A stretch of DNA of 64,000 bases from Lachnospiraceae bacterium (GTDB lineage: Bacteria; Bacillota; Clostridia; Lachnospirales; Lachnospiraceae), in NCBI GenBank assembly GCA_024696825.1, contig JAILGL010000075.1, positions 1 through 64,000 on the forward strand. The letters are read 5' to 3'. Below, in pieces: positions 1 to 64,000 of this stretch. Every line of letters starts with the position of its first letter. Position 1 is the first letter of the stretch. Under the pieces are notes generated by a model, which made no database searches, was not told the origin of the DNA, and saw only the letters and a program-made list of their open reading frames with translations. Made by a program: the position numbers and the translations under genes.

Positions 1-415
1 GTGGGGTAGAAAGGGTTGTGAAGTCGCAAAAGAGCTATACATTTTAATGTTTGATTATTATACAAGGGTTTATAATCTTAACAATCTTTTATGGGTTTGG
101 AACTGTCGTCTTAAGGAGGGGTATCCGGGGGATGATTATGTGGATGTGATTTCTGTGGATATATATCTGCCTGAGTTTAAAAAAACTGATTATAGAAGTG
201 ATTATGAAGAGCTTATTAAAAATACTTCAGATAAAAAGGTTGCTGCTCTTGCTGAAGTGGGATATATGCCGGATGTTAAATGTATGGAAGAATCTAAAAC
301 TCCATGGGCTTATTATATGACCTGGTCAAAAGAAATTTGCCTTGGAGAAGAATACAACTCCAAGGCAAATCTTAAGAAAATGTATGATAGTGATTATTCT
401 CTTAAACTTGAATAA
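1..415 (+). CDS. Glycoside hydrolase family 26 (mannanase-type), C-terminal fragment truncated by the window edge
   Basis: The open frame continues upstream of the listed ATG to base 2 (WGRKGCEVAKELYILMFDYYTRVYNLNNLLWVWN...). GH26-like motifs: DVISVDIY, ALAEVGYMPD (nucleophile region), PWAYYMTWSKE. Confidence 0.8.
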   Translation, partial: WGRKGCEVAKELYILMFDYYTRVYNLNNLLWVWNCRLKEGYPGDDYVDVISVDIYLPEFKKTDYRSDYEELIKNTSDKKVAALAEVGYMPDVKCMEESKTPWAYYMTWSKEICLGEEYNSKANLKKMYDSDYSLKLE

Positions 416-435
416 TCAAAATGTTTTTAAAAATT

Positions 436-1830
436 TTAAAATAGTCCAAGTGACATTAAAAGTAAGATTAATAATAGTATAGGACAAACGAATTTAATCA
501 TTACAATGTAGAGTTTTTTTCTACCGAATTTCTCACCATTTCTGGTAGCTTCGTTAATGACAAATTCAGGTTTAAGTACCCATCCAACAAGGATACAGGT
601 TCCTATGGATACTACAGGCATAAGTACTAAGTTACTTATGTAATCAAGTATATCTAAGATCTGACCTACTGATCCATTTGGAAGCTTAACCTCGAAGTAA
701 AGAATATTATATCCAAGACATACTATAATACCAATTATTAAGGCAATGGTTGTTTCAAAGACTGTTGCCTGTATTCTTGACATTTTAAATTTATCCATAA
801 GACTTGATACGATGGCTTCAAGGATGGAGATTCCACTGGTTATGGCTGCAAATAAAACCATTCCAAAGAAAAGTGCTCCAATTACATTTCCAATCCAACC
901 CATGGAAGCAAATACCTTAGGTAAGGAAACAAACATAAGTGAAGGTCCTGCGGACATTCCGTCAGTTCCCATAAATACAAATACTGCAGGAATAATCATA
1001 ACACCTGCAAGAAATGCTACAAGAGTATCAAATATCTCAATCTGGTTAATTGATTTTACAAGATGTGATCTTCCAGGTACATATGAACCGTAGGTAATCA
1101 TAATACCCATGGCAACACTTAAGCTGTAGAACAGCTGTCCCAGAGCATCCATAACTATTAAGAAGAATTTCTTTACAGTGACTCCTTCAAAATTCGGAAC
1201 CATATAAATTTTCAAACCCTGAAGACCAGTTACAATCTTTCCATCCTCACCCTTAGTGCGAAGAGTAAGAGAGAAGATTGCTATTCCTACTACAAGAACA
1301 ATAAGGACTGGCATCATAATTCTTGAAGTCCTTTCGATACCGCCTGAAACACCCTTATAAATAATAACTGCACATATTAAAAGGAAGATTACAAGGAAGA
1401 TAATAGGTGAAACCTTATCTGTAATAAATCCTGTGAAATATGTATCTTTAGTGGCATCACTACCATGTCCTGTTAAAAATGTAATAAAATACTTAAGTAC
1501 CCATCCGCCGATAACACAGTAGTAAGGCATAATAAGAAATGGTACTATGTATGCGATTACACCGACAAATGAAAATTTCTTGTTTAATTTACCATAAGCG
1601 GTAAGTGGACTCTGCTTTGTATTACGTCCGATGGAAATCTCTGTTGTAAGAAGAGTAAAACCGAAGGTGAGCGCAAGCACAATATAAATAACTAAGAATA
1701 AACCTCCGCCATCTTTGGCGGCAAGATATGGGAATCTCCATATATTACCAAGTCCTACGGCACTTCCGGCAGCTGCAAGGACAAAGCCTAAAGAGCCTTT
1801 AAATTTACCACGTTTTTCTTTCTGTTCCAT
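436..1830 (-). CDS. Sodium-dependent transporter, neurotransmitter:sodium symporter (SNF) family
   Basis: N-terminal GFVLAAAGSAVGLGNIWRFPYLAAKDGGGLFL is diagnostic of the SNF family. The ATG at 1830 has a GAGAGGG SD; the listed ORF starts 5 codons earlier. Confidence 0.92.
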   Translation of the reverse strand: MEQKEKRGKFKGSLGFVLAAAGSAVGLGNIWRFPYLAAKDGGGLFLVIYIVLALTFGFTLLTTEISIGRNTKQSPLTAYGKLNKKFSFVGVIAYIVPFLIMPYYCVIGGWVLKYFITFLTGHGSDATKDTYFTGFITDKVSPIIFLVIFLLICAVIIYKGVSGGIERTSRIMMPVLIVLVVGIAIFSLTLRTKGEDGKIVTGLQGLKIYMVPNFEGVTVKKFFLIVMDALGQLFYSLSVAMGIMITYGSYVPGRSHLVKSINQIEIFDTLVAFLAGVMIIPAVFVFMGTDGMSAGPSLMFVSLPKVFASMGWIGNVIGALFFGMVLFAAITSGISILEAIVSSLMDKFKMSRIQATVFETTIALIIGIIVCLGYNILYFEVKLPNGSVGQILDILDYISNLVLMPVVSIGTCILVGWVLKPEFVINEATRNGEKFGRKKLYIVMIKFVCPILLLILLLMSLGLF

Positions 1831-2068
1831 GATTTTCCCTCTCAATTTAAGTTTTATTTAATGTTAATTTTGTAAAATATATTAGGTAATTTATTAGAAA
1901 ATTTAACATTAATTACACAAATCTAAATTATAGTTATTTATATAATTCATGTCAAATGTAAATAGACTATATTTAATTAAATCTTTATTAAATTTCACAT
2001 TATGTTTTTTTGATTATTTAAAGAGTAAAAAACATATATAAAACAGCTATATAAACACCTTAATTTAA

Positions 2069-2098
2069 TTGCATATTAAGGCTTATATATGTTATAAT
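2069..2098 (+). promoter_or_regulatory. Candidate sigma-A promoter upstream of the GH2 gene (TTGCAT-18-TATAAT)
   Basis: TTGCAT at 2069-2074 and TATAAT at 2093-2098, about 85 bp upstream of the GH2 start. Confidence 0.5.
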
Positions 2099-2181
2099 TT
2101 AGCAAACTGTGAAGTGCGAGATTAATTATTTATCAGGGAACTGTTAAACTTAAGAATTATTTTACAAATGGAGACTTTAGA

Positions 2182-4626
2182 ATGGAAAGATTATACTTAA
2201 ATAACGACTGGTATTTTAATGAGAGTTTTTCGGAGGATATGATTAATTCAGACTATGACTGGTCAAAGGCTAAAAAAGTGAGAATTCCTCATACAGTGAA
2301 GGAACTTGATTATCATTATTGCAACGAAGAGGATTATCAGATGCTTTCTGGTTATGGAAGGGTTCTTTATATCCCTAAGTATTATGAGGGAAAGACCTTA
2401 CTTCTTACCTTTGAAGGAATTGCTCACAGAGCAGAGGTTTATATTAATGGAACCCTGGCAATAATCCATAATACAGGCTATACAGCCTTTACAGCTGATA
2501 TAAGTGAGCTTGTAAATTATGATGAGAAAAACTATATAACAGTAAAATGCGATAGTCGTGAAAGTCTTAATACACCGCCTTTTGGCTATGTTATAGATTA
2601 TCTTACCTATGGCGGAATCTATAGAGATGTATACTTAGATGTTAAGGAAGAAACCTATATTAAGGATGTTTTCTTACATTCTAAAATTTCTGAGCTTCAT
2701 CTTACCCAGACAGGCTATAAGGCCGGTCAGAGTACAGTATTTAGTGAAATTTGTATCGCTTGTAAAAAGGATAGGGATAGTAACTTTAGAATAGAGCATT
2801 TAATTAGTTTTCATGATAAAAATGATTATAAATTGATTTCCTCCTATGATTTTACAGGTATTATTGAGGATACTCGTGAATTTAAGTTTAAGTCACAGGC
2901 AGGAGAAGTTAATCTTTGGGATATTAATAGTCCTAATCTCTATGATATTAAAACTGTTTTATACGAAAATAATGAGGCAATTGATGAAAGAGTTATAAAA
3001 TTCGGATTTAGAAAGGCTATATTTAAGAAAAATGGTTTCTTTTTGAATGGCAGGAAGCTTAAGATTCGTGGTCTTAACAGGCATCAATCCTATGCTTATG
3101 TTGGTTATGCCATGCCTGACTCCATGCAAAAATTAGATGCTGATATTCTTAAAAATGAACTGGGAGTAAATGCAGTTAGAACCTCTCATTATCCTCAGTC
3201 CCATGCATTTATAGACAGATGTGATGAGCTTGGACTTTTAGTATTTACAGAGTTTCCAGGCTGGCAACATATAGGTGATGAGGAATGGAAAAATCAGGCT
3301 CTTATTAATCTTGATGAAATGGTGGTTCAGTATCGTAATCACCCATCCATCATGCTTTGGGGAGTTAGAATTAATGAGTCTGTAGATGATGATGAGTTTT
3401 ATACTAAGACTAACGAGCTCTGCAGAAAGCTTGATCCTTCAAGACAGACAGGTGGAGTAAGATGCTATAAGAAGGGTAGCTTTTTAGAGGATGTTTATAC
3501 CTATAATGATTTCTCGCACAGAGGTAATAATAAGGGCTGTGACAGAAAGAGCGAGGTAACTCCTGATATGGATAAACCATATTTTATCTCTGAATACAAT
3601 GGTCATATGTATCCAACCAAGACCTTTGATGATGAGGAACATAGAGTTTTACACATGAAGAGGCATGCCAATGTTTTAAATGAAGTCAGCAAGCAGGCAG
3701 ATATCTGTGGCTGCTTTGGATGGTGCATGTTCGACTATAATACTCACAAGGATTTTGGAAGTGGTGATAGGATTTGTTATCACGGTGTTATGGATATGTT
3801 CCGTAATAAAAAGCTTGCAGCTGATGTTTATTCAGTATTTCAGAGTAAGGAACCTGTTTTAAGGATTTCTTCAACTATGGATAAGGGTGAGCATCCAGCC
3901 AGTCGTAAGGGAGATGTTTATATTTTAACTAATGCAGACAGCGTTAAAATGTATAAAAACGACGAATTCATAAAGGAATATAAATCCACGGATACTGAGT
4001 TTAAGTTTTTAAAGCATGGTCCGATTTTAGTTGATGATTATATCGGTGATGCCATTTTAGAAAATGAACCGGATCTGGATAAAAGACAGATTGAAAATAT
4101 AAAGATTATTTTAAATGAAGTGGCTAGAAATGGCATGCATGACATGGATAAGGCTGTTATAGCCAAAGCATTTTTATATAAGTTAAAATATAATCCAGCC
4201 ATGGAAAAGGTCTATGATTTTTATTCAAAATATGTAGAGGGCTGGGGTAATGAAGCTATTACCTTTAAGTTTGTGGCATTTAAAAATGATCAGCCTGTTA
4301 AGGAGGTAATTATATCTCCTCCAAATAGTAGAAAGCTTAGTGTTACAGTTGATCACACTAATTTAGAGGAAATTAATACCTATGATGTCAGTGCCATTAG
4401 AATTCAGGATGTAGATAATAATGGCAATGTATTACCATTTTCTAATGATCCTTTAATTCTATCTGTGGAAGGAGATATTGAATTAATAGGACCTGATGTA
4501 ATATCACTTCAGGGTGGTATGACAGGCACTTATGTAAAATCAACCGGTAAAACAGGAGAAGGAAAACTCACAATCAAAACAACCTATGGATGTACAGAAA
4601 CTATTAACTTTACTTGTAAGGCATAA
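2182..4626 (+). CDS. Glycoside hydrolase family 2 (beta-galactosidase/beta-mannosidase-like)
   Basis: GH2 sugar-binding N-terminus, acid/base region MLWGVRINES and nucleophile region YFISEYNGHMYP. Confidence 0.88.
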   Translation: MERLYLNNDWYFNESFSEDMINSDYDWSKAKKVRIPHTVKELDYHYCNEEDYQMLSGYGRVLYIPKYYEGKTLLLTFEGIAHRAEVYINGTLAIIHNTGYTAFTADISELVNYDEKNYITVKCDSRESLNTPPFGYVIDYLTYGGIYRDVYLDVKEETYIKDVFLHSKISELHLTQTGYKAGQSTVFSEICIACKKDRDSNFRIEHLISFHDKNDYKLISSYDFTGIIEDTREFKFKSQAGEVNLWDINSPNLYDIKTVLYENNEAIDERVIKFGFRKAIFKKNGFFLNGRKLKIRGLNRHQSYAYVGYAMPDSMQKLDADILKNELGVNAVRTSHYPQSHAFIDRCDELGLLVFTEFPGWQHIGDEEWKNQALINLDEMVVQYRNHPSIMLWGVRINESVDDDEFYTKTNELCRKLDPSRQTGGVRCYKKGSFLEDVYTYNDFSHRGNNKGCDRKSEVTPDMDKPYFISEYNGHMYPTKTFDDEEHRVLHMKRHANVLNEVSKQADICGCFGWCMFDYNTHKDFGSGDRICYHGVMDMFRNKKLAADVYSVFQSKEPVLRISSTMDKGEHPASRKGDVYILTNADSVKMYKNDEFIKEYKSTDTEFKFLKHGPILVDDYIGDAILENEPDLDKRQIENIKIILNEVARNGMHDMDKAVIAKAFLYKLKYNPAMEKVYDFYSKYVEGWGNEAITFKFVAFKNDQPVKEVIISPPNSRKLSVTVDHTNLEEINTYDVSAIRIQDVDNNGNVLPFSNDPLILSVEGDIELIGPDVISLQGGMTGTYVKSTGKTGEGKLTIKTTYGCTETINFTCKA

Positions 4627-4643
4627 AGATTGGAGAGAATACT

Positions 4644-6077
4644 ATGAAACTTGGGGTTAAAGAGAAGATTTCCTATGGTCTTGGAGCTGTAGGAAAGGAT
4701 ATGGTTTACATGCTTTCTGCAAGCTATGTGCTGTATTATTTTCAGGACGTACTTGGAGTAAGTGCTATAGCCATGGGTATCATACTCATGGTTGCAAGAG
4801 TCTTTGATGCATTTAATGATCCTATTATGGGTATTATTGTTGCAAAGACAAAGACCAGATGGGGTAAGTTCAGACCTTGGTTACTTATAGGAACCATTAC
4901 CAATGCTGTGATTTTATTCCTTATGTTTGCAACACCACCAACCATGAATTCCAAAGGACTTGTGGCTTATGCAGCTGTAACCTATATTTTATGGGGAGTC
5001 ACCTATACCATGATGGATATTCCATACTGGTCCATGATTCCTGCATTTACAAGAAGCGGTAAAGAAAGAGAAACTCTTACCACCTTAGCCCGTTCCTGCG
5101 CAGGAGTAGGCTCTGCCCTTGTAACTATATTTACCGTAATGATTGTAGGCTTTATCGGTAAGATTTTTGCAGGAAAGAATGCATCCTCAAAGGAAATAGA
5201 TATTAATGGTTTTAAATGGTTTGCTTTAATTATAGCTGTTTTATTCGTTATATTTATAGTTATTACCTGTATTAATATCAAGGAAAAAGCAACTGTTAAT
5301 ATGGAGTCACCATCAGTGCTTCAGATGTTTAAGGCTTTGTTTTCTAATGATCAGGCCATGGTTATAGTTATAAGTATAGTGCTTATTAACTGCTCAGTTT
5401 ATATAACCTCAAACCTGGTAATTTATTTCTTCAAATATGATTTTGGAGGCACCGGCTGGCGTAACAGCTATACACTTTTTAATATGTTTGGTGGAGCTAT
5501 TCAGATACTTTCCATGATGATAGTTTATCCTTTACTTCGTAAATTCCATAGCAATGTAAGGATATTCTATATCTGTCTCACAAGCGCTATTATAGGTTAT
5601 GGCACCTTGCTTTTAATTACATTTACAAGTATGAAAAATGTATTTATTCTCTTTATTCCGGCATTCTTCATATTTGCCGCAAATGGAGTTTTACAGGTGC
5701 TTACAACTGTATTTCTTGCTAACACTGTAGATTACGGCGATATTAAAAATGGAAGACGAGACGAGTCAGTTATATTTTCCATGCAGACCTTTGTAGTTAA
5801 GCTTGCATCTGGAATTGCAGCTCTTGTAGCTTCTATCTGTCTCTCTGTTAATAACTTAAAAGATGAGACAGCAAGCACTCAGGGTGAAGCCTATGATTTT
5901 GCAAAAAATGTAGCAACCTCATCCAAGCTCGGTCTTCGTATGACTATGACAATTATACCTATAATAGGACTTGTAATTGCCATAATTATATTTAAAAAGA
6001 AATTTATACTGACTGAGAAAAAGATGAAGGAAATAACTTTAGAGATAATCGAGAGAAACAAGGAAATGGATGCTTGA
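4644..6077 (+). CDS. Glycoside-pentoside-hexuronide (GPH) family MFS sugar transporter
   Basis: N-terminus EKISYGLGAVGKDMVYMLSASYVLYYFQDVLG, FDAFNDPIMG and TKTRWGKFRPWLLIG are typical of GPH transporters. Confidence 0.92.
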   Translation: MKLGVKEKISYGLGAVGKDMVYMLSASYVLYYFQDVLGVSAIAMGIILMVARVFDAFNDPIMGIIVAKTKTRWGKFRPWLLIGTITNAVILFLMFATPPTMNSKGLVAYAAVTYILWGVTYTMMDIPYWSMIPAFTRSGKERETLTTLARSCAGVGSALVTIFTVMIVGFIGKIFAGKNASSKEIDINGFKWFALIIAVLFVIFIVITCINIKEKATVNMESPSVLQMFKALFSNDQAMVIVISIVLINCSVYITSNLVIYFFKYDFGGTGWRNSYTLFNMFGGAIQILSMMIVYPLLRKFHSNVRIFYICLTSAIIGYGTLLLITFTSMKNVFILFIPAFFIFAANGVLQVLTTVFLANTVDYGDIKNGRRDESVIFSMQTFVVKLASGIAALVASICLSVNNLKDETASTQGEAYDFAKNVATSSKLGLRMTMTIIPIIGLVIAIIIFKKKFILTEKKMKEITLEIIERNKEMDA

Positions 6078-6198
6078 AAGATTAAAGCGTATCAAGTATA
6101 ATTGAAGTTTGTGTGAGTATAATAATGGACTTATATTAATTACTAATTGACGACACTAATGGACAAGATTTAAAAAAGGTTAAAGCGGAGGAAAATGT

Positions 6199-7674
6199 AT
6201 GTTACAAAATGATAAGGGTATTGTCGGATTAAAGCACCGAATTATGGAAGATGTTGCGAGACTTGCATGGGAAGATAAGTTAGATGTGGATAATCTTGAC
6301 AAATTGGTTGAAGAGATAATCCCCGGCCCAAGACCAGAGTACAGATGTTGTGTTTACAAGGAAAGAGAGATTGTTCGTCAGAGAATAAGACTTGCTATGG
6401 CAAAGAATACAAAGGCTAACAAGGGCTCAACTAATGAGGTCCAGGTTATAAAGCCTGCCTGTGATGAGTGTTCCATCGCAGCTTATACAGTTACTGATAA
6501 CTGTAGACTTTGTCTTGGAAAGCCTTGTATGAGCGCATGTAAATTTGGAGCGATTTCACAGGGTGAAATCAGAACTCATATTGATGCTACAAAATGTAAA
6601 GAATGTGGACTTTGTGCAAAGGCATGTCCTTTCGGCGCTATAGTTCATTTAGTAAGACCTTGTAAGAGAGCTTGCCCTGTTGATGCTATTTCATTCGATG
6701 AGCATGGCTTTTGTCATATCGACGAAGAAAAATGTATTAACTGCGGACATTGTATTCACAATTGTCCATTTGGAGCTATTGGTTCTAAGACCTATCTTAC
6801 ACAGATCATCGCGGCCATTAAAGAGGGTAAAGAGGTTTATGCAATGTGTGCCCCTGCTGCAGAAGGTCAGTTTGGTGAAGATATTTCCATGAAATCAATT
6901 AAGAATGCTCTTATAGAAATAGGTTTTAAGGATATGGTAGAGGTTGGACTTGGTGGTGACATGACTGCTGCCTATGAGGCTGCGGAATGGACAGAGGCCT
7001 ATAAGGAAGGCAAGAAGATGACTACCTCCTGTTGTCCTGCATTTATAAATATGCTTAAGAAGCATTTCCCTGAGCAGTATAAGGAAAATATGTCTTCAAC
7101 AGTATCACCAATGTGTGCTGTTTCAAGATATTTAAAATATTTACATCCTGACTGTATCACAGTTTTCGTAGGTCCTTGTATCGCTAAGAAAACTGAGGCT
7201 AAGGATGAAAATGTACCTGACAATGCAGATTATGTAATAACCTTTGGAGAACTTTTATCACTCTTTAAATCAGCTGAAGTAGAGCTTAAACCTGTAGAAA
7301 ATGACTATCAGGAGGCTTCTATCTTTGGTAAGAAGTTTGCCGGCAGTGGTGGAGTTGCTGCTGCAGTTATAGAGTGTATGCAGGAAAGAGGTGAGGATAC
7401 TTCAGAGATTAAGCTTCAGCAGTGTGCAGGTGGTATCGAATGTAAGAAGGCTCTTACCTTACTTAAGGTTGGAAAGCTTCCTGCAGACTTTATCGAGGGA
7501 ATGATTTGTGTAGGCGGTTGTGTTGGAGGTCCTTCTAATACAGTTGCTACTAATGACATAATTAAATCCAGAGAAAAATTATTTAAGGATGCTGATGAGA
7601 GAAAGATATTAGCAAACCTTGAAAACTATCCAATGGACAAGTTCTCCATGCATAGAGACGGACATATGGATTAA
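6199..7674 (+). CDS. [FeFe]-hydrogenase (group-B-like) with N-terminal 4Fe-4S domains
   Basis: Several CxxCxxCxxxC ferredoxin motifs and H-cluster signatures TSCCPAF (L1), GPCIAKKTEA (L2) and CVGGCVGGPS (L3). Confidence 0.85.
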   Translation: MLQNDKGIVGLKHRIMEDVARLAWEDKLDVDNLDKLVEEIIPGPRPEYRCCVYKEREIVRQRIRLAMAKNTKANKGSTNEVQVIKPACDECSIAAYTVTDNCRLCLGKPCMSACKFGAISQGEIRTHIDATKCKECGLCAKACPFGAIVHLVRPCKRACPVDAISFDEHGFCHIDEEKCINCGHCIHNCPFGAIGSKTYLTQIIAAIKEGKEVYAMCAPAAEGQFGEDISMKSIKNALIEIGFKDMVEVGLGGDMTAAYEAAEWTEAYKEGKKMTTSCCPAFINMLKKHFPEQYKENMSSTVSPMCAVSRYLKYLHPDCITVFVGPCIAKKTEAKDENVPDNADYVITFGELLSLFKSAEVELKPVENDYQEASIFGKKFAGSGGVAAAVIECMQERGEDTSEIKLQQCAGGIECKKALTLLKVGKLPADFIEGMICVGGCVGGPSNTVATNDIIKSREKLFKDADERKILANLENYPMDKFSMHRDGHMD

Positions 7675-7726
7675 TAATTATAAAAATATTTATAACTTAA
7701 ACTTAAGACAAAAGAGGAATTGTAAA

Positions 7727-10249
7727 ATGCATAAGGAATTTTTAATGGGTAACGAAGCCATAGCTTTAGGTGCTATAGCTGCAGGTGTAAATGTTGTATC
7801 AGGATATCCTGGTACACCATCTACTGAGGTTTTAGAGACTGTTTCAAAAAGAAATCCAGGCGATATATACGTGGAATGGTCCATTAATGAAAAGTCTGCC
7901 ATGGAAGTGGCTGCAGGTGCTGCCTATACAGGTGCAAGAGCTCTTGTAACCATGAAGCAGGTGGGATTAAATGTAGCCTCAGATCCACTTATGAGCCTTG
8001 AATACATAGGTGTTAAAGGTGGTATGGTTGTACTTGTGGCAGATGATCCCGGTCCTATATCTTCTCAGACAGAGCAGGATACCAGAACCTTTGGAATGTA
8101 TTCTAAATTACCTGTTTTCGACCCTTCTTCAGTGGAAGAGGCCTATGAAATGATTCAGGAAGCCTTTGAATACTCTGAAAAATATAAGACTCCTGTGTTT
8201 TTACGTCCTACTACACGTATAGATCATGCATATCAGTCTATTCTTGTAAAGGATAGTTCTGAATACAAGAAGACTGACATAGAAGGTTTTGTGAAGGATT
8301 CCTCCAAATGGGTAATATTCCCAAGACTTTCTGTAGTAAATCATGCAAAGATTGAAGAGAGAAATGACAGCTTAAAGGATGTCTTTTCTGATTATGATAA
8401 GAATAAGATTATCCCTGAAACAGGTTCCTTTGAAGGCGTTAAGCTTGGAATCTGTTCTCAGGGAATAAGCTTTAGTAATATTTCTGATATCTATAAGGGT
8501 AAGGATAATCCAAGAATACTGAAGGTGGCAACACCATTTCCTTTCCCTGAAAAGCTTGCCTTAAGCTTTATGGAGGGCCTTGATGAGATTCTTGTTATAG
8601 AAGAATTAGACCCTGTTTTAGAGCGTGCCCTTATATTTACAGCAGGTAAATATGGCATTAATATTAAGATTTCAGGTAAGCTTAATTCTAAATTAAAGCG
8701 TTCCGGTGAATATGACATTGACGAGATAAAAAATGCCTTGAATCTTTTCTTTAAGGATGTTAAAAAGGATGACAATGATAACGCTTTAATTTCTAATAAT
8801 TCCGATTATAGTGATATGCCTTCACTTCCTGTAAGGCCACCTGTTTTATGTGCAGGCTGTCCACACAGAGCTTCATTTTATGCTGTTAAGGAAGCTATGA
8901 AGGGAGAGAAAACCATATATTGCGGAGATATAGGCTGCTATACTCTTGGAAATGCAAAGCCTCTTGATATGTGTGATACCTGTCTTTGTATGGGTGCAGG
9001 CATTAATATAGGCCAGGGTGTATGGCATGTTGAAAAGGATACTAAGGCCTTTGCATTTGTAGGTGATTCTACATTTTTTGCATCAGGTATTACAGGAGCA
9101 GTTAACGGCTTCTATAATCAGGCTGATTTAACTCTTTGTATTCTGGATAATTCCACAACAGCCATGACAGGTCATCAGCCACATCCCGGAACTGGTTATA
9201 CCATGATGGGTGAGGTTGTAAGTAAGGTGGATATTAAGAAGGTTCTCAATGGAATCGGTATTACAACTGTTGAAGAGGTTAATCCATTAGAGCATAAAAA
9301 GGCAGTGGATACAGTTAAGAGAGTTGCAGATATGGAGGGCGTTAAGGCTATTATCTTTAAATACCCTTGTATCGTTAAATTTAAGCCTAATCTTACTCAT
9401 TCTCATATTAACGAGAGTAAATGTATCAATTGTAAGAAATGTATTAATGAGCTTGGCTGTCCCGGTATTATCATTAAAAATGGAAGGCCTTGTATAGACG
9501 ATTCTCTTTGTACAGGCTGTACTCTCTGTGAGCAGATTTGTCCTGTAGGTGCTATAGAGGGTGGTAGAGCAGGTGACCCTAAGAGATTCATGGATGAGGG
9601 AATAACTCCTAAAAAACCGGCTAAAAAACCTGTTAATGTTGAAACTAAAAAAGAGCCTGTAGAAAATCAGAAATCAAATGTAAATAAGAGCATAGTCATG
9701 TCTGGTGTAGGTGGTCAGGGAACTATCCTTGCATCTAAAATACTTGCCTATACAGCCATGAATAATAATATACCTGTAAAGTCGGCTGAAACCATCGGTA
9801 TGGCTCAGCGAGGAGGATCAGTATTTAGCTTCTTAAAGCTTGGCGATAATAATTCTCCAATGATTGCTAAAAATAGTGCTGATATTATAATTGGATTTGA
9901 ACCTGCTGAGGCAGTAAGACTTTTACCATACCTTAAAAAGGGTGGTACAGTAGTTACAAGTACACTTCCTGTAATACCTGTAACTGCTATGATTGGAGCC
10001 TGTAAATACGATACAGATGAGGTTATTAATTACCTTAAGGAAAAGACAGATAATCTCATTCTTATAGATTCTAAGAAGGCATTAGAGGACCTTCAAAATG
10101 ATAAGGTTTTAAATGTACTTTTACTCGGAGCTGCTGTATCCTCAGGAGAGCTTGGAATAGATAAAAATATGCTTAAAGAATCTATTAAAAACATGCTTCC
10201 TGAGAAGCTTCATGAGGTTAATTTAAAGGCTCTTGATTATGAGATATAA
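7727..10249 (+). CDS. Indolepyruvate/2-oxoacid:ferredoxin oxidoreductase, fused IorA-IorB
   Basis: IorA-like N-terminus (MGNEAIALGAIAAGVNVVSGYPGTPSTEV), TPP region GDIGCYTLG and VGDSTFFASGI, two 4Fe-4S clusters (CINCKKCINELGCP, CTGCTLCEQICP), then an IorB domain (SGVGGQGTILASKILA...GMAQRGGSV). Start taken at ATG 7727. Confidence 0.9.
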   Translation: MHKEFLMGNEAIALGAIAAGVNVVSGYPGTPSTEVLETVSKRNPGDIYVEWSINEKSAMEVAAGAAYTGARALVTMKQVGLNVASDPLMSLEYIGVKGGMVVLVADDPGPISSQTEQDTRTFGMYSKLPVFDPSSVEEAYEMIQEAFEYSEKYKTPVFLRPTTRIDHAYQSILVKDSSEYKKTDIEGFVKDSSKWVIFPRLSVVNHAKIEERNDSLKDVFSDYDKNKIIPETGSFEGVKLGICSQGISFSNISDIYKGKDNPRILKVATPFPFPEKLALSFMEGLDEILVIEELDPVLERALIFTAGKYGINIKISGKLNSKLKRSGEYDIDEIKNALNLFFKDVKKDDNDNALISNNSDYSDMPSLPVRPPVLCAGCPHRASFYAVKEAMKGEKTIYCGDIGCYTLGNAKPLDMCDTCLCMGAGINIGQGVWHVEKDTKAFAFVGDSTFFASGITGAVNGFYNQADLTLCILDNSTTAMTGHQPHPGTGYTMMGEVVSKVDIKKVLNGIGITTVEEVNPLEHKKAVDTVKRVADMEGVKAIIFKYPCIVKFKPNLTHSHINESKCINCKKCINELGCPGIIIKNGRPCIDDSLCTGCTLCEQICPVGAIEGGRAGDPKRFMDEGITPKKPAKKPVNVETKKEPVENQKSNVNKSIVMSGVGGQGTILASKILAYTAMNNNIPVKSAETIGMAQRGGSVFSFLKLGDNNSPMIAKNSADIIIGFEPAEAVRLLPYLKKGGTVVTSTLPVIPVTAMIGACKYDTDEVINYLKEKTDNLILIDSKKALEDLQNDKVLNVLLLGAAVSSGELGIDKNMLKESIKNMLPEKLHEVNLKALDYEI

Positions 10250-10302
10250 TTAACAGATATATACATATTTTGATAAAATATAAGAAAAGGAGTTGTAAAA
10301 AA

Positions 10303-11538
10303 ATGCATATTAGTGAAGAACAGTTAAAGCAGGTTAATACCCAGATTCAAAGACTTATTAAAGCTGATAATTTCTATGGAAAAAAGCTTAAAGAAGCTGG
10401 TATTAGTGGAGTATCTTCTGAAGAAGATTTCTTAAAGCTTCCATTTTCTCAGAAGCAGGATCTTAGAGATGCTTATCCTCTTGGACTTATGGCAACTGAT
10501 GAGAAGGATATAGTAAGAATTCATTCATCATCAGGTACCACAGGTACACCGGTTATTATTCCTTATACACAGAAGGATGTGGATGACTGGGGTAAGATGT
10601 TTAAAAGATGCTATGAATTTGCAGGAATTACCAATGAAGACAGAATTCATATTACACCTGGTTATGGACTTTGGACAGCTGGTATAGGCTTCCAGAACGG
10701 CTGCGAAATGCTTGGTGCCATGGCAGTTCCTATGGGTCCCGGTAATACAGATAAACAGCTTCAGATGATGATGGATTTAAAGTCCACAGTACTTTGTGCA
10801 ACATCTTCCTATGCACTTTTACTTGCAGAGGAAATTGAAAAAAGAGGTATTGCAGATAAGATTCATCTTAAGAAGGGAGTTATCGGTTCTGAGCGCTGGG
10901 GTGAGAAAATGAGAAAGCGCATTAAAAATGAACTCGGTATAGAACTTTATGATATTTATGGACTTACTGAAATATATGGTCCTGGAATCGGTATAAACTG
11001 TAAATATGAGACAGGTATGCATATTTGGGATGATTATATTTATCTTGAGATTATAGATCCGGAAACCGGAGAAATAGTACCTGACGGTGAGTGGGGTGAG
11101 ATTGTTCTTACAACTCTTGTTAAGGAAGGTGCTCCTCTTATAAGATACAGAACACATGATATAAGCAGAATCTTACCTGGTGAATGTCCTTGTGGTTCTA
11201 AGCATCCTAGAATTGATGTTATTGCCGGTAGAAGTGATGACATGGTTAAGATTAAGGGTGTTAATGTATTTCCTAAGCAGATTGAGGAGGTACTTGCGCT
11301 CTTCCCAGAGCTTTCAAGCGAGTATCAGATTCATATATCTCATCTTGATGGTAAGGATACAATGCGTATCTATGTAGAGACCAATGGTTCTGTAGACTTC
11401 CTTGAAATGGCTAAAAAGGTTGCATTAAAGGTTAAGTCTAAGATTGGATTTACACCACTTGTTAAGGTAGTCGAGCTAGGTGTCCTTCCTAGAAGTGAGA
11501 AGAAGAGTAAGAGAGTATTCGACGAAAGATATGAGTAA
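10303..11538 (+). CDS. Phenylacetate-CoA ligase (PaaK) family adenylate-forming enzyme
   Basis: AMP-binding motif SSSGTTGTPVIIPYT, YGLTEIYGPGIG, and PaaK-like C-terminus (IAGRSDDMVKIKGVNVFPKQIEEVL). AAGGAG SD upstream of ATG 10303. Confidence 0.9.
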   Translation: MHISEEQLKQVNTQIQRLIKADNFYGKKLKEAGISGVSSEEDFLKLPFSQKQDLRDAYPLGLMATDEKDIVRIHSSSGTTGTPVIIPYTQKDVDDWGKMFKRCYEFAGITNEDRIHITPGYGLWTAGIGFQNGCEMLGAMAVPMGPGNTDKQLQMMMDLKSTVLCATSSYALLLAEEIEKRGIADKIHLKKGVIGSERWGEKMRKRIKNELGIELYDIYGLTEIYGPGIGINCKYETGMHIWDDYIYLEIIDPETGEIVPDGEWGEIVLTTLVKEGAPLIRYRTHDISRILPGECPCGSKHPRIDVIAGRSDDMVKIKGVNVFPKQIEEVLALFPELSSEYQIHISHLDGKDTMRIYVETNGSVDFLEMAKKVALKVKSKIGFTPLVKVVELGVLPRSEKKSKRVFDERYE

Positions 11539-11557
11539 TTATTAAAGGAAGAATTTT

Positions 11558-12397
11558 ATGAATTATAATATTAAAAAGCTTGGTAAATTAATATTTAGTC
11601 TTCTAATTATCTGCAGTCTTTCCATTAACATTTTTTCTGCAGGAACCTCTGCAAGGACAATGAAATTCTTAGATGCTGCAGGTAAGAAGCATAAATTTAC
11701 CATTGATGAAAAAGCCAATATGACTTTATTTAAAAAGTCGGAGTTTAAACTTTTAAATAAAAAAATGCATTTAAGAAAATCCGGCTATACCTATGAGCAT
11801 GGTGTGGATGTTTCTAAGTATCAGGGTAATGTTAACTGGAAAAAGGTTAGAAAAGCAGGTTACAGCTTTGCATTTATAAGAATGGGTTTTAGAGGCTATA
11901 GCAGTGGAAGCTTAAATCTTGATTCCTATGCTATTAAAAACCTTAGAGGTGCTAAAAAAGCAGGCTTAAAGGTTGGTATATATTTCTTTTCTCAGGCTAT
12001 TAATCCTAAGGAAGCAAGGGCTGAGGCAAGATATGCCATAAAGCATCTTGGAAATATTAAGTTAAATCTCCCTATAGTTTATGATCCGGAAACCATTCTT
12101 AATTCTGCGGCAAGAACCAATAAGCTTAAGAAAAAGGTTCTAACCAAGAATACAAGAGCATTTATAAACTATGTAAGGAAAAAAGGCTATAAGGGCATGC
12201 TTTACTGTAACCTAAAATGGGAGGCTTATAAGCTTAAAATGTCCAAATTAAAGGATATTCCTATATGGTATGCCGATTATGAGCTTAGACCACAGACTCC
12301 ATACAGGTTTACATACTGGCAGTATAGTTCCACTACAAAGGTGCCTGGAGTCAGTGGAAATTGTGACGTAAATATACGTATTATTAAGAAAAAATAA
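11558..12397 (+). CDS. Secreted GH25 (lysozyme-type muramidase) protein
   Basis: Signal-peptide-like N-terminus; GVDVSKYQGNVNWKKVRKAGYSFAFIRMG is characteristic of GH25. Confidence 0.88.
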   Translation: MNYNIKKLGKLIFSLLIICSLSINIFSAGTSARTMKFLDAAGKKHKFTIDEKANMTLFKKSEFKLLNKKMHLRKSGYTYEHGVDVSKYQGNVNWKKVRKAGYSFAFIRMGFRGYSSGSLNLDSYAIKNLRGAKKAGLKVGIYFFSQAINPKEARAEARYAIKHLGNIKLNLPIVYDPETILNSAARTNKLKKKVLTKNTRAFINYVRKKGYKGMLYCNLKWEAYKLKMSKLKDIPIWYADYELRPQTPYRFTYWQYSSTTKVPGVSGNCDVNIRIIKKK

Positions 12398-12406
12398 ATA
12401 TATCAC

Positions 12407-12435
12407 TTGTTATTATTTGTAAAATGGTGTATATT
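12407..12435 (+). promoter_or_regulatory. Candidate promoter TTGTTA-17-TATATT upstream of the FKBP/trigger-factor-like gene
   Basis: Boxes read directly: TTGTTA 12407-12412, TATATT 12430-12435. Confidence 0.45.
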
Positions 12436-12470
12436 TTATTAGTAAAAAAATAATTTGGAGGAAATTCGTT

Positions 12471-13787
12471 TTGAGTAATATTGATAATGAAGAAGTGAAA
12501 GACGCATTTGATGAGGCAGAAGAGACAGTTGAAGAGACAGTTGAGGAAGCTGTTGAAGAGACTGTAGAAGATGCTAAGGATGATGCAGAGGATGCAGTAG
12601 AAAATGCTACTGAAGAATTAAAGGAAAAGGTACAGGGAGCTAACGATAATAAGAAGCTTATAGGTATTCTTGCAGCTCTTCTTGCTGTAGTTGCTATTAT
12701 CGGTATCGTATTATTTGCATTCCGTGATAAGATTTCAAATAAGCTTGTTGGTAATTCAAAGGATAAGGAAGTTTACAGTGTTGCTAAGAATGGTGATGCA
12801 ACTATAAGTAATGCTTATAAGTTTGAGGATTACATTAAGCTTGGTAATTTTAAAACTATCGAACTTAAGACAGATGACATTGATGAAACCTATAATAACA
12901 CTATTGATTCTACTCTTAGCAGTTTTGTAACTTATAAGAAGATCAAAGAGGGTAAGGTTAAGAAGAATGATGTAGTTAATATTTACTACTCAGGTTCTAT
13001 TGACGGTAAGAAGTTTGAGGGTGGTCAGCTTACTAAGAAGACTAATCCTGATGGATATAATCTTACTATTGGTTCTAAGTCATTTATCGATGATTTCGAG
13101 GATCAGCTCATTGGACAGAAGATTCCTAGTGAGTGTAAGGTAAAGGTTAAGTTTCCGGATAATTACAGCGACAGCTCAGTAGCTGGTAAGAAGGCTGTAT
13201 TCAAGGTTACAATTAACTATAAGCAGGGAGATAAGATTACTCCTGAAATTACAGATGAGTTTGTTAAAAAGAACTTCAGTGGTACTTATGATTCAGCTGA
13301 TGACATGAAGGATGCTATCAGAAATGATACTATTAAGAATCTTGCATGGAACGCTGTATCTTCTAAGGCTAAGGTTAAGAAGTATATCGATGGCAGTGTA
13401 GATGATATGTATAATCAGTTATATGCTACAACTGAGAATTATCTTACAGCTCAGGGTTATAAGTTATCTGATTACTTAACTCAGAATAATATGACTTCAT
13501 CTTCATTTAAGAAGCAGCTTACTTCAACAGCTGAGAATTATGTTAAGAATTCTCTTATTTGCTATGGTGTAGCTCAGCAGACTAAGATTAAGGTAACTAA
13601 GAAAGAGTATGATGCTAAGCTTAAGGAGTACATCCAGTCCTATTCATCAGAGGGTGTTAAGGATGAGAAGACTCTTAAGAGTTACTTTAAGAAGAGTTAT
13701 AAATCTGATATCGCTTTGGTAATTAGAGATGCAGTTCTTACTGAAAAGGTAAGAGATTACCTTGCTAAGAATGTTAAGGAAGTATAA
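12471..13787 (+). CDS. Membrane-anchored FKBP-type PPIase with trigger-factor-like C-terminal region
   Basis: TTG start with GGAGG SD. Acidic N-terminal tail, one TM helix (LIGILAALLAVVAIIGIVLFAF), FKBP domain (VVNIYYSGSIDGKKFEGGQ...FIDDFEDQLIGQ), helical C-terminus. Confidence 0.8.
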   Translation: MSNIDNEEVKDAFDEAEETVEETVEEAVEETVEDAKDDAEDAVENATEELKEKVQGANDNKKLIGILAALLAVVAIIGIVLFAFRDKISNKLVGNSKDKEVYSVAKNGDATISNAYKFEDYIKLGNFKTIELKTDDIDETYNNTIDSTLSSFVTYKKIKEGKVKKNDVVNIYYSGSIDGKKFEGGQLTKKTNPDGYNLTIGSKSFIDDFEDQLIGQKIPSECKVKVKFPDNYSDSSVAGKKAVFKVTINYKQGDKITPEITDEFVKKNFSGTYDSADDMKDAIRNDTIKNLAWNAVSSKAKVKKYIDGSVDDMYNQLYATTENYLTAQGYKLSDYLTQNNMTSSSFKKQLTSTAENYVKNSLICYGVAQQTKIKVTKKEYDAKLKEYIQSYSSEGVKDEKTLKSYFKKSYKSDIALVIRDAVLTEKVRDYLAKNVKEV

Positions 13788-13874
13788 TTTTAAAAGCATT
13801 TAAAGAATTTTTAGTTTTTTAAAATTAAATGTTGCGGTTTATCCGCATACGAGTTAACTATAAAGGAGTACGCC

Positions 13875-15188
13875 ATGAAAGGACACCTTATAAGTGATGT
13901 CTTGCCCGGCAGTATTGCAGATGAAATGGAGATTGCTTCCGGCGATCTCCTTTTATCTGTAAATGGACAAATACTAGATGACATTTTTGATTATGATTAT
14001 CTTATAACTGAAGAATTGGTCACGCTCCTTATACAAAAACCTGATGGTGAAGAATGGGAGCTTGAAATCGAGAAGGATTCCGATGAAGATTTGGGTATCA
14101 GATTTGAACAGGCACTCTTAAATGATTACAAATCCTGCACTAATAAATGCATTTTTTGTTTCATTGATCAGATGCCTCCTGGAATGAGAGATACTCTTTA
14201 CTTTAAGGATGATGATTCAAGACTCTCTTTTTTACAAGGTAATTATGTAACCCTTACTAATATGAGTGATAAGGATATTGAGAGAATTATTAAATATCAT
14301 TTATCACCTATTAATATATCAGTTCATACCACTAATAAAGAGCTTCGCTGTAAAATGCTTACTAATCGTTTTGCAGGTGACTCTTTAAGACATTTGGAAA
14401 CCCTGGCGGCTCACAATGTTACCATGAATACTCAGGTGGTTCTTTGTCCTGACTATAATGACAAGGAAGAACTGGATAATACCATTAAAGATTTATTAAA
14501 ATATTTTCCAAGTGTTGTAAGTCTTTCGGTAGTGCCTCTTGGCATGACTAAGTATAGAGAAAAGCTTACACCTCTTAGAAAATTTACACATGAAGAGATT
14601 ATAAATACTCTGGATCAGATGGAAAGATGGCAGGAGTATTGCTTAGAAAAATATGGTACAAGATTTATTCATCCGGGTGATGAATGGTATATTATGGCAG
14701 GCCGTGATATTCCTCCGGCAGAGAATTATGAGGGATATAATCAGATTGAAAATGGCGTTGGCATGGTAAGATCATTTATGGATGAGTTTGATGAGGCCTT
14801 AGATAGTGTAGAAGAAGCTAAGGAAGAGAGCAATAAAGTCTTTACCAGTGTATGTGGAAAGCTCTTTCATCCATATTTATCAGAAATGTGTGAAAGACTT
14901 AGTAAAAAGCTTAAGGTTAAGATTAATGTTAAGCTTATAGTTAATAATTTTTTTGGTGAGGATATAACAGTCACAGGCCTTATAACCGGTGGCGATATTA
15001 TAGAGCAGCTAAAGGATTATGAAATCGGTGATTATCTTTTGATTCCTGATTCCATGCTTAAGGCTGATGAACCAATATTTTTAGATGATTTAACTATTAG
15101 TGATCTGGAAGAAGCCCTTATGACAAAGGTTAGGGTTGTTGCTTCCGGAGGAGAACCTATTGTAAGAATAATAGATGACTTGAGGTAA
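13875..15188 (+). CDS. PDZ/DUF512 domain radical SAM-like protein
   Basis: PDZ-like N-terminus (DVLPGSIADEMEIASGDLLLSVNG), CTNKCIFCFIDQMP motif, located directly upstream of der. Confidence 0.88.
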   Translation: MKGHLISDVLPGSIADEMEIASGDLLLSVNGQILDDIFDYDYLITEELVTLLIQKPDGEEWELEIEKDSDEDLGIRFEQALLNDYKSCTNKCIFCFIDQMPPGMRDTLYFKDDDSRLSFLQGNYVTLTNMSDKDIERIIKYHLSPINISVHTTNKELRCKMLTNRFAGDSLRHLETLAAHNVTMNTQVVLCPDYNDKEELDNTIKDLLKYFPSVVSLSVVPLGMTKYREKLTPLRKFTHEEIINTLDQMERWQEYCLEKYGTRFIHPGDEWYIMAGRDIPPAENYEGYNQIENGVGMVRSFMDEFDEALDSVEEAKEESNKVFTSVCGKLFHPYLSEMCERLSKKLKVKINVKLIVNNFFGEDITVTGLITGGDIIEQLKDYEIGDYLLIPDSMLKADEPIFLDDLTISDLEEALMTKVRVVASGGEPIVRIIDDLR

Positions 15189-15191
15189 GTT

Positions 15192-16514
15192 ATGAAAAGA
15201 AAACCAATAGTAGCCATAGTTGGAAGACCTAATGTAGGTAAGAGTACATTGTTTAATATGCTTGCGGGACAGAGAATATCCATAGTTAAGGATACCCCGG
15301 GAGTAACCAGAGACAGAATTTATGCTGATGCTACCTGGCTTGATAAGAATTTTACCATTATCGATACAGGCGGTATAGAGCCTAAAACTGACAATAAACT
15401 TTTAAAGTATATGAGAGAACAGGCTGAGAATGCCATAGAGCTTTCAGATTGCGTTTTATTTCTCACTGATGTAAGAGACGGTGTAACAGACGCTGATATG
15501 GAAGTAGCTCAGATGCTTAGAAAGGCTAATAAGAGAGTTATATTAGTTGTTAATAAGGTGGATAATATCGATAAATTCCAGGCTGATGTTTATGAATTCT
15601 ATAATCTTGGTCTTGGTGATCCTTATCCAATAAGTGCTCTTTCTAAGTTAAATATCGGTGACATGCTTGAAGAACTTGTAAAGCTTTTTGATTATAATGT
15701 GGAAGAGGTTGAGGACGAAAGGCCTAGAATCGCTATTATAGGTAAGCCTAATGCAGGTAAGTCTTCACTTATTAATAAGCTTCTTGGTGAGGAAAGACTT
15801 ATAGTATCTGATATAGCAGGTACTACAAGAGATGCAGTGGATACCTCCCTTAAGAGAAATGGTAAGGAATATGTATTTATCGATACTGCAGGCCTTAGAA
15901 GAAAGAGTAAAATTAAAGAAGATATAGAGAGATTTAGTATTTTAAGAGCAGTTTCTGCTGTGGAGCGCTGTGATGTATGTATACTTGTTATAGATGCAAC
16001 TGAAGGTGTTACAGAGCAGGATGCAAAGATTGCAGGTATAGCTCATGAGCGAGGCAGAGGTATGATTATAGCCGTTAATAAATGGGATGCAATTGAGAAG
16101 GATACTAAGACTGTTAAGAAGTTTTCTCAGGAAATTAGAGATGTACTTTCATTTTTACCTTATGCTGAGATTATGTTTATATCAGCAAAGACAGGTCAGA
16201 GAGTTGAAAAGCTCTTTGAAAGCATTGATCTTGTTATAGAAAATCATTCCCTTAGAATTTCTACAGGTGTGTTAAATGATATTCTTACTGAAGCTGTTGC
16301 CTTACAGCAGCCGCCTACAGACAAGGGTAGAAGACTTAAGATTTTCTATATTACTCAGATAAAGGTTAAACCACCAACCTTTATTATCTTTGTAAATAGT
16401 AAGAAAATCATGCATTACTCTTATACAAGATATTTGGAAAACCGCATAAGAGATGCATTTGGATTTAATGGAACTCCATTAAAATTCATTATTAGAGAAC
16501 GCAAGGAAGATTAA
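15192..16514 (+). CDS. der: Ribosome biogenesis GTPase Der (EngA)
   Basis: Tandem G domains: GRPNVGKSTLFN and GKPNAGKSSLIN with DTPGVTRD and DIAGTTRDAVD. Confidence 0.97.
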   Translation: MKRKPIVAIVGRPNVGKSTLFNMLAGQRISIVKDTPGVTRDRIYADATWLDKNFTIIDTGGIEPKTDNKLLKYMREQAENAIELSDCVLFLTDVRDGVTDADMEVAQMLRKANKRVILVVNKVDNIDKFQADVYEFYNLGLGDPYPISALSKLNIGDMLEELVKLFDYNVEEVEDERPRIAIIGKPNAGKSSLINKLLGEERLIVSDIAGTTRDAVDTSLKRNGKEYVFIDTAGLRRKSKIKEDIERFSILRAVSAVERCDVCILVIDATEGVTEQDAKIAGIAHERGRGMIIAVNKWDAIEKDTKTVKKFSQEIRDVLSFLPYAEIMFISAKTGQRVEKLFESIDLVIENHSLRISTGVLNDILTEAVALQQPPTDKGRRLKIFYITQIKVKPPTFIIFVNSKKIMHYSYTRYLENRIRDAFGFNGTPLKFIIRERKED

Positions 16515-16564
16515 TTTTGTAACAGAAGTTTTTGGTATAACTATAGATTAGAGGAAGAAAAAAT

Positions 16565-17200
16565 ATGATTAGTTCTGTTTATGTGTTTGGACTTGTTTGC
16601 TTAATTTGCGTTGTTTGTGGATATTTCATAGGAAGTATATCCACAGGTATGATTATAGGTAGAATTAAAAAGGTTGATTTAAGACAGGTTGGAAGTGGAA
16701 GTACAGGTACCACCAATGTACTTAGAACCTTTGGTAAAATACCTGCCCTTATTACCTTTGTTGGAGATCTTGCAAAGGTTATTATACCTATAGTACTTAT
16801 AAGAGTATTTTTTGGCGGAGAGGATTATTGGTATTTATTATGCCTTTATTATGGACTTGGAGCTGTAATAGGTCATTGCTATCCATTTTATATGGGCTTT
16901 AAGGGTGGTAAGGGTATAGTTGTTACTGCAGCTATTATAATATCTACCTCTCATCCAATTACAATTATAAGTGGACTGATTGTATTTATTTTGTTAGTAT
17001 TAATAACAAGGTATGTTTCTGTTGGTTCCCTTTTCGTGGTAGCCCTTTTACTACCTTTAAATACAGTTCTTTATCATATTCATAATAAATATTTTATTCA
17101 TATGTTAATCGTCAGTCTTTTAGTTACTGCTGTAGATTATTACAGACACAGGGCTAATATTGTTAGACTTATACATGGTGAAGAGAACAAATTGTTTTAA
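16565..17200 (+). CDS. plsY: Glycerol-3-phosphate acyltransferase PlsY
   Basis: GSISTGMIIGR...VDLRQVGSGSTGTTNVLRTFG and GHCYPFYMGFKGGKGIV motifs. Confidence 0.95.
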   Translation: MISSVYVFGLVCLICVVCGYFIGSISTGMIIGRIKKVDLRQVGSGSTGTTNVLRTFGKIPALITFVGDLAKVIIPIVLIRVFFGGEDYWYLLCLYYGLGAVIGHCYPFYMGFKGGKGIVVTAAIIISTSHPITIISGLIVFILLVLITRYVSVGSLFVVALLLPLNTVLYHIHNKYFIHMLIVSLLVTAVDYYRHRANIVRLIHGEENKLF

Positions 17201-17234
17201 TATATCTTATAATTTATTTTAAGAGAGGTGCATT

Positions 17235-18239
17235 ATGAACATTACATTTTTAGGTGCCGGAAGCTGGGGTACAGCACTTGCTATTATGTTAGCAAAGGAA
17301 GGCAACGACGTAACTCTTTGGTCAGCAGTTGAGTCTGAGGTAGAGATGCTTTCAACTTACAGAGAGCATAAGAACAGACTTCCGGGTGTTATTCTTCCGG
17401 ATAATATTGTTGTTACCTCTGATGAGGAACTTGCTCTTAAAAACCCTGATTTAGTTGTATTTTCAGTAGCTTCTCCATTTGTTAGAAGTACTGCCAAGAG
17501 AGTTTCTAAACTTATTAAGGATGATCAGATTATTGTAAATGTAGCTAAGGGTATAGAGGATGAAACCCTTCTTTTCCTTTGTGATATTATAGAAGAGGAG
17601 ATTCCAAATGCACGTGTAGCTGTTCTTTCAGGACCTAGCCATGCTGAGGAGGTTTCCATCGGAATGCCTACAACAGTTGTTGTGGGAGCTAAAACACAGG
17701 AAATTGCTGAATATATTCAGGATATATTCATGAATGAAAGATTTAGAGTTTATACAAGCCCAGATATTATCGGTATCGAGCTTGGAGGAGCTGTTAAAAA
17801 TGTTATCGCCCTTGCGGCAGGAACCATTGATGGTCTTGGTTTCCAGGATAATACTAAGGCAGCTTTAATTACCCGTGGTATTTCTGAAATCAGTCGTCTT
17901 GGAATTGCTATGGGCGGTAAGATGGAGACCTTCCTTGGTCTTTCAGGTATTGGTGATTTAATTGTTACCTGTACAAGTAATCACAGCCGTAACCATAATG
18001 CAGGTTACCTTATAGGTAAGGGCATGAAGGCTGATGATGCTCTTAAAGAAATTAATCAGGTTGTTGAAGGTGTAAATACTGCAAAGGCTGCATTAAAGCT
18101 ATCTCAGAAATATGATGTGGATATGCCTATTGTAGAAAGCATTAACGCTGTATTATTCGACGGTGTAAGCGCTGAGAAATGCTTAGATCTTTTACTTACA
18201 AGAGGTAAGAAGGAAGAATACGATTCATTATCCTGGTAA
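17235..18239 (+). CDS. gpsA: NAD(P)H-dependent glycerol-3-phosphate dehydrogenase
   Basis: GAGSWGTALAIMLA, LSGPSHAEEVSIGMPT, GGAVKNVIALAAG. Confidence 0.97.
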   Translation: MNITFLGAGSWGTALAIMLAKEGNDVTLWSAVESEVEMLSTYREHKNRLPGVILPDNIVVTSDEELALKNPDLVVFSVASPFVRSTAKRVSKLIKDDQIIVNVAKGIEDETLLFLCDIIEEEIPNARVAVLSGPSHAEEVSIGMPTTVVVGAKTQEIAEYIQDIFMNERFRVYTSPDIIGIELGGAVKNVIALAAGTIDGLGFQDNTKAALITRGISEISRLGIAMGGKMETFLGLSGIGDLIVTCTSNHSRNHNAGYLIGKGMKADDALKEINQVVEGVNTAKAALKLSQKYDVDMPIVESINAVLFDGVSAEKCLDLLLTRGKKEEYDSLSW

Positions 18240-18266
18240 TATTTCATTTTTTGTAAAGGTTGAATT

Positions 18267-20138
18267 ATGGAAAAAAGAAAACTAGCTTTATCAGATGATA
18301 TTTTATTATCGGTTGAAAAACCGGCCAGATACATTGGAAATGAAGTAAATAGCGTAGTTAAGGATAAGACTAAGGTTGATATCAGATACGCTATGTGCTT
18401 CCCTGATGTATATGAAATAGGCATGTCTCATCTGGGTATTCAGATTATCTATGACATGCTTAATAAGCGTGATGATATATATTGTGAGAGGGTATATTCA
18501 CCTTGGGTTGATTTAGATCAGATTATGCGCAAGGAGGGTATACCCTTGTTTGCATTGGAGTCTCAGGATCCTATAAAGGACTTTGATTTCCTTGGAATCA
18601 CCCTTCAGTACGAAATGTGTTATACCAATATTCTTCAGATTCTCGACCTTTCGGGGATACCCCTTAAGGCCTGTGACAGAGGTGAGGATGATATATTTGT
18701 AATGGGTGGAGGACCTTGTTCTTATAATCCTGAGCCTATAGCTGACTTCTTCGATATATTTTATATCGGTGAAGGTGAGACAGTTTTCTATGACCTTATG
18801 GATTTATATAAGGAATGGAGAAAAAGTGGTAAGAAAAGAATTGATTTCTTAAGAGAGGCCGCTAAGATTGAAGGCATGTATGTACCTTTACTCTATGAGG
18901 CTGATTATAATGAAGATGGCACCTTAAAGAGCTTTAAGCCTAAGTATGAGGATGCTCCTGTTAGAGTTAGAAAGCAGGTAGTTAAAAATCTTTCAGATAC
19001 ATTTTATCCTGAAAAGCCTTTAGTTCCTTATATTCAGGTCACCCAGGACAGAGTTGTCTTAGAGATTCAGAGAGGCTGTATTAGAGGCTGCAGATTCTGT
19101 CAGGCAGGTATCCTTTACAGGCCTACAAGACCTCGTTCCTTAGAATTTCTTAAAAAGGAAGCAAAGAGAATGATAGAATCCTCTGGTCAGGAGGAGATTA
19201 CACTTAGTTCTCTAAGCTCCAGTGATTATGGAAAGCTTAGGGATTTAGTATATTATCTTATAGATAATTTCCAACATAAGGGTATTAATATTTCCTTACC
19301 ATCCCTTAGAATAGATGCATTTTTCTTAGATGTTATGAATAAGGTTCAGGATATTAGAAAGAGTAGTCTTACCTTTGCTCCTGAGGCCGGAAGCCAGAGA
19401 ATGAGAAATGTTATTAACAAAGGTCTTACTGAGGATGATATATTAAATGGTGCAAGAGAAGCCTTTAAGGGTGGCTGGAACAGAGTTAAGCTCTACTTTA
19501 TGTTAGGTCTTCCTTATGAAACCTATGATGATATAGAGGAGATTGCAAATCTTGCAGATAAGGTTGCTAGAACCTATTATGATGAGGTTCCTAAGGAAAA
19601 ACGTCATGGTAAGGTAAGTATAGTTGCAAGTTCTTCCATATTCGTACCTAAGCCATTTACACCTTTCCAGTGGTCTCGTATGAATTCTAAGGAAGAGGCA
19701 AGAGATAAGAGAGATTTTCTCATTGGTAAGGTTAAGGGAGTTCTCAATCAGAAAAGCATCAAATATAACTGCCACGATACATTTACATCTGAGCTTGAGG
19801 GTGTATTTGCAAGAGGTGACAGAAAGATTAATGATGTTATTCTCTATGCCTATGAACATGGCTGCATCTATGATGCCTGGACAGAGTATTTTAAATATGA
19901 TACCTGGATGGAGGCTTTTAAGGAGTGTGGTGTGGATATGAATTTCTACATTGACAGAGAAAGAGACTTAGATGAAATCTTCCCTTGGGACTTTATAGAT
20001 GTTGGTGTTACTAAGGATTTTCTTAAGAGAGAATATGAAAATGCCAAAAATGAAAAGGTTACTCCAAACTGCGCTGAAAAATGTTCAGGCTGTGGTGCCG
20101 GCGTATTTGGAACCGGTATCTGTGTTGGCGATTTTTAG
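18267..20138 (+). CDS. TIGR03960 family B12-binding domain radical SAM protein
   Basis: EIQRGCIRGCRFCQAGILYRPTRPR and overall length; paired with a TIGR03936-type gene. Confidence 0.92.
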   Translation: MEKRKLALSDDILLSVEKPARYIGNEVNSVVKDKTKVDIRYAMCFPDVYEIGMSHLGIQIIYDMLNKRDDIYCERVYSPWVDLDQIMRKEGIPLFALESQDPIKDFDFLGITLQYEMCYTNILQILDLSGIPLKACDRGEDDIFVMGGGPCSYNPEPIADFFDIFYIGEGETVFYDLMDLYKEWRKSGKKRIDFLREAAKIEGMYVPLLYEADYNEDGTLKSFKPKYEDAPVRVRKQVVKNLSDTFYPEKPLVPYIQVTQDRVVLEIQRGCIRGCRFCQAGILYRPTRPRSLEFLKKEAKRMIESSGQEEITLSSLSSSDYGKLRDLVYYLIDNFQHKGINISLPSLRIDAFFLDVMNKVQDIRKSSLTFAPEAGSQRMRNVINKGLTEDDILNGAREAFKGGWNRVKLYFMLGLPYETYDDIEEIANLADKVARTYYDEVPKEKRHGKVSIVASSSIFVPKPFTPFQWSRMNSKEEARDKRDFLIGKVKGVLNQKSIKYNCHDTFTSELEGVFARGDRKINDVILYAYEHGCIYDAWTEYFKYDTWMEAFKECGVDMNFYIDRERDLDEIFPWDFIDVGVTKDFLKREYENAKNEKVTPNCAEKCSGCGAGVFGTGICVGDF

Positions 20139-20149
20139 AATATAAAATA

Positions 20150-20177
20150 TTTAGATTTATTGATTTAGATTTATTGA
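20150..20177. repeat. Tandem duplication of TTTAGATTTATTGA (2 x 14 bp)
   Basis: Perfect adjacent copies at 20150-20163 and 20164-20177. Confidence 0.8.
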
Positions 20178-20222
20178 TTAAAAATTTTTATTAGAATTCT
20201 TTAGAATTTTGAAAGGCAAAAT

Positions 20223-21038
20223 ATGAAGATAATTATAAAATTTTCAAAGGTTGGGAGCATGAAGTTTATCGGCCACTTAGACCTTATGAGATATTTTCAA
20301 AAATGTTTCAGACGTGCTAATGTTCCCATTGCCATGAGTAAAGGTTTTTCACCTCATCAGATTCTATCCTTTGCATCACCTCTTGGAGTTGGTGTTACAA
20401 GCGAGGGAGACTATCTGGATGCAATGCTGGATACTGAGGACGAGTCTTACATAAATAAACTCAAAGAGGATTTAAATGAAGTTTTAAATGATGAAATAAG
20501 AGTTGTAGAAATAAGGCGCGTTGCAGATGAAGTAAAAAGCTCCATGTCCTTACTTTGTGCCTGTGATTATGTTATAGGCCTTAAGGATGTTAAGGTTAAT
20601 GAAGAGAATAAGGTGCTGCTTAATAAGGATTTTATTAAGGCTAAGCTTAAATGTTATCTAAGTCAGCCTGAGATTTTAGTTACTAAAAAAACTAAGAAAA
20701 GCACTAAGGAAATTAATATTAAGGATTATATCTATACCATAACTGAATCAGTAAGCGCTTTAAGCGAATATACAGGTTTAAGCTATGATAATATTTTAGA
20801 AAGCACATCTGATTCAAAGGCTGTAATAGCTTTAAGGGTTACAGCAGGTAGTAGCATTAATATAAAGCCTGAGCTTATTATGGAGGATTTTGTCAAATTC
20901 TTAAACATAGAATATAGTAATCTGGAATATCAGATTCACAGGCTTAATATGTACAGAGATAAGAATTTTAAGAAGGGTGAGCTACATACTCTTAATACGG
21001 AGATTATTTGTGATCCCGTAGCTATTTATGAGTATTAA
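20223..21038 (+). CDS. TIGR03936 family radical-SAM-associated protein (DUF2344)
   Basis: FSKVGSMKFIGHLDLMRYFQKCFRRANVPIAMSKGFSPHQILSFASPLGVGVTSEGDY. Confidence 0.9.
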   Translation: MKIIIKFSKVGSMKFIGHLDLMRYFQKCFRRANVPIAMSKGFSPHQILSFASPLGVGVTSEGDYLDAMLDTEDESYINKLKEDLNEVLNDEIRVVEIRRVADEVKSSMSLLCACDYVIGLKDVKVNEENKVLLNKDFIKAKLKCYLSQPEILVTKKTKKSTKEINIKDYIYTITESVSALSEYTGLSYDNILESTSDSKAVIALRVTAGSSINIKPELIMEDFVKFLNIEYSNLEYQIHRLNMYRDKNFKKGELHTLNTEIICDPVAIYEY

Positions 21039-21087
21039 TGCTACATTTAGCATACAAATAATTTATTCTTAGATAGGAGATATTAAA

Positions 21088-21783
21088 GTGATTTATTTAA
21101 CAGGTGACACTCACGGAAATTTTGATAGGATTGAAGAGTTTTGCGAGAAATCTAAGACAAGTAAGAATGACTTAATGATTATTCTTGGTGATGCAGGAAT
21201 TAATTTCTTTGGTGGAAGACAGGATGAAAGATGTAAGGAGCTTTTGGACTCACTGCCACTTTCTTTTTTATGTATTCACGGTAATCACGAAAGAAGACCT
21301 AATACCATAATATCCTATAGGGAAGCTGAATTTTGTGGTGGAACAGTTTATGTAGAGGATAATTATCCATCTATATATTTTGCAAAGGATGGAGAAATCT
21401 ATGATTTAGATGGTTATAAATGTATGGCTATCGGTGGTGCATATAGTATAGATAAGCCTATTAGACTTGTCAGAGGCCATGGCTGGTGGGCGGATGAGCA
21501 GCCTTCAGAGGAAATTAAGGCTCGCGTAATGAAGCGCTTAGAATCCGTTAACTTTAAGCTTGATGCTGTATTTTCACATACTATTCCAAGAAAGTATGAG
21601 CCTGTAGAGACTTATCTTGCAGGGATTGACGAGGCTACAGTAGATAAATCCACTGAAGACTGGTTAGACAGTATAGAGGATAAATTAGACTATAAAAAGT
21701 GGTATTGTGGACATTATCACATTGAAAAGGATATTGATAAGGTGAGCGTTCTCTTTAAGACCTATAAGGAGCTTATGAAATAA
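21088..21783 (+). CDS. Calcineurin-like metallophosphoesterase
   Basis: GDTHGNFDRIEEF, ILGDAGINF, CIHGNHERRP, CGHYHIE motifs. GTG start. Confidence 0.88.
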   Translation: MIYLTGDTHGNFDRIEEFCEKSKTSKNDLMIILGDAGINFFGGRQDERCKELLDSLPLSFLCIHGNHERRPNTIISYREAEFCGGTVYVEDNYPSIYFAKDGEIYDLDGYKCMAIGGAYSIDKPIRLVRGHGWWADEQPSEEIKARVMKRLESVNFKLDAVFSHTIPRKYEPVETYLAGIDEATVDKSTEDWLDSIEDKLDYKKWYCGHYHIEKDIDKVSVLFKTYKELMK

Positions 21784-21824
21784 AAATTTAAGTATTTTAT
21801 AGCCTATATTTAAAGGACTTCGCC

Positions 21825-21854
21825 TTGACATAGAGCCTTACAAAGGGGTATTCT
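21825..21854 (+). promoter_or_regulatory. Candidate promoter TTGACA-18-TATTCT with CCTTACAAAGG inverted repeat in the spacer
   Basis: TTGACA 21825-21830, TATTCT 21849-21854; inverted repeat CCTT-ACA-AAGG at 21836-21846. Confidence 0.5.
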
Positions 21855-21893
21855 ATTATTATGTTATTCGTAAATGCTTAAGGAGGTTGAAAA

Positions 21894-22664
21894 ATGGACA
21901 TTATTTCAAGAGAAGAAATGGAAGAAGTAGATGTTTTTGGTATAGGTGAGCCAAATACAGAATACAGTCAGTATTTAGTCGGTAATTCCTATTTGAAGAC
22001 ACTTTCAAACAGTGAAGAAGCCGGAGTTAAGGTTCGTAACGTTACATTTGAGCCTGGCTGTAGAAATTATTGGCATATTCATCATGCTAAAAGCGGTGGC
22101 GGACAGGTACTCATATGTACTGCAGGAGAGGGCTGGTATCAGGAAATGGGTAAACAGCCTGTAAGTCTTACAAAGGGCAGTGTTATAACTGTTCCAGCTA
22201 ATGTTAAGAACTGGCATGGTGCTAAGAAGGACACCTGGTTCTCCCATATAGCAGTAGAGCTTCCAGGAGAAGAGACTAGTACAGAATGGCTACAGAAGGT
22301 TAATGATGCATGGTATAACAGATTAGGAAAAGAAGGTGAATTTATGGGTAAGGTTAAAATATTTATAGCACAGCCAATGAGACATAAGTCAGATGAGGAA
22401 ATCATCGAAGAGAGAGTTGAAATTACCAATAAGCTTAAAAATGAGCTTTTTGCAGGTGAAGATGTTGAGATACTTAACAGTTATATGGAAGATTTTACCG
22501 CTTCACATCTTAAGAATAAATCTCTTAATTATCTTGGTAAATCTATTCAGCTTTTATCTGAAGCTGATTATGTATTCTTCGCTAAGGGTTGGAAAGAAGC
22601 AAGAGGTTGTCATATTGAACATGAATGTGCAGAAAGATATGGTATTAATATAATAGAGGATTAA
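21894..22664 (+). CDS. Cupin domain fused to DUF4406/deoxyribosyltransferase-like domain
   Basis: Cupin part: FEPGCRNYWHIHHAKSGGGQVLICTAGEGWYQEMGKQPVSLTKGSVITVPANVKNWHGA. C-terminal part: KVKIFIAQPMRHKSDEEIIEER...LLSEADYVFFAKGWKEARGCHIEHECAERYGINII. Confidence 0.8.
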   Translation: MDIISREEMEEVDVFGIGEPNTEYSQYLVGNSYLKTLSNSEEAGVKVRNVTFEPGCRNYWHIHHAKSGGGQVLICTAGEGWYQEMGKQPVSLTKGSVITVPANVKNWHGAKKDTWFSHIAVELPGEETSTEWLQKVNDAWYNRLGKEGEFMGKVKIFIAQPMRHKSDEEIIEERVEITNKLKNELFAGEDVEILNSYMEDFTASHLKNKSLNYLGKSIQLLSEADYVFFAKGWKEARGCHIEHECAERYGINIIED

Positions 22665-22668
22665 TGTT

Positions 22669-24543
22669 GTGATAAATCGTATTAACAGACGTTGGGTATT
22701 TATATTTTTTGTTTTAATAGCTTGTTTTTGTGGTGTTATAAGTAACAGTCACAGTGTAAGTGCAAAAAAGAAAAAAGTTAAACTTATTAAGAGTATTAAG
22801 CTTAGAAAATATAATGGTGTTACTACCTTAAGAAGAGGTAAAAAAGTAGCTTTAAAATATACTATTAAACCTGCTAATGCGACTAACAAAAAACTCAAAT
22901 TTAAAAGCAGTGCACCTAATATTGTTTACGTAAACAAAAAGGGTATTATAAGAACCAGAAATTATGGTTATGCTAATATCATTGCTAAAACTACTGATGG
23001 ATCTAAGAAAAAGGTTAAGCTTAGAGTTTACGTAGGAAACAGTATTAAATCATTTGCATTTTCTAATCCGGCAACGGATTCAGTGATTTATATGGGTAAG
23101 TCTAAAAGGCTTATTCCTGTATTTAATCCAACACGCGTTGCCTGTAGTAATTTAAAATTTGAATCAAGTAATACAAATGTAGCTACAGTTACAAGTAAAG
23201 GTCTTATTAAGCCTATTTCTAACGGTGATGTAACTATTACAGCTACAACTAAGGATGGAACTAATAAGAGGTTAAGGAGGGTTTTTACCATTAAAACCCT
23301 CGTAACTTCAGTTTCCTTAAATGCTAAGGAAACTAATAAAAATATTGTTGGCTTAGGTTCCTCAGGTGTTTATATTAGAAAGGGTGAAAACTGTAATCTT
23401 ATACCTAATATAACTCCTGAAACAGCCAGCGATAAATCTCTAACTTTTAAATCTAATAATTCACTCATTGCTTCGGTAAATAATGATGGAGTTTTAACCG
23501 CTAAAAATGTTGGGATTTGTACCATAACTGCTACCTGCAATGATGTGTCTTCAATGAGTACTACCTTCACAGTACAAGTAACCTCAAATGTAAAACCTGA
23601 AGTGTTTTTAATAGCCCATAGGGGAAGAAGTGCCATGGCACCTGAAAACTCCCTTGCTGCATTTAAGCTGGGCTTTGAAGGATTGTTTGATGCGGTGGAA
23701 TGTGATATATGGAAAACCACAGATGATGAATTTTGTATTTCCCATGATGAGTCACTTCTAAGATGCTGTAATGTAGATAAATTAGTTACTAATATGACTT
23801 TAGATGAGGTTAAAAGTACTTTAATTACAAAGGGTTCTAATATTAAGGATTATCCTAATTTACATGTACCTTCACTGGATCAGCTTATAGAATTAAAAAA
23901 GAATTATCCCGGAAAAATACTTTTAATAGAATTAAAACAAAAATTTAGCAGAGGTAATCTTAAAAAGATTATTAAAAAGACGGTAGATGCAGGTATCTAT
24001 AAGGATGTTCGGTTTATTTCCTTTTATGATGAAAATCTTAAAATAATTAGAGAGATAGAGGAAAGTTTTAATTCGGGTAAGGATACCTTAGAGCCTTCAG
24101 ATTCTGATATTCCAACGTCTGGTGCAGTTACAGGTTCAGCCGTAACAGACTCAGCCATTGAGGATATTAATGACGATGAGGATGAGAATATAGATAACAC
24201 TGACAATGTTAATAAATCCATTAAAAATATGAAAAATACAGATTCCGAAATTAATGAAGAAAAAGAAGATAATACTTCGGATTCTGATAATATAAAGCTT
24301 GATTTTACTCTGGAATATCTGGTTAGTAAGATTACAGATGATATTATAGAAGAGTGTAAAACCTATAATTTTATTATTAATTCTAAGTATTCCGGTGTAA
24401 CTGATGAGCTAATTAATAAGGCTCATGACAATGACTTACTAGTCCATGTTTGGACTGTTCCAAATATTATGATTGCTGACAGGATGATTTATAGCTTGAA
24501 GGTTGACGGTATAACGTCCAACGAACTTTTTTATACAGAATAA
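22669..24543 (+). CDS. Secreted protein with BIG2-type Ig-like repeats and a glycerophosphodiester phosphodiesterase domain
   Basis: GTG start, signal peptide, repeated SxNxxIATVxxxGxI-type Ig-like units, then GDPD motifs LIAHRGRSAMAPENSLAAFKLGFEGLFDAVECDIWKTTDDEFCISHDESL. Confidence 0.82.
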   Translation: MINRINRRWVFIFFVLIACFCGVISNSHSVSAKKKKVKLIKSIKLRKYNGVTTLRRGKKVALKYTIKPANATNKKLKFKSSAPNIVYVNKKGIIRTRNYGYANIIAKTTDGSKKKVKLRVYVGNSIKSFAFSNPATDSVIYMGKSKRLIPVFNPTRVACSNLKFESSNTNVATVTSKGLIKPISNGDVTITATTKDGTNKRLRRVFTIKTLVTSVSLNAKETNKNIVGLGSSGVYIRKGENCNLIPNITPETASDKSLTFKSNNSLIASVNNDGVLTAKNVGICTITATCNDVSSMSTTFTVQVTSNVKPEVFLIAHRGRSAMAPENSLAAFKLGFEGLFDAVECDIWKTTDDEFCISHDESLLRCCNVDKLVTNMTLDEVKSTLITKGSNIKDYPNLHVPSLDQLIELKKNYPGKILLIELKQKFSRGNLKKIIKKTVDAGIYKDVRFISFYDENLKIIREIEESFNSGKDTLEPSDSDIPTSGAVTGSAVTDSAIEDINDDEDENIDNTDNVNKSIKNMKNTDSEINEEKEDNTSDSDNIKLDFTLEYLVSKITDDIIEECKTYNFIINSKYSGVTDELINKAHDNDLLVHVWTVPNIMIADRMIYSLKVDGITSNELFYTE

Positions 24544-24576
24544 ACCTTTAATTTAAGGTTTCTTTAGGAGATAGTT

Positions 24577-27018
24577 ATGATTAGATTACAAAATGTAAGC
24601 AAGTACTATTATTCAGATACCTCTGTAACACTTGCTTTAAATAAAATTAATATAGATCTTCCTGATAAAGGTTTTGTAGTAATTACAGGTGAAAGTGGAA
24701 GTGGTAAAAGTACTCTTTTAAATCTCATAAGTGGTATAGATACATTTGATAATGGTGAAATGTATTTTAAGGGTGAACCTACCTTCCAATATGATTCTAA
24801 GGACTGGGAAAATTACAGACGTAATGAGATTGGCTTTGTTTTCCAAAACTATGGTCTTATAGGCCATTATACAGCTTTAGATAATGTGGTTTCAGCCCTT
24901 TTAATTCTAGGGTTTAATTTAGAGGAAGCAAGAGAAAAGGCAAGAAATTATCTTAACAAGGTAGGTCTTGATTCTCATGCTAATCAAAAGGCCACAGAGC
25001 TTTCCAGTGGTCAGAAGCAAAGACTTTCCATAGCAAGAGCCTTAGCTAAGAATACTGATATTATTGTTGCAGATGAGCCTACAGGAAACTTAGATTCTGA
25101 AACCAGTGCTCAGATTATAGATATTTTAAAGGAACTCTCTAAGGAAAAGCTTATAATTATGGTTACTCATAATTATGAGCAGGTAGAGGATAAAGCTACA
25201 TTTAAAATCAGGCTTCATGATGGTGAAGTAGTTTCTAAGGATTATGTTAACGAGGGTATAGAAGAAGCTTCTAAGGAAATAGAGGAAGCTAAGGAATTAG
25301 AGAAACCTGACCACATTAAATATGTTAAATCTGAAGAGGAAAATGTAGGAATAAGCATTATAGAAAAGAGAAAAAATCTCTTTCATACAGCTCTTAGATT
25401 TATAAAAATGGACTTTAAGGGTCAGAAAAACAGAACCATGATGTTTTTTATGTTTTTCTTATTTACAGGTCTTATTTCATATATATTTTTAGGTGAGCTT
25501 TTTGCTAATGCAGACGACAGAATCACTAAGAAATTTGATAAAACTGCATTTCAAAATACCAGTGATAAAAGGCTTCTTTTAAAGAGGGCTGATGACAAGG
25601 AAATAACCGATAAGGACCTTAAAAAAATCAATAAGGTTACTTACGTTAAGGATGTAGATAAATACGATTATTGTAATGATGTTTCTTATTATTCAGAAAA
25701 GAATAAGGACTATAAAATTGTCTATGGTGACAAGGATGAGAATGATAAAAAGACCTATGAATATAAGTTTTATAATCATGGTAAATATGTTCGTTCACAA
25801 ACCTGTATAAGTGAGGATGATTTAAAGGCGGGTAAGCTTCCTAAAAAACGTAATGAAATCGCCCTTTATTCTACTGATAAATCAAAGATTGGTAAGAAGG
25901 TAGAAATCTTTTTTAAGAATGATAATATCTGGGAGGATGGTTCCTATTATCATACTGAATTTACAGTAACTGCCTTACTTAAAAAGAAAACAGATCAGAT
26001 ATATTTTTCTGATGATTTTGCAACTATGATTTCTGCCTGTCAGAATGATATATCTATTAATATAGAATATGCTTATGATTTTAGAAATGACAGATATAAT
26101 ATGTTCAGTGTATTTTATCCTGTTATAGGTGAGTTTATTCCATATCATTCAGAAAAGCAGTCCATGAAGGAAATGGAAGTAATTTACCAGGAAAAAGAAC
26201 CTGAAAATGTAAAGAATCTTAAGCGTCGAATGGGAGAGTTCAGGATTTCTAAAAACCATAAATCTGACGAAAGAACTCAGACTAATCAGGATTCACCTAA
26301 TTCAACTAATATATCTGCCGTTATATTTGGTCAGTGTAGAATGAATATTATTAATTCTAAAGGATATGACGACGGTAAGGTAAAGAAGGTTTCTGTGCTT
26401 GTTAAGCATGTTCAGGGCTATGCAGAGACTCCTGAAGATAATTTCTCAGATCAAAGTGGTAATATTGTAGAAATAAGTGAAGGCCAGTTTAATAACATTT
26501 TCCCAGATAGAATGACCTCTTATCAGGCTTCAGTTTTCATCACTAATTATTCTAAAACTGATAAGGTTATTAAGAAGTTAAATAAGCTTGGTTATGTAGC
26601 TATAAGCACTTATAGGGTAAGTACTACAGAGTATGATATGAATAAGGTTAATGAAAGACTTGTGACCATTATTATTTCACTGATTGTGCTTATTGTACTT
26701 ATTATTTTACAGATTCTTATTATGCGCTCCTTTATGAAAATAAGAATCAATGAATTTTTCGTATTTAAATTCATGGGTATGAGGATGCGTCTTATAAGAA
26801 TGATTGTAAATTTGACCAATGCCATATATGCACTTTCTACAAGCTTAATAATCCTTGTATTTGCCGGAGTTCTAATGATTTTAAGAGTTCCGTTTATAAA
26901 GGATATAGCAGAGTATTACAGCTTTTTAAATATAATTATATATCTTATATTTAATCAGCTTATGGCCTACCTATCTTCAATTATGTTTAATAAGCTTTTA
27001 GTAAAAAAAGACAGATAA
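24577..27018 (+). CDS. ABC transporter, fused ATPase and FtsX/MacB-like permease
   Basis: Walker A GESGSGKSTLL, signature LSSGQKQRLSIARAL, Walker B IIVADEPTGNLD, TM segments at centre and C-terminus. Confidence 0.9.
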   Translation: MIRLQNVSKYYYSDTSVTLALNKINIDLPDKGFVVITGESGSGKSTLLNLISGIDTFDNGEMYFKGEPTFQYDSKDWENYRRNEIGFVFQNYGLIGHYTALDNVVSALLILGFNLEEAREKARNYLNKVGLDSHANQKATELSSGQKQRLSIARALAKNTDIIVADEPTGNLDSETSAQIIDILKELSKEKLIIMVTHNYEQVEDKATFKIRLHDGEVVSKDYVNEGIEEASKEIEEAKELEKPDHIKYVKSEEENVGISIIEKRKNLFHTALRFIKMDFKGQKNRTMMFFMFFLFTGLISYIFLGELFANADDRITKKFDKTAFQNTSDKRLLLKRADDKEITDKDLKKINKVTYVKDVDKYDYCNDVSYYSEKNKDYKIVYGDKDENDKKTYEYKFYNHGKYVRSQTCISEDDLKAGKLPKKRNEIALYSTDKSKIGKKVEIFFKNDNIWEDGSYYHTEFTVTALLKKKTDQIYFSDDFATMISACQNDISINIEYAYDFRNDRYNMFSVFYPVIGEFIPYHSEKQSMKEMEVIYQEKEPENVKNLKRRMGEFRISKNHKSDERTQTNQDSPNSTNISAVIFGQCRMNIINSKGYDDGKVKKVSVLVKHVQGYAETPEDNFSDQSGNIVEISEGQFNNIFPDRMTSYQASVFITNYSKTDKVIKKLNKLGYVAISTYRVSTTEYDMNKVNERLVTIIISLIVLIVLIILQILIMRSFMKIRINEFFVFKFMGMRMRLIRMIVNLTNAIYALSTSLIILVFAGVLMILRVPFIKDIAEYYSFLNIIIYLIFNQLMAYLSSIMFNKLLVKKDR

Positions 27019-27033
27019 AATGAGGGATTTCCT

Positions 27034-29568
27034 ATGATTAAAGTCAGTAATTTAAATAAGTTTTTTTATAAAGGAAAAAAGAATGAAAATCATGTGCTAA
27101 AGAGTGTAGAGCTTGAGTTTGAAGACACCGGTCTTGTATGCATTTTAGGCGAAAGTGGTTGTGGTAAAACCACCCTTTTAAATACAATCGGCGGACTTGA
27201 TGATTTTTATTCCGGTGAGATGGATATTAATGGTACTGAGATTAAAAAATATAATCTGGATGTTTCTGAAAAGGTTAGAAATGATAACTTTGGATTTGTA
27301 TTTCAGAATTACTATCTTTTAAAGGATTATACCGTTGCCTATAATATAAGACTCGCATTAAATATATATGATATTTCCGATAAGGAAAAGGATGAGAGAG
27401 TTGACTATGTCCTTGAAGCCTTAGATATGCTTAAATACAAGAAAAAGCTTGTATCTGAGCTTTCAGGTGGTCAGCAGCAAAGAGTCTCCATAGCAAGAGC
27501 CTTAGTTAAAAGTCCTAAGGTTATTCTTGCAGATGAGCCAACGGGTAACTTAGATGAAGAAAATACCATTAGAACCATGAGTATTTTAAAGAACATTTCC
27601 AAAGATTGTCTTGTAATTGTTGTTACTCATGAAAAGGATATTGCTAAGTTTTTTGCTGACAGAATTATAAAGATTAAGGATGGTGAAATCACCAAGGATA
27701 AAGTAAATAAGCATAAAAAAGGATATAGCAGAAAAGACGATAATAACATCTATCTTGGAGATTTAGAGCTTAAAAAATTAGAAGAAAAGAATGTTGATTT
27801 AAAGCTTTATTTTGAGAAGGAAGATGAAGAATTTACTGAAGAAGATTCTGATAATAATTCTGATAACAATACAACTGATTCCGACAATAATACTGAGAAT
27901 ACCGATGATAAGATTAAGCTTAAAATGGCATATTACGACGGTAAGCTTTATATTAAAAATGACTCAGAGATAGAGGTTATTATGACTACAGAGGAGTCTG
28001 ATGTTAATCTTATAGATGATAAAAAACCTGAGTTTGAATTAGAGGATACTAAGAATTTTGACTTTAGTTTAAAGCGACTTGTGTCTAACAGAAATGGTGA
28101 ATTTACATTTAAGGAAATTAAGCATCTCGCTCAGGAAAATATGAGAATTACCGGTAAAAAGTATGTATTTATGCTTATTATCATGCTTCTTAATGCTATA
28201 CTTATGACTGTTGGTGTGGCTAATTTCATGAATACATTTTTAATTGATGAAAGAAATGTAGTTAGTCGTGATTCACACTATGTTACTGTGGAATTTGAAA
28301 GTACGGGTGAAAAAAATGAATTTGAAATGGGCTCAAGACTCAATCAGTTTTACACGGATATGGTTAAGGATGGTAAATATCAGGAAATATATAACTATAA
28401 TAAAGCCAATCTAAAGCTTAAATACAAAGGCTTTGCACAGATTGAAAAGGTGGATGTATATCTTCCTTCCTGTTCATATGTTTCCTATGGCAACATTGAT
28501 CAGAGTAATATTTTATATGGCAGAATGCCTGAAGATAGTTCCGAGATTGTTATAGACAGCTGGCTTATATATAAATTCAGAAATTCAGCCTCTATACTTT
28601 CTGAGCTTCTTACCTCAGATAAATCCTTCTTAAATCAGACTCTTGTAGATGATATGACTGATAAGGAATTTAAGATTGTAGGTATAAGTAATACTGAGGA
28701 GCCAACCATATATATGGCTTCATCATGTATTAATTCACTGGGTACCTTCACCTCTGATTTTACTTCAACTTATTATGCCAATAAGGATTCAGATAATAAG
28801 TTTAAAAATGTTAATCTTAAAAACGACGAGATTATTATTACTAAGGATGAGTATGAAAATGATTTAAATCAGAAGGAAAAGTCTATAAATGTTATTAATG
28901 GCGAAGAGTTTTATAATATGGAGGCTACTAACTATAAGATTGTTGATGTCGTTGATTACAAGCTTGGAGCCAAGGGTATTATAAGTGATGATAATTATCA
29001 GTATTTATTTAAGAATAATTTACAGACTTCAAGAAAATTTATAGTATATACTGATGATACTGAGAAAGCTATTAAATACTTTAAAAAGATGGGCTCAGGC
29101 TATGATAAATCTTTTAAATTAAAGGCTTATGTAATGAATGAAAGCCAGCTTGAAAAGCATAGAAAAAATATGCTTCCTAAGGTTAATTTCGTTACATTTT
29201 TAACCCTGGGTATATTTATAATTTCCATAATTATGATTTACTTTACTATTAAATCCAATGCACTTACAAGAAGTGAGGAACTTACGGTTTACAGACTTAT
29301 AGGTATATCAAGGCTTAGTATTCTTAAGACCTATATGCTTGAAATTACACTTTTAACCTTAACAGTGTCATTTCCAGCAGTGCTTATAACCTCTATAGTT
29401 CTTAAGTTTGTGGCGTCAGTTCCATCCCTTTCACTGACTCTTAACTTCCCTTGGTGGGCTATATTTGTACTGGCTTTAATTATACTTGTTATCAATAATA
29501 TTATCAGTGTAATTCCAGTAAGAAATATCTTAACAAAACCGCCTGCAAAACTTGCCTTAAAGGGTTAA
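27034..29568 (+). CDS. ABC transporter, fused ATPase and FtsX/MacB-like permease (paralogue of preceding gene)
   Basis: Walker A GESGCGKTTLL, signature LSGGQQQRVSIARAL, Walker B VILADEPTGNLD, C-terminal FtsX-like TMs. Confidence 0.9.
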   Translation: MIKVSNLNKFFYKGKKNENHVLKSVELEFEDTGLVCILGESGCGKTTLLNTIGGLDDFYSGEMDINGTEIKKYNLDVSEKVRNDNFGFVFQNYYLLKDYTVAYNIRLALNIYDISDKEKDERVDYVLEALDMLKYKKKLVSELSGGQQQRVSIARALVKSPKVILADEPTGNLDEENTIRTMSILKNISKDCLVIVVTHEKDIAKFFADRIIKIKDGEITKDKVNKHKKGYSRKDDNNIYLGDLELKKLEEKNVDLKLYFEKEDEEFTEEDSDNNSDNNTTDSDNNTENTDDKIKLKMAYYDGKLYIKNDSEIEVIMTTEESDVNLIDDKKPEFELEDTKNFDFSLKRLVSNRNGEFTFKEIKHLAQENMRITGKKYVFMLIIMLLNAILMTVGVANFMNTFLIDERNVVSRDSHYVTVEFESTGEKNEFEMGSRLNQFYTDMVKDGKYQEIYNYNKANLKLKYKGFAQIEKVDVYLPSCSYVSYGNIDQSNILYGRMPEDSSEIVIDSWLIYKFRNSASILSELLTSDKSFLNQTLVDDMTDKEFKIVGISNTEEPTIYMASSCINSLGTFTSDFTSTYYANKDSDNKFKNVNLKNDEIIITKDEYENDLNQKEKSINVINGEEFYNMEATNYKIVDVVDYKLGAKGIISDDNYQYLFKNNLQTSRKFIVYTDDTEKAIKYFKKMGSGYDKSFKLKAYVMNESQLEKHRKNMLPKVNFVTFLTLGIFIISIIMIYFTIKSNALTRSEELTVYRLIGISRLSILKTYMLEITLLTLTVSFPAVLITSIVLKFVASVPSLSLTLNFPWWAIFVLALIILVINNIISVIPVRNILTKPPAKLALKG

Positions 29569-29580
29569 TAATGTTACAAT
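29552..29580 (+). promoter_or_regulatory. Candidate rnpB promoter TTGCCT-17-TACAAT
   Basis: TTGCCT 29552-29557, TACAAT 29575-29580, 7 bp before the predicted RNA 5' end; -35 lies within the preceding coding region. Confidence 0.55.
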
Positions 29581-29587
29581 GGGGAGT

Positions 29588-29938
29588 GGTGAGCAGCATG
29601 GGCAGTCGCGACTGCAAGTGCCGAAAGGCCGTAGTTGAGGAAAGTCCGGGCTTCATACGGGATAGGATGCTGGATAACGTCCAGTGGAGGTGACTCCCAG
29701 GAAAGTGCAACAGAAATTATACCGCTGCTTATTGCAGTAAGGGTGAAATGGCAGGGTAAGAGCCTACCGCATCGCTGGTGACAGAGGTGGCAGTGTAAAC
29801 CCCATCCGAAGCAAGACCGAAAAGGAACTATATGCGATTCCCGTCATTGTTCCGGGTAGGTCGCTAGAGATGTATGGTAACATGCATTCAAGATAGATGA
29901 TTGCCTTAGACATAACCCGGCTTATAGTGCAGCTCACC
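29588..29938 (+). ncRNA. rnpB: RNase P RNA
   Basis: Conserved blocks GAGGAAAGTCCGGGC, AAAGTGCAACAGAAA, AGGGTGAAATGGCAGGGTAAGAGCCTACCGC, GTAAACCCCATCCGAAGCAAGACCGAAAAGGAAC, GGTAGGTCGCTAGAG, ACATAACCCGGCTTATA. Terminal P1 helix GGTGAGC/GCTCACC. Confidence 0.95.
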
Positions 29939-29968
29939 TAAATCTTTTAGAAAATGAGGTTATTTGAG

Positions 29969-32617
29969 ATGGCGCTGACTCCTATGATGCAGCAATATTT
30001 AAAAATAAAAGAAGAATATAAGGATTGTATCCTTTTCTATAGACTTGGCGACTTCTATGAGATGTTTTTTGATGATGCAAAAACATGTACTGAAGAGTTA
30101 GGTCTTACTCTTACGGGCAAAAGCTGCGGGTTAGAGGAACGTGCGCCTATGTGTGGTGTACCATTTCATTCTGTGGATTCCTACCTTGATAAGCTTGTAA
30201 AAAGCGGCTATAAGGTTGCTATTTGCGAACAGGTGGAAGACCCAAAGGATGCCAAGGGAGTAGTTAAAAGAGAGGTTATAAGAGTTGCAACTCCTGGAAC
30301 TAATATTAGTATGGAGTCTCTTGATGAAACCTCTAATAATTATATTATGTCCATATATCTTATGGGCGATATTACCGGTTTATCTTATGCAGATATTACT
30401 ACCGGTGATTTTTATGTTACAGAGCTTGATTCTACTCAAAAGGTAACAGATGAGATCTACAAGGTCATGCCTTCTGAGATTATTTGCAATAATTCCTTTT
30501 TAATATCTGAGATAGATTTTGAACATTTAAGGGATAAAGAGAATATCGCAGTAAATGCTCTTGAGGATTATTACTTTGACGAGAAAAACTGTATTAATGC
30601 CATTAAGAAGCATTTTAACGTGGAGAACCTTAATGGCCTCGGTCTCTTAGATTATCCTATTGGAACTATTGCAAGTGGTGTTATGCTTGAGTATCTTAAT
30701 GCTACTCAGAAAAATGACTTATCACATATCGATGAAATTCACCCTTATTCAATTTCCAAATATATGGTTATTGACAGAGCCACAAGGAGAAATCTTGAGC
30801 TTACAGAGACCCTTCGAGATAAAGAAAAAAGAGGATCTCTTTTTTGGGTGCTGGATAAATCTAAAACAGCCATGGGTGCTAGACTTATTAGAAATTCCAT
30901 TACTGAGCCCCTTATAGAAAAGGCTGATATTATTAAAAGGCATAATGCCATAGAATCCATGAATAAAAATGCTATTTCAAGGGAAGAGCTTAGAGAATAT
31001 CTTTCAGGAATATATGACCTTGAAAGGCTTATTACAAAGATTAGCTATAACAGTGCTAATCCAAGGGATTTAATAGCTCTTAAAACCTCCCTTGCAAAGC
31101 TTCCTCACGTAAAGGTGGTTTTATCTGATTTTGAGGATGAGGGATTAAAGGAACTTAAAAATTCCATGGATTCCCTAGAGGATATTACAGAGCTTATAGA
31201 GTCTGCAATTAATGAAGAGCCACCACTTACCTTAAAGGAGGGTGACATTATTAAACCAGGGTATAACGCCGATGTAGACAGACTTAGAACTGCTGCCACA
31301 GAGGGTAAAAACTGGCTTTATAATCTCTTGGAAGAGGAAAAAGAAAAAACCGGTATTAAGAATCTAAAACTTAAGTATAATAAGGTTTTTGGTTATTATA
31401 TAGAGGTTACAAATTCCTATAAGGACTTGGTTCCTGAGGACTGGATAAGAAAGCAGACCTTAGTTAATGCTGAAAGATATATGACTCCAAAGCTTAAGGA
31501 ATTAGAGGAGACAATCCTTGGTTCCACAGATAAGTTAAATAAGCTTGAATATGATCTTTTCTCTGAAATTAGAGATAGTATTTTTGAAAATATTAAGCGA
31601 ATTAAAAATGCTGCTAAGATTATTGCATACATTGACATGATCGCTTCATTTGCAGTAATTGCTGAAAAAAATAACTATGTTAAGCCTACCATTAACGAGG
31701 AAGGTTATATTGATATTAAGGGTGGAAGACATCCTGTTGTGGAGAAAATGACAGGTAATGATCAGTTTATAGAAAATGACACCTTTTTGGATAATGATAA
31801 TAACAGAATATCCATTATTACAGGTCCTAATATGGCAGGTAAATCTACCTACATGAGGCAGACTGCTCTTATTGTTTTAATGGCTCAGATAGGTTCCTTT
31901 GTACCGGCCTCTGAGGCTGATATCTGTATAGTTGACAGGATATTTACAAGAGTTGGTGCAAGTGATGATTTAGCCAGCGGTATGAGTACCTTTATGGTGG
32001 AGATGACTGAGGTTGCAAACATCCTTAGAAATGCCACTAAAAACAGTCTTATTATCTTAGATGAGATTGGAAGAGGAACCAGCACCTATGACGGTCTGGC
32101 CATTGCCTGGGCTGTGGTTGAATACATTTCCGATGAAGAAAAAATCGGTGCTAAAACCTTATTTGCAACTCATTATCACGAGCTTACAGAGCTTGAAGGT
32201 AAGCTTGAAAGCGTTAATAATTACTGTATAGCAGTTAAGGAAAAGGGTGATAATGTTATTTTCCTTAGAAAGATTATTAAAGGCGGCGCTGATAAGAGCT
32301 ATGGTATACACGTTGCAGGCCTTGCAGGAGTACCGACTGTAGTTCTTGACAGAGCTAATGAGATAGTTGAGGATCTGGTTAAGAATAATCTTACAGAAAA
32401 GCTTAAGGACACCGTTAGAAATAATAAAGGCAGAATCAGTAAAAAGTCTAAGAAAAAGCCTGAGGACGCTGGTCAGCTATCTATGTTTGATGATAATTTC
32501 TTTGACAATACTGAGATTTTACATAGAATTAGAAATATGGATTTATCGGCCTTTACACCGATAGATGCCTTAAATACCTTATATAGTTTGCAAAAAGAAT
32601 TAAAAGAAAGAATGTGA
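29969..32617 (+). CDS. mutS: DNA mismatch repair protein MutS
   Basis: MALTPMMQQYLKIKEEYKDCILFYRLGDFYEMFFDDA, TGPNMAGKSTYMRQTALIVLMAQIGSFVPA, DEIGRGTSTYDGLAIAWA. Start at ATG 29969 with GAGGT SD. Confidence 0.97.
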   Translation: MALTPMMQQYLKIKEEYKDCILFYRLGDFYEMFFDDAKTCTEELGLTLTGKSCGLEERAPMCGVPFHSVDSYLDKLVKSGYKVAICEQVEDPKDAKGVVKREVIRVATPGTNISMESLDETSNNYIMSIYLMGDITGLSYADITTGDFYVTELDSTQKVTDEIYKVMPSEIICNNSFLISEIDFEHLRDKENIAVNALEDYYFDEKNCINAIKKHFNVENLNGLGLLDYPIGTIASGVMLEYLNATQKNDLSHIDEIHPYSISKYMVIDRATRRNLELTETLRDKEKRGSLFWVLDKSKTAMGARLIRNSITEPLIEKADIIKRHNAIESMNKNAISREELREYLSGIYDLERLITKISYNSANPRDLIALKTSLAKLPHVKVVLSDFEDEGLKELKNSMDSLEDITELIESAINEEPPLTLKEGDIIKPGYNADVDRLRTAATEGKNWLYNLLEEEKEKTGIKNLKLKYNKVFGYYIEVTNSYKDLVPEDWIRKQTLVNAERYMTPKLKELEETILGSTDKLNKLEYDLFSEIRDSIFENIKRIKNAAKIIAYIDMIASFAVIAEKNNYVKPTINEEGYIDIKGGRHPVVEKMTGNDQFIENDTFLDNDNNRISIITGPNMAGKSTYMRQTALIVLMAQIGSFVPASEADICIVDRIFTRVGASDDLASGMSTFMVEMTEVANILRNATKNSLIILDEIGRGTSTYDGLAIAWAVVEYISDEEKIGAKTLFATHYHELTELEGKLESVNNYCIAVKEKGDNVIFLRKIIKGGADKSYGIHVAGLAGVPTVVLDRANEIVEDLVKNNLTEKLKDTVRNNKGRISKKSKKKPEDAGQLSMFDDNFFDNTEILHRIRNMDLSAFTPIDALNTLYSLQKELKERM

Positions 32618-33666
32618 TGAGTATAATAAACGAATTTGAAAAGAAGATAGAAATTCCTTCTGAAGTAGCAGGAATGGTCCTTGGAATCTATGATTCCAAC
32701 ATTAGAAAGCTTGAAAAAAGTTTAAATGTTAACTTTTCTTCTCACAATGGAAGCTATAAGCTTTCAGGTCCTGAAGTAAATGTTAATGAAACTGAAAAAA
32801 TTATAGATGAGCTAATTAGTATTGCTGAGAAAAATGGTGAGGTTACTGAGCAGTCTGTGGACTATGCCATAGCCCTTGCTCTTGATAATAAAAAGGTAAA
32901 TCTCACTGAATTAAATACAGATGTTATAGCTCATACAGTGGCTGGAAAGCCTGTAGTTCCTAAGACTGTAGGTCAGAAGGCCTATGTGAATAATATTAAA
33001 AATAAGATGGTTACCTTTGGAATAGGTCCTGCAGGTACAGGTAAAACCTATCTTGCAATCGCCATGGCAACAGCTGCATTTAAAAAGGATAATGTTCAAA
33101 GGATAATTCTTACAAGACCTGCCATAGAAGCGGGAGAGAAACTAGGCTTCTTACCTGGTGACCTTCAGAGTAAGATTGATCCATATCTTAGACCTTTATA
33201 TGATGCTCTATATCAGATTATGGGCGCTGAGTCCTATCAGAAAAATGTGGAGAAGGGCCTTATAGAGGTTGCGCCTCTTGCTTATATGAGAGGTAGAACA
33301 CTTGACAACTCATTTATAATATTAGATGAGGCTCAAAATACCACACCTGCTCAGATGAAAATGTTTCTAACCCGTATAGGCTTTGGTTCTAAGGTGGTTA
33401 TAACCGGTGACCAGTCTCAGAAGGATTTAAATCCCGACCAGGTTTCAGGCCTGGACAATGCATTAAATGTTCTTAAAAACATTGATGATATAGGTGTTTC
33501 AAGACTTACTGCAAGTGATGTTGTAAGGCATCCTTTAGTTCAGAAAATTGTAGAAGCCTATGATAAATATGAGAAGAAGAGTGATAGACCTAAGGACAGA
33601 GATAAGAGTAAGAGAAAGTTTAAAGACAAGGGTAAGGATGAGCTTAAGGCACGTAACAGGAGGTAA
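32617..33666 (+). CDS. PhoH family ATPase
   Basis: GIGPAGTGKTYLAIAMA, ILTRPAIEAGEKLGFLPGDLQSKIDPYLRPLYDAL, ILDEAQNTTPAQMKMFLTRIGFGSKVVITGD. Start overlaps the mutS stop (TGATG). Confidence 0.95.
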   Translation: MSIINEFEKKIEIPSEVAGMVLGIYDSNIRKLEKSLNVNFSSHNGSYKLSGPEVNVNETEKIIDELISIAEKNGEVTEQSVDYAIALALDNKKVNLTELNTDVIAHTVAGKPVVPKTVGQKAYVNNIKNKMVTFGIGPAGTGKTYLAIAMATAAFKKDNVQRIILTRPAIEAGEKLGFLPGDLQSKIDPYLRPLYDALYQIMGAESYQKNVEKGLIEVAPLAYMRGRTLDNSFIILDEAQNTTPAQMKMFLTRIGFGSKVVITGDQSQKDLNPDQVSGLDNALNVLKNIDDIGVSRLTASDVVRHPLVQKIVEAYDKYEKKSDRPKDRDKSKRKFKDKGKDELKARNRR

Positions 33667-33669
33667 TTC

Positions 33670-34173
33670 ATGCTTATAAATTATGCTGCAGATGTAGATT
33701 ATCCTGATTTTGATTATGAAAAGGATATACCCGAGGTTATTAAAAAGGTGGTAGAGTTAGAGGGTATAGAGTTGGATTTTGAGATAAATCTGACCTTTAC
33801 TGATAATGAAACCATTAAAGGAGTTAATAAGGAATTTAGAGGAATTGACAGTGCTACTGATGTGCTTTCATTTCCAACTATTGATTTTGAAAGTCCTGCA
33901 GATATGAGTTTTATGGAGGATGAATTAACTCTTATAAATGTTATGAATATGGATACTCAGTGTGTTATGCTGGGTGACATAATGATATCAGTAGAAAGAG
34001 CTAAGGAACAGGCCTTAGAGTATGGTCATTCTCTTAGAAGAGAGATTTGCTTTTTAGTTGCTCATAGCACCTTGCATCTTCTTGGCTATGATCACATGAC
34101 TGAAGAAGAAGCAAAAATAATGGAAGAAAAACAGGAAAATGCTTTAAAGGCATTAGGTATTAACCGAGATTAA
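33670..34173 (+). CDS. ybeY: Endoribonuclease YbeY
   Basis: ATDVLSFP, GDIMISVERAKEQA, HSTLHLLGYDHM motifs; downstream of phoH. Confidence 0.95.
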   Translation: MLINYAADVDYPDFDYEKDIPEVIKKVVELEGIELDFEINLTFTDNETIKGVNKEFRGIDSATDVLSFPTIDFESPADMSFMEDELTLINVMNMDTQCVMLGDIMISVERAKEQALEYGHSLRREICFLVAHSTLHLLGYDHMTEEEAKIMEEKQENALKALGINRD

Positions 34174-34230
34174 GTGTTTATTTAATATTTGATTTAATAC
34201 TTAATTTAAAACCCAAATGAAAGGATTGTT

Positions 34231-35874
34231 ATGTCGGAGTCTAACAGTACGAAAACAACCGGTATCCTAAAACAGGGTAGTATACTTGCTATGACCTCGA
34301 TTCTGGTAAGAATTATAGGTATGGTATACAGGATACCTATGGCAAATATAATAGGCGATGAGGGTAATGGAGTTTATTCCACAGCATTTGAAATATATAA
34401 TATTTTACTTATAATATCATCCTATGGAATGCCTATGGCAGTTTCTAAGATGGTTTCAGCAAAGCTTGCTAAAAAGAGATATAAGGAAGCAAGAAGAGTA
34501 TTTAGATGTTCACTTTTGTTTTCTGTAATATCCGGAGGTCTTGCAGCCTTATTTGTATTTATCTTTGCAGGAACTCTTGAAAATACTCTTTTTAGTGCAT
34601 ATAAGGGTATAACCATTCCTCTTAGAATCCTTGCTCCAACTATATTTGTAGTTGCAGTAATGGGTGTATACAGAGGATTTTTCCAGGGCCAGGGAACTAT
34701 GATTCCTACGGCACTTTCACAGGTTATAGAGCAGATTGTAAATGCATTTGTCAGTGTTTATGCGGCTTATATTCTTATTATCATGCATTCTGCAGATCCT
34801 AAGATGCCTGCCTGGGGTGCAGCCGGTGGTACGCTTGGTACCTGTCTTGGTGCAGTCTCAGCCTTTATAGTTTTGATGGTAATATACTTTTTACAGAGAA
34901 AATCCTTTAAAAGAAGGGTTTCTCACGATAAGAGACCACAGATACAGTCTGTAAAAAGTACCTATGTACTTATATTTATGACAGTTATTCCTATAGTTTT
35001 AAGCCAGACGGTTTATCAGCTTAGTGGAATTATAGATTCAACCATATTTGGTAAAGGAATGGAATTCTTAGGTCACAGTCACATTAAGATTAAGACCTTA
35101 TGGGGTATTTACAGTACTAAGTACAGACTTTTAGTAAGTGTACCAATTGCCGTATCTACTGCAATTGCCTCCTCTATGATTCCAAGCCTGGTTCAAAGTA
35201 TAGTTTCCAGAGATAAAAAAGCGGTTGTTTATAAGGTTAATCTTTCCATAAAGTTTAACATGATAATAGCCATTCCATCAGCCTTCGGTCTTATGGTTCT
35301 CGCAAATCCTATACTTAAGCTTTTATTTAGAAACTCAGATTATAAAACAGGAAGTCTTATGCTGATTCTTGGTTCCTTCTGCGTAGTATTTTATGCATTA
35401 TCAACCATGACCAGCGGAGTTTTACAATCCATTGATAAAATGAGTCTACCTGTTTATCATTCACTTATATCACTTGTTATTCATGTGGTATTAGTACTTA
35501 TTCTTTTACTTTTTACACCACTTGGTGTATATGCCATGGTTATAGGTAATGTAACCTATCCACTTGGAGTTTGCATATTAAATGCCATATCTGTAAGAAA
35601 GTATTTGAAAATAAAACAGGAGACTAAAACAACATTTATTCTTCCTACAATAGCATCACTTGTTATGTCAGTATGTACAATACTTGCATATGCTATAGTT
35701 AATAAGGTTTTCCCAAGATTAATTGTAACAGTTCCTGTTGCCCTTATAGTTGCAGTATGTTCATACTTTGTGGTTTTACTTAAAATCAACACCCTTACCA
35801 AGCAGGAATTATTTGAATTCCCATTTGGAAGGAAAATGTATATTCTCGCAACTAAGCTTAGAATTATGAAATAA
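34231..35874 (+). CDS. Polysaccharide biosynthesis/MOP-superfamily flippase (SpoVB-like)
   Basis: GILKQGSILAMTSILVRIIGMVYRIPMANIIGDEGNGVYSTAFEIYNILLIISSYGMPMAVSKMVS. Confidence 0.88.
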   Translation: MSESNSTKTTGILKQGSILAMTSILVRIIGMVYRIPMANIIGDEGNGVYSTAFEIYNILLIISSYGMPMAVSKMVSAKLAKKRYKEARRVFRCSLLFSVISGGLAALFVFIFAGTLENTLFSAYKGITIPLRILAPTIFVVAVMGVYRGFFQGQGTMIPTALSQVIEQIVNAFVSVYAAYILIIMHSADPKMPAWGAAGGTLGTCLGAVSAFIVLMVIYFLQRKSFKRRVSHDKRPQIQSVKSTYVLIFMTVIPIVLSQTVYQLSGIIDSTIFGKGMEFLGHSHIKIKTLWGIYSTKYRLLVSVPIAVSTAIASSMIPSLVQSIVSRDKKAVVYKVNLSIKFNMIIAIPSAFGLMVLANPILKLLFRNSDYKTGSLMLILGSFCVVFYALSTMTSGVLQSIDKMSLPVYHSLISLVIHVVLVLILLLFTPLGVYAMVIGNVTYPLGVCILNAISVRKYLKIKQETKTTFILPTIASLVMSVCTILAYAIVNKVFPRLIVTVPVALIVAVCSYFVVLLKINTLTKQELFEFPFGRKMYILATKLRIMK

Positions 35875-35894
35875 TTATATTTAGGAGAAAATAA

Positions 35895-36725
35895 TTGAAA
35901 CCCATAATTTATTCACTTTTTTATTGCTTTAGTGAGGCTTTACTTGTTAGTGGTAACGGCCACTTAAATTTACTGGAAAAGATTTTTGGTGAGGTTAATA
36001 ATTCCTTTTATGGAAGCCTTCCCTTCATCTTTTTAGGCTTTGTTATAGCAGCTTCATTTGCATTTAGAAATGATATTATAAATCTTTTTAAGGAATTACT
36101 AAATATCTTTTTAAAGATAATGGCTAATATTTCCAATGGAAGAAAGAAAAAAGGAAGAAAGCATAAAATACTTGCCAATGCTTATTCCTATTATTCTATA
36201 TCACTTATAGTATTACTTATTGGATTTATACCATTACATATATTTATGTTAAAGCAAACCATTGCTTTACAAAAGCTTTCGGATTTTTCATCCATTGGCT
36301 TTTTAATAAGCTCACTGTTTTTAACCATTGTTTACTTTTTCATGGAGGATAAAAACGACAGAAAAAAACCTAATTTTATTCTGATGTTTATCCTTGGAAT
36401 ACTTGCAGGCTTCTCGGTAATTCCAGGTATAAGTCCTGTACTTATTATATTTTGCGGACTTTTACTTATGGGAACCGGAACAAAGTTTGCCTATAAGTTT
36501 TCCCTTATAATTAATATGTTTATTTTACTTATCCGAATGATAATTTGGATGGTTGCAAAGAAAGCATTTATAACCTTTAGTATTTCCGGCTTTATAATGC
36601 TAATTCTTTGTGCACTTGTAACCTATGGCGCAATATATTTATTTTATTATCTTTGCAGAAATAAAAAGATATTTATAATAGACATTTATATCTTTGCTTT
36701 AGGTTTAATATTTATAATTTTTTGA
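35895..36725 (+). CDS. Divergent undecaprenyl-diphosphatase (UppP/BacA)-like membrane protein
   Basis: TTG start with AGGAGA SD. FSEALLVSGNGHLNL aligns to the UppP TEFLPVSSxGH motif and IPGISPVLIIFCGLLLMG to PGxSRSGATI; multi-TM. Confidence 0.65.
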   Translation: MKPIIYSLFYCFSEALLVSGNGHLNLLEKIFGEVNNSFYGSLPFIFLGFVIAASFAFRNDIINLFKELLNIFLKIMANISNGRKKKGRKHKILANAYSYYSISLIVLLIGFIPLHIFMLKQTIALQKLSDFSSIGFLISSLFLTIVYFFMEDKNDRKKPNFILMFILGILAGFSVIPGISPVLIIFCGLLLMGTGTKFAYKFSLIINMFILLIRMIIWMVAKKAFITFSISGFIMLILCALVTYGAIYLFYYLCRNKKIFIIDIYIFALGLIFIIF

Positions 36726-36765
36726 TAACTAAATGAAACCTTTAAACTATTGAATGGAGATTATT

Positions 36766-39687
36766 ATGGCAGATACTAAACGTAGAAGAACTTCTACTAA
36801 TAGGACTAAAAAAAGCACAACTAATCGAAATACAAGAAGATATAGTAAGAGTAGAACTGCTGCAAACAGCAAGAGCGCTTCTTCTAAAAGCAGTAGTAAA
36901 AGTTCTACTAAAAAGAGTAATACCAAGGCTAATACCAGGAAAAAATCAGCTGCTAATACCAGAAGAAAATCCTCTAATTCCAATGTGAGTAAAGAGGATA
37001 TTAAGCAGTATTATGATAAAAAAGCAGCTTCCACATCCATAGTACTTATTGTAAGTGTATTTGTGACTGTATTCTTATATCTTTGCTTTGCAGGACTTTG
37101 CAGATCTGCAGGCGCAGTTATAACAGGCTTTTTCTTTGGTATATTTGGTTGGCCTGCATGGATACTTCCAATAGCCATTTTATTTACCTATTTACTTATT
37201 ATTTCAAATCCACATAATAAGACACTTATTAAATTCATTGTTTGTATCTATCTGTTTTTCTTTGCATTTTTATGCATATTACAGGCAGTTACAGATACTC
37301 AGGTATTAAATGAATATTATATGAGTCATAACGTTATTCATAAGGGTATGGACTGCTTTGTACTAACTCTTAAGGATATTTCTAACAGAGGTAAATCCAA
37401 TAACGGAATACTTTCAGATTTTGTAGTAACTCATATAGGAAATGTTATAGGTATTCCAGCAACTATCTTACTTCAGATAGTAATTATGGTGGTTATTGTA
37501 TTCGTTCTTTTTGGTGAGAAAATAATGGCCTTTCTTCGTGAGAATAATGAGTATGAAGAGAAGATTCATGAAAAGGAAAAAGAGCTTATTGACGATGAAG
37601 AGGAGGATTATGTTCCAGCTTCCTATGCTCCAAAAATGAAAAGAAAACTCCAGGTACTTAATATAGATAGCGATGGAGATAATAATAGAAGAAGAACCTC
37701 TAAGAATGGAAGAAGAGTAAGTTCTTCTAATGCTTCAAGAAGAGAAGAAAGAAGTAATAGAAGACCTGAAAGAAGGGATGCTAATCCTAATAGAAAACCT
37801 GTATTTGAAGAGGAATTAGAGAATAAATTTCATGGTTCTAATGCAGATGGTATTAAGATTAGAGGCTTAAATACTGATAGCGATGATGCTTCAGGTATGA
37901 GAGAAATCACTGACGGTGATTCTAAAAGAAGAGGTAGAAGAACAAAAGCTTCAGCTGCAGGTGCTGCTGCAACTGCCGCAACTGCTGCTTCAGCTGCTTC
38001 TAAAAGAAATGCTGCGGCTCCTATAGCTTCAGGAGATACAGTTGATTTATCACAGGATAAAAAAACTGTAAGACGTAAGAGAAGACCAGCTAATCCTGAA
38101 GGGTATGATGCTAAGGCAGAGGAAGATAAATTTACAGAAAATATTAGCTCATCACTTAATAGTAAAAAGAATGGTAAATATGTATTTCCACCTGTAGATT
38201 TTCTAAATCTTCCAAGTGGCTCAGGTTCAAGCTTTTCTGAGGATGAAATTAGAAAAACTGCAGTTAATCTTGAGCAGACCTTCCAGAGATTTGGAGTGGA
38301 TGTTAAGCTTTCAGATGTAACCTGTGGACCTACGGTTACCAGGTTTGAGCTTATTCCTGCACCTGGTGTAAGAGTTAATAAAATTACCTCTCTTACAGAT
38401 GATATAAAGCTTTCACTTGCAGTTAATTCCATAAGAATCGAAGCTCCGATTCCAGGTAAGTCTGCTGTTGGTATAGAGATTCCAAATGAGAACAGAAGCA
38501 CTGTTTACTTTAGAGAATTAATAGAATCCAGGGAGTTTAAAAAAGCTCCTTCAAAGGTTACCTTTGCTGTAGGTAAGGATATTTATGGTAAGGTTATAGT
38601 TTCAGATATTGCTAAAATGCCACATTTACTTATAGCCGGTGCCACTGGTTCAGGTAAGTCAGTTTGTATCAATACTCTTATTATGAGTATTATATATAAG
38701 GCCAGTCCTGACGAGGTTAAGCTTCTTATGATTGATCCTAAGATGGTTGAGTTAAATGTTTATAATGGTTTACCTCATCTTTTCCATCCTGTGGTTACAG
38801 ATCCTAATGAAGCTGCTGCAGCACTTAACTGGGCTTGTAGCGAAATGAAAAAGAGATATGAACTTTTTGCAAAGCTGGGTGTTAGAAATATAAAGGGCTA
38901 TAATCAGAAGATTAAAAAGGAACCTAATGCTAAGGAAATGGGTTATGAGAAGATGTTCTATCTTGTTGTAATCGTAGACGAGTTTGCAGACCTTATGATG
39001 GTAGCTTCTAAGGATGTGGAAAATGCAGTTTGCAGACTCGCTCAGTTAGCAAGAGCCGCAGGTATTCACTTAGTACTTGCAACACAGAGACCATCTGTTA
39101 ATGTTATTACAGGAGTAATTAAAGCAAACATTCCTTCAAGAGTAGCATTTTCAGTTTCCTCTGCAATTGATTCAAGAACAATTCTTGATACAACAGGAGC
39201 TGAAAGACTTATTGGAAATGGTGATATGTTATTTGCTCCAGAGGGTAATCCTGAACCTGTAAGACTCCAGGGATCCTTTGTTTCTGATGAGGAAATAGAA
39301 GCTGTTGTAGACTTCTTAAAGGATAATAATGAGAAGCCTGTATATGATGACAGTATTACAAAGGCAGCTCCTGTAGCTGATAATAATTCTAACGGTCAGG
39401 GTAATAATAAATCCGGTTCTGACAGAGATGAATATTTTAATGATGCAGCTATCTTTTGTATAGAGTCTGAAAGAGCTTCTGCAGGACAGCTTCAGAGACG
39501 TTTCCAGATTGGATTTAACAGAGCAGGAAGAATCTTAGATCAGCTTTGCGAAGCAGGAATTGTAGGGCCTAGTAAGGGTACAAAGCCAAGACAGATTTTA
39601 GTAACCCGCGATGAGTTAAATGAAATGCTTGGTATAGAGGATGATGTTGATTCATCTGAGGATATAAGTGAGGATTATGATGACTAA
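36766..39687 (+). CDS. ftsK: DNA translocase FtsK/SpoIIIE
   Basis: N-terminal TMs, GATGSGKSVCINTLIMSIIYKASPDEVKLLMIDPKMVELNVYNGLPHL, IHLVLATQRPSVNVITG, C-terminal gamma winged helix. Start at ATG 36766 with GGAG SD. Confidence 0.95.
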   Translation: MADTKRRRTSTNRTKKSTTNRNTRRYSKSRTAANSKSASSKSSSKSSTKKSNTKANTRKKSAANTRRKSSNSNVSKEDIKQYYDKKAASTSIVLIVSVFVTVFLYLCFAGLCRSAGAVITGFFFGIFGWPAWILPIAILFTYLLIISNPHNKTLIKFIVCIYLFFFAFLCILQAVTDTQVLNEYYMSHNVIHKGMDCFVLTLKDISNRGKSNNGILSDFVVTHIGNVIGIPATILLQIVIMVVIVFVLFGEKIMAFLRENNEYEEKIHEKEKELIDDEEEDYVPASYAPKMKRKLQVLNIDSDGDNNRRRTSKNGRRVSSSNASRREERSNRRPERRDANPNRKPVFEEELENKFHGSNADGIKIRGLNTDSDDASGMREITDGDSKRRGRRTKASAAGAAATAATAASAASKRNAAAPIASGDTVDLSQDKKTVRRKRRPANPEGYDAKAEEDKFTENISSSLNSKKNGKYVFPPVDFLNLPSGSGSSFSEDEIRKTAVNLEQTFQRFGVDVKLSDVTCGPTVTRFELIPAPGVRVNKITSLTDDIKLSLAVNSIRIEAPIPGKSAVGIEIPNENRSTVYFRELIESREFKKAPSKVTFAVGKDIYGKVIVSDIAKMPHLLIAGATGSGKSVCINTLIMSIIYKASPDEVKLLMIDPKMVELNVYNGLPHLFHPVVTDPNEAAAALNWACSEMKKRYELFAKLGVRNIKGYNQKIKKEPNAKEMGYEKMFYLVVIVDEFADLMMVASKDVENAVCRLAQLARAAGIHLVLATQRPSVNVITGVIKANIPSRVAFSVSSAIDSRTILDTTGAERLIGNGDMLFAPEGNPEPVRLQGSFVSDEEIEAVVDFLKDNNEKPVYDDSITKAAPVADNNSNGQGNNKSGSDRDEYFNDAAIFCIESERASAGQLQRRFQIGFNRAGRILDQLCEAGIVGPSKGTKPRQILVTRDELNEMLGIEDDVDSSEDISEDYDD

Positions 39688-40618
39688 AGGAATAATCATA
39701 TATAATTCTTCAATGCTTACAGAGAAATTTTTAGAGCATAATAAAATGCTTATAAATGCAGCAAATGCACTAGGGTCTTCCCTTTTTGCAGTTAAAAATT
39801 CAGATATTATTTTTTCTATTCAGGGTGAGAATATAGAGCTTATATTTTCACCTGTTGATTTGAAGGAAATATCATATATTATATTCTGGGATAAGGATAT
39901 AATGCTTGGTGAAAATCTTCTTAGATACATTTTAAATAACAACCTTAATATACGGATTTTTAATAACCCTATAAGCATTGATTACAGCGATAATAAATAT
40001 AAAACCTATCTTAAAATATTAGATTATAACAGGGATGGAGAATATATAATAAAGCTTCCAAAAACCCTTATATATCCTATGACATATAAAAATGAAACGG
40101 TTATAACTGATGAATATATAGACCATATAGAAAGCTCTTTTAATTATCCAATTATAATTAAGGAGTGCTATGGCTCCTTTGGTGAACAGGTTTATAAGGC
40201 TGATTCAAGGGATGAACTTTCAGCTATAACCTCTATGCTTAATGGTCGTCCATTTATAATTCAGGAATATATTAAAAACAGTCATGGAAGAGATGTGCGT
40301 CTTCAGGTAGTAGGAGATAAAGTAGTTGCTGCCATGAAAAGAAGTGCCACAAATGAAGATTTTAGAGCTAATCTTACTAATGGTGGAACCAGTGAAAAAT
40401 ACGAGTTTTCTAAAGCTGAAGAAAGACTTGCTCTAAACTGCGCTAAGGCACTTAAGCTTGATTTTGCCGGTGTTGATTTACTCTTTAATGAGAATAATCA
40501 GGCAGGTATTTTATGTGAGATTAATTCTAATGCACATTTTAAAAATATAACTGATGCTACGGGAGTAGATGTAGCTAAGGAAATAATTAGTTATATACTT
40601 TTAAAAATCAAATCATAA
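39680..40618 (+). CDS. RimK-like ATP-grasp ligase
   Basis: IIIKECYGSFGEQVYKADSRDE, RPFIIQEYIKNSHGRDVRLQVVGDKVVAAMKR, FAGVDLLFNENNQAGILCEINSNAHFKNI. Confidence 0.88.
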   Translation: MTKGIIIYNSSMLTEKFLEHNKMLINAANALGSSLFAVKNSDIIFSIQGENIELIFSPVDLKEISYIIFWDKDIMLGENLLRYILNNNLNIRIFNNPISIDYSDNKYKTYLKILDYNRDGEYIIKLPKTLIYPMTYKNETVITDEYIDHIESSFNYPIIIKECYGSFGEQVYKADSRDELSAITSMLNGRPFIIQEYIKNSHGRDVRLQVVGDKVVAAMKRSATNEDFRANLTNGGTSEKYEFSKAEERLALNCAKALKLDFAGVDLLFNENNQAGILCEINSNAHFKNITDATGVDVAKEIISYILLKIKS

Positions 40619-40646
40619 AAAGACTAAAGATAGAAAGGACATTATT

Positions 40647-41927
40647 ATGTCTTACTTAAATGATATTTACTTAAAGGCAGGAATTGACCAGGAGTTAATT
40701 CAGGCTACAAAGCAAATCGAAGGAGAGCTAAAGGAGAGATTTGAAAAAATCGATTCCATTTCAGAATATAACCAAATTAAGGTTATTAATGCCATGAGAA
40801 AATGTGGTGTTAATACTGAATGCATGGGTTCTTCCACAGGTTATGGTTATGACGACTATGGAAGAGAGGTTTTAGAAAAGGTTTATGCAACTGTATTTAA
40901 TACAGAGGATGCTTTAGTAAGGCCTTCTATTACCTGCGGTACACATGCCTTAACTCTAGCCCTTCGTGCAGTGCTTCGTCCGGGGGATGAGCTTCTTTGT
41001 CCTGCAGGAAGACCTTATGATACCCTTGAAGGAGTTATAGGTAAGAATGATAAAAATACTCCTGCTTCCCTAAAGGAATTTAATATTTCTTACAAAGAGA
41101 TTCCACTTTTAGATGGTGGTTTTAACTATGATGAAATTAAAAAAGCTATTAATGATAAGACAAAGCTTGTGGAGATTCAAAGATCTAAGGGCTATGATAT
41201 GAGACCTTCTTTTTCTGTGGAAGAGATTAATGAACTGGTTAGATTTATAAAGGATATTAAGCCTGAGGTTATCATTATGATTGATAACTGCTATGGTGAA
41301 TTTACTGAATTAGAAGAGCCTTCAGGTCTTATGTGCGATATGATTTGTGGTTCACTTATTAAGAATCCCGGTGGCGGGCTTGCCCCTATAGGAGGTTATA
41401 TAGCAGGAAGTAAAAAATGTGTTGAGCTCTGTGCCAATACCCTTACAGCACCTGGGCTTGGTAAGGAGGTAGGCGCCACCTTAGGAGTTAACAGAAGTCT
41501 TTTCCAGGGCTTTTTCATGGCTCCTGTAGTTACAGCCGGTGCCCTTAAGGGAGCTATTCTTTCTGCGGCTCTCTATGAAAAATATGGCTATGAATGTGTG
41601 CCAACTGCTGCAGAAGAGAGACATGATATAATTCAGTCTGTAAGACTAGGCAGTCGCGAGAAAATGGTTGCCTTCTGTGAAGGTATTCAGGCAGGTTCTG
41701 CAGTTGACTCTAATGTCTATCCTGAGCCTTATCCTATGCCAGGGTATCACAGCGATGTTATAATGGCTGCCGGTGCATTTATCCAGGGCTCCTCCATAGA
41801 GCTTTCAGCCGATGGTCCTATAGAAGAACCATATGCTGTATATTTTCAGGGTGGACTTACCTACTACAATGCCAAACTCGGCATTCTTACAAGTCTACAA
41901 AAACTTAAAAATAAAGGTCTATTATAG
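40647..41927 (+). CDS. Methionine gamma-lyase family PLP protein (aluminium resistance protein family)
   Basis: VRPSITCGTHALTLALRAVLRPGDELL...GYDMRPSFSVEEI...DNCYGEFTE...GSLIKNPGGGLAPIGGYIAG. Confidence 0.92.
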   Translation: MSYLNDIYLKAGIDQELIQATKQIEGELKERFEKIDSISEYNQIKVINAMRKCGVNTECMGSSTGYGYDDYGREVLEKVYATVFNTEDALVRPSITCGTHALTLALRAVLRPGDELLCPAGRPYDTLEGVIGKNDKNTPASLKEFNISYKEIPLLDGGFNYDEIKKAINDKTKLVEIQRSKGYDMRPSFSVEEINELVRFIKDIKPEVIIMIDNCYGEFTELEEPSGLMCDMICGSLIKNPGGGLAPIGGYIAGSKKCVELCANTLTAPGLGKEVGATLGVNRSLFQGFFMAPVVTAGALKGAILSAALYEKYGYECVPTAAEERHDIIQSVRLGSREKMVAFCEGIQAGSAVDSNVYPEPYPMPGYHSDVIMAAGAFIQGSSIELSADGPIEEPYAVYFQGGLTYYNAKLGILTSLQKLKNKGLL

Positions 41928-41941
41928 GCTTATAATCTTGC

Positions 41942-41986
41942 AAAAGCTCCCTGTGTATGTTATTATATACGTTCGGGAGCTTTTTT
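41942..41986 (+). terminator. Rho-independent terminator
   Basis: AAAAGCTCCC...GGGAGCTTTTTT hairpin with T tail just after the PLP gene. Confidence 0.8.
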
Positions 41987-42006
41987 ATATTGGTAGAAAG
42001 GGTTTC

Positions 42007-42705
42007 ATGTTTAGTAAAGAAGAAGTTAAAAACAAAGGCACTTATTTACGTCCCTATGAAAAATGTAAAATATATGGACCTGAGTGCTTAACAGATGCGG
42101 AACTAATAGCTATCATTATAAGATCCGGGGTTAAGGGTATAAGCTGTGAAGAGCTATCCTCGGAAATAATTAATTCTCTTCCCGGGGCTAATATTAGTGG
42201 CCTTTTAAGATGTAACGAAGAAGAATTAAAGGATATTAATGGTGTGGGCGAGGTTAAGGCTATTCAGATGATTGCCTTAAAGGAAATTACAAAAAGAGTA
42301 ACCAACAAAAGATTTGTAAATAATGAGCTTTCATTTGACTCACCTGATGTGGTTGCAGATAAGTACATGAACATTATGAGAGAAAAGGAGACGGAAGAGC
42401 TTTTGGTCCTTCTGCTAAACGCAAGAAATGTTCTAATTAAAGAACTTTGGCTTGCTAAGGGTTCCTTTAATTCGTGTGTGGCCTCTGCTAAAGAAGTCTA
42501 TTATTATGCCATAAAGCATAAGGCCAGTGGTATAATAATTGCTCATAATCATCCAACTGGTGATCCAACTCCAAGTGACAGCGACATTTATGTAACTAAC
42601 AAATTTGTAGATACCGGTGAACTGGTTAATATAACCCTTTTAGACCATATTATCATCGGAGAGAATGTTTATTTCAGCATGAAAGAACATAATCTAATAT
42701 CTTAG
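42007..42705 (+). CDS. radC: RadC/JAB-domain DNA repair protein homologue
   Basis: LTDAELIAIIIRSGVKG, IIIAHNHPTGDPTPSDSDI, LLDHIIIGENVYFSMKE. Start taken at ATG 42007, not the listed ORF start. Confidence 0.93.
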   Translation: MFSKEEVKNKGTYLRPYEKCKIYGPECLTDAELIAIIIRSGVKGISCEELSSEIINSLPGANISGLLRCNEEELKDINGVGEVKAIQMIALKEITKRVTNKRFVNNELSFDSPDVVADKYMNIMREKETEELLVLLLNARNVLIKELWLAKGSFNSCVASAKEVYYYAIKHKASGIIIAHNHPTGDPTPSDSDIYVTNKFVDTGELVNITLLDHIIIGENVYFSMKEHNLIS

Positions 42706-42726
42706 GTTTAATTTAGTGAGGTCATA

Positions 42727-43740
42727 ATGATACAGAAGGTTTATGGAATAGACTTTGGTACTGGAAGTATTAAAATATATAGAAAAAAAGATGGCATAAT
42801 CATGAATGAAAGAAATGTTATTGCCACCATGGGTAAGAATGAGAATAAACGAGCCATAGCAATGGGAGATGAGGCATATCTTATGTTTGAAAAATCCCCA
42901 GACTCTATCTCTGTTAACTTTCCTATGGTTAACGGCGGTGTAGCAAGGCTTTCAGATATGATAATGCTTTGGGATTATATGGCGGCTGAGATTACTGCGA
43001 AGCCTAAGCTTAAGGGAGCAAGATTTTATATAGCTGTTCCTGCTGACTTTAATGAGGTTGAGAAAAATGCCTTTAAAAAGGTTATTCAGGAGGGTAACAG
43101 TAAACCAAAATCTGTAAAGCTTATAGATAAACCTATTTGCGATGCCTTTGGTCTTAAGATTGATATTGATAAAACAGCGGGAGATATGATAGTAAATATC
43201 GGTGCCGATACTGTGGAAATATCAGTTATAGCAGGTGGAGGAATTGTTGTATCAAGACTTCTTCCTATGGGCGGTAATTACTTTGACAGACAGATTCTTA
43301 ATTACATTCGAAAGGAATATAATTTTGTAATCGGTCTTCGTACAGCTGAAGAGCTAAAGAAAAAGATTATTACTGCCAATCCTTCTGAAAGGACGGCAGA
43401 TGTATTTGGTAAAAATATGGTTTCAGGTCTTCCTGAAAATCTTACAGTTCATTCTGAAGAAATATATCCTTTGGTTGAGAATGTTTTTGCTGATCTTAGT
43501 ACTCAGATAACTAAGATTTTAGAGCATACTCCACCGGAGATTTCAGCATCCATCGAGAATAACGGTATATATCTTACCGGAGGTTCTTCCTGGATAAATG
43601 AATTAGATCAGTTTGTAGCAGACTCCACCTATATGAAGGTTAATACAACTAAGTTTGCTCAGAAAACTGTTATCTCAGGACTTGGTTACTTAATTGAAAA
43701 CCAGAAGCTTGCAGATAAATATGCTTTACCACTTTACTAA
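42727..43740 (+). CDS. mreB: Rod shape-determining protein MreB/Mbl
   Basis: GIDFGTGSIKIY actin-like phosphate loop, MIVNIGADTVEISVIAGGGIVVSRLLPMGGNYFDRQI; followed by mreC and mreD. Confidence 0.88.
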   Translation: MIQKVYGIDFGTGSIKIYRKKDGIIMNERNVIATMGKNENKRAIAMGDEAYLMFEKSPDSISVNFPMVNGGVARLSDMIMLWDYMAAEITAKPKLKGARFYIAVPADFNEVEKNAFKKVIQEGNSKPKSVKLIDKPICDAFGLKIDIDKTAGDMIVNIGADTVEISVIAGGGIVVSRLLPMGGNYFDRQILNYIRKEYNFVIGLRTAEELKKKIITANPSERTADVFGKNMVSGLPENLTVHSEEIYPLVENVFADLSTQITKILEHTPPEISASIENNGIYLTGGSSWINELDQFVADSTYMKVNTTKFAQKTVISGLGYLIENQKLADKYALPLY

Positions 43741-43780
43741 TTAATTATTTTTTATACATTAAATGGAGGTATTCCTTAAC

Positions 43781-44653
43781 ATGAAATTTAACAAAAGGAA
43801 TAATATAACCATTGATCCGAAATACATACTTATAATTATTATTGTTATATGTGTAATTATTGCGGTGATTTCCTTTAGATTTGAGGATAAGATGACTCCC
43901 GTAAGAAATGGTGTTACCTCGGTAGTTGCTCCTATGCAAAAGGGTGTTAATACCATCGGTGTTTGGTTAGCTGACAAAAAGGACTATTTTACCACTATGA
44001 ATAAGCTGGTAAAAGAGAATAAAAAGTTAAAAAAGCAGATTAAAAAAGTTAATGAAGAGAAACAGCTTTTACAGCAGAATAAATACGAGCTTAAAAACTT
44101 TAGAAAGCTTTATGACCTGGATGAGGAATATGCCGATTATCCTAAGGTTGCAGCCCGAGTTATTTCTTCTGATCCTGATAACTGGTTTAATACCTTTGTT
44201 ATAGATAAAGGTTCTAAGCATGGTATTAAGAAAAATATGAATGTTATCGCCGGTAACGGATTAGTTGGAAGAGTAACAGAGGTTAAAAATTCTTATTCTA
44301 CTGTTGTTTCCATCATTGATGATGAAAGTAATGTTTCAGGTTCTGTTCTTAAAACCAAGGATCATTGTATTGTTTCCGGTAATCTTTCCACTATGAATCA
44401 GGGAATTATAGATGTTAGCGGAATCAAGGCAGATTCAAAGGTTAAGGATGGATATGAGGTTGTGACCTCTCAGATTAGTGACAGATATCTTCCTGGAATC
44501 TTAATTGGTTATGTTAAGGATGTGAAAAAGGATTCTTCAAACCTTACACTTACAGGCTCACTTGTGCCTGCAGTTGACTTCACAAATCTTGAGATGGTTC
44601 TTGTTATAACCGAGCTTAAGGATTCAGAAGATTTGGAGGAGATGCTTAAGTGA
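43781..44653 (+). CDS. mreC: Rod shape-determining protein MreC
   Basis: One TM, coiled coil, ARVISSDPDNWFNTFVIDKGSKHGIKKNMNVIAGNGLVGRVTEV. GGAGGT SD upstream of ATG 43781. Confidence 0.93.
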   Translation: MKFNKRNNITIDPKYILIIIIVICVIIAVISFRFEDKMTPVRNGVTSVVAPMQKGVNTIGVWLADKKDYFTTMNKLVKENKKLKKQIKKVNEEKQLLQQNKYELKNFRKLYDLDEEYADYPKVAARVISSDPDNWFNTFVIDKGSKHGIKKNMNVIAGNGLVGRVTEVKNSYSTVVSIIDDESNVSGSVLKTKDHCIVSGNLSTMNQGIIDVSGIKADSKVKDGYEVVTSQISDRYLPGILIGYVKDVKKDSSNLTLTGSLVPAVDFTNLEMVLVITELKDSEDLEEMLK

Positions 44654-45195
44654 AAAAATACATTTTTGCATTCATAACTACTATTGTTATGTTTTTACTT
44701 CAAACCACAATATTTCCAAGAATTGCCATTAAGGATGTTATGCCAAATCTTTTACTGGTATGTGTAACAGTTTTTGGCTTTGTCTATGGAAGACGACTGG
44801 GAATGTTTACAGGTGTTTTATGTGGCATCCTTCACGATGTTATGTATAGCAGTGTAATTGGTTTGGTTGTTATATTATATGTTTTAATTGCTTATGTAAA
44901 TGGTTCTGTAATCAAGCAGTATTTTAGTAAGAATTATATAATTCTTGTAGTTACATTTGCATTAAGTGATTTAGCTTTTAATTTGTTATATTTTATTACC
45001 AGATTTCTTCTTAGAGGAAGAATCGAATTTATAACATTTTTTGTTCAAATCATGCTGCCGGAAATGATTTATACAAGTATCTGGGGATTAATTATATTTT
45101 CCATCGTAAGCCTTATCGATAAGAAAATATATCCACCTAGAGAAGTATTTGCAAAGGTCGGCGATGTTAAGATTAAGAGTCAAATAAAGGAGTAA
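44650..45195 (+). CDS. mreD: Rod shape-determining protein MreD
   Basis: Small multi-TM protein, 4-bp overlap with mreC, upstream of mrdA. Confidence 0.9.
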   Translation: MKKYIFAFITTIVMFLLQTTIFPRIAIKDVMPNLLLVCVTVFGFVYGRRLGMFTGVLCGILHDVMYSSVIGLVVILYVLIAYVNGSVIKQYFSKNYIILVVTFALSDLAFNLLYFITRFLLRGRIEFITFFVQIMLPEMIYTSIWGLIIFSIVSLIDKKIYPPREVFAKVGDVKIKSQIKE

Positions 45196-45198
45196 CCC

Positions 45199-48054
45199 AT
45201 GTGGGAAACCATTAAAACATATCTGGAAAAGTTTTTTAATAACAGATTACGTCCTATTACAGTTGTATATATACTCCTTCTTTCAATACTTGTTAACCGT
45301 ATGTTTGTTTTGCAGATTGCAAAGGTTGAAAAGTATGAAACTGCTGCAGATAACCTAACTCAGAAAACAAGGCTTATTAAGGCTACCAGAGGTAAGATAT
45401 ACGATTGTAACGGTAAGCTTTTAGCTTATAATAAATTATCATATAACGTTGTTCTAAAGGATTATGATGAGATTAATAATATGGAATCCGAGGAGAAAAA
45501 CTCACTTATTTATTATCTTATCAGACTAATTGAAAGTAATAAGGATACCATTGATATTGATTTTGGTATTACCATGAATAAAAATGGTAAGATGGAATAT
45601 TCCTTGGATGGTAATCCATTGCTGCTTTTTAAATCTGAGGTCTTTGCTGTTAAAAATGGTATTCAGGGCCTTACGGATGAGCAGAAGGAAATGGATGCAA
45701 GGGAGCTTTTTGAATACTTAAGAGAAGAGAAAAAAGCTAATACCACAAGCTTTGGAATTGATGAAAAATATGATGATAAAACAGCACTTAAAATCATGGC
45801 TATAAGATATGCTTTATTTATAAATCGTTATAAGGAGTATATGCCTATAGTTGTTTCTAAAAATATTAAGAATGAAACGGTTGCAGCCATAGAAGAAAAC
45901 TCTATGGATTTACCAGGTGTTGATATTTCACAGGATACCACCAGAAAGTATAAGAAGAGTAAGTATTTTGCTCATATGCTTGGTTATACAGGAACTGTAT
46001 CCGATGAAAAGCTTGAAGAGCTTAATAAAAACAATAAGGGTGATGAATATACCTCAGAAGATCAGGTAGGTATCTCAGGTCTTGAAAGCACCTTTGAAAA
46101 ATATCTTCGTGGTAAAAAGGGTAAAGAAAAGCTTGTTGTAGATGCTAATACCAGTAATGTTATAACCTATTCCAGTGTTGAAGCGCCGGAAGCAGGAAAT
46201 GACTTATACCTTACCATAGATGCAGATCTTCAGGAGGAGTGCTATAAGCTTTTAGAAGAGCATATTGCAGGTATCCTGGTATCTAAGATTACTCAGGGTA
46301 CTGACGCAGGAACCAGAGGCCATTCCTCTAAGGATATTAAGGTTCCAATCTATGATGTTTACAATGCTCTTATTTGTAACAATATAGTTAACCCTTCAAG
46401 ATTTACCGATAGTGCGGCTTCTCCTTTAGAGAAGAAAACCTATAAGAAGTTTAAGAGAAAAAGAAAAGTTATATTTAAAAAAATGAGAAAATATCTTGCT
46501 TATAATTCTAATAAGACCAATGATGATCTCACAAAATATAACAAGGATTTCTTAGAATATTTTTATGAATTTATTAGAGAAAATGAGATAATAAAATCCT
46601 CTAAAATTAAGACCAGTGATTCTTATTACAGGGATTATAAAAACGATAGAATAAGCCTTTCTAAGTTCCTGCAACACTGCATTTCAAAGAACATGGTTGA
46701 TCTATCCTTACTTAAGGTTGGAGATAATTATTATAGTACAGAGGAAATATATGAGAAGCTTTTAGATTATACCTTTAAGCAGTTAGAAAAGGATAATAAA
46801 TTCTCCAAAAAGATTTACAGCTATCTCATTTATCACTATGAGCTTTCAGGTAAGGATATATGCCTTATGCTTTTTGATCAGGGTGATATAAAATATAACG
46901 AACATGATTATCAGAAGCTTAAAAGAGGTGTTATTTCTTCCTACAGCTTTATTATGAAAAAGCTTAAGAAGTTAGAGATTACACCTGGTGAATTAGGCCT
47001 TGACCCTTGCTCCGGTTCAGTGGTTATTACTGATGTTAAAACCGGTGATGTTAAGGCTATGGTCACCTATCCAAGCTATGACAATAATAAAATGGCTAAT
47101 CAGGTAGATTCTGAGTATTTCTATACTTACCTTACTGAGAATTCTTCCTCACCGTTAATTAACAGACCTACCCAGCAAAAGCTTGCTCCAGGTTCTACCT
47201 TCAAGGTAGTTTCCTCTATAGCAGGTATGGAAGAGGGTGTTATTACTCCGGATTCAAGAATTTTAGATAAGACAGTATTTACTGAAATTACTCCTTCACC
47301 TAAGGACTGGACCACAGTTTCCCATGGTAACATCAATGTTTCCCAGGCTATCGGAGTTTCCTGTAACTATTTCTTCTATACAGTTGGTTACAGACTTGCA
47401 GGTACCTATAAGGGCACTGTTAACAATAAACGTGGTCTTTCAAGGCTTAAGAAATACGCAGAAATGTTTGGACTTACAGATAAGTCCGGTGTGGAGGTTC
47501 AGGAAACTGAGCCATCCTTCTCAACTACTGATATCGTAAGAACTGCTATCGGACAGGCTACTAACAGTTATACTCCGGTACAGCTTTCAAGATATATAAC
47601 TACTGTTGCTAACAAGGGAACCTGTTATAATCTTACTCTTATTGATAAGGTTAAGGACATTAATGGTAAAACAGTTCTTAAGAAAAAACCTGATGTACGA
47701 AATAAGGTTGAGATTAATGATTCCTCCTGGACAGCAGTTCATAAGGGTATGAGACTTGTGGTAAATGGACCTGAAAGCTCTATTAATGAGTATTTTGACA
47801 GGTTAAAGGTTGATGTGGCAGGTAAAACCGGTACTGCTCAGCAGACCACCCTTCACGCTAACCACGCTTACTTCGTTTCATTTGCACCTTATAACAAGCC
47901 TAAAATCTGTGTTACCACAGTTATTCCTAATGGTTATGCTTCAGCAAATGCGGCCTATGCAGCCAGTGATATTTATAAATATTACTTCAGTAGCCGTAAG
48001 AAGAAGGTTTCCGGTGGAATCAAGGTGGATTCAGATGCTAAGGTTACAGACTAG
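45199..48054 (+). CDS. mrdA: Penicillin-binding protein 2 (class B transpeptidase)
   Basis: LAPGSTFKVVSS (SxxK), SCN, AGKTGTAQQTT (KTG), PBP dimer domain TRGKIYDCNGKLLAYN. Confidence 0.93.
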   Translation: MWETIKTYLEKFFNNRLRPITVVYILLLSILVNRMFVLQIAKVEKYETAADNLTQKTRLIKATRGKIYDCNGKLLAYNKLSYNVVLKDYDEINNMESEEKNSLIYYLIRLIESNKDTIDIDFGITMNKNGKMEYSLDGNPLLLFKSEVFAVKNGIQGLTDEQKEMDARELFEYLREEKKANTTSFGIDEKYDDKTALKIMAIRYALFINRYKEYMPIVVSKNIKNETVAAIEENSMDLPGVDISQDTTRKYKKSKYFAHMLGYTGTVSDEKLEELNKNNKGDEYTSEDQVGISGLESTFEKYLRGKKGKEKLVVDANTSNVITYSSVEAPEAGNDLYLTIDADLQEECYKLLEEHIAGILVSKITQGTDAGTRGHSSKDIKVPIYDVYNALICNNIVNPSRFTDSAASPLEKKTYKKFKRKRKVIFKKMRKYLAYNSNKTNDDLTKYNKDFLEYFYEFIRENEIIKSSKIKTSDSYYRDYKNDRISLSKFLQHCISKNMVDLSLLKVGDNYYSTEEIYEKLLDYTFKQLEKDNKFSKKIYSYLIYHYELSGKDICLMLFDQGDIKYNEHDYQKLKRGVISSYSFIMKKLKKLEITPGELGLDPCSGSVVITDVKTGDVKAMVTYPSYDNNKMANQVDSEYFYTYLTENSSSPLINRPTQQKLAPGSTFKVVSSIAGMEEGVITPDSRILDKTVFTEITPSPKDWTTVSHGNINVSQAIGVSCNYFFYTVGYRLAGTYKGTVNNKRGLSRLKKYAEMFGLTDKSGVEVQETEPSFSTTDIVRTAIGQATNSYTPVQLSRYITTVANKGTCYNLTLIDKVKDINGKTVLKKKPDVRNKVEINDSSWTAVHKGMRLVVNGPESSINEYFDRLKVDVAGKTGTAQQTTLHANHAYFVSFAPYNKPKICVTTVIPNGYASANAAYAASDIYKYYFSSRKKKVSGGIKVDSDAKVTD

Positions 48055-48131
48055 GTTTTAAGCTTTGTTTTTACTTGTGTTTTAGCTTTTAAATTTTGTT
48101 TTAAGTTTTAGTTTAAGAGGTTTTATAATTA

Positions 48132-49349
48132 ATGTTAAAGATACTTAAAAAATATGATTGGAAGAGGATTGATGTAGTTCTAATCTTTATGGTTTTATCT
48201 CTCTGTGCTATCGGTGTTTTCGCCGTTAGACAGGCAGGTGGGGCTGATAAGGGTCCTGGCTACATGAAAAACCAGCTTTTTGGTATAGCTCTCGGCATAG
48301 TTATAATTCTTATAATCATGGTTATGGATTATCATTTTATATGCCGTTTCGCTCCAATTTACTATGTTGGTGGTGTTTTACTTACACTTGCTACCCATAC
48401 ACCTCTCGGAAACGATCATACAACTGACGCTGTAAGATGGATAGATTTAGGTCCTATTACTTTCCAGCCTTCCGAGCTTATGAAGGTAATATTCATCATA
48501 TTTATCGGTTGGATTTATGAGAGGTGGCATAAAAAAGTTTATAAAATATCAACTCTTGTAAAGGTCTTTTTACTTACACTTATACCAATGCTTGCAATCC
48601 TTTCACAGCCCGACCTTTCATCAAGTCTTGTGGTGTTCTTTATCATGCTTTCAGTAGCATTTGCCGCAGGTACTTCCTATAGAATTTTCGGCTGGGTTTT
48701 CGGTATTACAATACCGGTTTTAGGATTATCACTTTGGTATTTTACAAGACCATTTTCATTTTCCTATAAATATCTTTACGAGAATATTTACCAGTTCAGG
48801 CGTATTGTTGCATGGATTAATCCTGATACTCAAAACGCCATGGACGCTAACTACCAGCAGCTTCGTTCTGTAAGTTCCATAGCTTCCGGTAAGCTTTATG
48901 GTAAATTCCTTGTGGATGGTGGAGTTGGTTCAAGAGTATATAATACTGTTTACGTTAAGGAGAGTGACTTCGTCTGGTCAGTTATCGGCGAAGAATTCGG
49001 ATTTTTGGGTTGTTTATTAGTTCTTATTCTCTATGCAATTCTTATTATAAGATGCATAAGAATCAGTAAACAGGCGCAAAGCTTCCAGGGACGAATGATT
49101 GCAATTGGTGTAGCTGCAATGTTTGTGTTCCAGGTATTTACAAATATAAGCGTTGCTACCTTTATGTTCCCAAATACCGGACTTCCTCTGCCTTTCCTAA
49201 GTAATGGTCTAAGTTCCATGGTTTCCGCTATGATTGGTATAGGTCTGGTTATGAATATCAGTATTCAGCCAAACAAGTCATCAAAGGGCGGTTTACATCT
49301 TAGATCAAGCTATGATGATTTTTACTCAATTGAGGATGAAATGTTTTAA
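48132..49349 (+). CDS. rodA: FtsW/RodA/SpoVE family glycosyltransferase
   Basis: WIDLGPITFQPSELMKV, SQPDLSSSLVV, FVWSVIGEEFGFLG, PNTGLPLPFLSNGLSS. Confidence 0.94.
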   Translation: MLKILKKYDWKRIDVVLIFMVLSLCAIGVFAVRQAGGADKGPGYMKNQLFGIALGIVIILIIMVMDYHFICRFAPIYYVGGVLLTLATHTPLGNDHTTDAVRWIDLGPITFQPSELMKVIFIIFIGWIYERWHKKVYKISTLVKVFLLTLIPMLAILSQPDLSSSLVVFFIMLSVAFAAGTSYRIFGWVFGITIPVLGLSLWYFTRPFSFSYKYLYENIYQFRRIVAWINPDTQNAMDANYQQLRSVSSIASGKLYGKFLVDGGVGSRVYNTVYVKESDFVWSVIGEEFGFLGCLLVLILYAILIIRCIRISKQAQSFQGRMIAIGVAAMFVFQVFTNISVATFMFPNTGLPLPFLSNGLSSMVSAMIGIGLVMNISIQPNKSSKGGLHLRSSYDDFYSIEDEMF

Positions 49350-49355
49350 ATTCTC

Positions 49356-49384
49356 TTGTGTCAATAGGTGAAAAATGCTATAAT
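49356..49384 (+). promoter_or_regulatory. Candidate extended -10 promoter upstream of mgsA (TTGTGT-17-TATAAT)
   Basis: TTGTGT 49356-49361, TATAAT 49379-49384 preceded by TGC. Confidence 0.55.
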
Positions 49385-49434
49385 AAAGATTGGGTTTACA
49401 ACGGATTTAGGTATTTTATTTTAAGGGGGCAAAT

Positions 49435-49830
49435 ATGAATATTGGGGTTGTTGCACACGATTCAAAAAAGATTCTCATGCAGAATTTTTCCATTGCATAT
49501 AGGGGAATCTTAAGCAAACATGACATTTATGCAACGGGAACTACAGGAAGACTTATAGAAGAGGTCACTAATCTGACCATTCACAAGTATCTTGCAGGTC
49601 ACTTGGGAGGCGAGCAGCAGCTTGCTTCACAGATTGAGCATAATCAGATTGATATGGTTATATTTTTGAGAGATCCAAACTCTCCAAAACAGCATGAGCC
49701 TGACGTTTATAACGTTATGCATCTTTGCGATACCTATAACATTCCATATGCTACTAATCTGGCAACTGCAGAGCTTTTGGTTAAAGCTCTTGACAGAGGC
49801 GATCTTGAGTGGCGCGAGGCTGTTAGATAA
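49435..49830 (+). CDS. mgsA: Methylglyoxal synthase
   Basis: VAHDSKK, ATGTTGRLIEE, GHLGGEQQLASQI, VIFLRDPNSPKQHEPDV. Confidence 0.96.
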   Translation: MNIGVVAHDSKKILMQNFSIAYRGILSKHDIYATGTTGRLIEEVTNLTIHKYLAGHLGGEQQLASQIEHNQIDMVIFLRDPNSPKQHEPDVYNVMHLCDTYNIPYATNLATAELLVKALDRGDLEWREAVR

Positions 49831-49871
49831 ATCTCTATAATAGTTTTCGTTTTATTTTAAGGTGAATAATT

Positions 49872-50855
49872 ATGAGTTTTTTTAAGAAAAGAGTGATTCC
49901 TACATTTTTATTATTTTCATTAGTCATAATAAATCTGTCAGGTTGCGCTGTAGAGGTTGATCCTACTTTTTCTAATACAGAGATTAAGCTCTCTGATTCC
50001 ATTAGTAATAAAAGTGTTTCATATACTGAGGATTACATTTCCAAGGATATTGCAATTGTTAATTCTGAGGATATGACCGAGGATGATTCAGCCTTTAGTG
50101 CAGACTCATGTATGTTAGTTAATATTTCTAAAAATGAAGCTGTATATGCTAAGGATGTTCATAAAAGACTTTATCCTGCATCTACAACTAAGGTTATAAC
50201 AGCATTACTGGCTCTTGAGAATTGCGATCCTAACGAGACCGTTACATTTTCATATGCGGCTACTCATATTACAGAGCCCGGCGCCATGAAATGCGGCTTT
50301 GAAGAAGGGGATAAGATAAAGCTTAAAAACCTTTTGTTTTGTATGATGCTTTTCTCAGGCAATGACGCTGCACAGGGTGTTGCAGAGCATGTTGCAGGAA
50401 GCGTAAAGAATTTTTCTAAAATGATGAATAAGAAGGCTGCTGAAATCGGTGCTTCTGATTCACATTTTGTTAATCCTCACGGCTTACACAGTAAGAGACA
50501 TTATACTACAGCTTATGATTTATATTTATTCTTTAATCAGGCTTTAAAGTATAAGCTTTTTAGAAAGATTATTAATACACCGCAGTATCAGACTGATTAT
50601 AAGGACAAAGACGGTGGTGACCATCATATGATTTGTAATACCACAAATCAGTACATTAAGGGGACTACAGCTACTCCTAAGGGAGTTAAGGTTATAGGTG
50701 GTAAGACGGGTACAACCTCTGATGCAGGCGCCTGTCTCATTATATGCAGCAAGAATACAAATACCGGTGAAGAATTTGTTTCGGTGGTTCTTAAGGCCTT
50801 TGATCATTATCAGCTTTATACCCAGATGACGGCTTTACTGGAAAAAATCGAGTAG
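49872..50855 (+). CDS. D-alanyl-D-alanine carboxypeptidase (S11 family), predicted lipoprotein
   Basis: Lipobox LSGC; STTK, SGN and KTGT active-site motifs. Confidence 0.9.
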   Translation: MSFFKKRVIPTFLLFSLVIINLSGCAVEVDPTFSNTEIKLSDSISNKSVSYTEDYISKDIAIVNSEDMTEDDSAFSADSCMLVNISKNEAVYAKDVHKRLYPASTTKVITALLALENCDPNETVTFSYAATHITEPGAMKCGFEEGDKIKLKNLLFCMMLFSGNDAAQGVAEHVAGSVKNFSKMMNKKAAEIGASDSHFVNPHGLHSKRHYTTAYDLYLFFNQALKYKLFRKIINTPQYQTDYKDKDGGDHHMICNTTNQYIKGTTATPKGVKVIGGKTGTTSDAGACLIICSKNTNTGEEFVSVVLKAFDHYQLYTQMTALLEKIE

Positions 50856-50921
50856 TAAATAATTAAATGCATTTTAATACATTTATGTGTTTTAATATTG
50901 ATTAATAAAGGTATGGAATAG

Positions 50922-52376
50922 GTGAGTACAACGAGTAATAAGAAGAAAAAGGGCAGTAGTAATACTGATTCTAATGTTAAAGATAAAGTTATTAAAATCA
51001 AAAATAAATCCAACAATAACAGTAGTTTCGTTGCCGGCGCTATTCTTGTTCTTATTGCAGGCTTCGTACTATATGTATTTTTTATGACTATTTCTAAAAA
51101 ATCTCTGGCCATTTATGAGGTTAACAAAAAGAGCATTTCCGATAATGACGTGGTTCGCGGCTTAGTGCTTAGAGATGAAACAGTCGTAAAAAGCTCTTCT
51201 TCCGGTTATATTAATTATTTTGTGGGAGAGGGTCAGAAGGTTGGTATTAACGGTAGAATCTATTCTCTGGATGAAACCGGTGATGTGTTTAAGGAAATAA
51301 CCAATGAGTTAAATGTGGATACCACTGATAATATGGCTATTGATGAAATCAGAAGCTCCATTAAGGATTTTCGAAATGATTATACTCCATCCAATTATGA
51401 GTCTATCCAAAGCTTCCAATATAACATTAACAATACCATCGAGCAGATTTCCATAGAGGAATCTCGTACGAAGATTAATAAAATGCTTCGAAATAACAGG
51501 AATACCACAGGCTTTACAGTCTATAAGTCCGAAAAATCAGGTATAGTTTCCTATATCACTGATAATAAAGAGGATTTAAAGCTTAGAGATATTACCTATA
51601 AGCATTTTGAAGATACATCAGATTCTAAAAATGTTATTAAACAAAATTCCTTTGTTAAAACAGGTGACAATGTATATAAGCTAATTAACAGCAACAGATG
51701 GTCTATCGTTGTGCCTGTTTCCGAATCAAAATATAAAAACATCAAAAAGCAGGGTACAGTCAGCATTACCTTAAAAAAGATTAATGTTACAACCTACCCT
51801 AGTACCAAGACCTTTAAGAGAGACGGCAAATACTACGCTGTATTTACCTTAAGCAATTATCTCGAGCAATATATTAATTCAAGATACATTGATTTACAGA
51901 TTAATCTAAATGGAGCTTCAGGTTATCAGATACCTATCTCATCCATAGTGGAAAGAAAGGCCTTTTATATTCCTAAGGAATTCTTAACCTTTAATACAGA
52001 TAATAATTCCTGTGTATTTATGGATAAGGCCGATACCGAAAAGAAGGATAGCTCCGTTAAAAATGATTATGTACTTTCTGAGGTTTCTATCTATACCACT
52101 GATGAAGACGGTAATTATTACATTTCTTCTAATAATCTTAAGGAGGGTGTGGTTATCTACTCCAGCACCGGTAAGGATTATCAGCTAAAGGCTCCAAAGC
52201 TTATGGAGGGTGTATATAATTGTAATTACGGATACTGTAAATTCAACTATATAGAGGTTTTATATGAAAATAGCGAATTTGCCATAGTAAGCAGCAAAAC
52301 CTCATATGGACTTTCACTCTATGATCATATAGTTTTAAATGCAGATATAATAGATGAAAACGATTTGATCTATTAA
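50922..52376 (+). CDS. HlyD-like membrane-fusion/periplasmic adaptor protein
   Basis: GTG start, one N-terminal TM, HlyD-like segments (GLVLRDETVVKSSSSGYINYFVGEGQKVG...), located upstream of yggS. Confidence 0.7.
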   Translation: MSTTSNKKKKGSSNTDSNVKDKVIKIKNKSNNNSSFVAGAILVLIAGFVLYVFFMTISKKSLAIYEVNKKSISDNDVVRGLVLRDETVVKSSSSGYINYFVGEGQKVGINGRIYSLDETGDVFKEITNELNVDTTDNMAIDEIRSSIKDFRNDYTPSNYESIQSFQYNINNTIEQISIEESRTKINKMLRNNRNTTGFTVYKSEKSGIVSYITDNKEDLKLRDITYKHFEDTSDSKNVIKQNSFVKTGDNVYKLINSNRWSIVVPVSESKYKNIKKQGTVSITLKKINVTTYPSTKTFKRDGKYYAVFTLSNYLEQYINSRYIDLQINLNGASGYQIPISSIVERKAFYIPKEFLTFNTDNNSCVFMDKADTEKKDSSVKNDYVLSEVSIYTTDEDGNYYISSNNLKEGVVIYSSTGKDYQLKAPKLMEGVYNCNYGYCKFNYIEVLYENSEFAIVSSKTSYGLSLYDHIVLNADIIDENDLIY

Positions 52377-52414
52377 TAATAAAATACAATTAATTTAGAT
52401 AGGGGATGAAAATA

Positions 52415-53110
52415 ATGTCAGTTGCCACTAATCTTGTAAATGTTATGAATAACATTGAAAATGCTTGTAATAAGGTTAACAGAGACTTAAAGGATGTTAC
52501 TCTTATTGCAGTAAGTAAAACCAAGCCTAATGAAATGATTATGGAAGCCTATAATGAGGGCTATCGTAATTTTGGTGAGAATAAGGCTCAGGAAATGAAG
52601 AGAAAAAAGGAAGAGCTTCCTGATGATATTAATTGGCATTTTATAGGACATTTACAGACTAACAAGGTTAAATATGTTGTAGGTAATGCAGTTCTTATAC
52701 ATTCTGTTGACTCACTTCACCTGGCAGAGGCTATTAGTAAGGAGTCTGTTAAGAAAAATGTTATAAGTGATATTCTTATAGAGGTTAATGTAGCAAAGGA
52801 AGAGACAAAATTCGGTCTAAGCCTTGAAAATACGGAAAATCTCGTTAGAGAAATTGCTACACTTCAGAATATACGCGTAAAAGGTCTTATGACAATCGCG
52901 CCATATACCGAAAATCCTGAATCTAATCGTGAGATTTTTCGCAATTTACGCGAATTGTTAGTTGACATTAAGGCCAAAAACATAGATAATGTAAGTATGG
53001 ATTTTCTTTCAATGGGTATGACTGGTGATTACATGGTTGCTATTGAAGAGGGAGCGAATTTTGTAAGAGTTGGAACCGGAATATTCGGTGAGAGAAATTA
53101 TAGTATTTAA
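52415..53110 (+). CDS. YggS family PLP-binding protein
   Basis: LIAVSKTKPNEMI, NFGENKAQEMKRK, WHFIGHLQTNKVKYVV, LSMGMTGDYMVAIEEGANFVRVGTGIFG. Confidence 0.95.
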   Translation: MSVATNLVNVMNNIENACNKVNRDLKDVTLIAVSKTKPNEMIMEAYNEGYRNFGENKAQEMKRKKEELPDDINWHFIGHLQTNKVKYVVGNAVLIHSVDSLHLAEAISKESVKKNVISDILIEVNVAKEETKFGLSLENTENLVREIATLQNIRVKGLMTIAPYTENPESNREIFRNLRELLVDIKAKNIDNVSMDFLSMGMTGDYMVAIEEGANFVRVGTGIFGERNYSI

Positions 53111-53178
53111 TATATAAAATATTTGGCGATTACTCTTATTTAATTAAATATGATTATCGCAGGAATGGAAGGGAAACA

Positions 53179-53817
53179 ATGGCTAATTTTGCAGAGAAGT
53201 TAATGAGTGCATTAAACATGGACGGCGGTGCTGATTATGAAGAGGATATCTATGAGGATGACTTCGACGATTCATATGATGACGACGACGATTATGATGA
53301 TTCATTTTTAGATGAGGAAGAAGAAGAAGAAAGAGCACCTAAGAAAAAATCACCTCTTAGCTTTAGACGTTCTGCTAAAACTAACAGAAGATACAGTTCT
53401 TCCAGAGAAGAAGAGCCTGAAGAGGAAACATCTTATTCTTCCAGAAGAAGAACTTCTATTACAAAAACTAAAAATCAGGAAACAGGGAAGGTAGTTAAAT
53501 TGTTAAATACATCATCTGGTAATTCATTTGAATTACAAACTCAGAAGCCTATGAATACTAATGATTCTGCTAAGATTTGTGACAGCATTAAGCAGGGTAA
53601 GCCTGTTGTTGTTAATCTTGAAGCTTTAGAGGGGTTTGAGGCTCAGAGAATTATTGATATCGTTTCAGGTTGTGTATATGCTGTTGATGGTAACATTTGT
53701 ACCGTTTCAAAATATATTTATATTTTCACACCTGGCAATATAGATATCACAGGGGATTTAATTAATTCTTCTGATTTCAGTGAGGATTTTCCTACTGTAG
53801 AGAATGAAGTATATTAA
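53179..53817 (+). CDS. sepF: Cell division protein SepF
   Basis: Acidic linker then SepF core (AKICDSIKQGKPVVVNLEALEGFEAQRIIDIVSGCVYAVDG). Confidence 0.93.
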   Translation: MANFAEKLMSALNMDGGADYEEDIYEDDFDDSYDDDDDYDDSFLDEEEEEERAPKKKSPLSFRRSAKTNRRYSSSREEEPEEETSYSSRRRTSITKTKNQETGKVVKLLNTSSGNSFELQTQKPMNTNDSAKICDSIKQGKPVVVNLEALEGFEAQRIIDIVSGCVYAVDGNICTVSKYIYIFTPGNIDITGDLINSSDFSEDFPTVENEVY

Positions 53818-53885
53818 TTATTATTTACGAAATTTTTGATGCTTTAGCATCTAAAATATAAAACTTAAGAGGAGGTAGTACACTT

Positions 53886-55139
53886 ATGCTTACACCAGTT
53901 GACATTAGAAGTCACATTTTTAAGGCCGGTATGGGCGGCAATTACAACAGTAAAGAGGTTAATGAATTTATTGATCTTGTAGCAGGGGATTACGAGACTC
54001 TATTCAAAGAGAATGAGGATTTAAAATCCAAAATCACTGAACTTAATGAGGGCGTACAGTATTATAAGAATATGGAGAGTACCCTTCAGAAAGCACTTCT
54101 TCATGCGCAGATGGAAGCTGATAAGGTTATCGCTGAAGCTAATGAAGAGGCTCAATCTATTACTAATGGTGCTAATGAGCAGGCAGAGGCTACTTTATCT
54201 CAAGCTAATGAGCAGGCAGAGGCTACTTTATCTCAGGCTAATGAAGAGGCTGAGACATTAAGAAGTTCTTCTAAGGAAGAAGCTGATACTATGCTTAGAG
54301 AAGCTACAGAGAAGTCTGAAGCTCTCACTAAGGAAGCAGAAGAAAAGCACAGCACTCTTATGTCTGAGGCAACTGAGAAGTCTGAGGCTATGGTTAAGGA
54401 AGCTACAGAGAAGTCTGAGAAGATGCTTGCAGATGCTCAGACAGAAACAGATAATATGCTTAAGACTAAGAATGACGAGTTAAAGGATATTAATGCACAG
54501 ATTGATACTATTCAGAAATGCTTCGATGATTTTAAGACTAAGTTTGTTGAAGTATTAAATCTTCAGTTAAAATCTGTTGAGGATGGTTCATTTGATGTTA
54601 AGGTTGATGGTCTTGAGGATGCAGTTAAGGCTTCTAAGGATACTATCGCTAAGAACGATGAAATGTTCGCACAGAACGCAAAGGATCAGGTTGAAAGAAT
54701 CAATGCATTTGATGATCCTTCAGAAGAGCTTGATAAGGATGGTCTTAATGCATCAGGTCTTAACTTTGATATTGACAGATCTGCTAATGCAGGTATTACT
54801 ATTGACGATCCTGTTGAAGAGCCGGTTGTTGAAGAAGCAGCACCTGAGGTTGCTATGGATGAGGTTCCAGTTGATGAAGTTCCTGTTGAAGAGGTTCCTA
54901 TGGATGAAGCTCCAGAAGCAGCACCTGCTGGAAGTGATTTCGGCTTTGTTTCAAATGAAAATGCTAATGGATATGAAATGCCAGATATGCAGGATGAATT
55001 CGATACTCCTGTAGATGATATTCCAGTTGAAGCTCCTGTTGAGGAAGTTCCAGTTGAGGAAATGCCTGTAGAAGAGGCTCCTGCAGAGGATGCATCCGGT
55101 GATAATGCCGCTGGTGGATTTACATTTATTGATGCATAA
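53886..55139 (+). CDS. divIVA: DivIVA domain protein with hendecad-repeat coiled coil and acidic PVEEVP-rich tail
   Basis: MLTPVDIRSHIFKAGMGGNYNSKEVNEFIDLVAGDYETL is a DivIVA N-terminus; adjacent to sepF and lspA. Confidence 0.92.
   Translation: MLTPVDIRSHIFKAGMGGNYNSKEVNEFIDLVAGDYETLFKENEDLKSKITELNEGVQYYKNMESTLQKALLHAQMEADKVIAEANEEAQSITNGANEQAEATLSQANEQAEATLSQANEEAETLRSSSKEEADTMLREATEKSEALTKEAEEKHSTLMSEATEKSEAMVKEATEKSEKMLADAQTETDNMLKTKNDELKDINAQIDTIQKCFDDFKTKFVEVLNLQLKSVEDGSFDVKVDGLEDAVKASKDTIAKNDEMFAQNAKDQVERINAFDDPSEELDKDGLNASGLNFDIDRSANAGITIDDPVEEPVVEEAAPEVAMDEVPVDEVPVEEVPMDEAPEAAPAGSDFGFVSNENANGYEMPDMQDEFDTPVDDIPVEAPVEEVPVEEMPVEEAPAEDASGDNAAGGFTFIDA
54105..54467 (+). repeat. Eleven in-frame 33-bp (11-aa) repeat units in divIVA
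   Basis: Contiguous 11-residue units from AQMEADKVIAE to AQTETDNMLKT. Units at 54171-54203 and 54204-54236 differ at one base. Confidence 0.85.
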
Positions 55140-55164
55140 TATGATAATTTAAGGAAAATTTTTT

Positions 55165-55683
55165 ATGAATTCTATATTTCATAAATTACTGAAGGCTGTA
55201 CCATGGTTTATACTACTTTGTTTACTAACAGTATCTGATCAGCTTAGCAAATTTTTCATTATTAATGAATTTAGTGATGGGAGAGAAGTAAAGCTATTAT
55301 CTGATATATTTGTGATAAAGGTTGTCTATAACTATGGCGCAGCCTTTGGTATGTTGACTAATAAAAGATGGTTTTTCATAATTATAGCCGTCATCGTATT
55401 AATAGGTTTCTTTTTTATTTTCTTTGCCATACCAAAAGAAAAAAAGTATTTATTGCTTAAAATAGCTATAGTAATGCTTGGAGCCGGTGCTCTTGGCAAT
55501 ATGATTGACAGAATATATTTGGGATATGTTAGAGACTTTTTGTACTTTAAGCTTATTAATTTTCCAATATTTAATTTTGCAGATATTTTAATTGTAGTAG
55601 CTTCATTTTTATTTATATTCCTTGTATGCTTTTATTACAAGGATAGTGACTTGAAAAAAATAACATTTAAAAAGGACATTTAA
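55165..55683 (+). CDS. lspA: Signal peptidase II
   Basis: VSDQLSKFFI, VVYNYGAAFGML, GALGNMIDRIYLGYVRDFLYF, FNFADILI. Confidence 0.96.
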   Translation: MNSIFHKLLKAVPWFILLCLLTVSDQLSKFFIINEFSDGREVKLLSDIFVIKVVYNYGAAFGMLTNKRWFFIIIAVIVLIGFFFIFFAIPKEKKYLLLKIAIVMLGAGALGNMIDRIYLGYVRDFLYFKLINFPIFNFADILIVVASFLFIFLVCFYYKDSDLKKITFKKDI

Positions 55684-55714
55684 AACTTGATTTAATGTTT
55701 TATGGAGATTTTTA

Positions 55715-56662
55715 ATGAGTAATCAAGATAATATTAGATTGTTCAATATTGATGCTGAGGAGCAATGTATAAGGCTTGATAAATTTCTCAGCCAGTCAAT
55801 TGAAGATTTTTCTCGTTCATTTCTTAGACTTATGATCGATAATAATGAAGTTATGGTGAACGATAAGCCGGTAAAAGCCTCATATAATCTTAAAATTGGT
55901 GATGTTGTGAAGCTTCAATTTCCAGTTATAAAGGAGCCTGAGATAAAACCGGAAAATATTCCTTTAGATATTTTATATGAGGACGATGACATCATTGTTA
56001 TAAATAAGCAAAAGGGACTTGTGGTGCATCCTGCGCCGGGACATTTCAATGGCACCCTGGTAAATGCTCTTTTATATCATTGCAAGGACTCTTTAAGCGG
56101 TATTAACGGCGTTATGAGGCCTGGTATAGTCCATCGTATAGATAAGGATACCACAGGTGTTATAGTAGCTTGTAAGAATGATAATTCTCACAAGTTTATT
56201 GCTGAGCAGTTAAAGGTGCATTCTATAACCCGTGAATATGTTTGTATAGTAAAGGGACATGTTAAAAACCCTGAAGGTACTATAGATGTTGTTATAGGAC
56301 GTTCTACTTCTGACCGTAAGAAAATGGCTGTAAATGTTAAAAATGGAAAGCATGCTGTTACTCATTATAAGGTTTTAGAATATCCTGATCATAATCACAC
56401 CTATGTTTCCTGTACCTTAGAAACAGGCAGGACTCATCAAATAAGAGTCAGTATGGCAAGTATCGGTTATCCACTTCTTGGAGACCTTGTATATGGTAAA
56501 TCCAAACAAAAATATGAAACAGAGGGTCAGGTTTTACATGCCAGAAAGCTTGGCTTCATACATCCAACCACTAAAGAATATATGGAGTTTACAGCACCCT
56601 TACCTGAGTATTTTCAGAAGATTCTTGATACCATTAGAAATGAAAAGAAAAACATGAACTAA
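55715..56662 (+). CDS. RluA/RluD family 23S rRNA pseudouridine synthase
   Basis: S4 domain, VVHPAPGHFNGTLVNALLYH, RPGIVHRIDKDTTGVIV, TGRTHQIRVSMASIGYPLLGD. Confidence 0.96.
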   Translation: MSNQDNIRLFNIDAEEQCIRLDKFLSQSIEDFSRSFLRLMIDNNEVMVNDKPVKASYNLKIGDVVKLQFPVIKEPEIKPENIPLDILYEDDDIIVINKQKGLVVHPAPGHFNGTLVNALLYHCKDSLSGINGVMRPGIVHRIDKDTTGVIVACKNDNSHKFIAEQLKVHSITREYVCIVKGHVKNPEGTIDVVIGRSTSDRKKMAVNVKNGKHAVTHYKVLEYPDHNHTYVSCTLETGRTHQIRVSMASIGYPLLGDLVYGKSKQKYETEGQVLHARKLGFIHPTTKEYMEFTAPLPEYFQKILDTIRNEKKNMN

Positions 56663-56682
56663 AACATAATGGAGATGTAAAA

Positions 56683-57123
56683 ATGATTGATTTTAGTAAT
56701 CAGGCTGAACTGAATGCATATTTAAATGATCCAAACAATAAGGTAGTTAGACTTCATGATGGAGAATTAAATGTTATGGAGTTAATCTGGGCTAATGGCC
56801 AGTTATCAGCCAAGGATATAGCAAGTGTTATAAAGGAATATATCGGTTGGGAGAAAAATACCACCTATACCGTTATAAAAAGACTTATTGATAAGGGTGT
56901 TATCGAAAGAACAGATCCAGGCTTTATATGTAAGCCTTTAATTGAAAAGGAAACTGTTCAAAAAATCGAAACCTCTATTCACATAAAGCAACTCTACAAC
57001 GGTAAAATATCCGATTTCATCCATGAATACCTGGCTAATCAGGATCTTACCATAGAAGATATCTATGAGATGAGTGTGATAGTAGACAGCTTCAGAAATG
57101 GAAGCAGTACATATCTATCATAA
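56683..57123 (+). CDS. BlaI/MecI/CopY family winged-helix regulator
   Basis: LNVMELIWANGQLSAKDIASVIKEYIGWEKNTTYTVIKRLIDKGVIER is a typical BlaI winged helix. Confidence 0.85.
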   Translation: MIDFSNQAELNAYLNDPNNKVVRLHDGELNVMELIWANGQLSAKDIASVIKEYIGWEKNTTYTVIKRLIDKGVIERTDPGFICKPLIEKETVQKIETSIHIKQLYNGKISDFIHEYLANQDLTIEDIYEMSVIVDSFRNGSSTYLS

Positions 57124-58179
57124 CCAGTCGTCAGTTTTCTCTGATGCAATTTTACGTGCAGCCTGCTTAGAACGAACGTATTTCTTAGAGGTTTCAAGCC
57201 TGCTGTGACCAAGTGCATCACTAACTAGGAAAATGTCTCCACTAGCGTCATAAAGCTGTGTAGCATAGGATGCTCTAAGCTTATGAGGTGTAATATGTTT
57301 ATTAGGAACTGCAACAGTTGCATATTTTTTTACTAAATTACCAACAGATTTGTTGGTAATTCTTTTTTTCTGTAAGGAATAGAATAAAGGCGTTTTATCC
57401 TCAGCATTTTGAGATAAGGTAACCCTTTCTATATCAATATAATCCACCAGAGCCTTTTTAACCCTGTCATTATAATAAACAGATTGTTCTTTTTCACCCT
57501 TTCTAATAATTCGAACAGCGTTATGATTTAGGTCCAAATCGCCTATATTAATGCCTACAAGCTCTGAAATACGCATTCCTGTACCTAAAAACAGCATCAT
57601 AATTGCTGTATCTCTATACTTGGTTTTAAGATAATAATCCAGGGCTTTTTTCTGATTAGTAGACTCCAAATAGGATTCCCAGCCGGTTACGGCCTTTAAA
57701 AATGCCTGAATTTCGTCTTTTTCAAGGGCAATTACGTCTTTTTCCCTTATTTTAGGCATTTTCACAAGGGCTGCTGTATTCTCTGTAATGTCCGGATACT
57801 CATGATTTACAGCCAAAAACTGATATAAATTGCGTAATGCAGTGAGTTTTCTGGCAGTTCCATGTTCCTTAGAAACACGGCTGTTACCATTTAAATCAAT
57901 ATATGAAGAGGTATCAGATATATATTCAATAATATCTACGCGTCTAATAGCGGCAAATACCTTAGGTGTTATGTCTTTATAGGATTTTAGAGATGAGTTA
58001 TTATCTACAAGATAATCTAAGAAGCTTTTAATATTAATGGCATAGCCAAGCCTTGTACTTGTAGTTGTACTGGTAACAAGTGAATTAATATAATCCTTAA
58101 TGAAGGATGGAAAATCCTTTGTGATTTCTTTTACCTTATTTAAATTTTTAAAATCAGTTTCATTTTTATAGTTAGACAT
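57118..58179 (-). CDS. Tyrosine recombinase (XerC/XerD-like)
   Basis: Catalytic residues in GTGMRISELVGI, HKLRASYATQL, LGHSRLETSKKYV. GGAGGT SD before ATG 58179. Confidence 0.92.
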   Translation of the reverse strand: MSNYKNETDFKNLNKVKEITKDFPSFIKDYINSLVTSTTTSTRLGYAINIKSFLDYLVDNNSSLKSYKDITPKVFAAIRRVDIIEYISDTSSYIDLNGNSRVSKEHGTARKLTALRNLYQFLAVNHEYPDITENTAALVKMPKIREKDVIALEKDEIQAFLKAVTGWESYLESTNQKKALDYYLKTKYRDTAIMMLFLGTGMRISELVGINIGDLDLNHNAVRIIRKGEKEQSVYYNDRVKKALVDYIDIERVTLSQNAEDKTPLFYSLQKKRITNKSVGNLVKKYATVAVPNKHITPHKLRASYATQLYDASGDIFLVSDALGHSRLETSKKYVRSKQAARKIASEKTDDWL

Positions 58180-58302
58180 AAATACCTCCAAGATAAAAAA
58201 CAAATTCTAAAAAACCGAATTGAAATGTAAAATTATATAAAAATATAAAACAAAAAACAGCTCTGAGAAAAGATAAAAGGTAAAATACACCTTAAAGCAT
58301 GT

Positions 58303-58341
58303 AAAAACCCCTCAGAATCCTCAAAAACCCCATGAATCAAG
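58303..58341. repeat. Direct repeat AAAAACCCC..GAATC, 20-bp period
   Basis: AAAAACCCCTCAGAATC and AAAAACCCCATGAATC begin at 58303 and 58323. Confidence 0.6.
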
Positions 58342-58436
58342 TATATCACAAATTCTTCCTATTCTCTAGTTTTTTATACTATTCTTTTCGCTAAATGCAT
58401 ATTTAGGGAATAGTTGAATTTAGAATAATAAATAAA

Positions 58437-58456
58437 GCCCTACTATCCTGTAGGGC
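58437..58456 (-). terminator. Candidate rho-independent terminator downstream of the LysM gene
   Basis: Perfect 7-bp stem GCCCTAC/GTAGGGC with 6-nt loop; minus strand continues TTTATTTATT. Confidence 0.55.
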
Positions 58457-58711
58457 AATTTAAGCAAAAATCACCGCATAATTTAAATAATACTATAGTG
58501 ATTTGTGATTGTGATTATTAAAAATATATACTTTATGTTTGAAATTGAGTTCTGCTATTCAAATAATTTATTGGGGGATAAATCATTTTACAGATTAAAT
58601 AAATGTACTATTCAAATTATGCGGCTTGAAAATGTCTTTTTCTTCCTGGAGCTTTACATATATTCATTAATTGAATTATATATAATAATTATTATATGCT
58701 GTCACATCAAA

Positions 58712-59056
58712 TTAATTCTCATAAACAGGTACTGCAATATAACTGTCAGGAATTAATGTATCGTTCTTAAGTGAATTAGTCTCCTTTATAACAGTTACAT
58801 ACTTCTTAACTGAACCAAACTGTGATGTGTAATGGTCAGCTGCAATTTCCCATAATGTATCGCCATCCTGAACCTTAACACTGATAAGCTTCTGTTTCTG
58901 ATCAGTGGATGCACTGGATACCTTGGCCGTATAATGGAAAATACCTAATGAAATTACTGCTCCAAGAATTATAACAGCTGCAATAAAATAATAGTTTCTA
59001 AAAATAATATATCTACCCTTTGAATCTTTTCTAAATAAATTAATCATCCTATCCAT
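58712..59056 (-). CDS. Membrane-anchored LysM protein, YneA-like candidate cell-division suppressor
   Basis: N-terminal TM then ISVKVQDGDTLWEIAADHY (LysM). LexA-box promoter, downstream neighbour of lexA. Confidence 0.8.
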   Translation of the reverse strand: MDRMINLFRKDSKGRYIIFRNYYFIAAVIILGAVISLGIFHYTAKVSSASTDQKQKLISVKVQDGDTLWEIAADHYTSQFGSVKKYVTVIKETNSLKNDTLIPDSYIAVPVYEN

Positions 59057-59110
59057 AACAAATACCTCCTAATCTGTTAATGCATGTCCTTATAAGGATC
59101 ACACGAACAT

Positions 59111-59173
59111 CAAACCTTTGTTCTAATACGTATTATATCATCGAACATATTTTCTGTCAAGAACATATTTTCG
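59111..59173 (-). promoter_or_regulatory. SOS promoter of the LysM gene: TTGACA-17-TATAAT with three LexA-like boxes
   Basis: Minus-strand TTGACA (59160-59155) and TATAAT (59137-59132). Boxes at 59142-59155, 59160-59173 and 59111-59124. Confidence 0.75.
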
Positions 59174-59310
59174 ATTTTATAATATTTTTTTATAGGAGAT
59201 ATAATATTGTATGAATTTAAATTTTAGAATGCTCTATACTACCCTATTTATAAGGCTTTTGAATGATTCTTATTCCATATTGAATAATTTAAAATTATAT
59301 TTTCCCATCA

Positions 59311-59348
59311 AAAAAACCACCATAAATAACAATTATTTATGATGGTTT
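59311..59348 (-). terminator. Rho-independent terminator of lexA
   Basis: Stem AAACCACCATAAATAA/TTATTTATGATGGTTT; minus strand ends in a T run. Confidence 0.75.
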
Positions 59349-59379
59349 CATATATTCCTGTTCGAATAATTTCGAACGA

Positions 59380-60006
59380 TTACATATAGCTTCTATATAA
59401 GCCAATTAGCTTTCCAACTATAATTAGTTCTCTGTTTTTAACGATAATCGGATCCATGGTATCATTCTCAGGCTGGAGAACTACATAATCCTTTTCTTTT
59501 CTATATGTCTTAATAGTTGCTGAATCCTCTAATATAGCTACTACTATATCTCCATTAGACGCCGTGTTCTGCTTTTTGATAAGTACCATATCGCCGTCAT
59601 ATATACCGGCATTAATCATACTTTCACCCTTAATCTTAAGCATGAACAGTTCACCCTGTGGCATCTCTTCTGCTAGCATAGGGAAATATCCTGTAATATT
59701 CTGATCTGCAAATATAGGAAGACCTGCAGCTACCTCTCCCACTACGGGAATATTAACTATCTCTCTTTCCTGTATATTAAACTCATCATCTACAACAACT
59801 ATGGTTCTTGGCTTAGATGGATCCTTCTTAATATAACCCTTTTGTTCGAGCTTTTGTAATTGGTTATGAACTGAGGAAGTAGAGCTAAGACCAACAGCTG
59901 CACCTATCTCTCGAACAGATGGAGCATAGCCTCTCTTCATTACCTCTTCCTTAATATAATCCAGTATAACCTGTTGTTTCGCAGTTAGAGAATTCTTATC
60001 ACTCAT
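59380..60006 (-). CDS. lexA: LexA repressor
   Basis: LTAKQQVILDYIKEEVMKRGYAPSVREIGAAVGLSSTSSVHNQLQKLEQKGYI, cleavage site VAAGLPIF, catalytic GESM and Lys in SATIKTY. Start at MSDKNSLTAK. Confidence 0.97.
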   Translation of the reverse strand: MSDKNSLTAKQQVILDYIKEEVMKRGYAPSVREIGAAVGLSSTSSVHNQLQKLEQKGYIKKDPSKPRTIVVVDDEFNIQEREIVNIPVVGEVAAGLPIFADQNITGYFPMLAEEMPQGELFMLKIKGESMINAGIYDGDMVLIKKQNTASNGDIVVAILEDSATIKTYRKEKDYVVLQPENDTMDPIIVKNRELIIVGKLIGLYRSYM

Positions 60007-60068
60007 ATAAACCTCACAATCTGATATATCATCGAACATATCATCAATTTTTTTATTCAAAAACAATA

Positions 60069-60117
60069 CGAACCTTAGTTCTTTTTTGATTATAACACGA
60101 ACAAATATTCGTGTCAA
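60069..60117 (-). promoter_or_regulatory. Autoregulated lexA promoter: TTGACA-17-TATAAT with two LexA boxes
   Basis: Minus-strand TTGACA (60117-60112) and TATAAT (60094-60089). LexA boxes CGAACAAATATTCG 60098-60111 and CGAACCTTAGTTCT 60069-60082. Confidence 0.85.
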
Positions 60118-60164
60118 ACAAATATGTAAGATTTATCGAACATTTTTGACTAAGTAAGAAAAAT

Positions 60165-60509
60165 TTAGAAAGAAATCTCTTTTCCTTCCTTCCAAATTCT
60201 GTCTAAATCATAGAAAGGACGGCTTTCTCTTGTAAAGATATGAACCACAAAATCACGATAATCCATAAGGATCCAGTTGCTGGTTTTATCACCTTCTATA
60301 CTCTTTGGTCTCTCATTATAAAGCTCTATCATCTTCTCTTCCACATTGTCAACTATAGCTCCAAGCTGAGTCATATTATCTGCTGTTGCTATAACAAAAT
60401 AATCAGAAAATGCAGTGAGTTCCTTAATATCCAAGACACTTATACCTTCACCCTTTTTCTCATCTATTGCATCATAAACTGTTTTTAATCTGTTCATTAC
60501 ATCACTCAT
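60165..60509 (-). CDS. rsfS: Ribosome silencing factor RsfS
   Basis: KGEGISVLDIKELTAFSDYFVIATADNMTQLGAIVDNVEEKM, WILMDYRDFVVHIFTRESRPFYDLDRIW. Confidence 0.95.
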   Translation of the reverse strand: MSDVMNRLKTVYDAIDEKKGEGISVLDIKELTAFSDYFVIATADNMTQLGAIVDNVEEKMIELYNERPKSIEGDKTSNWILMDYRDFVVHIFTRESRPFYDLDRIWKEGKEISF

Positions 60510-60582
60510 TGTTTGATTTTCCTTTCGAAATTATATTTAATTATCATTTTTAGGATTATTTATAATGATTTTACTTTTTTTA

Positions 60583-61158
60583 TTAGTCCATTACCATCAT
60601 CTTTTCATAATACTCATAGGCTAAAACTGAATTTTCATCCACTATAGCATCTTTTTCCTGCACATATTTTAATGTGCCGTAAAGCTCTGTATATACAGCT
60701 TTATCCAGATCTGTAAATGCATATTTTCTGATACTGTCTATATAATCAGTTTTCTTTCTGGATGGTTCGATATAATCTGCCACAAAAATTATTTTATCAA
60801 GTAAGGTCATTTCAGGCTTTCCTGTAGTATGCCAGGTTATAGCTGAAAGAATTTCCTCATCATCGATTCCATACTCATGCTTTGCCATATATGCGCCAAG
60901 CTTGGCATGAAGTAAATATGGGGCCTTCCTTTCAGTTTCTGTTATTTCAATTTTATTCTTTTCACAAAGCTTTATCATTTCATCATCGTCATATTCCTTT
61001 GCGCAATCATGTAAGATTCCTGCAATACCGGCCTTTTCAATATCATAATCATATCTCATGGCAAGATTCATAGCCGTATACATTACACCAACTGAATGAA
61101 TATATCTTTTCTTTTTAAGTTTTTTCTTCATTTTTTTCTGCAAGTCATAGTCTATCAA
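60583..61158 (-). CDS. yqeK: YqeK family HD-domain hydrolase
   Basis: RYIHSVGVMYTAMNLA, GILHDCAKEYDDD, ITWHTTGKPEMTLLDKIIFVADYIEPSRK. Confidence 0.94.
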   Translation of the reverse strand: MIDYDLQKKMKKKLKKKRYIHSVGVMYTAMNLAMRYDYDIEKAGIAGILHDCAKEYDDDEMIKLCEKNKIEITETERKAPYLLHAKLGAYMAKHEYGIDDEEILSAITWHTTGKPEMTLLDKIIFVADYIEPSRKKTDYIDSIRKYAFTDLDKAVYTELYGTLKYVQEKDAIVDENSVLAYEYYEKMMVMD

Positions 61159-61907
61159 TGAGAATTACCTCCATATAATTTATGCTCTTTTATATAGTTT
61201 AAAACCTTTGGATTAACTAGTCTTTCAACCTTTTTTTCTCCATGTATATTCTCCCTAATATATGTAGAACTAAGTGCTGGAACATCTGTCTTAATCACGT
61301 GAACATGAGCATTTAAATTATCCTCTAAATATTTCTTTTCTTCTAATATTTTATTGTAGGTTTCATTATTATCCTGTAAATTATCTGAAGCTTTAGAATT
61401 ATTAGCATTACATTTATCTAAAGCATCTCCCTCTTTACTTCTGACAAATACCACAATATCCGCAAGCTTTAATATGGTTTCTGGCTCATGCCAATTCCTT
61501 AGATTAAGAAATGAATCGCTTCCCATAATAAAGTAAAGTGTACTTTTAGAGAAAATCGTCTTAAGCTCTGTAAGGGTATCCGAGGAATAGCTTAAACCCT
61601 TTCTTCTAAGCTCTATATCACTTAATATAAAGTTTTCATTATCCTCTATGGCTAGAGAAACCATATTTAACCTGTCCTCATCCTTTTCTAAAGCATTAGT
61701 AGCCTTATGAGGCGGTATATAGTTAGGTATAAACAAAACCTTATCGAGTTTTAGACAGGATAAGGCTTTATTTGCAATGTAAATATGGGAATTATGGATT
61801 GGATTAAATGTCCCTCCCATAATTCCAATTTTATTTATTTGGTTTTCTGTTTGATTTTGAATTAGATTTTGCATTACTTTTTTTGTTTGGTTTTGATTTT
61901 GAATCAT
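61155..61907 (-). CDS. nadD: Nicotinate-nucleotide adenylyltransferase
   Basis: IGIMGGTFNPIHNSHIYIANKAL, FIPNYIPPHKA, ISSTYIRENI-type motif (LSSTYIRENIHGEK). Exact start uncertain (61907 or 61874). Confidence 0.93.
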   Translation of the reverse strand: MIQNQNQTKKVMQNLIQNQTENQINKIGIMGGTFNPIHNSHIYIANKALSCLKLDKVLFIPNYIPPHKATNALEKDEDRLNMVSLAIEDNENFILSDIELRRKGLSYSSDTLTELKTIFSKSTLYFIMGSDSFLNLRNWHEPETILKLADIVVFVRSKEGDALDKCNANNSKASDNLQDNNETYNKILEEKKYLEDNLNAHVHVIKTDVPALSSTYIRENIHGEKKVERLVNPKVLNYIKEHKLYGGNSH

Positions 61908-62199
61908 TCAATTTACCATTTCTCTTCTTTTCTAACTCAGGATTAAGCTTGTATAAAACAATCTTTCTTCCAATAACCTGTACAACAGCACTGGAGGTAC
62001 GCTCAGCAAGGGTATTTGCAAGTTCCACAACTGGAATATCACAATTTTTAAGAACATTTATCTTAATTAACTCTCTTGCATGTATAGCATCTCTTACACC
62101 ATCTGTAAGGGTTGGTGTAATTCCCTCTTTACCAATACTGTAAATAGGTTGAATTGTCTGAGCCTTTGAACGAAGCTCTGCTCTTTCTTTACTTGTCAT
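61831..62199 (-). CDS. yhbY: CRM-domain RNA-binding protein YhbY
   Basis: RSKAQTIQPIYSIGKEGITPTLTDGVRDAIHARELIKINVLKN core plus Lys/Ser/Asn-rich tail. Confidence 0.92.
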   Translation of the reverse strand: MTSKERAELRSKAQTIQPIYSIGKEGITPTLTDGVRDAIHARELIKINVLKNCDIPVVELANTLAERTSSAVVQVIGRKIVLYKLNPELEKKRNGKLNDSKSKPNKKSNAKSNSKSNRKPNK

Positions 62200-62216
62200 A
62201 TAATTCCTCTTTGTAG

Positions 62217-63311
62217 TTAATATTGGGTAGTGGTGGTACCCGTGGTGCCCGTCGTATCCGTGGTTCCCGCATCAGGCGACGCAGAAGCCGTTGTTCCTGA
62301 AGGAGTATATGTATATTTCTTCTTACCCTTATATTCAAATATAAACTCATTAAGGGCCTCAGTGTTATTCTCCTTAGTATTAAGTACGAGACATGCTCCA
62401 GCTCCTGAAATATCCTGATTTAAATAATATCCATCCATAGGAAGTCTGAACTGATCGATTGAAGTTGTACCCATACTGACAACATCTGTAAGATATCTTA
62501 AAATTTCTTTATTCTTAAGGTCTGTCTTAACATATTTAAGTGAATGGTCAAGAACCTTTAACCACTTAGACTTAGGCATTGTCTTAAGCTCGTCAAATGT
62601 AGCGGCTATGGTTGTACGCTGTCTATAGGTTCTTGCATAATCATCAGTAATACCTGTAACAGTATAACATTTCTTTCTGATACGACAGAAACCTAAGGCC
62701 TGATGACCATTTAAATGATTCCAGCCTGGCTTAACATTACGATATTTATGATTTCTAATGTAGTTAGTGGTATTAAGATACTCAGCCTCTGACTCAGAAA
62801 GCTCAATATCTACGCCTCCGACGTCATTAACAACCTTAACAAAAGCCTTAAAACCAACCTCTACATAACCATCAAGCTTAATACCGAAGTTCTCTGCTAT
62901 AGTCTTATATAAAAGCTTTACACCACCTCTTGGATAAGCTGAATTAAGCTTATTAGGAGTATATCCAGGTATATCAACATACATATCTCTCATAAGAGAT
63001 GTAAGCTTTAATTTGTTATGCTTTTTATCAAGAGTAGCAATCATCATAACGTCTGATAAACCACCCTCTTTACTACCATTATACTCTGTTCTCTCATCAT
63101 TACCGATAACTAAGATATTAACAATCTTTTTATCAGATTTAACATCAATACCACTTAAATCTACATCAGAGAGATCAGTTTCATAGGTTCTTGTCATGTA
63201 GCCAAGGGATTTCTCAGCTCTAACCTGAACTCTAGCCACAAAATATCCAGCTACACCGCTACCTACGCATAATATAGCAAATAGTGTCCATAAAACAACT
63301 TTTTTCCACAT
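62217..63311 (-). CDS. LytR-CpsA-Psr (LCP) family protein
   Basis: N-terminal TM, NILVIGNDERTEYNGSKEGGLSDVMMIATLDKKHNKLKLTSLMRDMYVDIPGY, DVGGVDIELSESEA. Confidence 0.94.
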   Translation of the reverse strand: MWKKVVLWTLFAILCVGSGVAGYFVARVQVRAEKSLGYMTRTYETDLSDVDLSGIDVKSDKKIVNILVIGNDERTEYNGSKEGGLSDVMMIATLDKKHNKLKLTSLMRDMYVDIPGYTPNKLNSAYPRGGVKLLYKTIAENFGIKLDGYVEVGFKAFVKVVNDVGGVDIELSESEAEYLNTTNYIRNHKYRNVKPGWNHLNGHQALGFCRIRKKCYTVTGITDDYARTYRQRTTIAATFDELKTMPKSKWLKVLDHSLKYVKTDLKNKEILRYLTDVVSMGTTSIDQFRLPMDGYYLNQDISGAGACLVLNTKENNTEALNEFIFEYKGKKKYTYTPSGTTASASPDAGTTDTTGTTGTTTTQY

Positions 63312-63339
63312 ATAAACCTCACTAGTTTAATTAAGTATT

Positions 63340-63365
63340 TATTTCAAAGAAAAACCTTTGAAATA
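63340..63365. promoter_or_regulatory. Perfect 10-bp inverted repeat upstream of the LCP gene
   Basis: TATTTCAAAG-AAAAAC-CTTTGAAATA, about 30 bp before the LCP start. Confidence 0.5.
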
Positions 63366-63443
63366 CGCTAATTACAACAAAACAATAATATTATATTTTA
63401 AATAAAGGAAACTGTCAAATATTACCTTAAAAAATGTTTGATT

Positions 63444-63710
63444 TTAAAGGATTTTATATACAATAATCGCGATTAATATACCTATGAGACTACCTAATGT
63501 AATTTTAATGGTAAGACCAAAGGTAAGAACGATTATTCCTACATCAAGTACTACAGGGCTTTTTAAGCCAAATGACTGACCAAAGTTAAGCCATTTTAAA
63601 AAGCTTACATCCTGTGTTACCTGAGCTATGAAGCTTCCTAATACAATACCTGCAAGCACAAGTAAAGCCAAGGTCCAAGCGTTTTTACTGCCTACGGATG
63701 ATTTTGCCAT
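63444..63710 (-). CDS. DUF4321-like small membrane protein
   Basis: Two hydrophobic segments with LAGIVLGSFIAQVTQD...LDVGIIVLTFGLTIKITLGSLIGILIAIIVYKIL. Confidence 0.75.
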   Translation of the reverse strand: MAKSSVGSKNAWTLALLVLAGIVLGSFIAQVTQDVSFLKWLNFGQSFGLKSPVVLDVGIIVLTFGLTIKITLGSLIGILIAIIVYKIL

Positions 63711-63723
63711 AATACCCTCCTAA

Positions 63724-64000
63724 TTATGAATTCTGGCTCTTATAATAGTTAATGAGACAGCCCTTCTCAATGATTTCTCTCTCATCATCTGTTAAATCAC
63801 CAAGTGTAAGGGTGAACTCTTCCATGGTGTCAGAATCACTCTTAATTACATAAGCCTTTACTTCATTTTTCTTATTCTTAACTGCGTCTAATACGTCCTT
63901 AACAAGAATGTAATCACCATTAGTAAATGGTAAGTTCTCATCTGGATAAAGGAATGGAAGCATTCCCCAGTTAATGAGATTTGAACGATAACGCTTTGTA
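63724..64000 (-). CDS. Aconitase-family hydratase, C-terminal fragment truncated by the window edge
   Basis: Minus frame continues past the listed start: TKRYRSNLINWGMLPFLYPDENLPFTNGDYI...LTDDEREIIEKGCLINYY, matching aconitase C-termini. Confidence 0.75.
   Translation of the reverse strand, partial: TKRYRSNLINWGMLPFLYPDENLPFTNGDYILVKDVLDAVKNKKNEVKAYVIKSDSDTMEEFTLTLGDLTDDEREIIEKGCLINYYKSQNS

Follow-up and report, generated by a model that had tools for sequence, protein, structure and literature searches.

LexA bound to a promoter blocks RNA polymerase, and the block is lifted when RecA triggers the cleavage of LexA. The Gram-positive SOS division inhibitors YneA, SosA, ChiZ and DivS form a recognised group (PMC6851548), with described examples from Bacillus, Listeria, Staphylococcus and the Actinobacteria. 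In Bacillus subtilis, the transmembrane (TM) domain of YneA binds TM7 of FtsW, the LysM domain must bind peptidoglycan, and the substitutions D46A, T47A and I81A each abolish activity (PMC13396833). In Clostridium thermocellum, Clo1313_1450 encodes a protein of YneA-like domain structure and is divergent from lexA, with LexA sites that DAP-seq and a motif scan detected and that are conserved in other organisms (PMC8457756). In C. difficile, a lexA mutant is filamentous (PMC4689574), which is consistent with a LexA-repressed division inhibitor in Clostridia. Our search of a literature library for an SOS division inhibitor in Lachnospiraceae found no paper.

Here we analyze a 64,000-nucleotide stretch of a Lachnospiraceae genome (contig JAILGL010000075.1, positions 1 to 64,000; hereafter the window), in which a reading of the sequence alone had proposed an SOS-controlled LysM membrane protein near lexA. 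We refer to the gene as yneA. The features of the locus are as follows.

58437-58456, minus strand: terminator-like hairpin 3' of the LysM gene
58712-59056, minus strand: yneA, YneA-type protein of 114 aa, with an N-terminal TM helix (model residues 15-47) and a LysM domain (55-112)
59065-59070, minus strand: ribosome-binding site AGGAGG, 8 nt before the ATG, from sequence
59111-59124, minus strand: LexA-like box C, at the predicted transcription start (about +1), AGAACAAAGGTTTG, 11.5 bits, rank 4 in the window
59132-59137, minus strand: -10 element TATAAT
59142-59155, minus strand: LexA-like box B, occupying the promoter spacer, AGAAAATATGTTCG, 15.4 bits
59155-59160, minus strand: -35 element TTGACA
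59160-59173, minus strand: LexA-like box A, adjoining the -35, CGAAAATATGTTCT, 15.4 bits
59313-59349, minus strand: strong 17-bp hairpin after lexA, then a U-run (-17.3 kcal/mol, z -6.2)
59380-60006, minus strand: lexA, codirectional with yneA and upstream of it (TIGR00498, 230.6 bits, cut-off 111)
60069-60082, minus strand: LexA box near the lexA start site, exact consensus on the plus strand, 8.6 bits by matrix
60089-60117, minus strand: lexA promoter TTGACA-17-TATAAT, with a LexA box in the spacer (60098-60111, 18.0 bits, rank 1)

The proposal that the minus strand encodes a LysM membrane protein of 114 residues was borne out. The open reading frame at 58712-59056 starts with ATG, and its product matches the Pfam LysM family PF01476 at residues 61-110 (E=1.4e-05); Pfam and the AlphaFold model together give a single TM helix and a single LysM domain, and no enzymatic domain. 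The model (mean pLDDT 84.8) has one long helix (residues 15-47) ahead of a LysM fold of beta-alpha-alpha-beta topology, and LysM domains are its top solved-structure matches in Foldseek (probability 1.00, with an E value of only ~0.02). The product would be inserted in the membrane with its LysM domain outside. It carries a GDTLW motif that includes D66 and T67, positions read from the motif and not from an alignment with B. subtilis YneA.

Upstream of yneA we recovered the perfect minus-strand promoter that the sequence-only reading had noted. The elements at 59160-59155 and 59137-59132 match TTGACA-17-TATAAT at 12 of 12 positions, with TG preceding the -10, and in the 3.7 kb scanned this score is reached only by the promoters of yneA and lexA. 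The three LexA-like boxes likewise lie where they had been placed, next to the -35 (box A, which has one base in common with it), in the spacer and at the start site. In each box only one of the half-sites is perfect, and a naive consensus allowing two mismatches is no commoner in the 64-kb window than in shuffles (28 matches vs 33 expected), as would be the case if the boxes were chance matches in AT-rich DNA and the gene were not SOS-regulated. Because the naive consensus showed no enrichment, we used instead a symmetric LexA matrix learned from 294 sites upstream of yneA in 71 distinct relatives, with the window left out. The best four positions in the window by this independent matrix are one lexA box (18.0 bits) and then the three yneA boxes (15.4, 15.4 and 11.5 bits, ranks 2-4). 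A first-order random model of the window's composition gives 1.6 sites of at least 11 bits per 64 kb, equivalent to 0.006 per 250 bp. These ranks, together with the conserved positions of the boxes in the promoters of relatives, argue against chance, an explanation that we consider extremely improbable.

Beyond the window we sampled the regulon by pattern only, and found perfect matches before recA, a Y-family DNA polymerase gene and addB, as well as at a few unrelated places. The relatives' matrix scores the recA sites at 16.9 and 14.6 bits, the Y-family polymerase site at 16.2 bits and the addB site at 12.0 bits, but none of the unrelated sites above 10 bits. As the matrix thus picks out recA, the polymerase gene and addB but not the unrelated places, the motif learned from relatives is the predicted LexA box of the organism to which the window belongs. 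A separate regulon search with a degenerate pattern was discarded as too strict, having returned only the lexA box and one AT-rich palindrome.

The gene had also been described as codirectional with lexA and downstream of it, unlike the divergent yneA of B. subtilis, and this was confirmed, with a flip of lexA as its likely origin. Lying 323 bp downstream of lexA on the same strand, yneA could belong to a lexA operon as its distal gene, in which case the box-like sequences would matter little. However, the 17-bp hairpin and U-run lie between the two genes, and yneA is therefore most likely its own transcription unit, separate from the lexA gene upstream. It also has its own perfect promoter, and the three operators are kept in relatives in which yneA is divergent from lexA or unlinked to it. 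We therefore regard membership of a lexA operon as very unlikely.

As to how a separate yneA unit came to follow lexA, the order rsfS-lexA-yneA-tyrosine recombinase (xer) recurs in relatives with lexA pointing away from yneA, and in the window the orientation of lexA is reversed relative to both rsfS and yneA. Judging from these gene orders, the codirectional placement is best explained by a local, derived, in-place flip of lexA, during which yneA would have kept its own operators. The lexA promoter region (60069-60117) mirrors that of yneA, with a perfect TTGACA-17-TATAAT and LexA boxes in the spacer and at the start site; this layout may have been retained, or restored, at the flip of lexA. 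The same gene order on one strand, nadD-yqeK-rsfS-lexA-yneA, is found in the Lachnospiraceae MAG SUG799 (L115; JALFLW010000010.1), whose yneA resembles that of the window in orientation, in sequence (41% identity over 104 aa) and in having LexA boxes at its own promoter, but is separated from lexA by a much shorter gap (~73 bp) and runs to the contig end. In Butyribacter (L121), lexA is turned as in the window relative to rsfS and the locus has no yneA, and in the congener G002 (L062, G002:C54:90000-104000) lexA lies ~30 bp downstream of a putative alanyl-tRNA synthetase gene on the same strand. These fall in one 14-member group of the LexA tree (SH-aLRT 96), where the window forms a long branch, so that the tree does not decide between one flip and two for the window and L115.

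We then consider how widely the gene and its promoter are conserved in Lachnospiraceae, the family in which the named relatives of its LexA, taken with the record of the window's own species left out, place the genome. At a limit of E<=1e-4, a profile built from 24 homologues has hits in 295 of the 348 genomes of the family, and the weakest hits (~1e-5) may be other LysM proteins. The window protein has low identity to its relatives (18-37%), with conservation mostly in the LysM part, and the homologue alignment shows no variation at W69 and N94. The promoter is recognisable in 67 of the 71 distinct relatives, a LexA box occupies the TTGACA-TATAAT spacer in 66, and all three boxes are present in 51, compared with 0.05 (spacer box) and 0 (all three) in dinucleotide shuffles of the same 71 sequences. 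Since the matrix was trained on these relatives, the shuffles and the left-out window serve as controls.

A wider survey, which overlaps the 71, comprised 113 loci in which yneA and lexA diverge (three or more boxes in 106 of them), 10 in which yneA is unlinked from lexA (all with at least two boxes and nine with at least three; range 2-4) and 2 that end at a contig edge; it contained no codirectional lexA-yneA pair. A separate set of named loci centred on lexA comprised 45 divergent pairs, 34 loci without yneA and a single codirectional pair, that of L115. In one genome, G296, the LysM yneA (L209:5132-5515, G296:C9) lies ~30 kb from lexA and retains three LexA boxes of 19.0, 15.9 and 12.1 bits, indicating that yneA is an autonomous unit. 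Among draft genomes of congeners we recognised no copy in G001 or G002, and G003 gave only a match at E=0.09, suggesting that the gene can be lost.

The sequence-only reading had further proposed that the gene is LexA-controlled and of YneA type, and its neighbourhood, the family-wide three-operator promoter and the NCBIfam YneA model NF010723, which matches 24 of 24 relatives scanned, support this strongly. Its reading of the protein as a probable counterpart of YneA is well supported. Architecture, lexA adjacency and predicted operators are in favor, and NF010723 is the best family for the window protein (E=1.2e-14), but at 54.0 bits the match falls narrowly under the 60-bit cut-off, as it does for nine of ten other relatives (47-59 bits; the tenth scores 61.2). 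We therefore do not claim formal membership of NF010723 and describe the protein as one that probably works like YneA, within a lexA-linked, YneA-like family of Clostridia.

Compared with YneA of B. subtilis and Listeria, the window protein is similarly small, with one N-terminal TM helix, one extracellular LysM domain, a GDTLW motif, lexA as a neighbour and predicted LexA operators; it differs in that its gene is codirectional with lexA, three operators cover the promoter and the TM sequence is not clearly conserved. By description it is also like Clo1313_1450, a YneA-like LysM protein gene beside lexA with LexA sites (PMC8457756), from whose divergent orientation it departs, and like SosA (Staphylococcus), ChiZ (Mycobacterium) and DivS (Corynebacterium), which are SOS-controlled single-TM inhibitors encoded beside lexA (PMC6851548). 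SosA and DivS lack the LysM domain found here, and SosA is not clearly homologous to the other inhibitors.

Alternatively, the LysM membrane protein might be regulated by LexA but have another role, such as protecting or remodelling the wall during DNA damage. Many wall enzymes and coat proteins contain LysM domains, and these are families that some relatives weakly match, and the TM residues through which B. subtilis YneA contacts FtsW could not be identified in the window protein. On the other hand, a single TM helix with a single LysM domain and no enzymatic domain, linkage to lexA and YneA as the best family are features of the Gram-positive SOS inhibitors (PMC6851548), and we judge such another role unlikely. 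The window gene is, on its sequence features, very probably the Lachnospiraceae YneA-type SOS division inhibitor.

Should it act in this way, LexA dimers in an undamaged cell would sit on the three operators over a strong sigma-A-type promoter and keep yneA off. Upon DNA damage, RecA filaments would stimulate self-cleavage of LexA and the yneA promoter would open; both LexA binding to the boxes and damage induction are predicted from the operator sequences. The small bitopic membrane protein would then be made, and its extracellular LysM domain would bind peptidoglycan. On the model of B. subtilis YneA, the protein may arrest division by acting at the divisome (FtsW/PBP2B), with FtsW as the presumed target, to block the synthesis of septal wall, and a CtpA-type protease would remove it afterwards. 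Genes of the FtsW/RodA type and a single S41 (CtpA-type) protease gene are predicted in the genome to which the window belongs.

Other genes near lexA are of interest in their own right. In four relatives the gene divergent from lexA (L118:1978-2811, L119:1893-2747, L131:1-815 and L134:2098-2865) encodes a protein with one TM helix, a bacterial SH3 domain and a low-complexity tail. The three of these proteins that were scanned match SH3_3 with E values of 7e-11 to 6e-13. LexA-like boxes lie in the intergenic region next to lexA in L118, L131 and L134, and G296 and G135 have the same gene pair. The SH3 protein is possibly another SOS envelope protein. We considered it as a replacement for YneA in the four loci, but G296 carries both this gene beside lexA and the distant LysM yneA, which weakens the case for simple replacement. 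In the window, 57118-58179 (minus strand) encodes an XerS-like tyrosine recombinase (195 bits vs a cut-off of 267), and such a gene accompanies the lexA-yneA locus in many relatives, in either orientation. Within ~20 kb of yneA, 41833-55139 (plus strand) contains a putative shape and division cluster of radC, mreB, mreC, mreD, PBP2, rodA, mgsA, SepF and DivIVA genes. We rejected an assignment of the SEDS gene at 48132-49349 as FtsW, since its score is slightly better for RodA and it is part of the mre cluster.

A LexA-controlled YneA-like gene was already known from C. thermocellum (PMC8457756), and the window gene is real and largely expected; the novelty is small and consists of the flip of lexA and the quantification of a multi-operator promoter that is independent of position. 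We see about an even chance that, across Lachnospiraceae, the division inhibitor forms an SOS unit of its own, whose fixed three-operator promoter stays intact after separation from lexA or a flip of lexA, that the locus is in flux in the window's sub-clade, with yneA lost or unlinked or lexA inverted, and that the triple operator would make yneA one of the SOS genes that are held most tightly and released last. Genes of this kind are often recognised by their position next to lexA, which is not essential and comes in more than one orientation, and the testable rule is that yneA has its own multiple LexA operators wherever it is placed relative to lexA.
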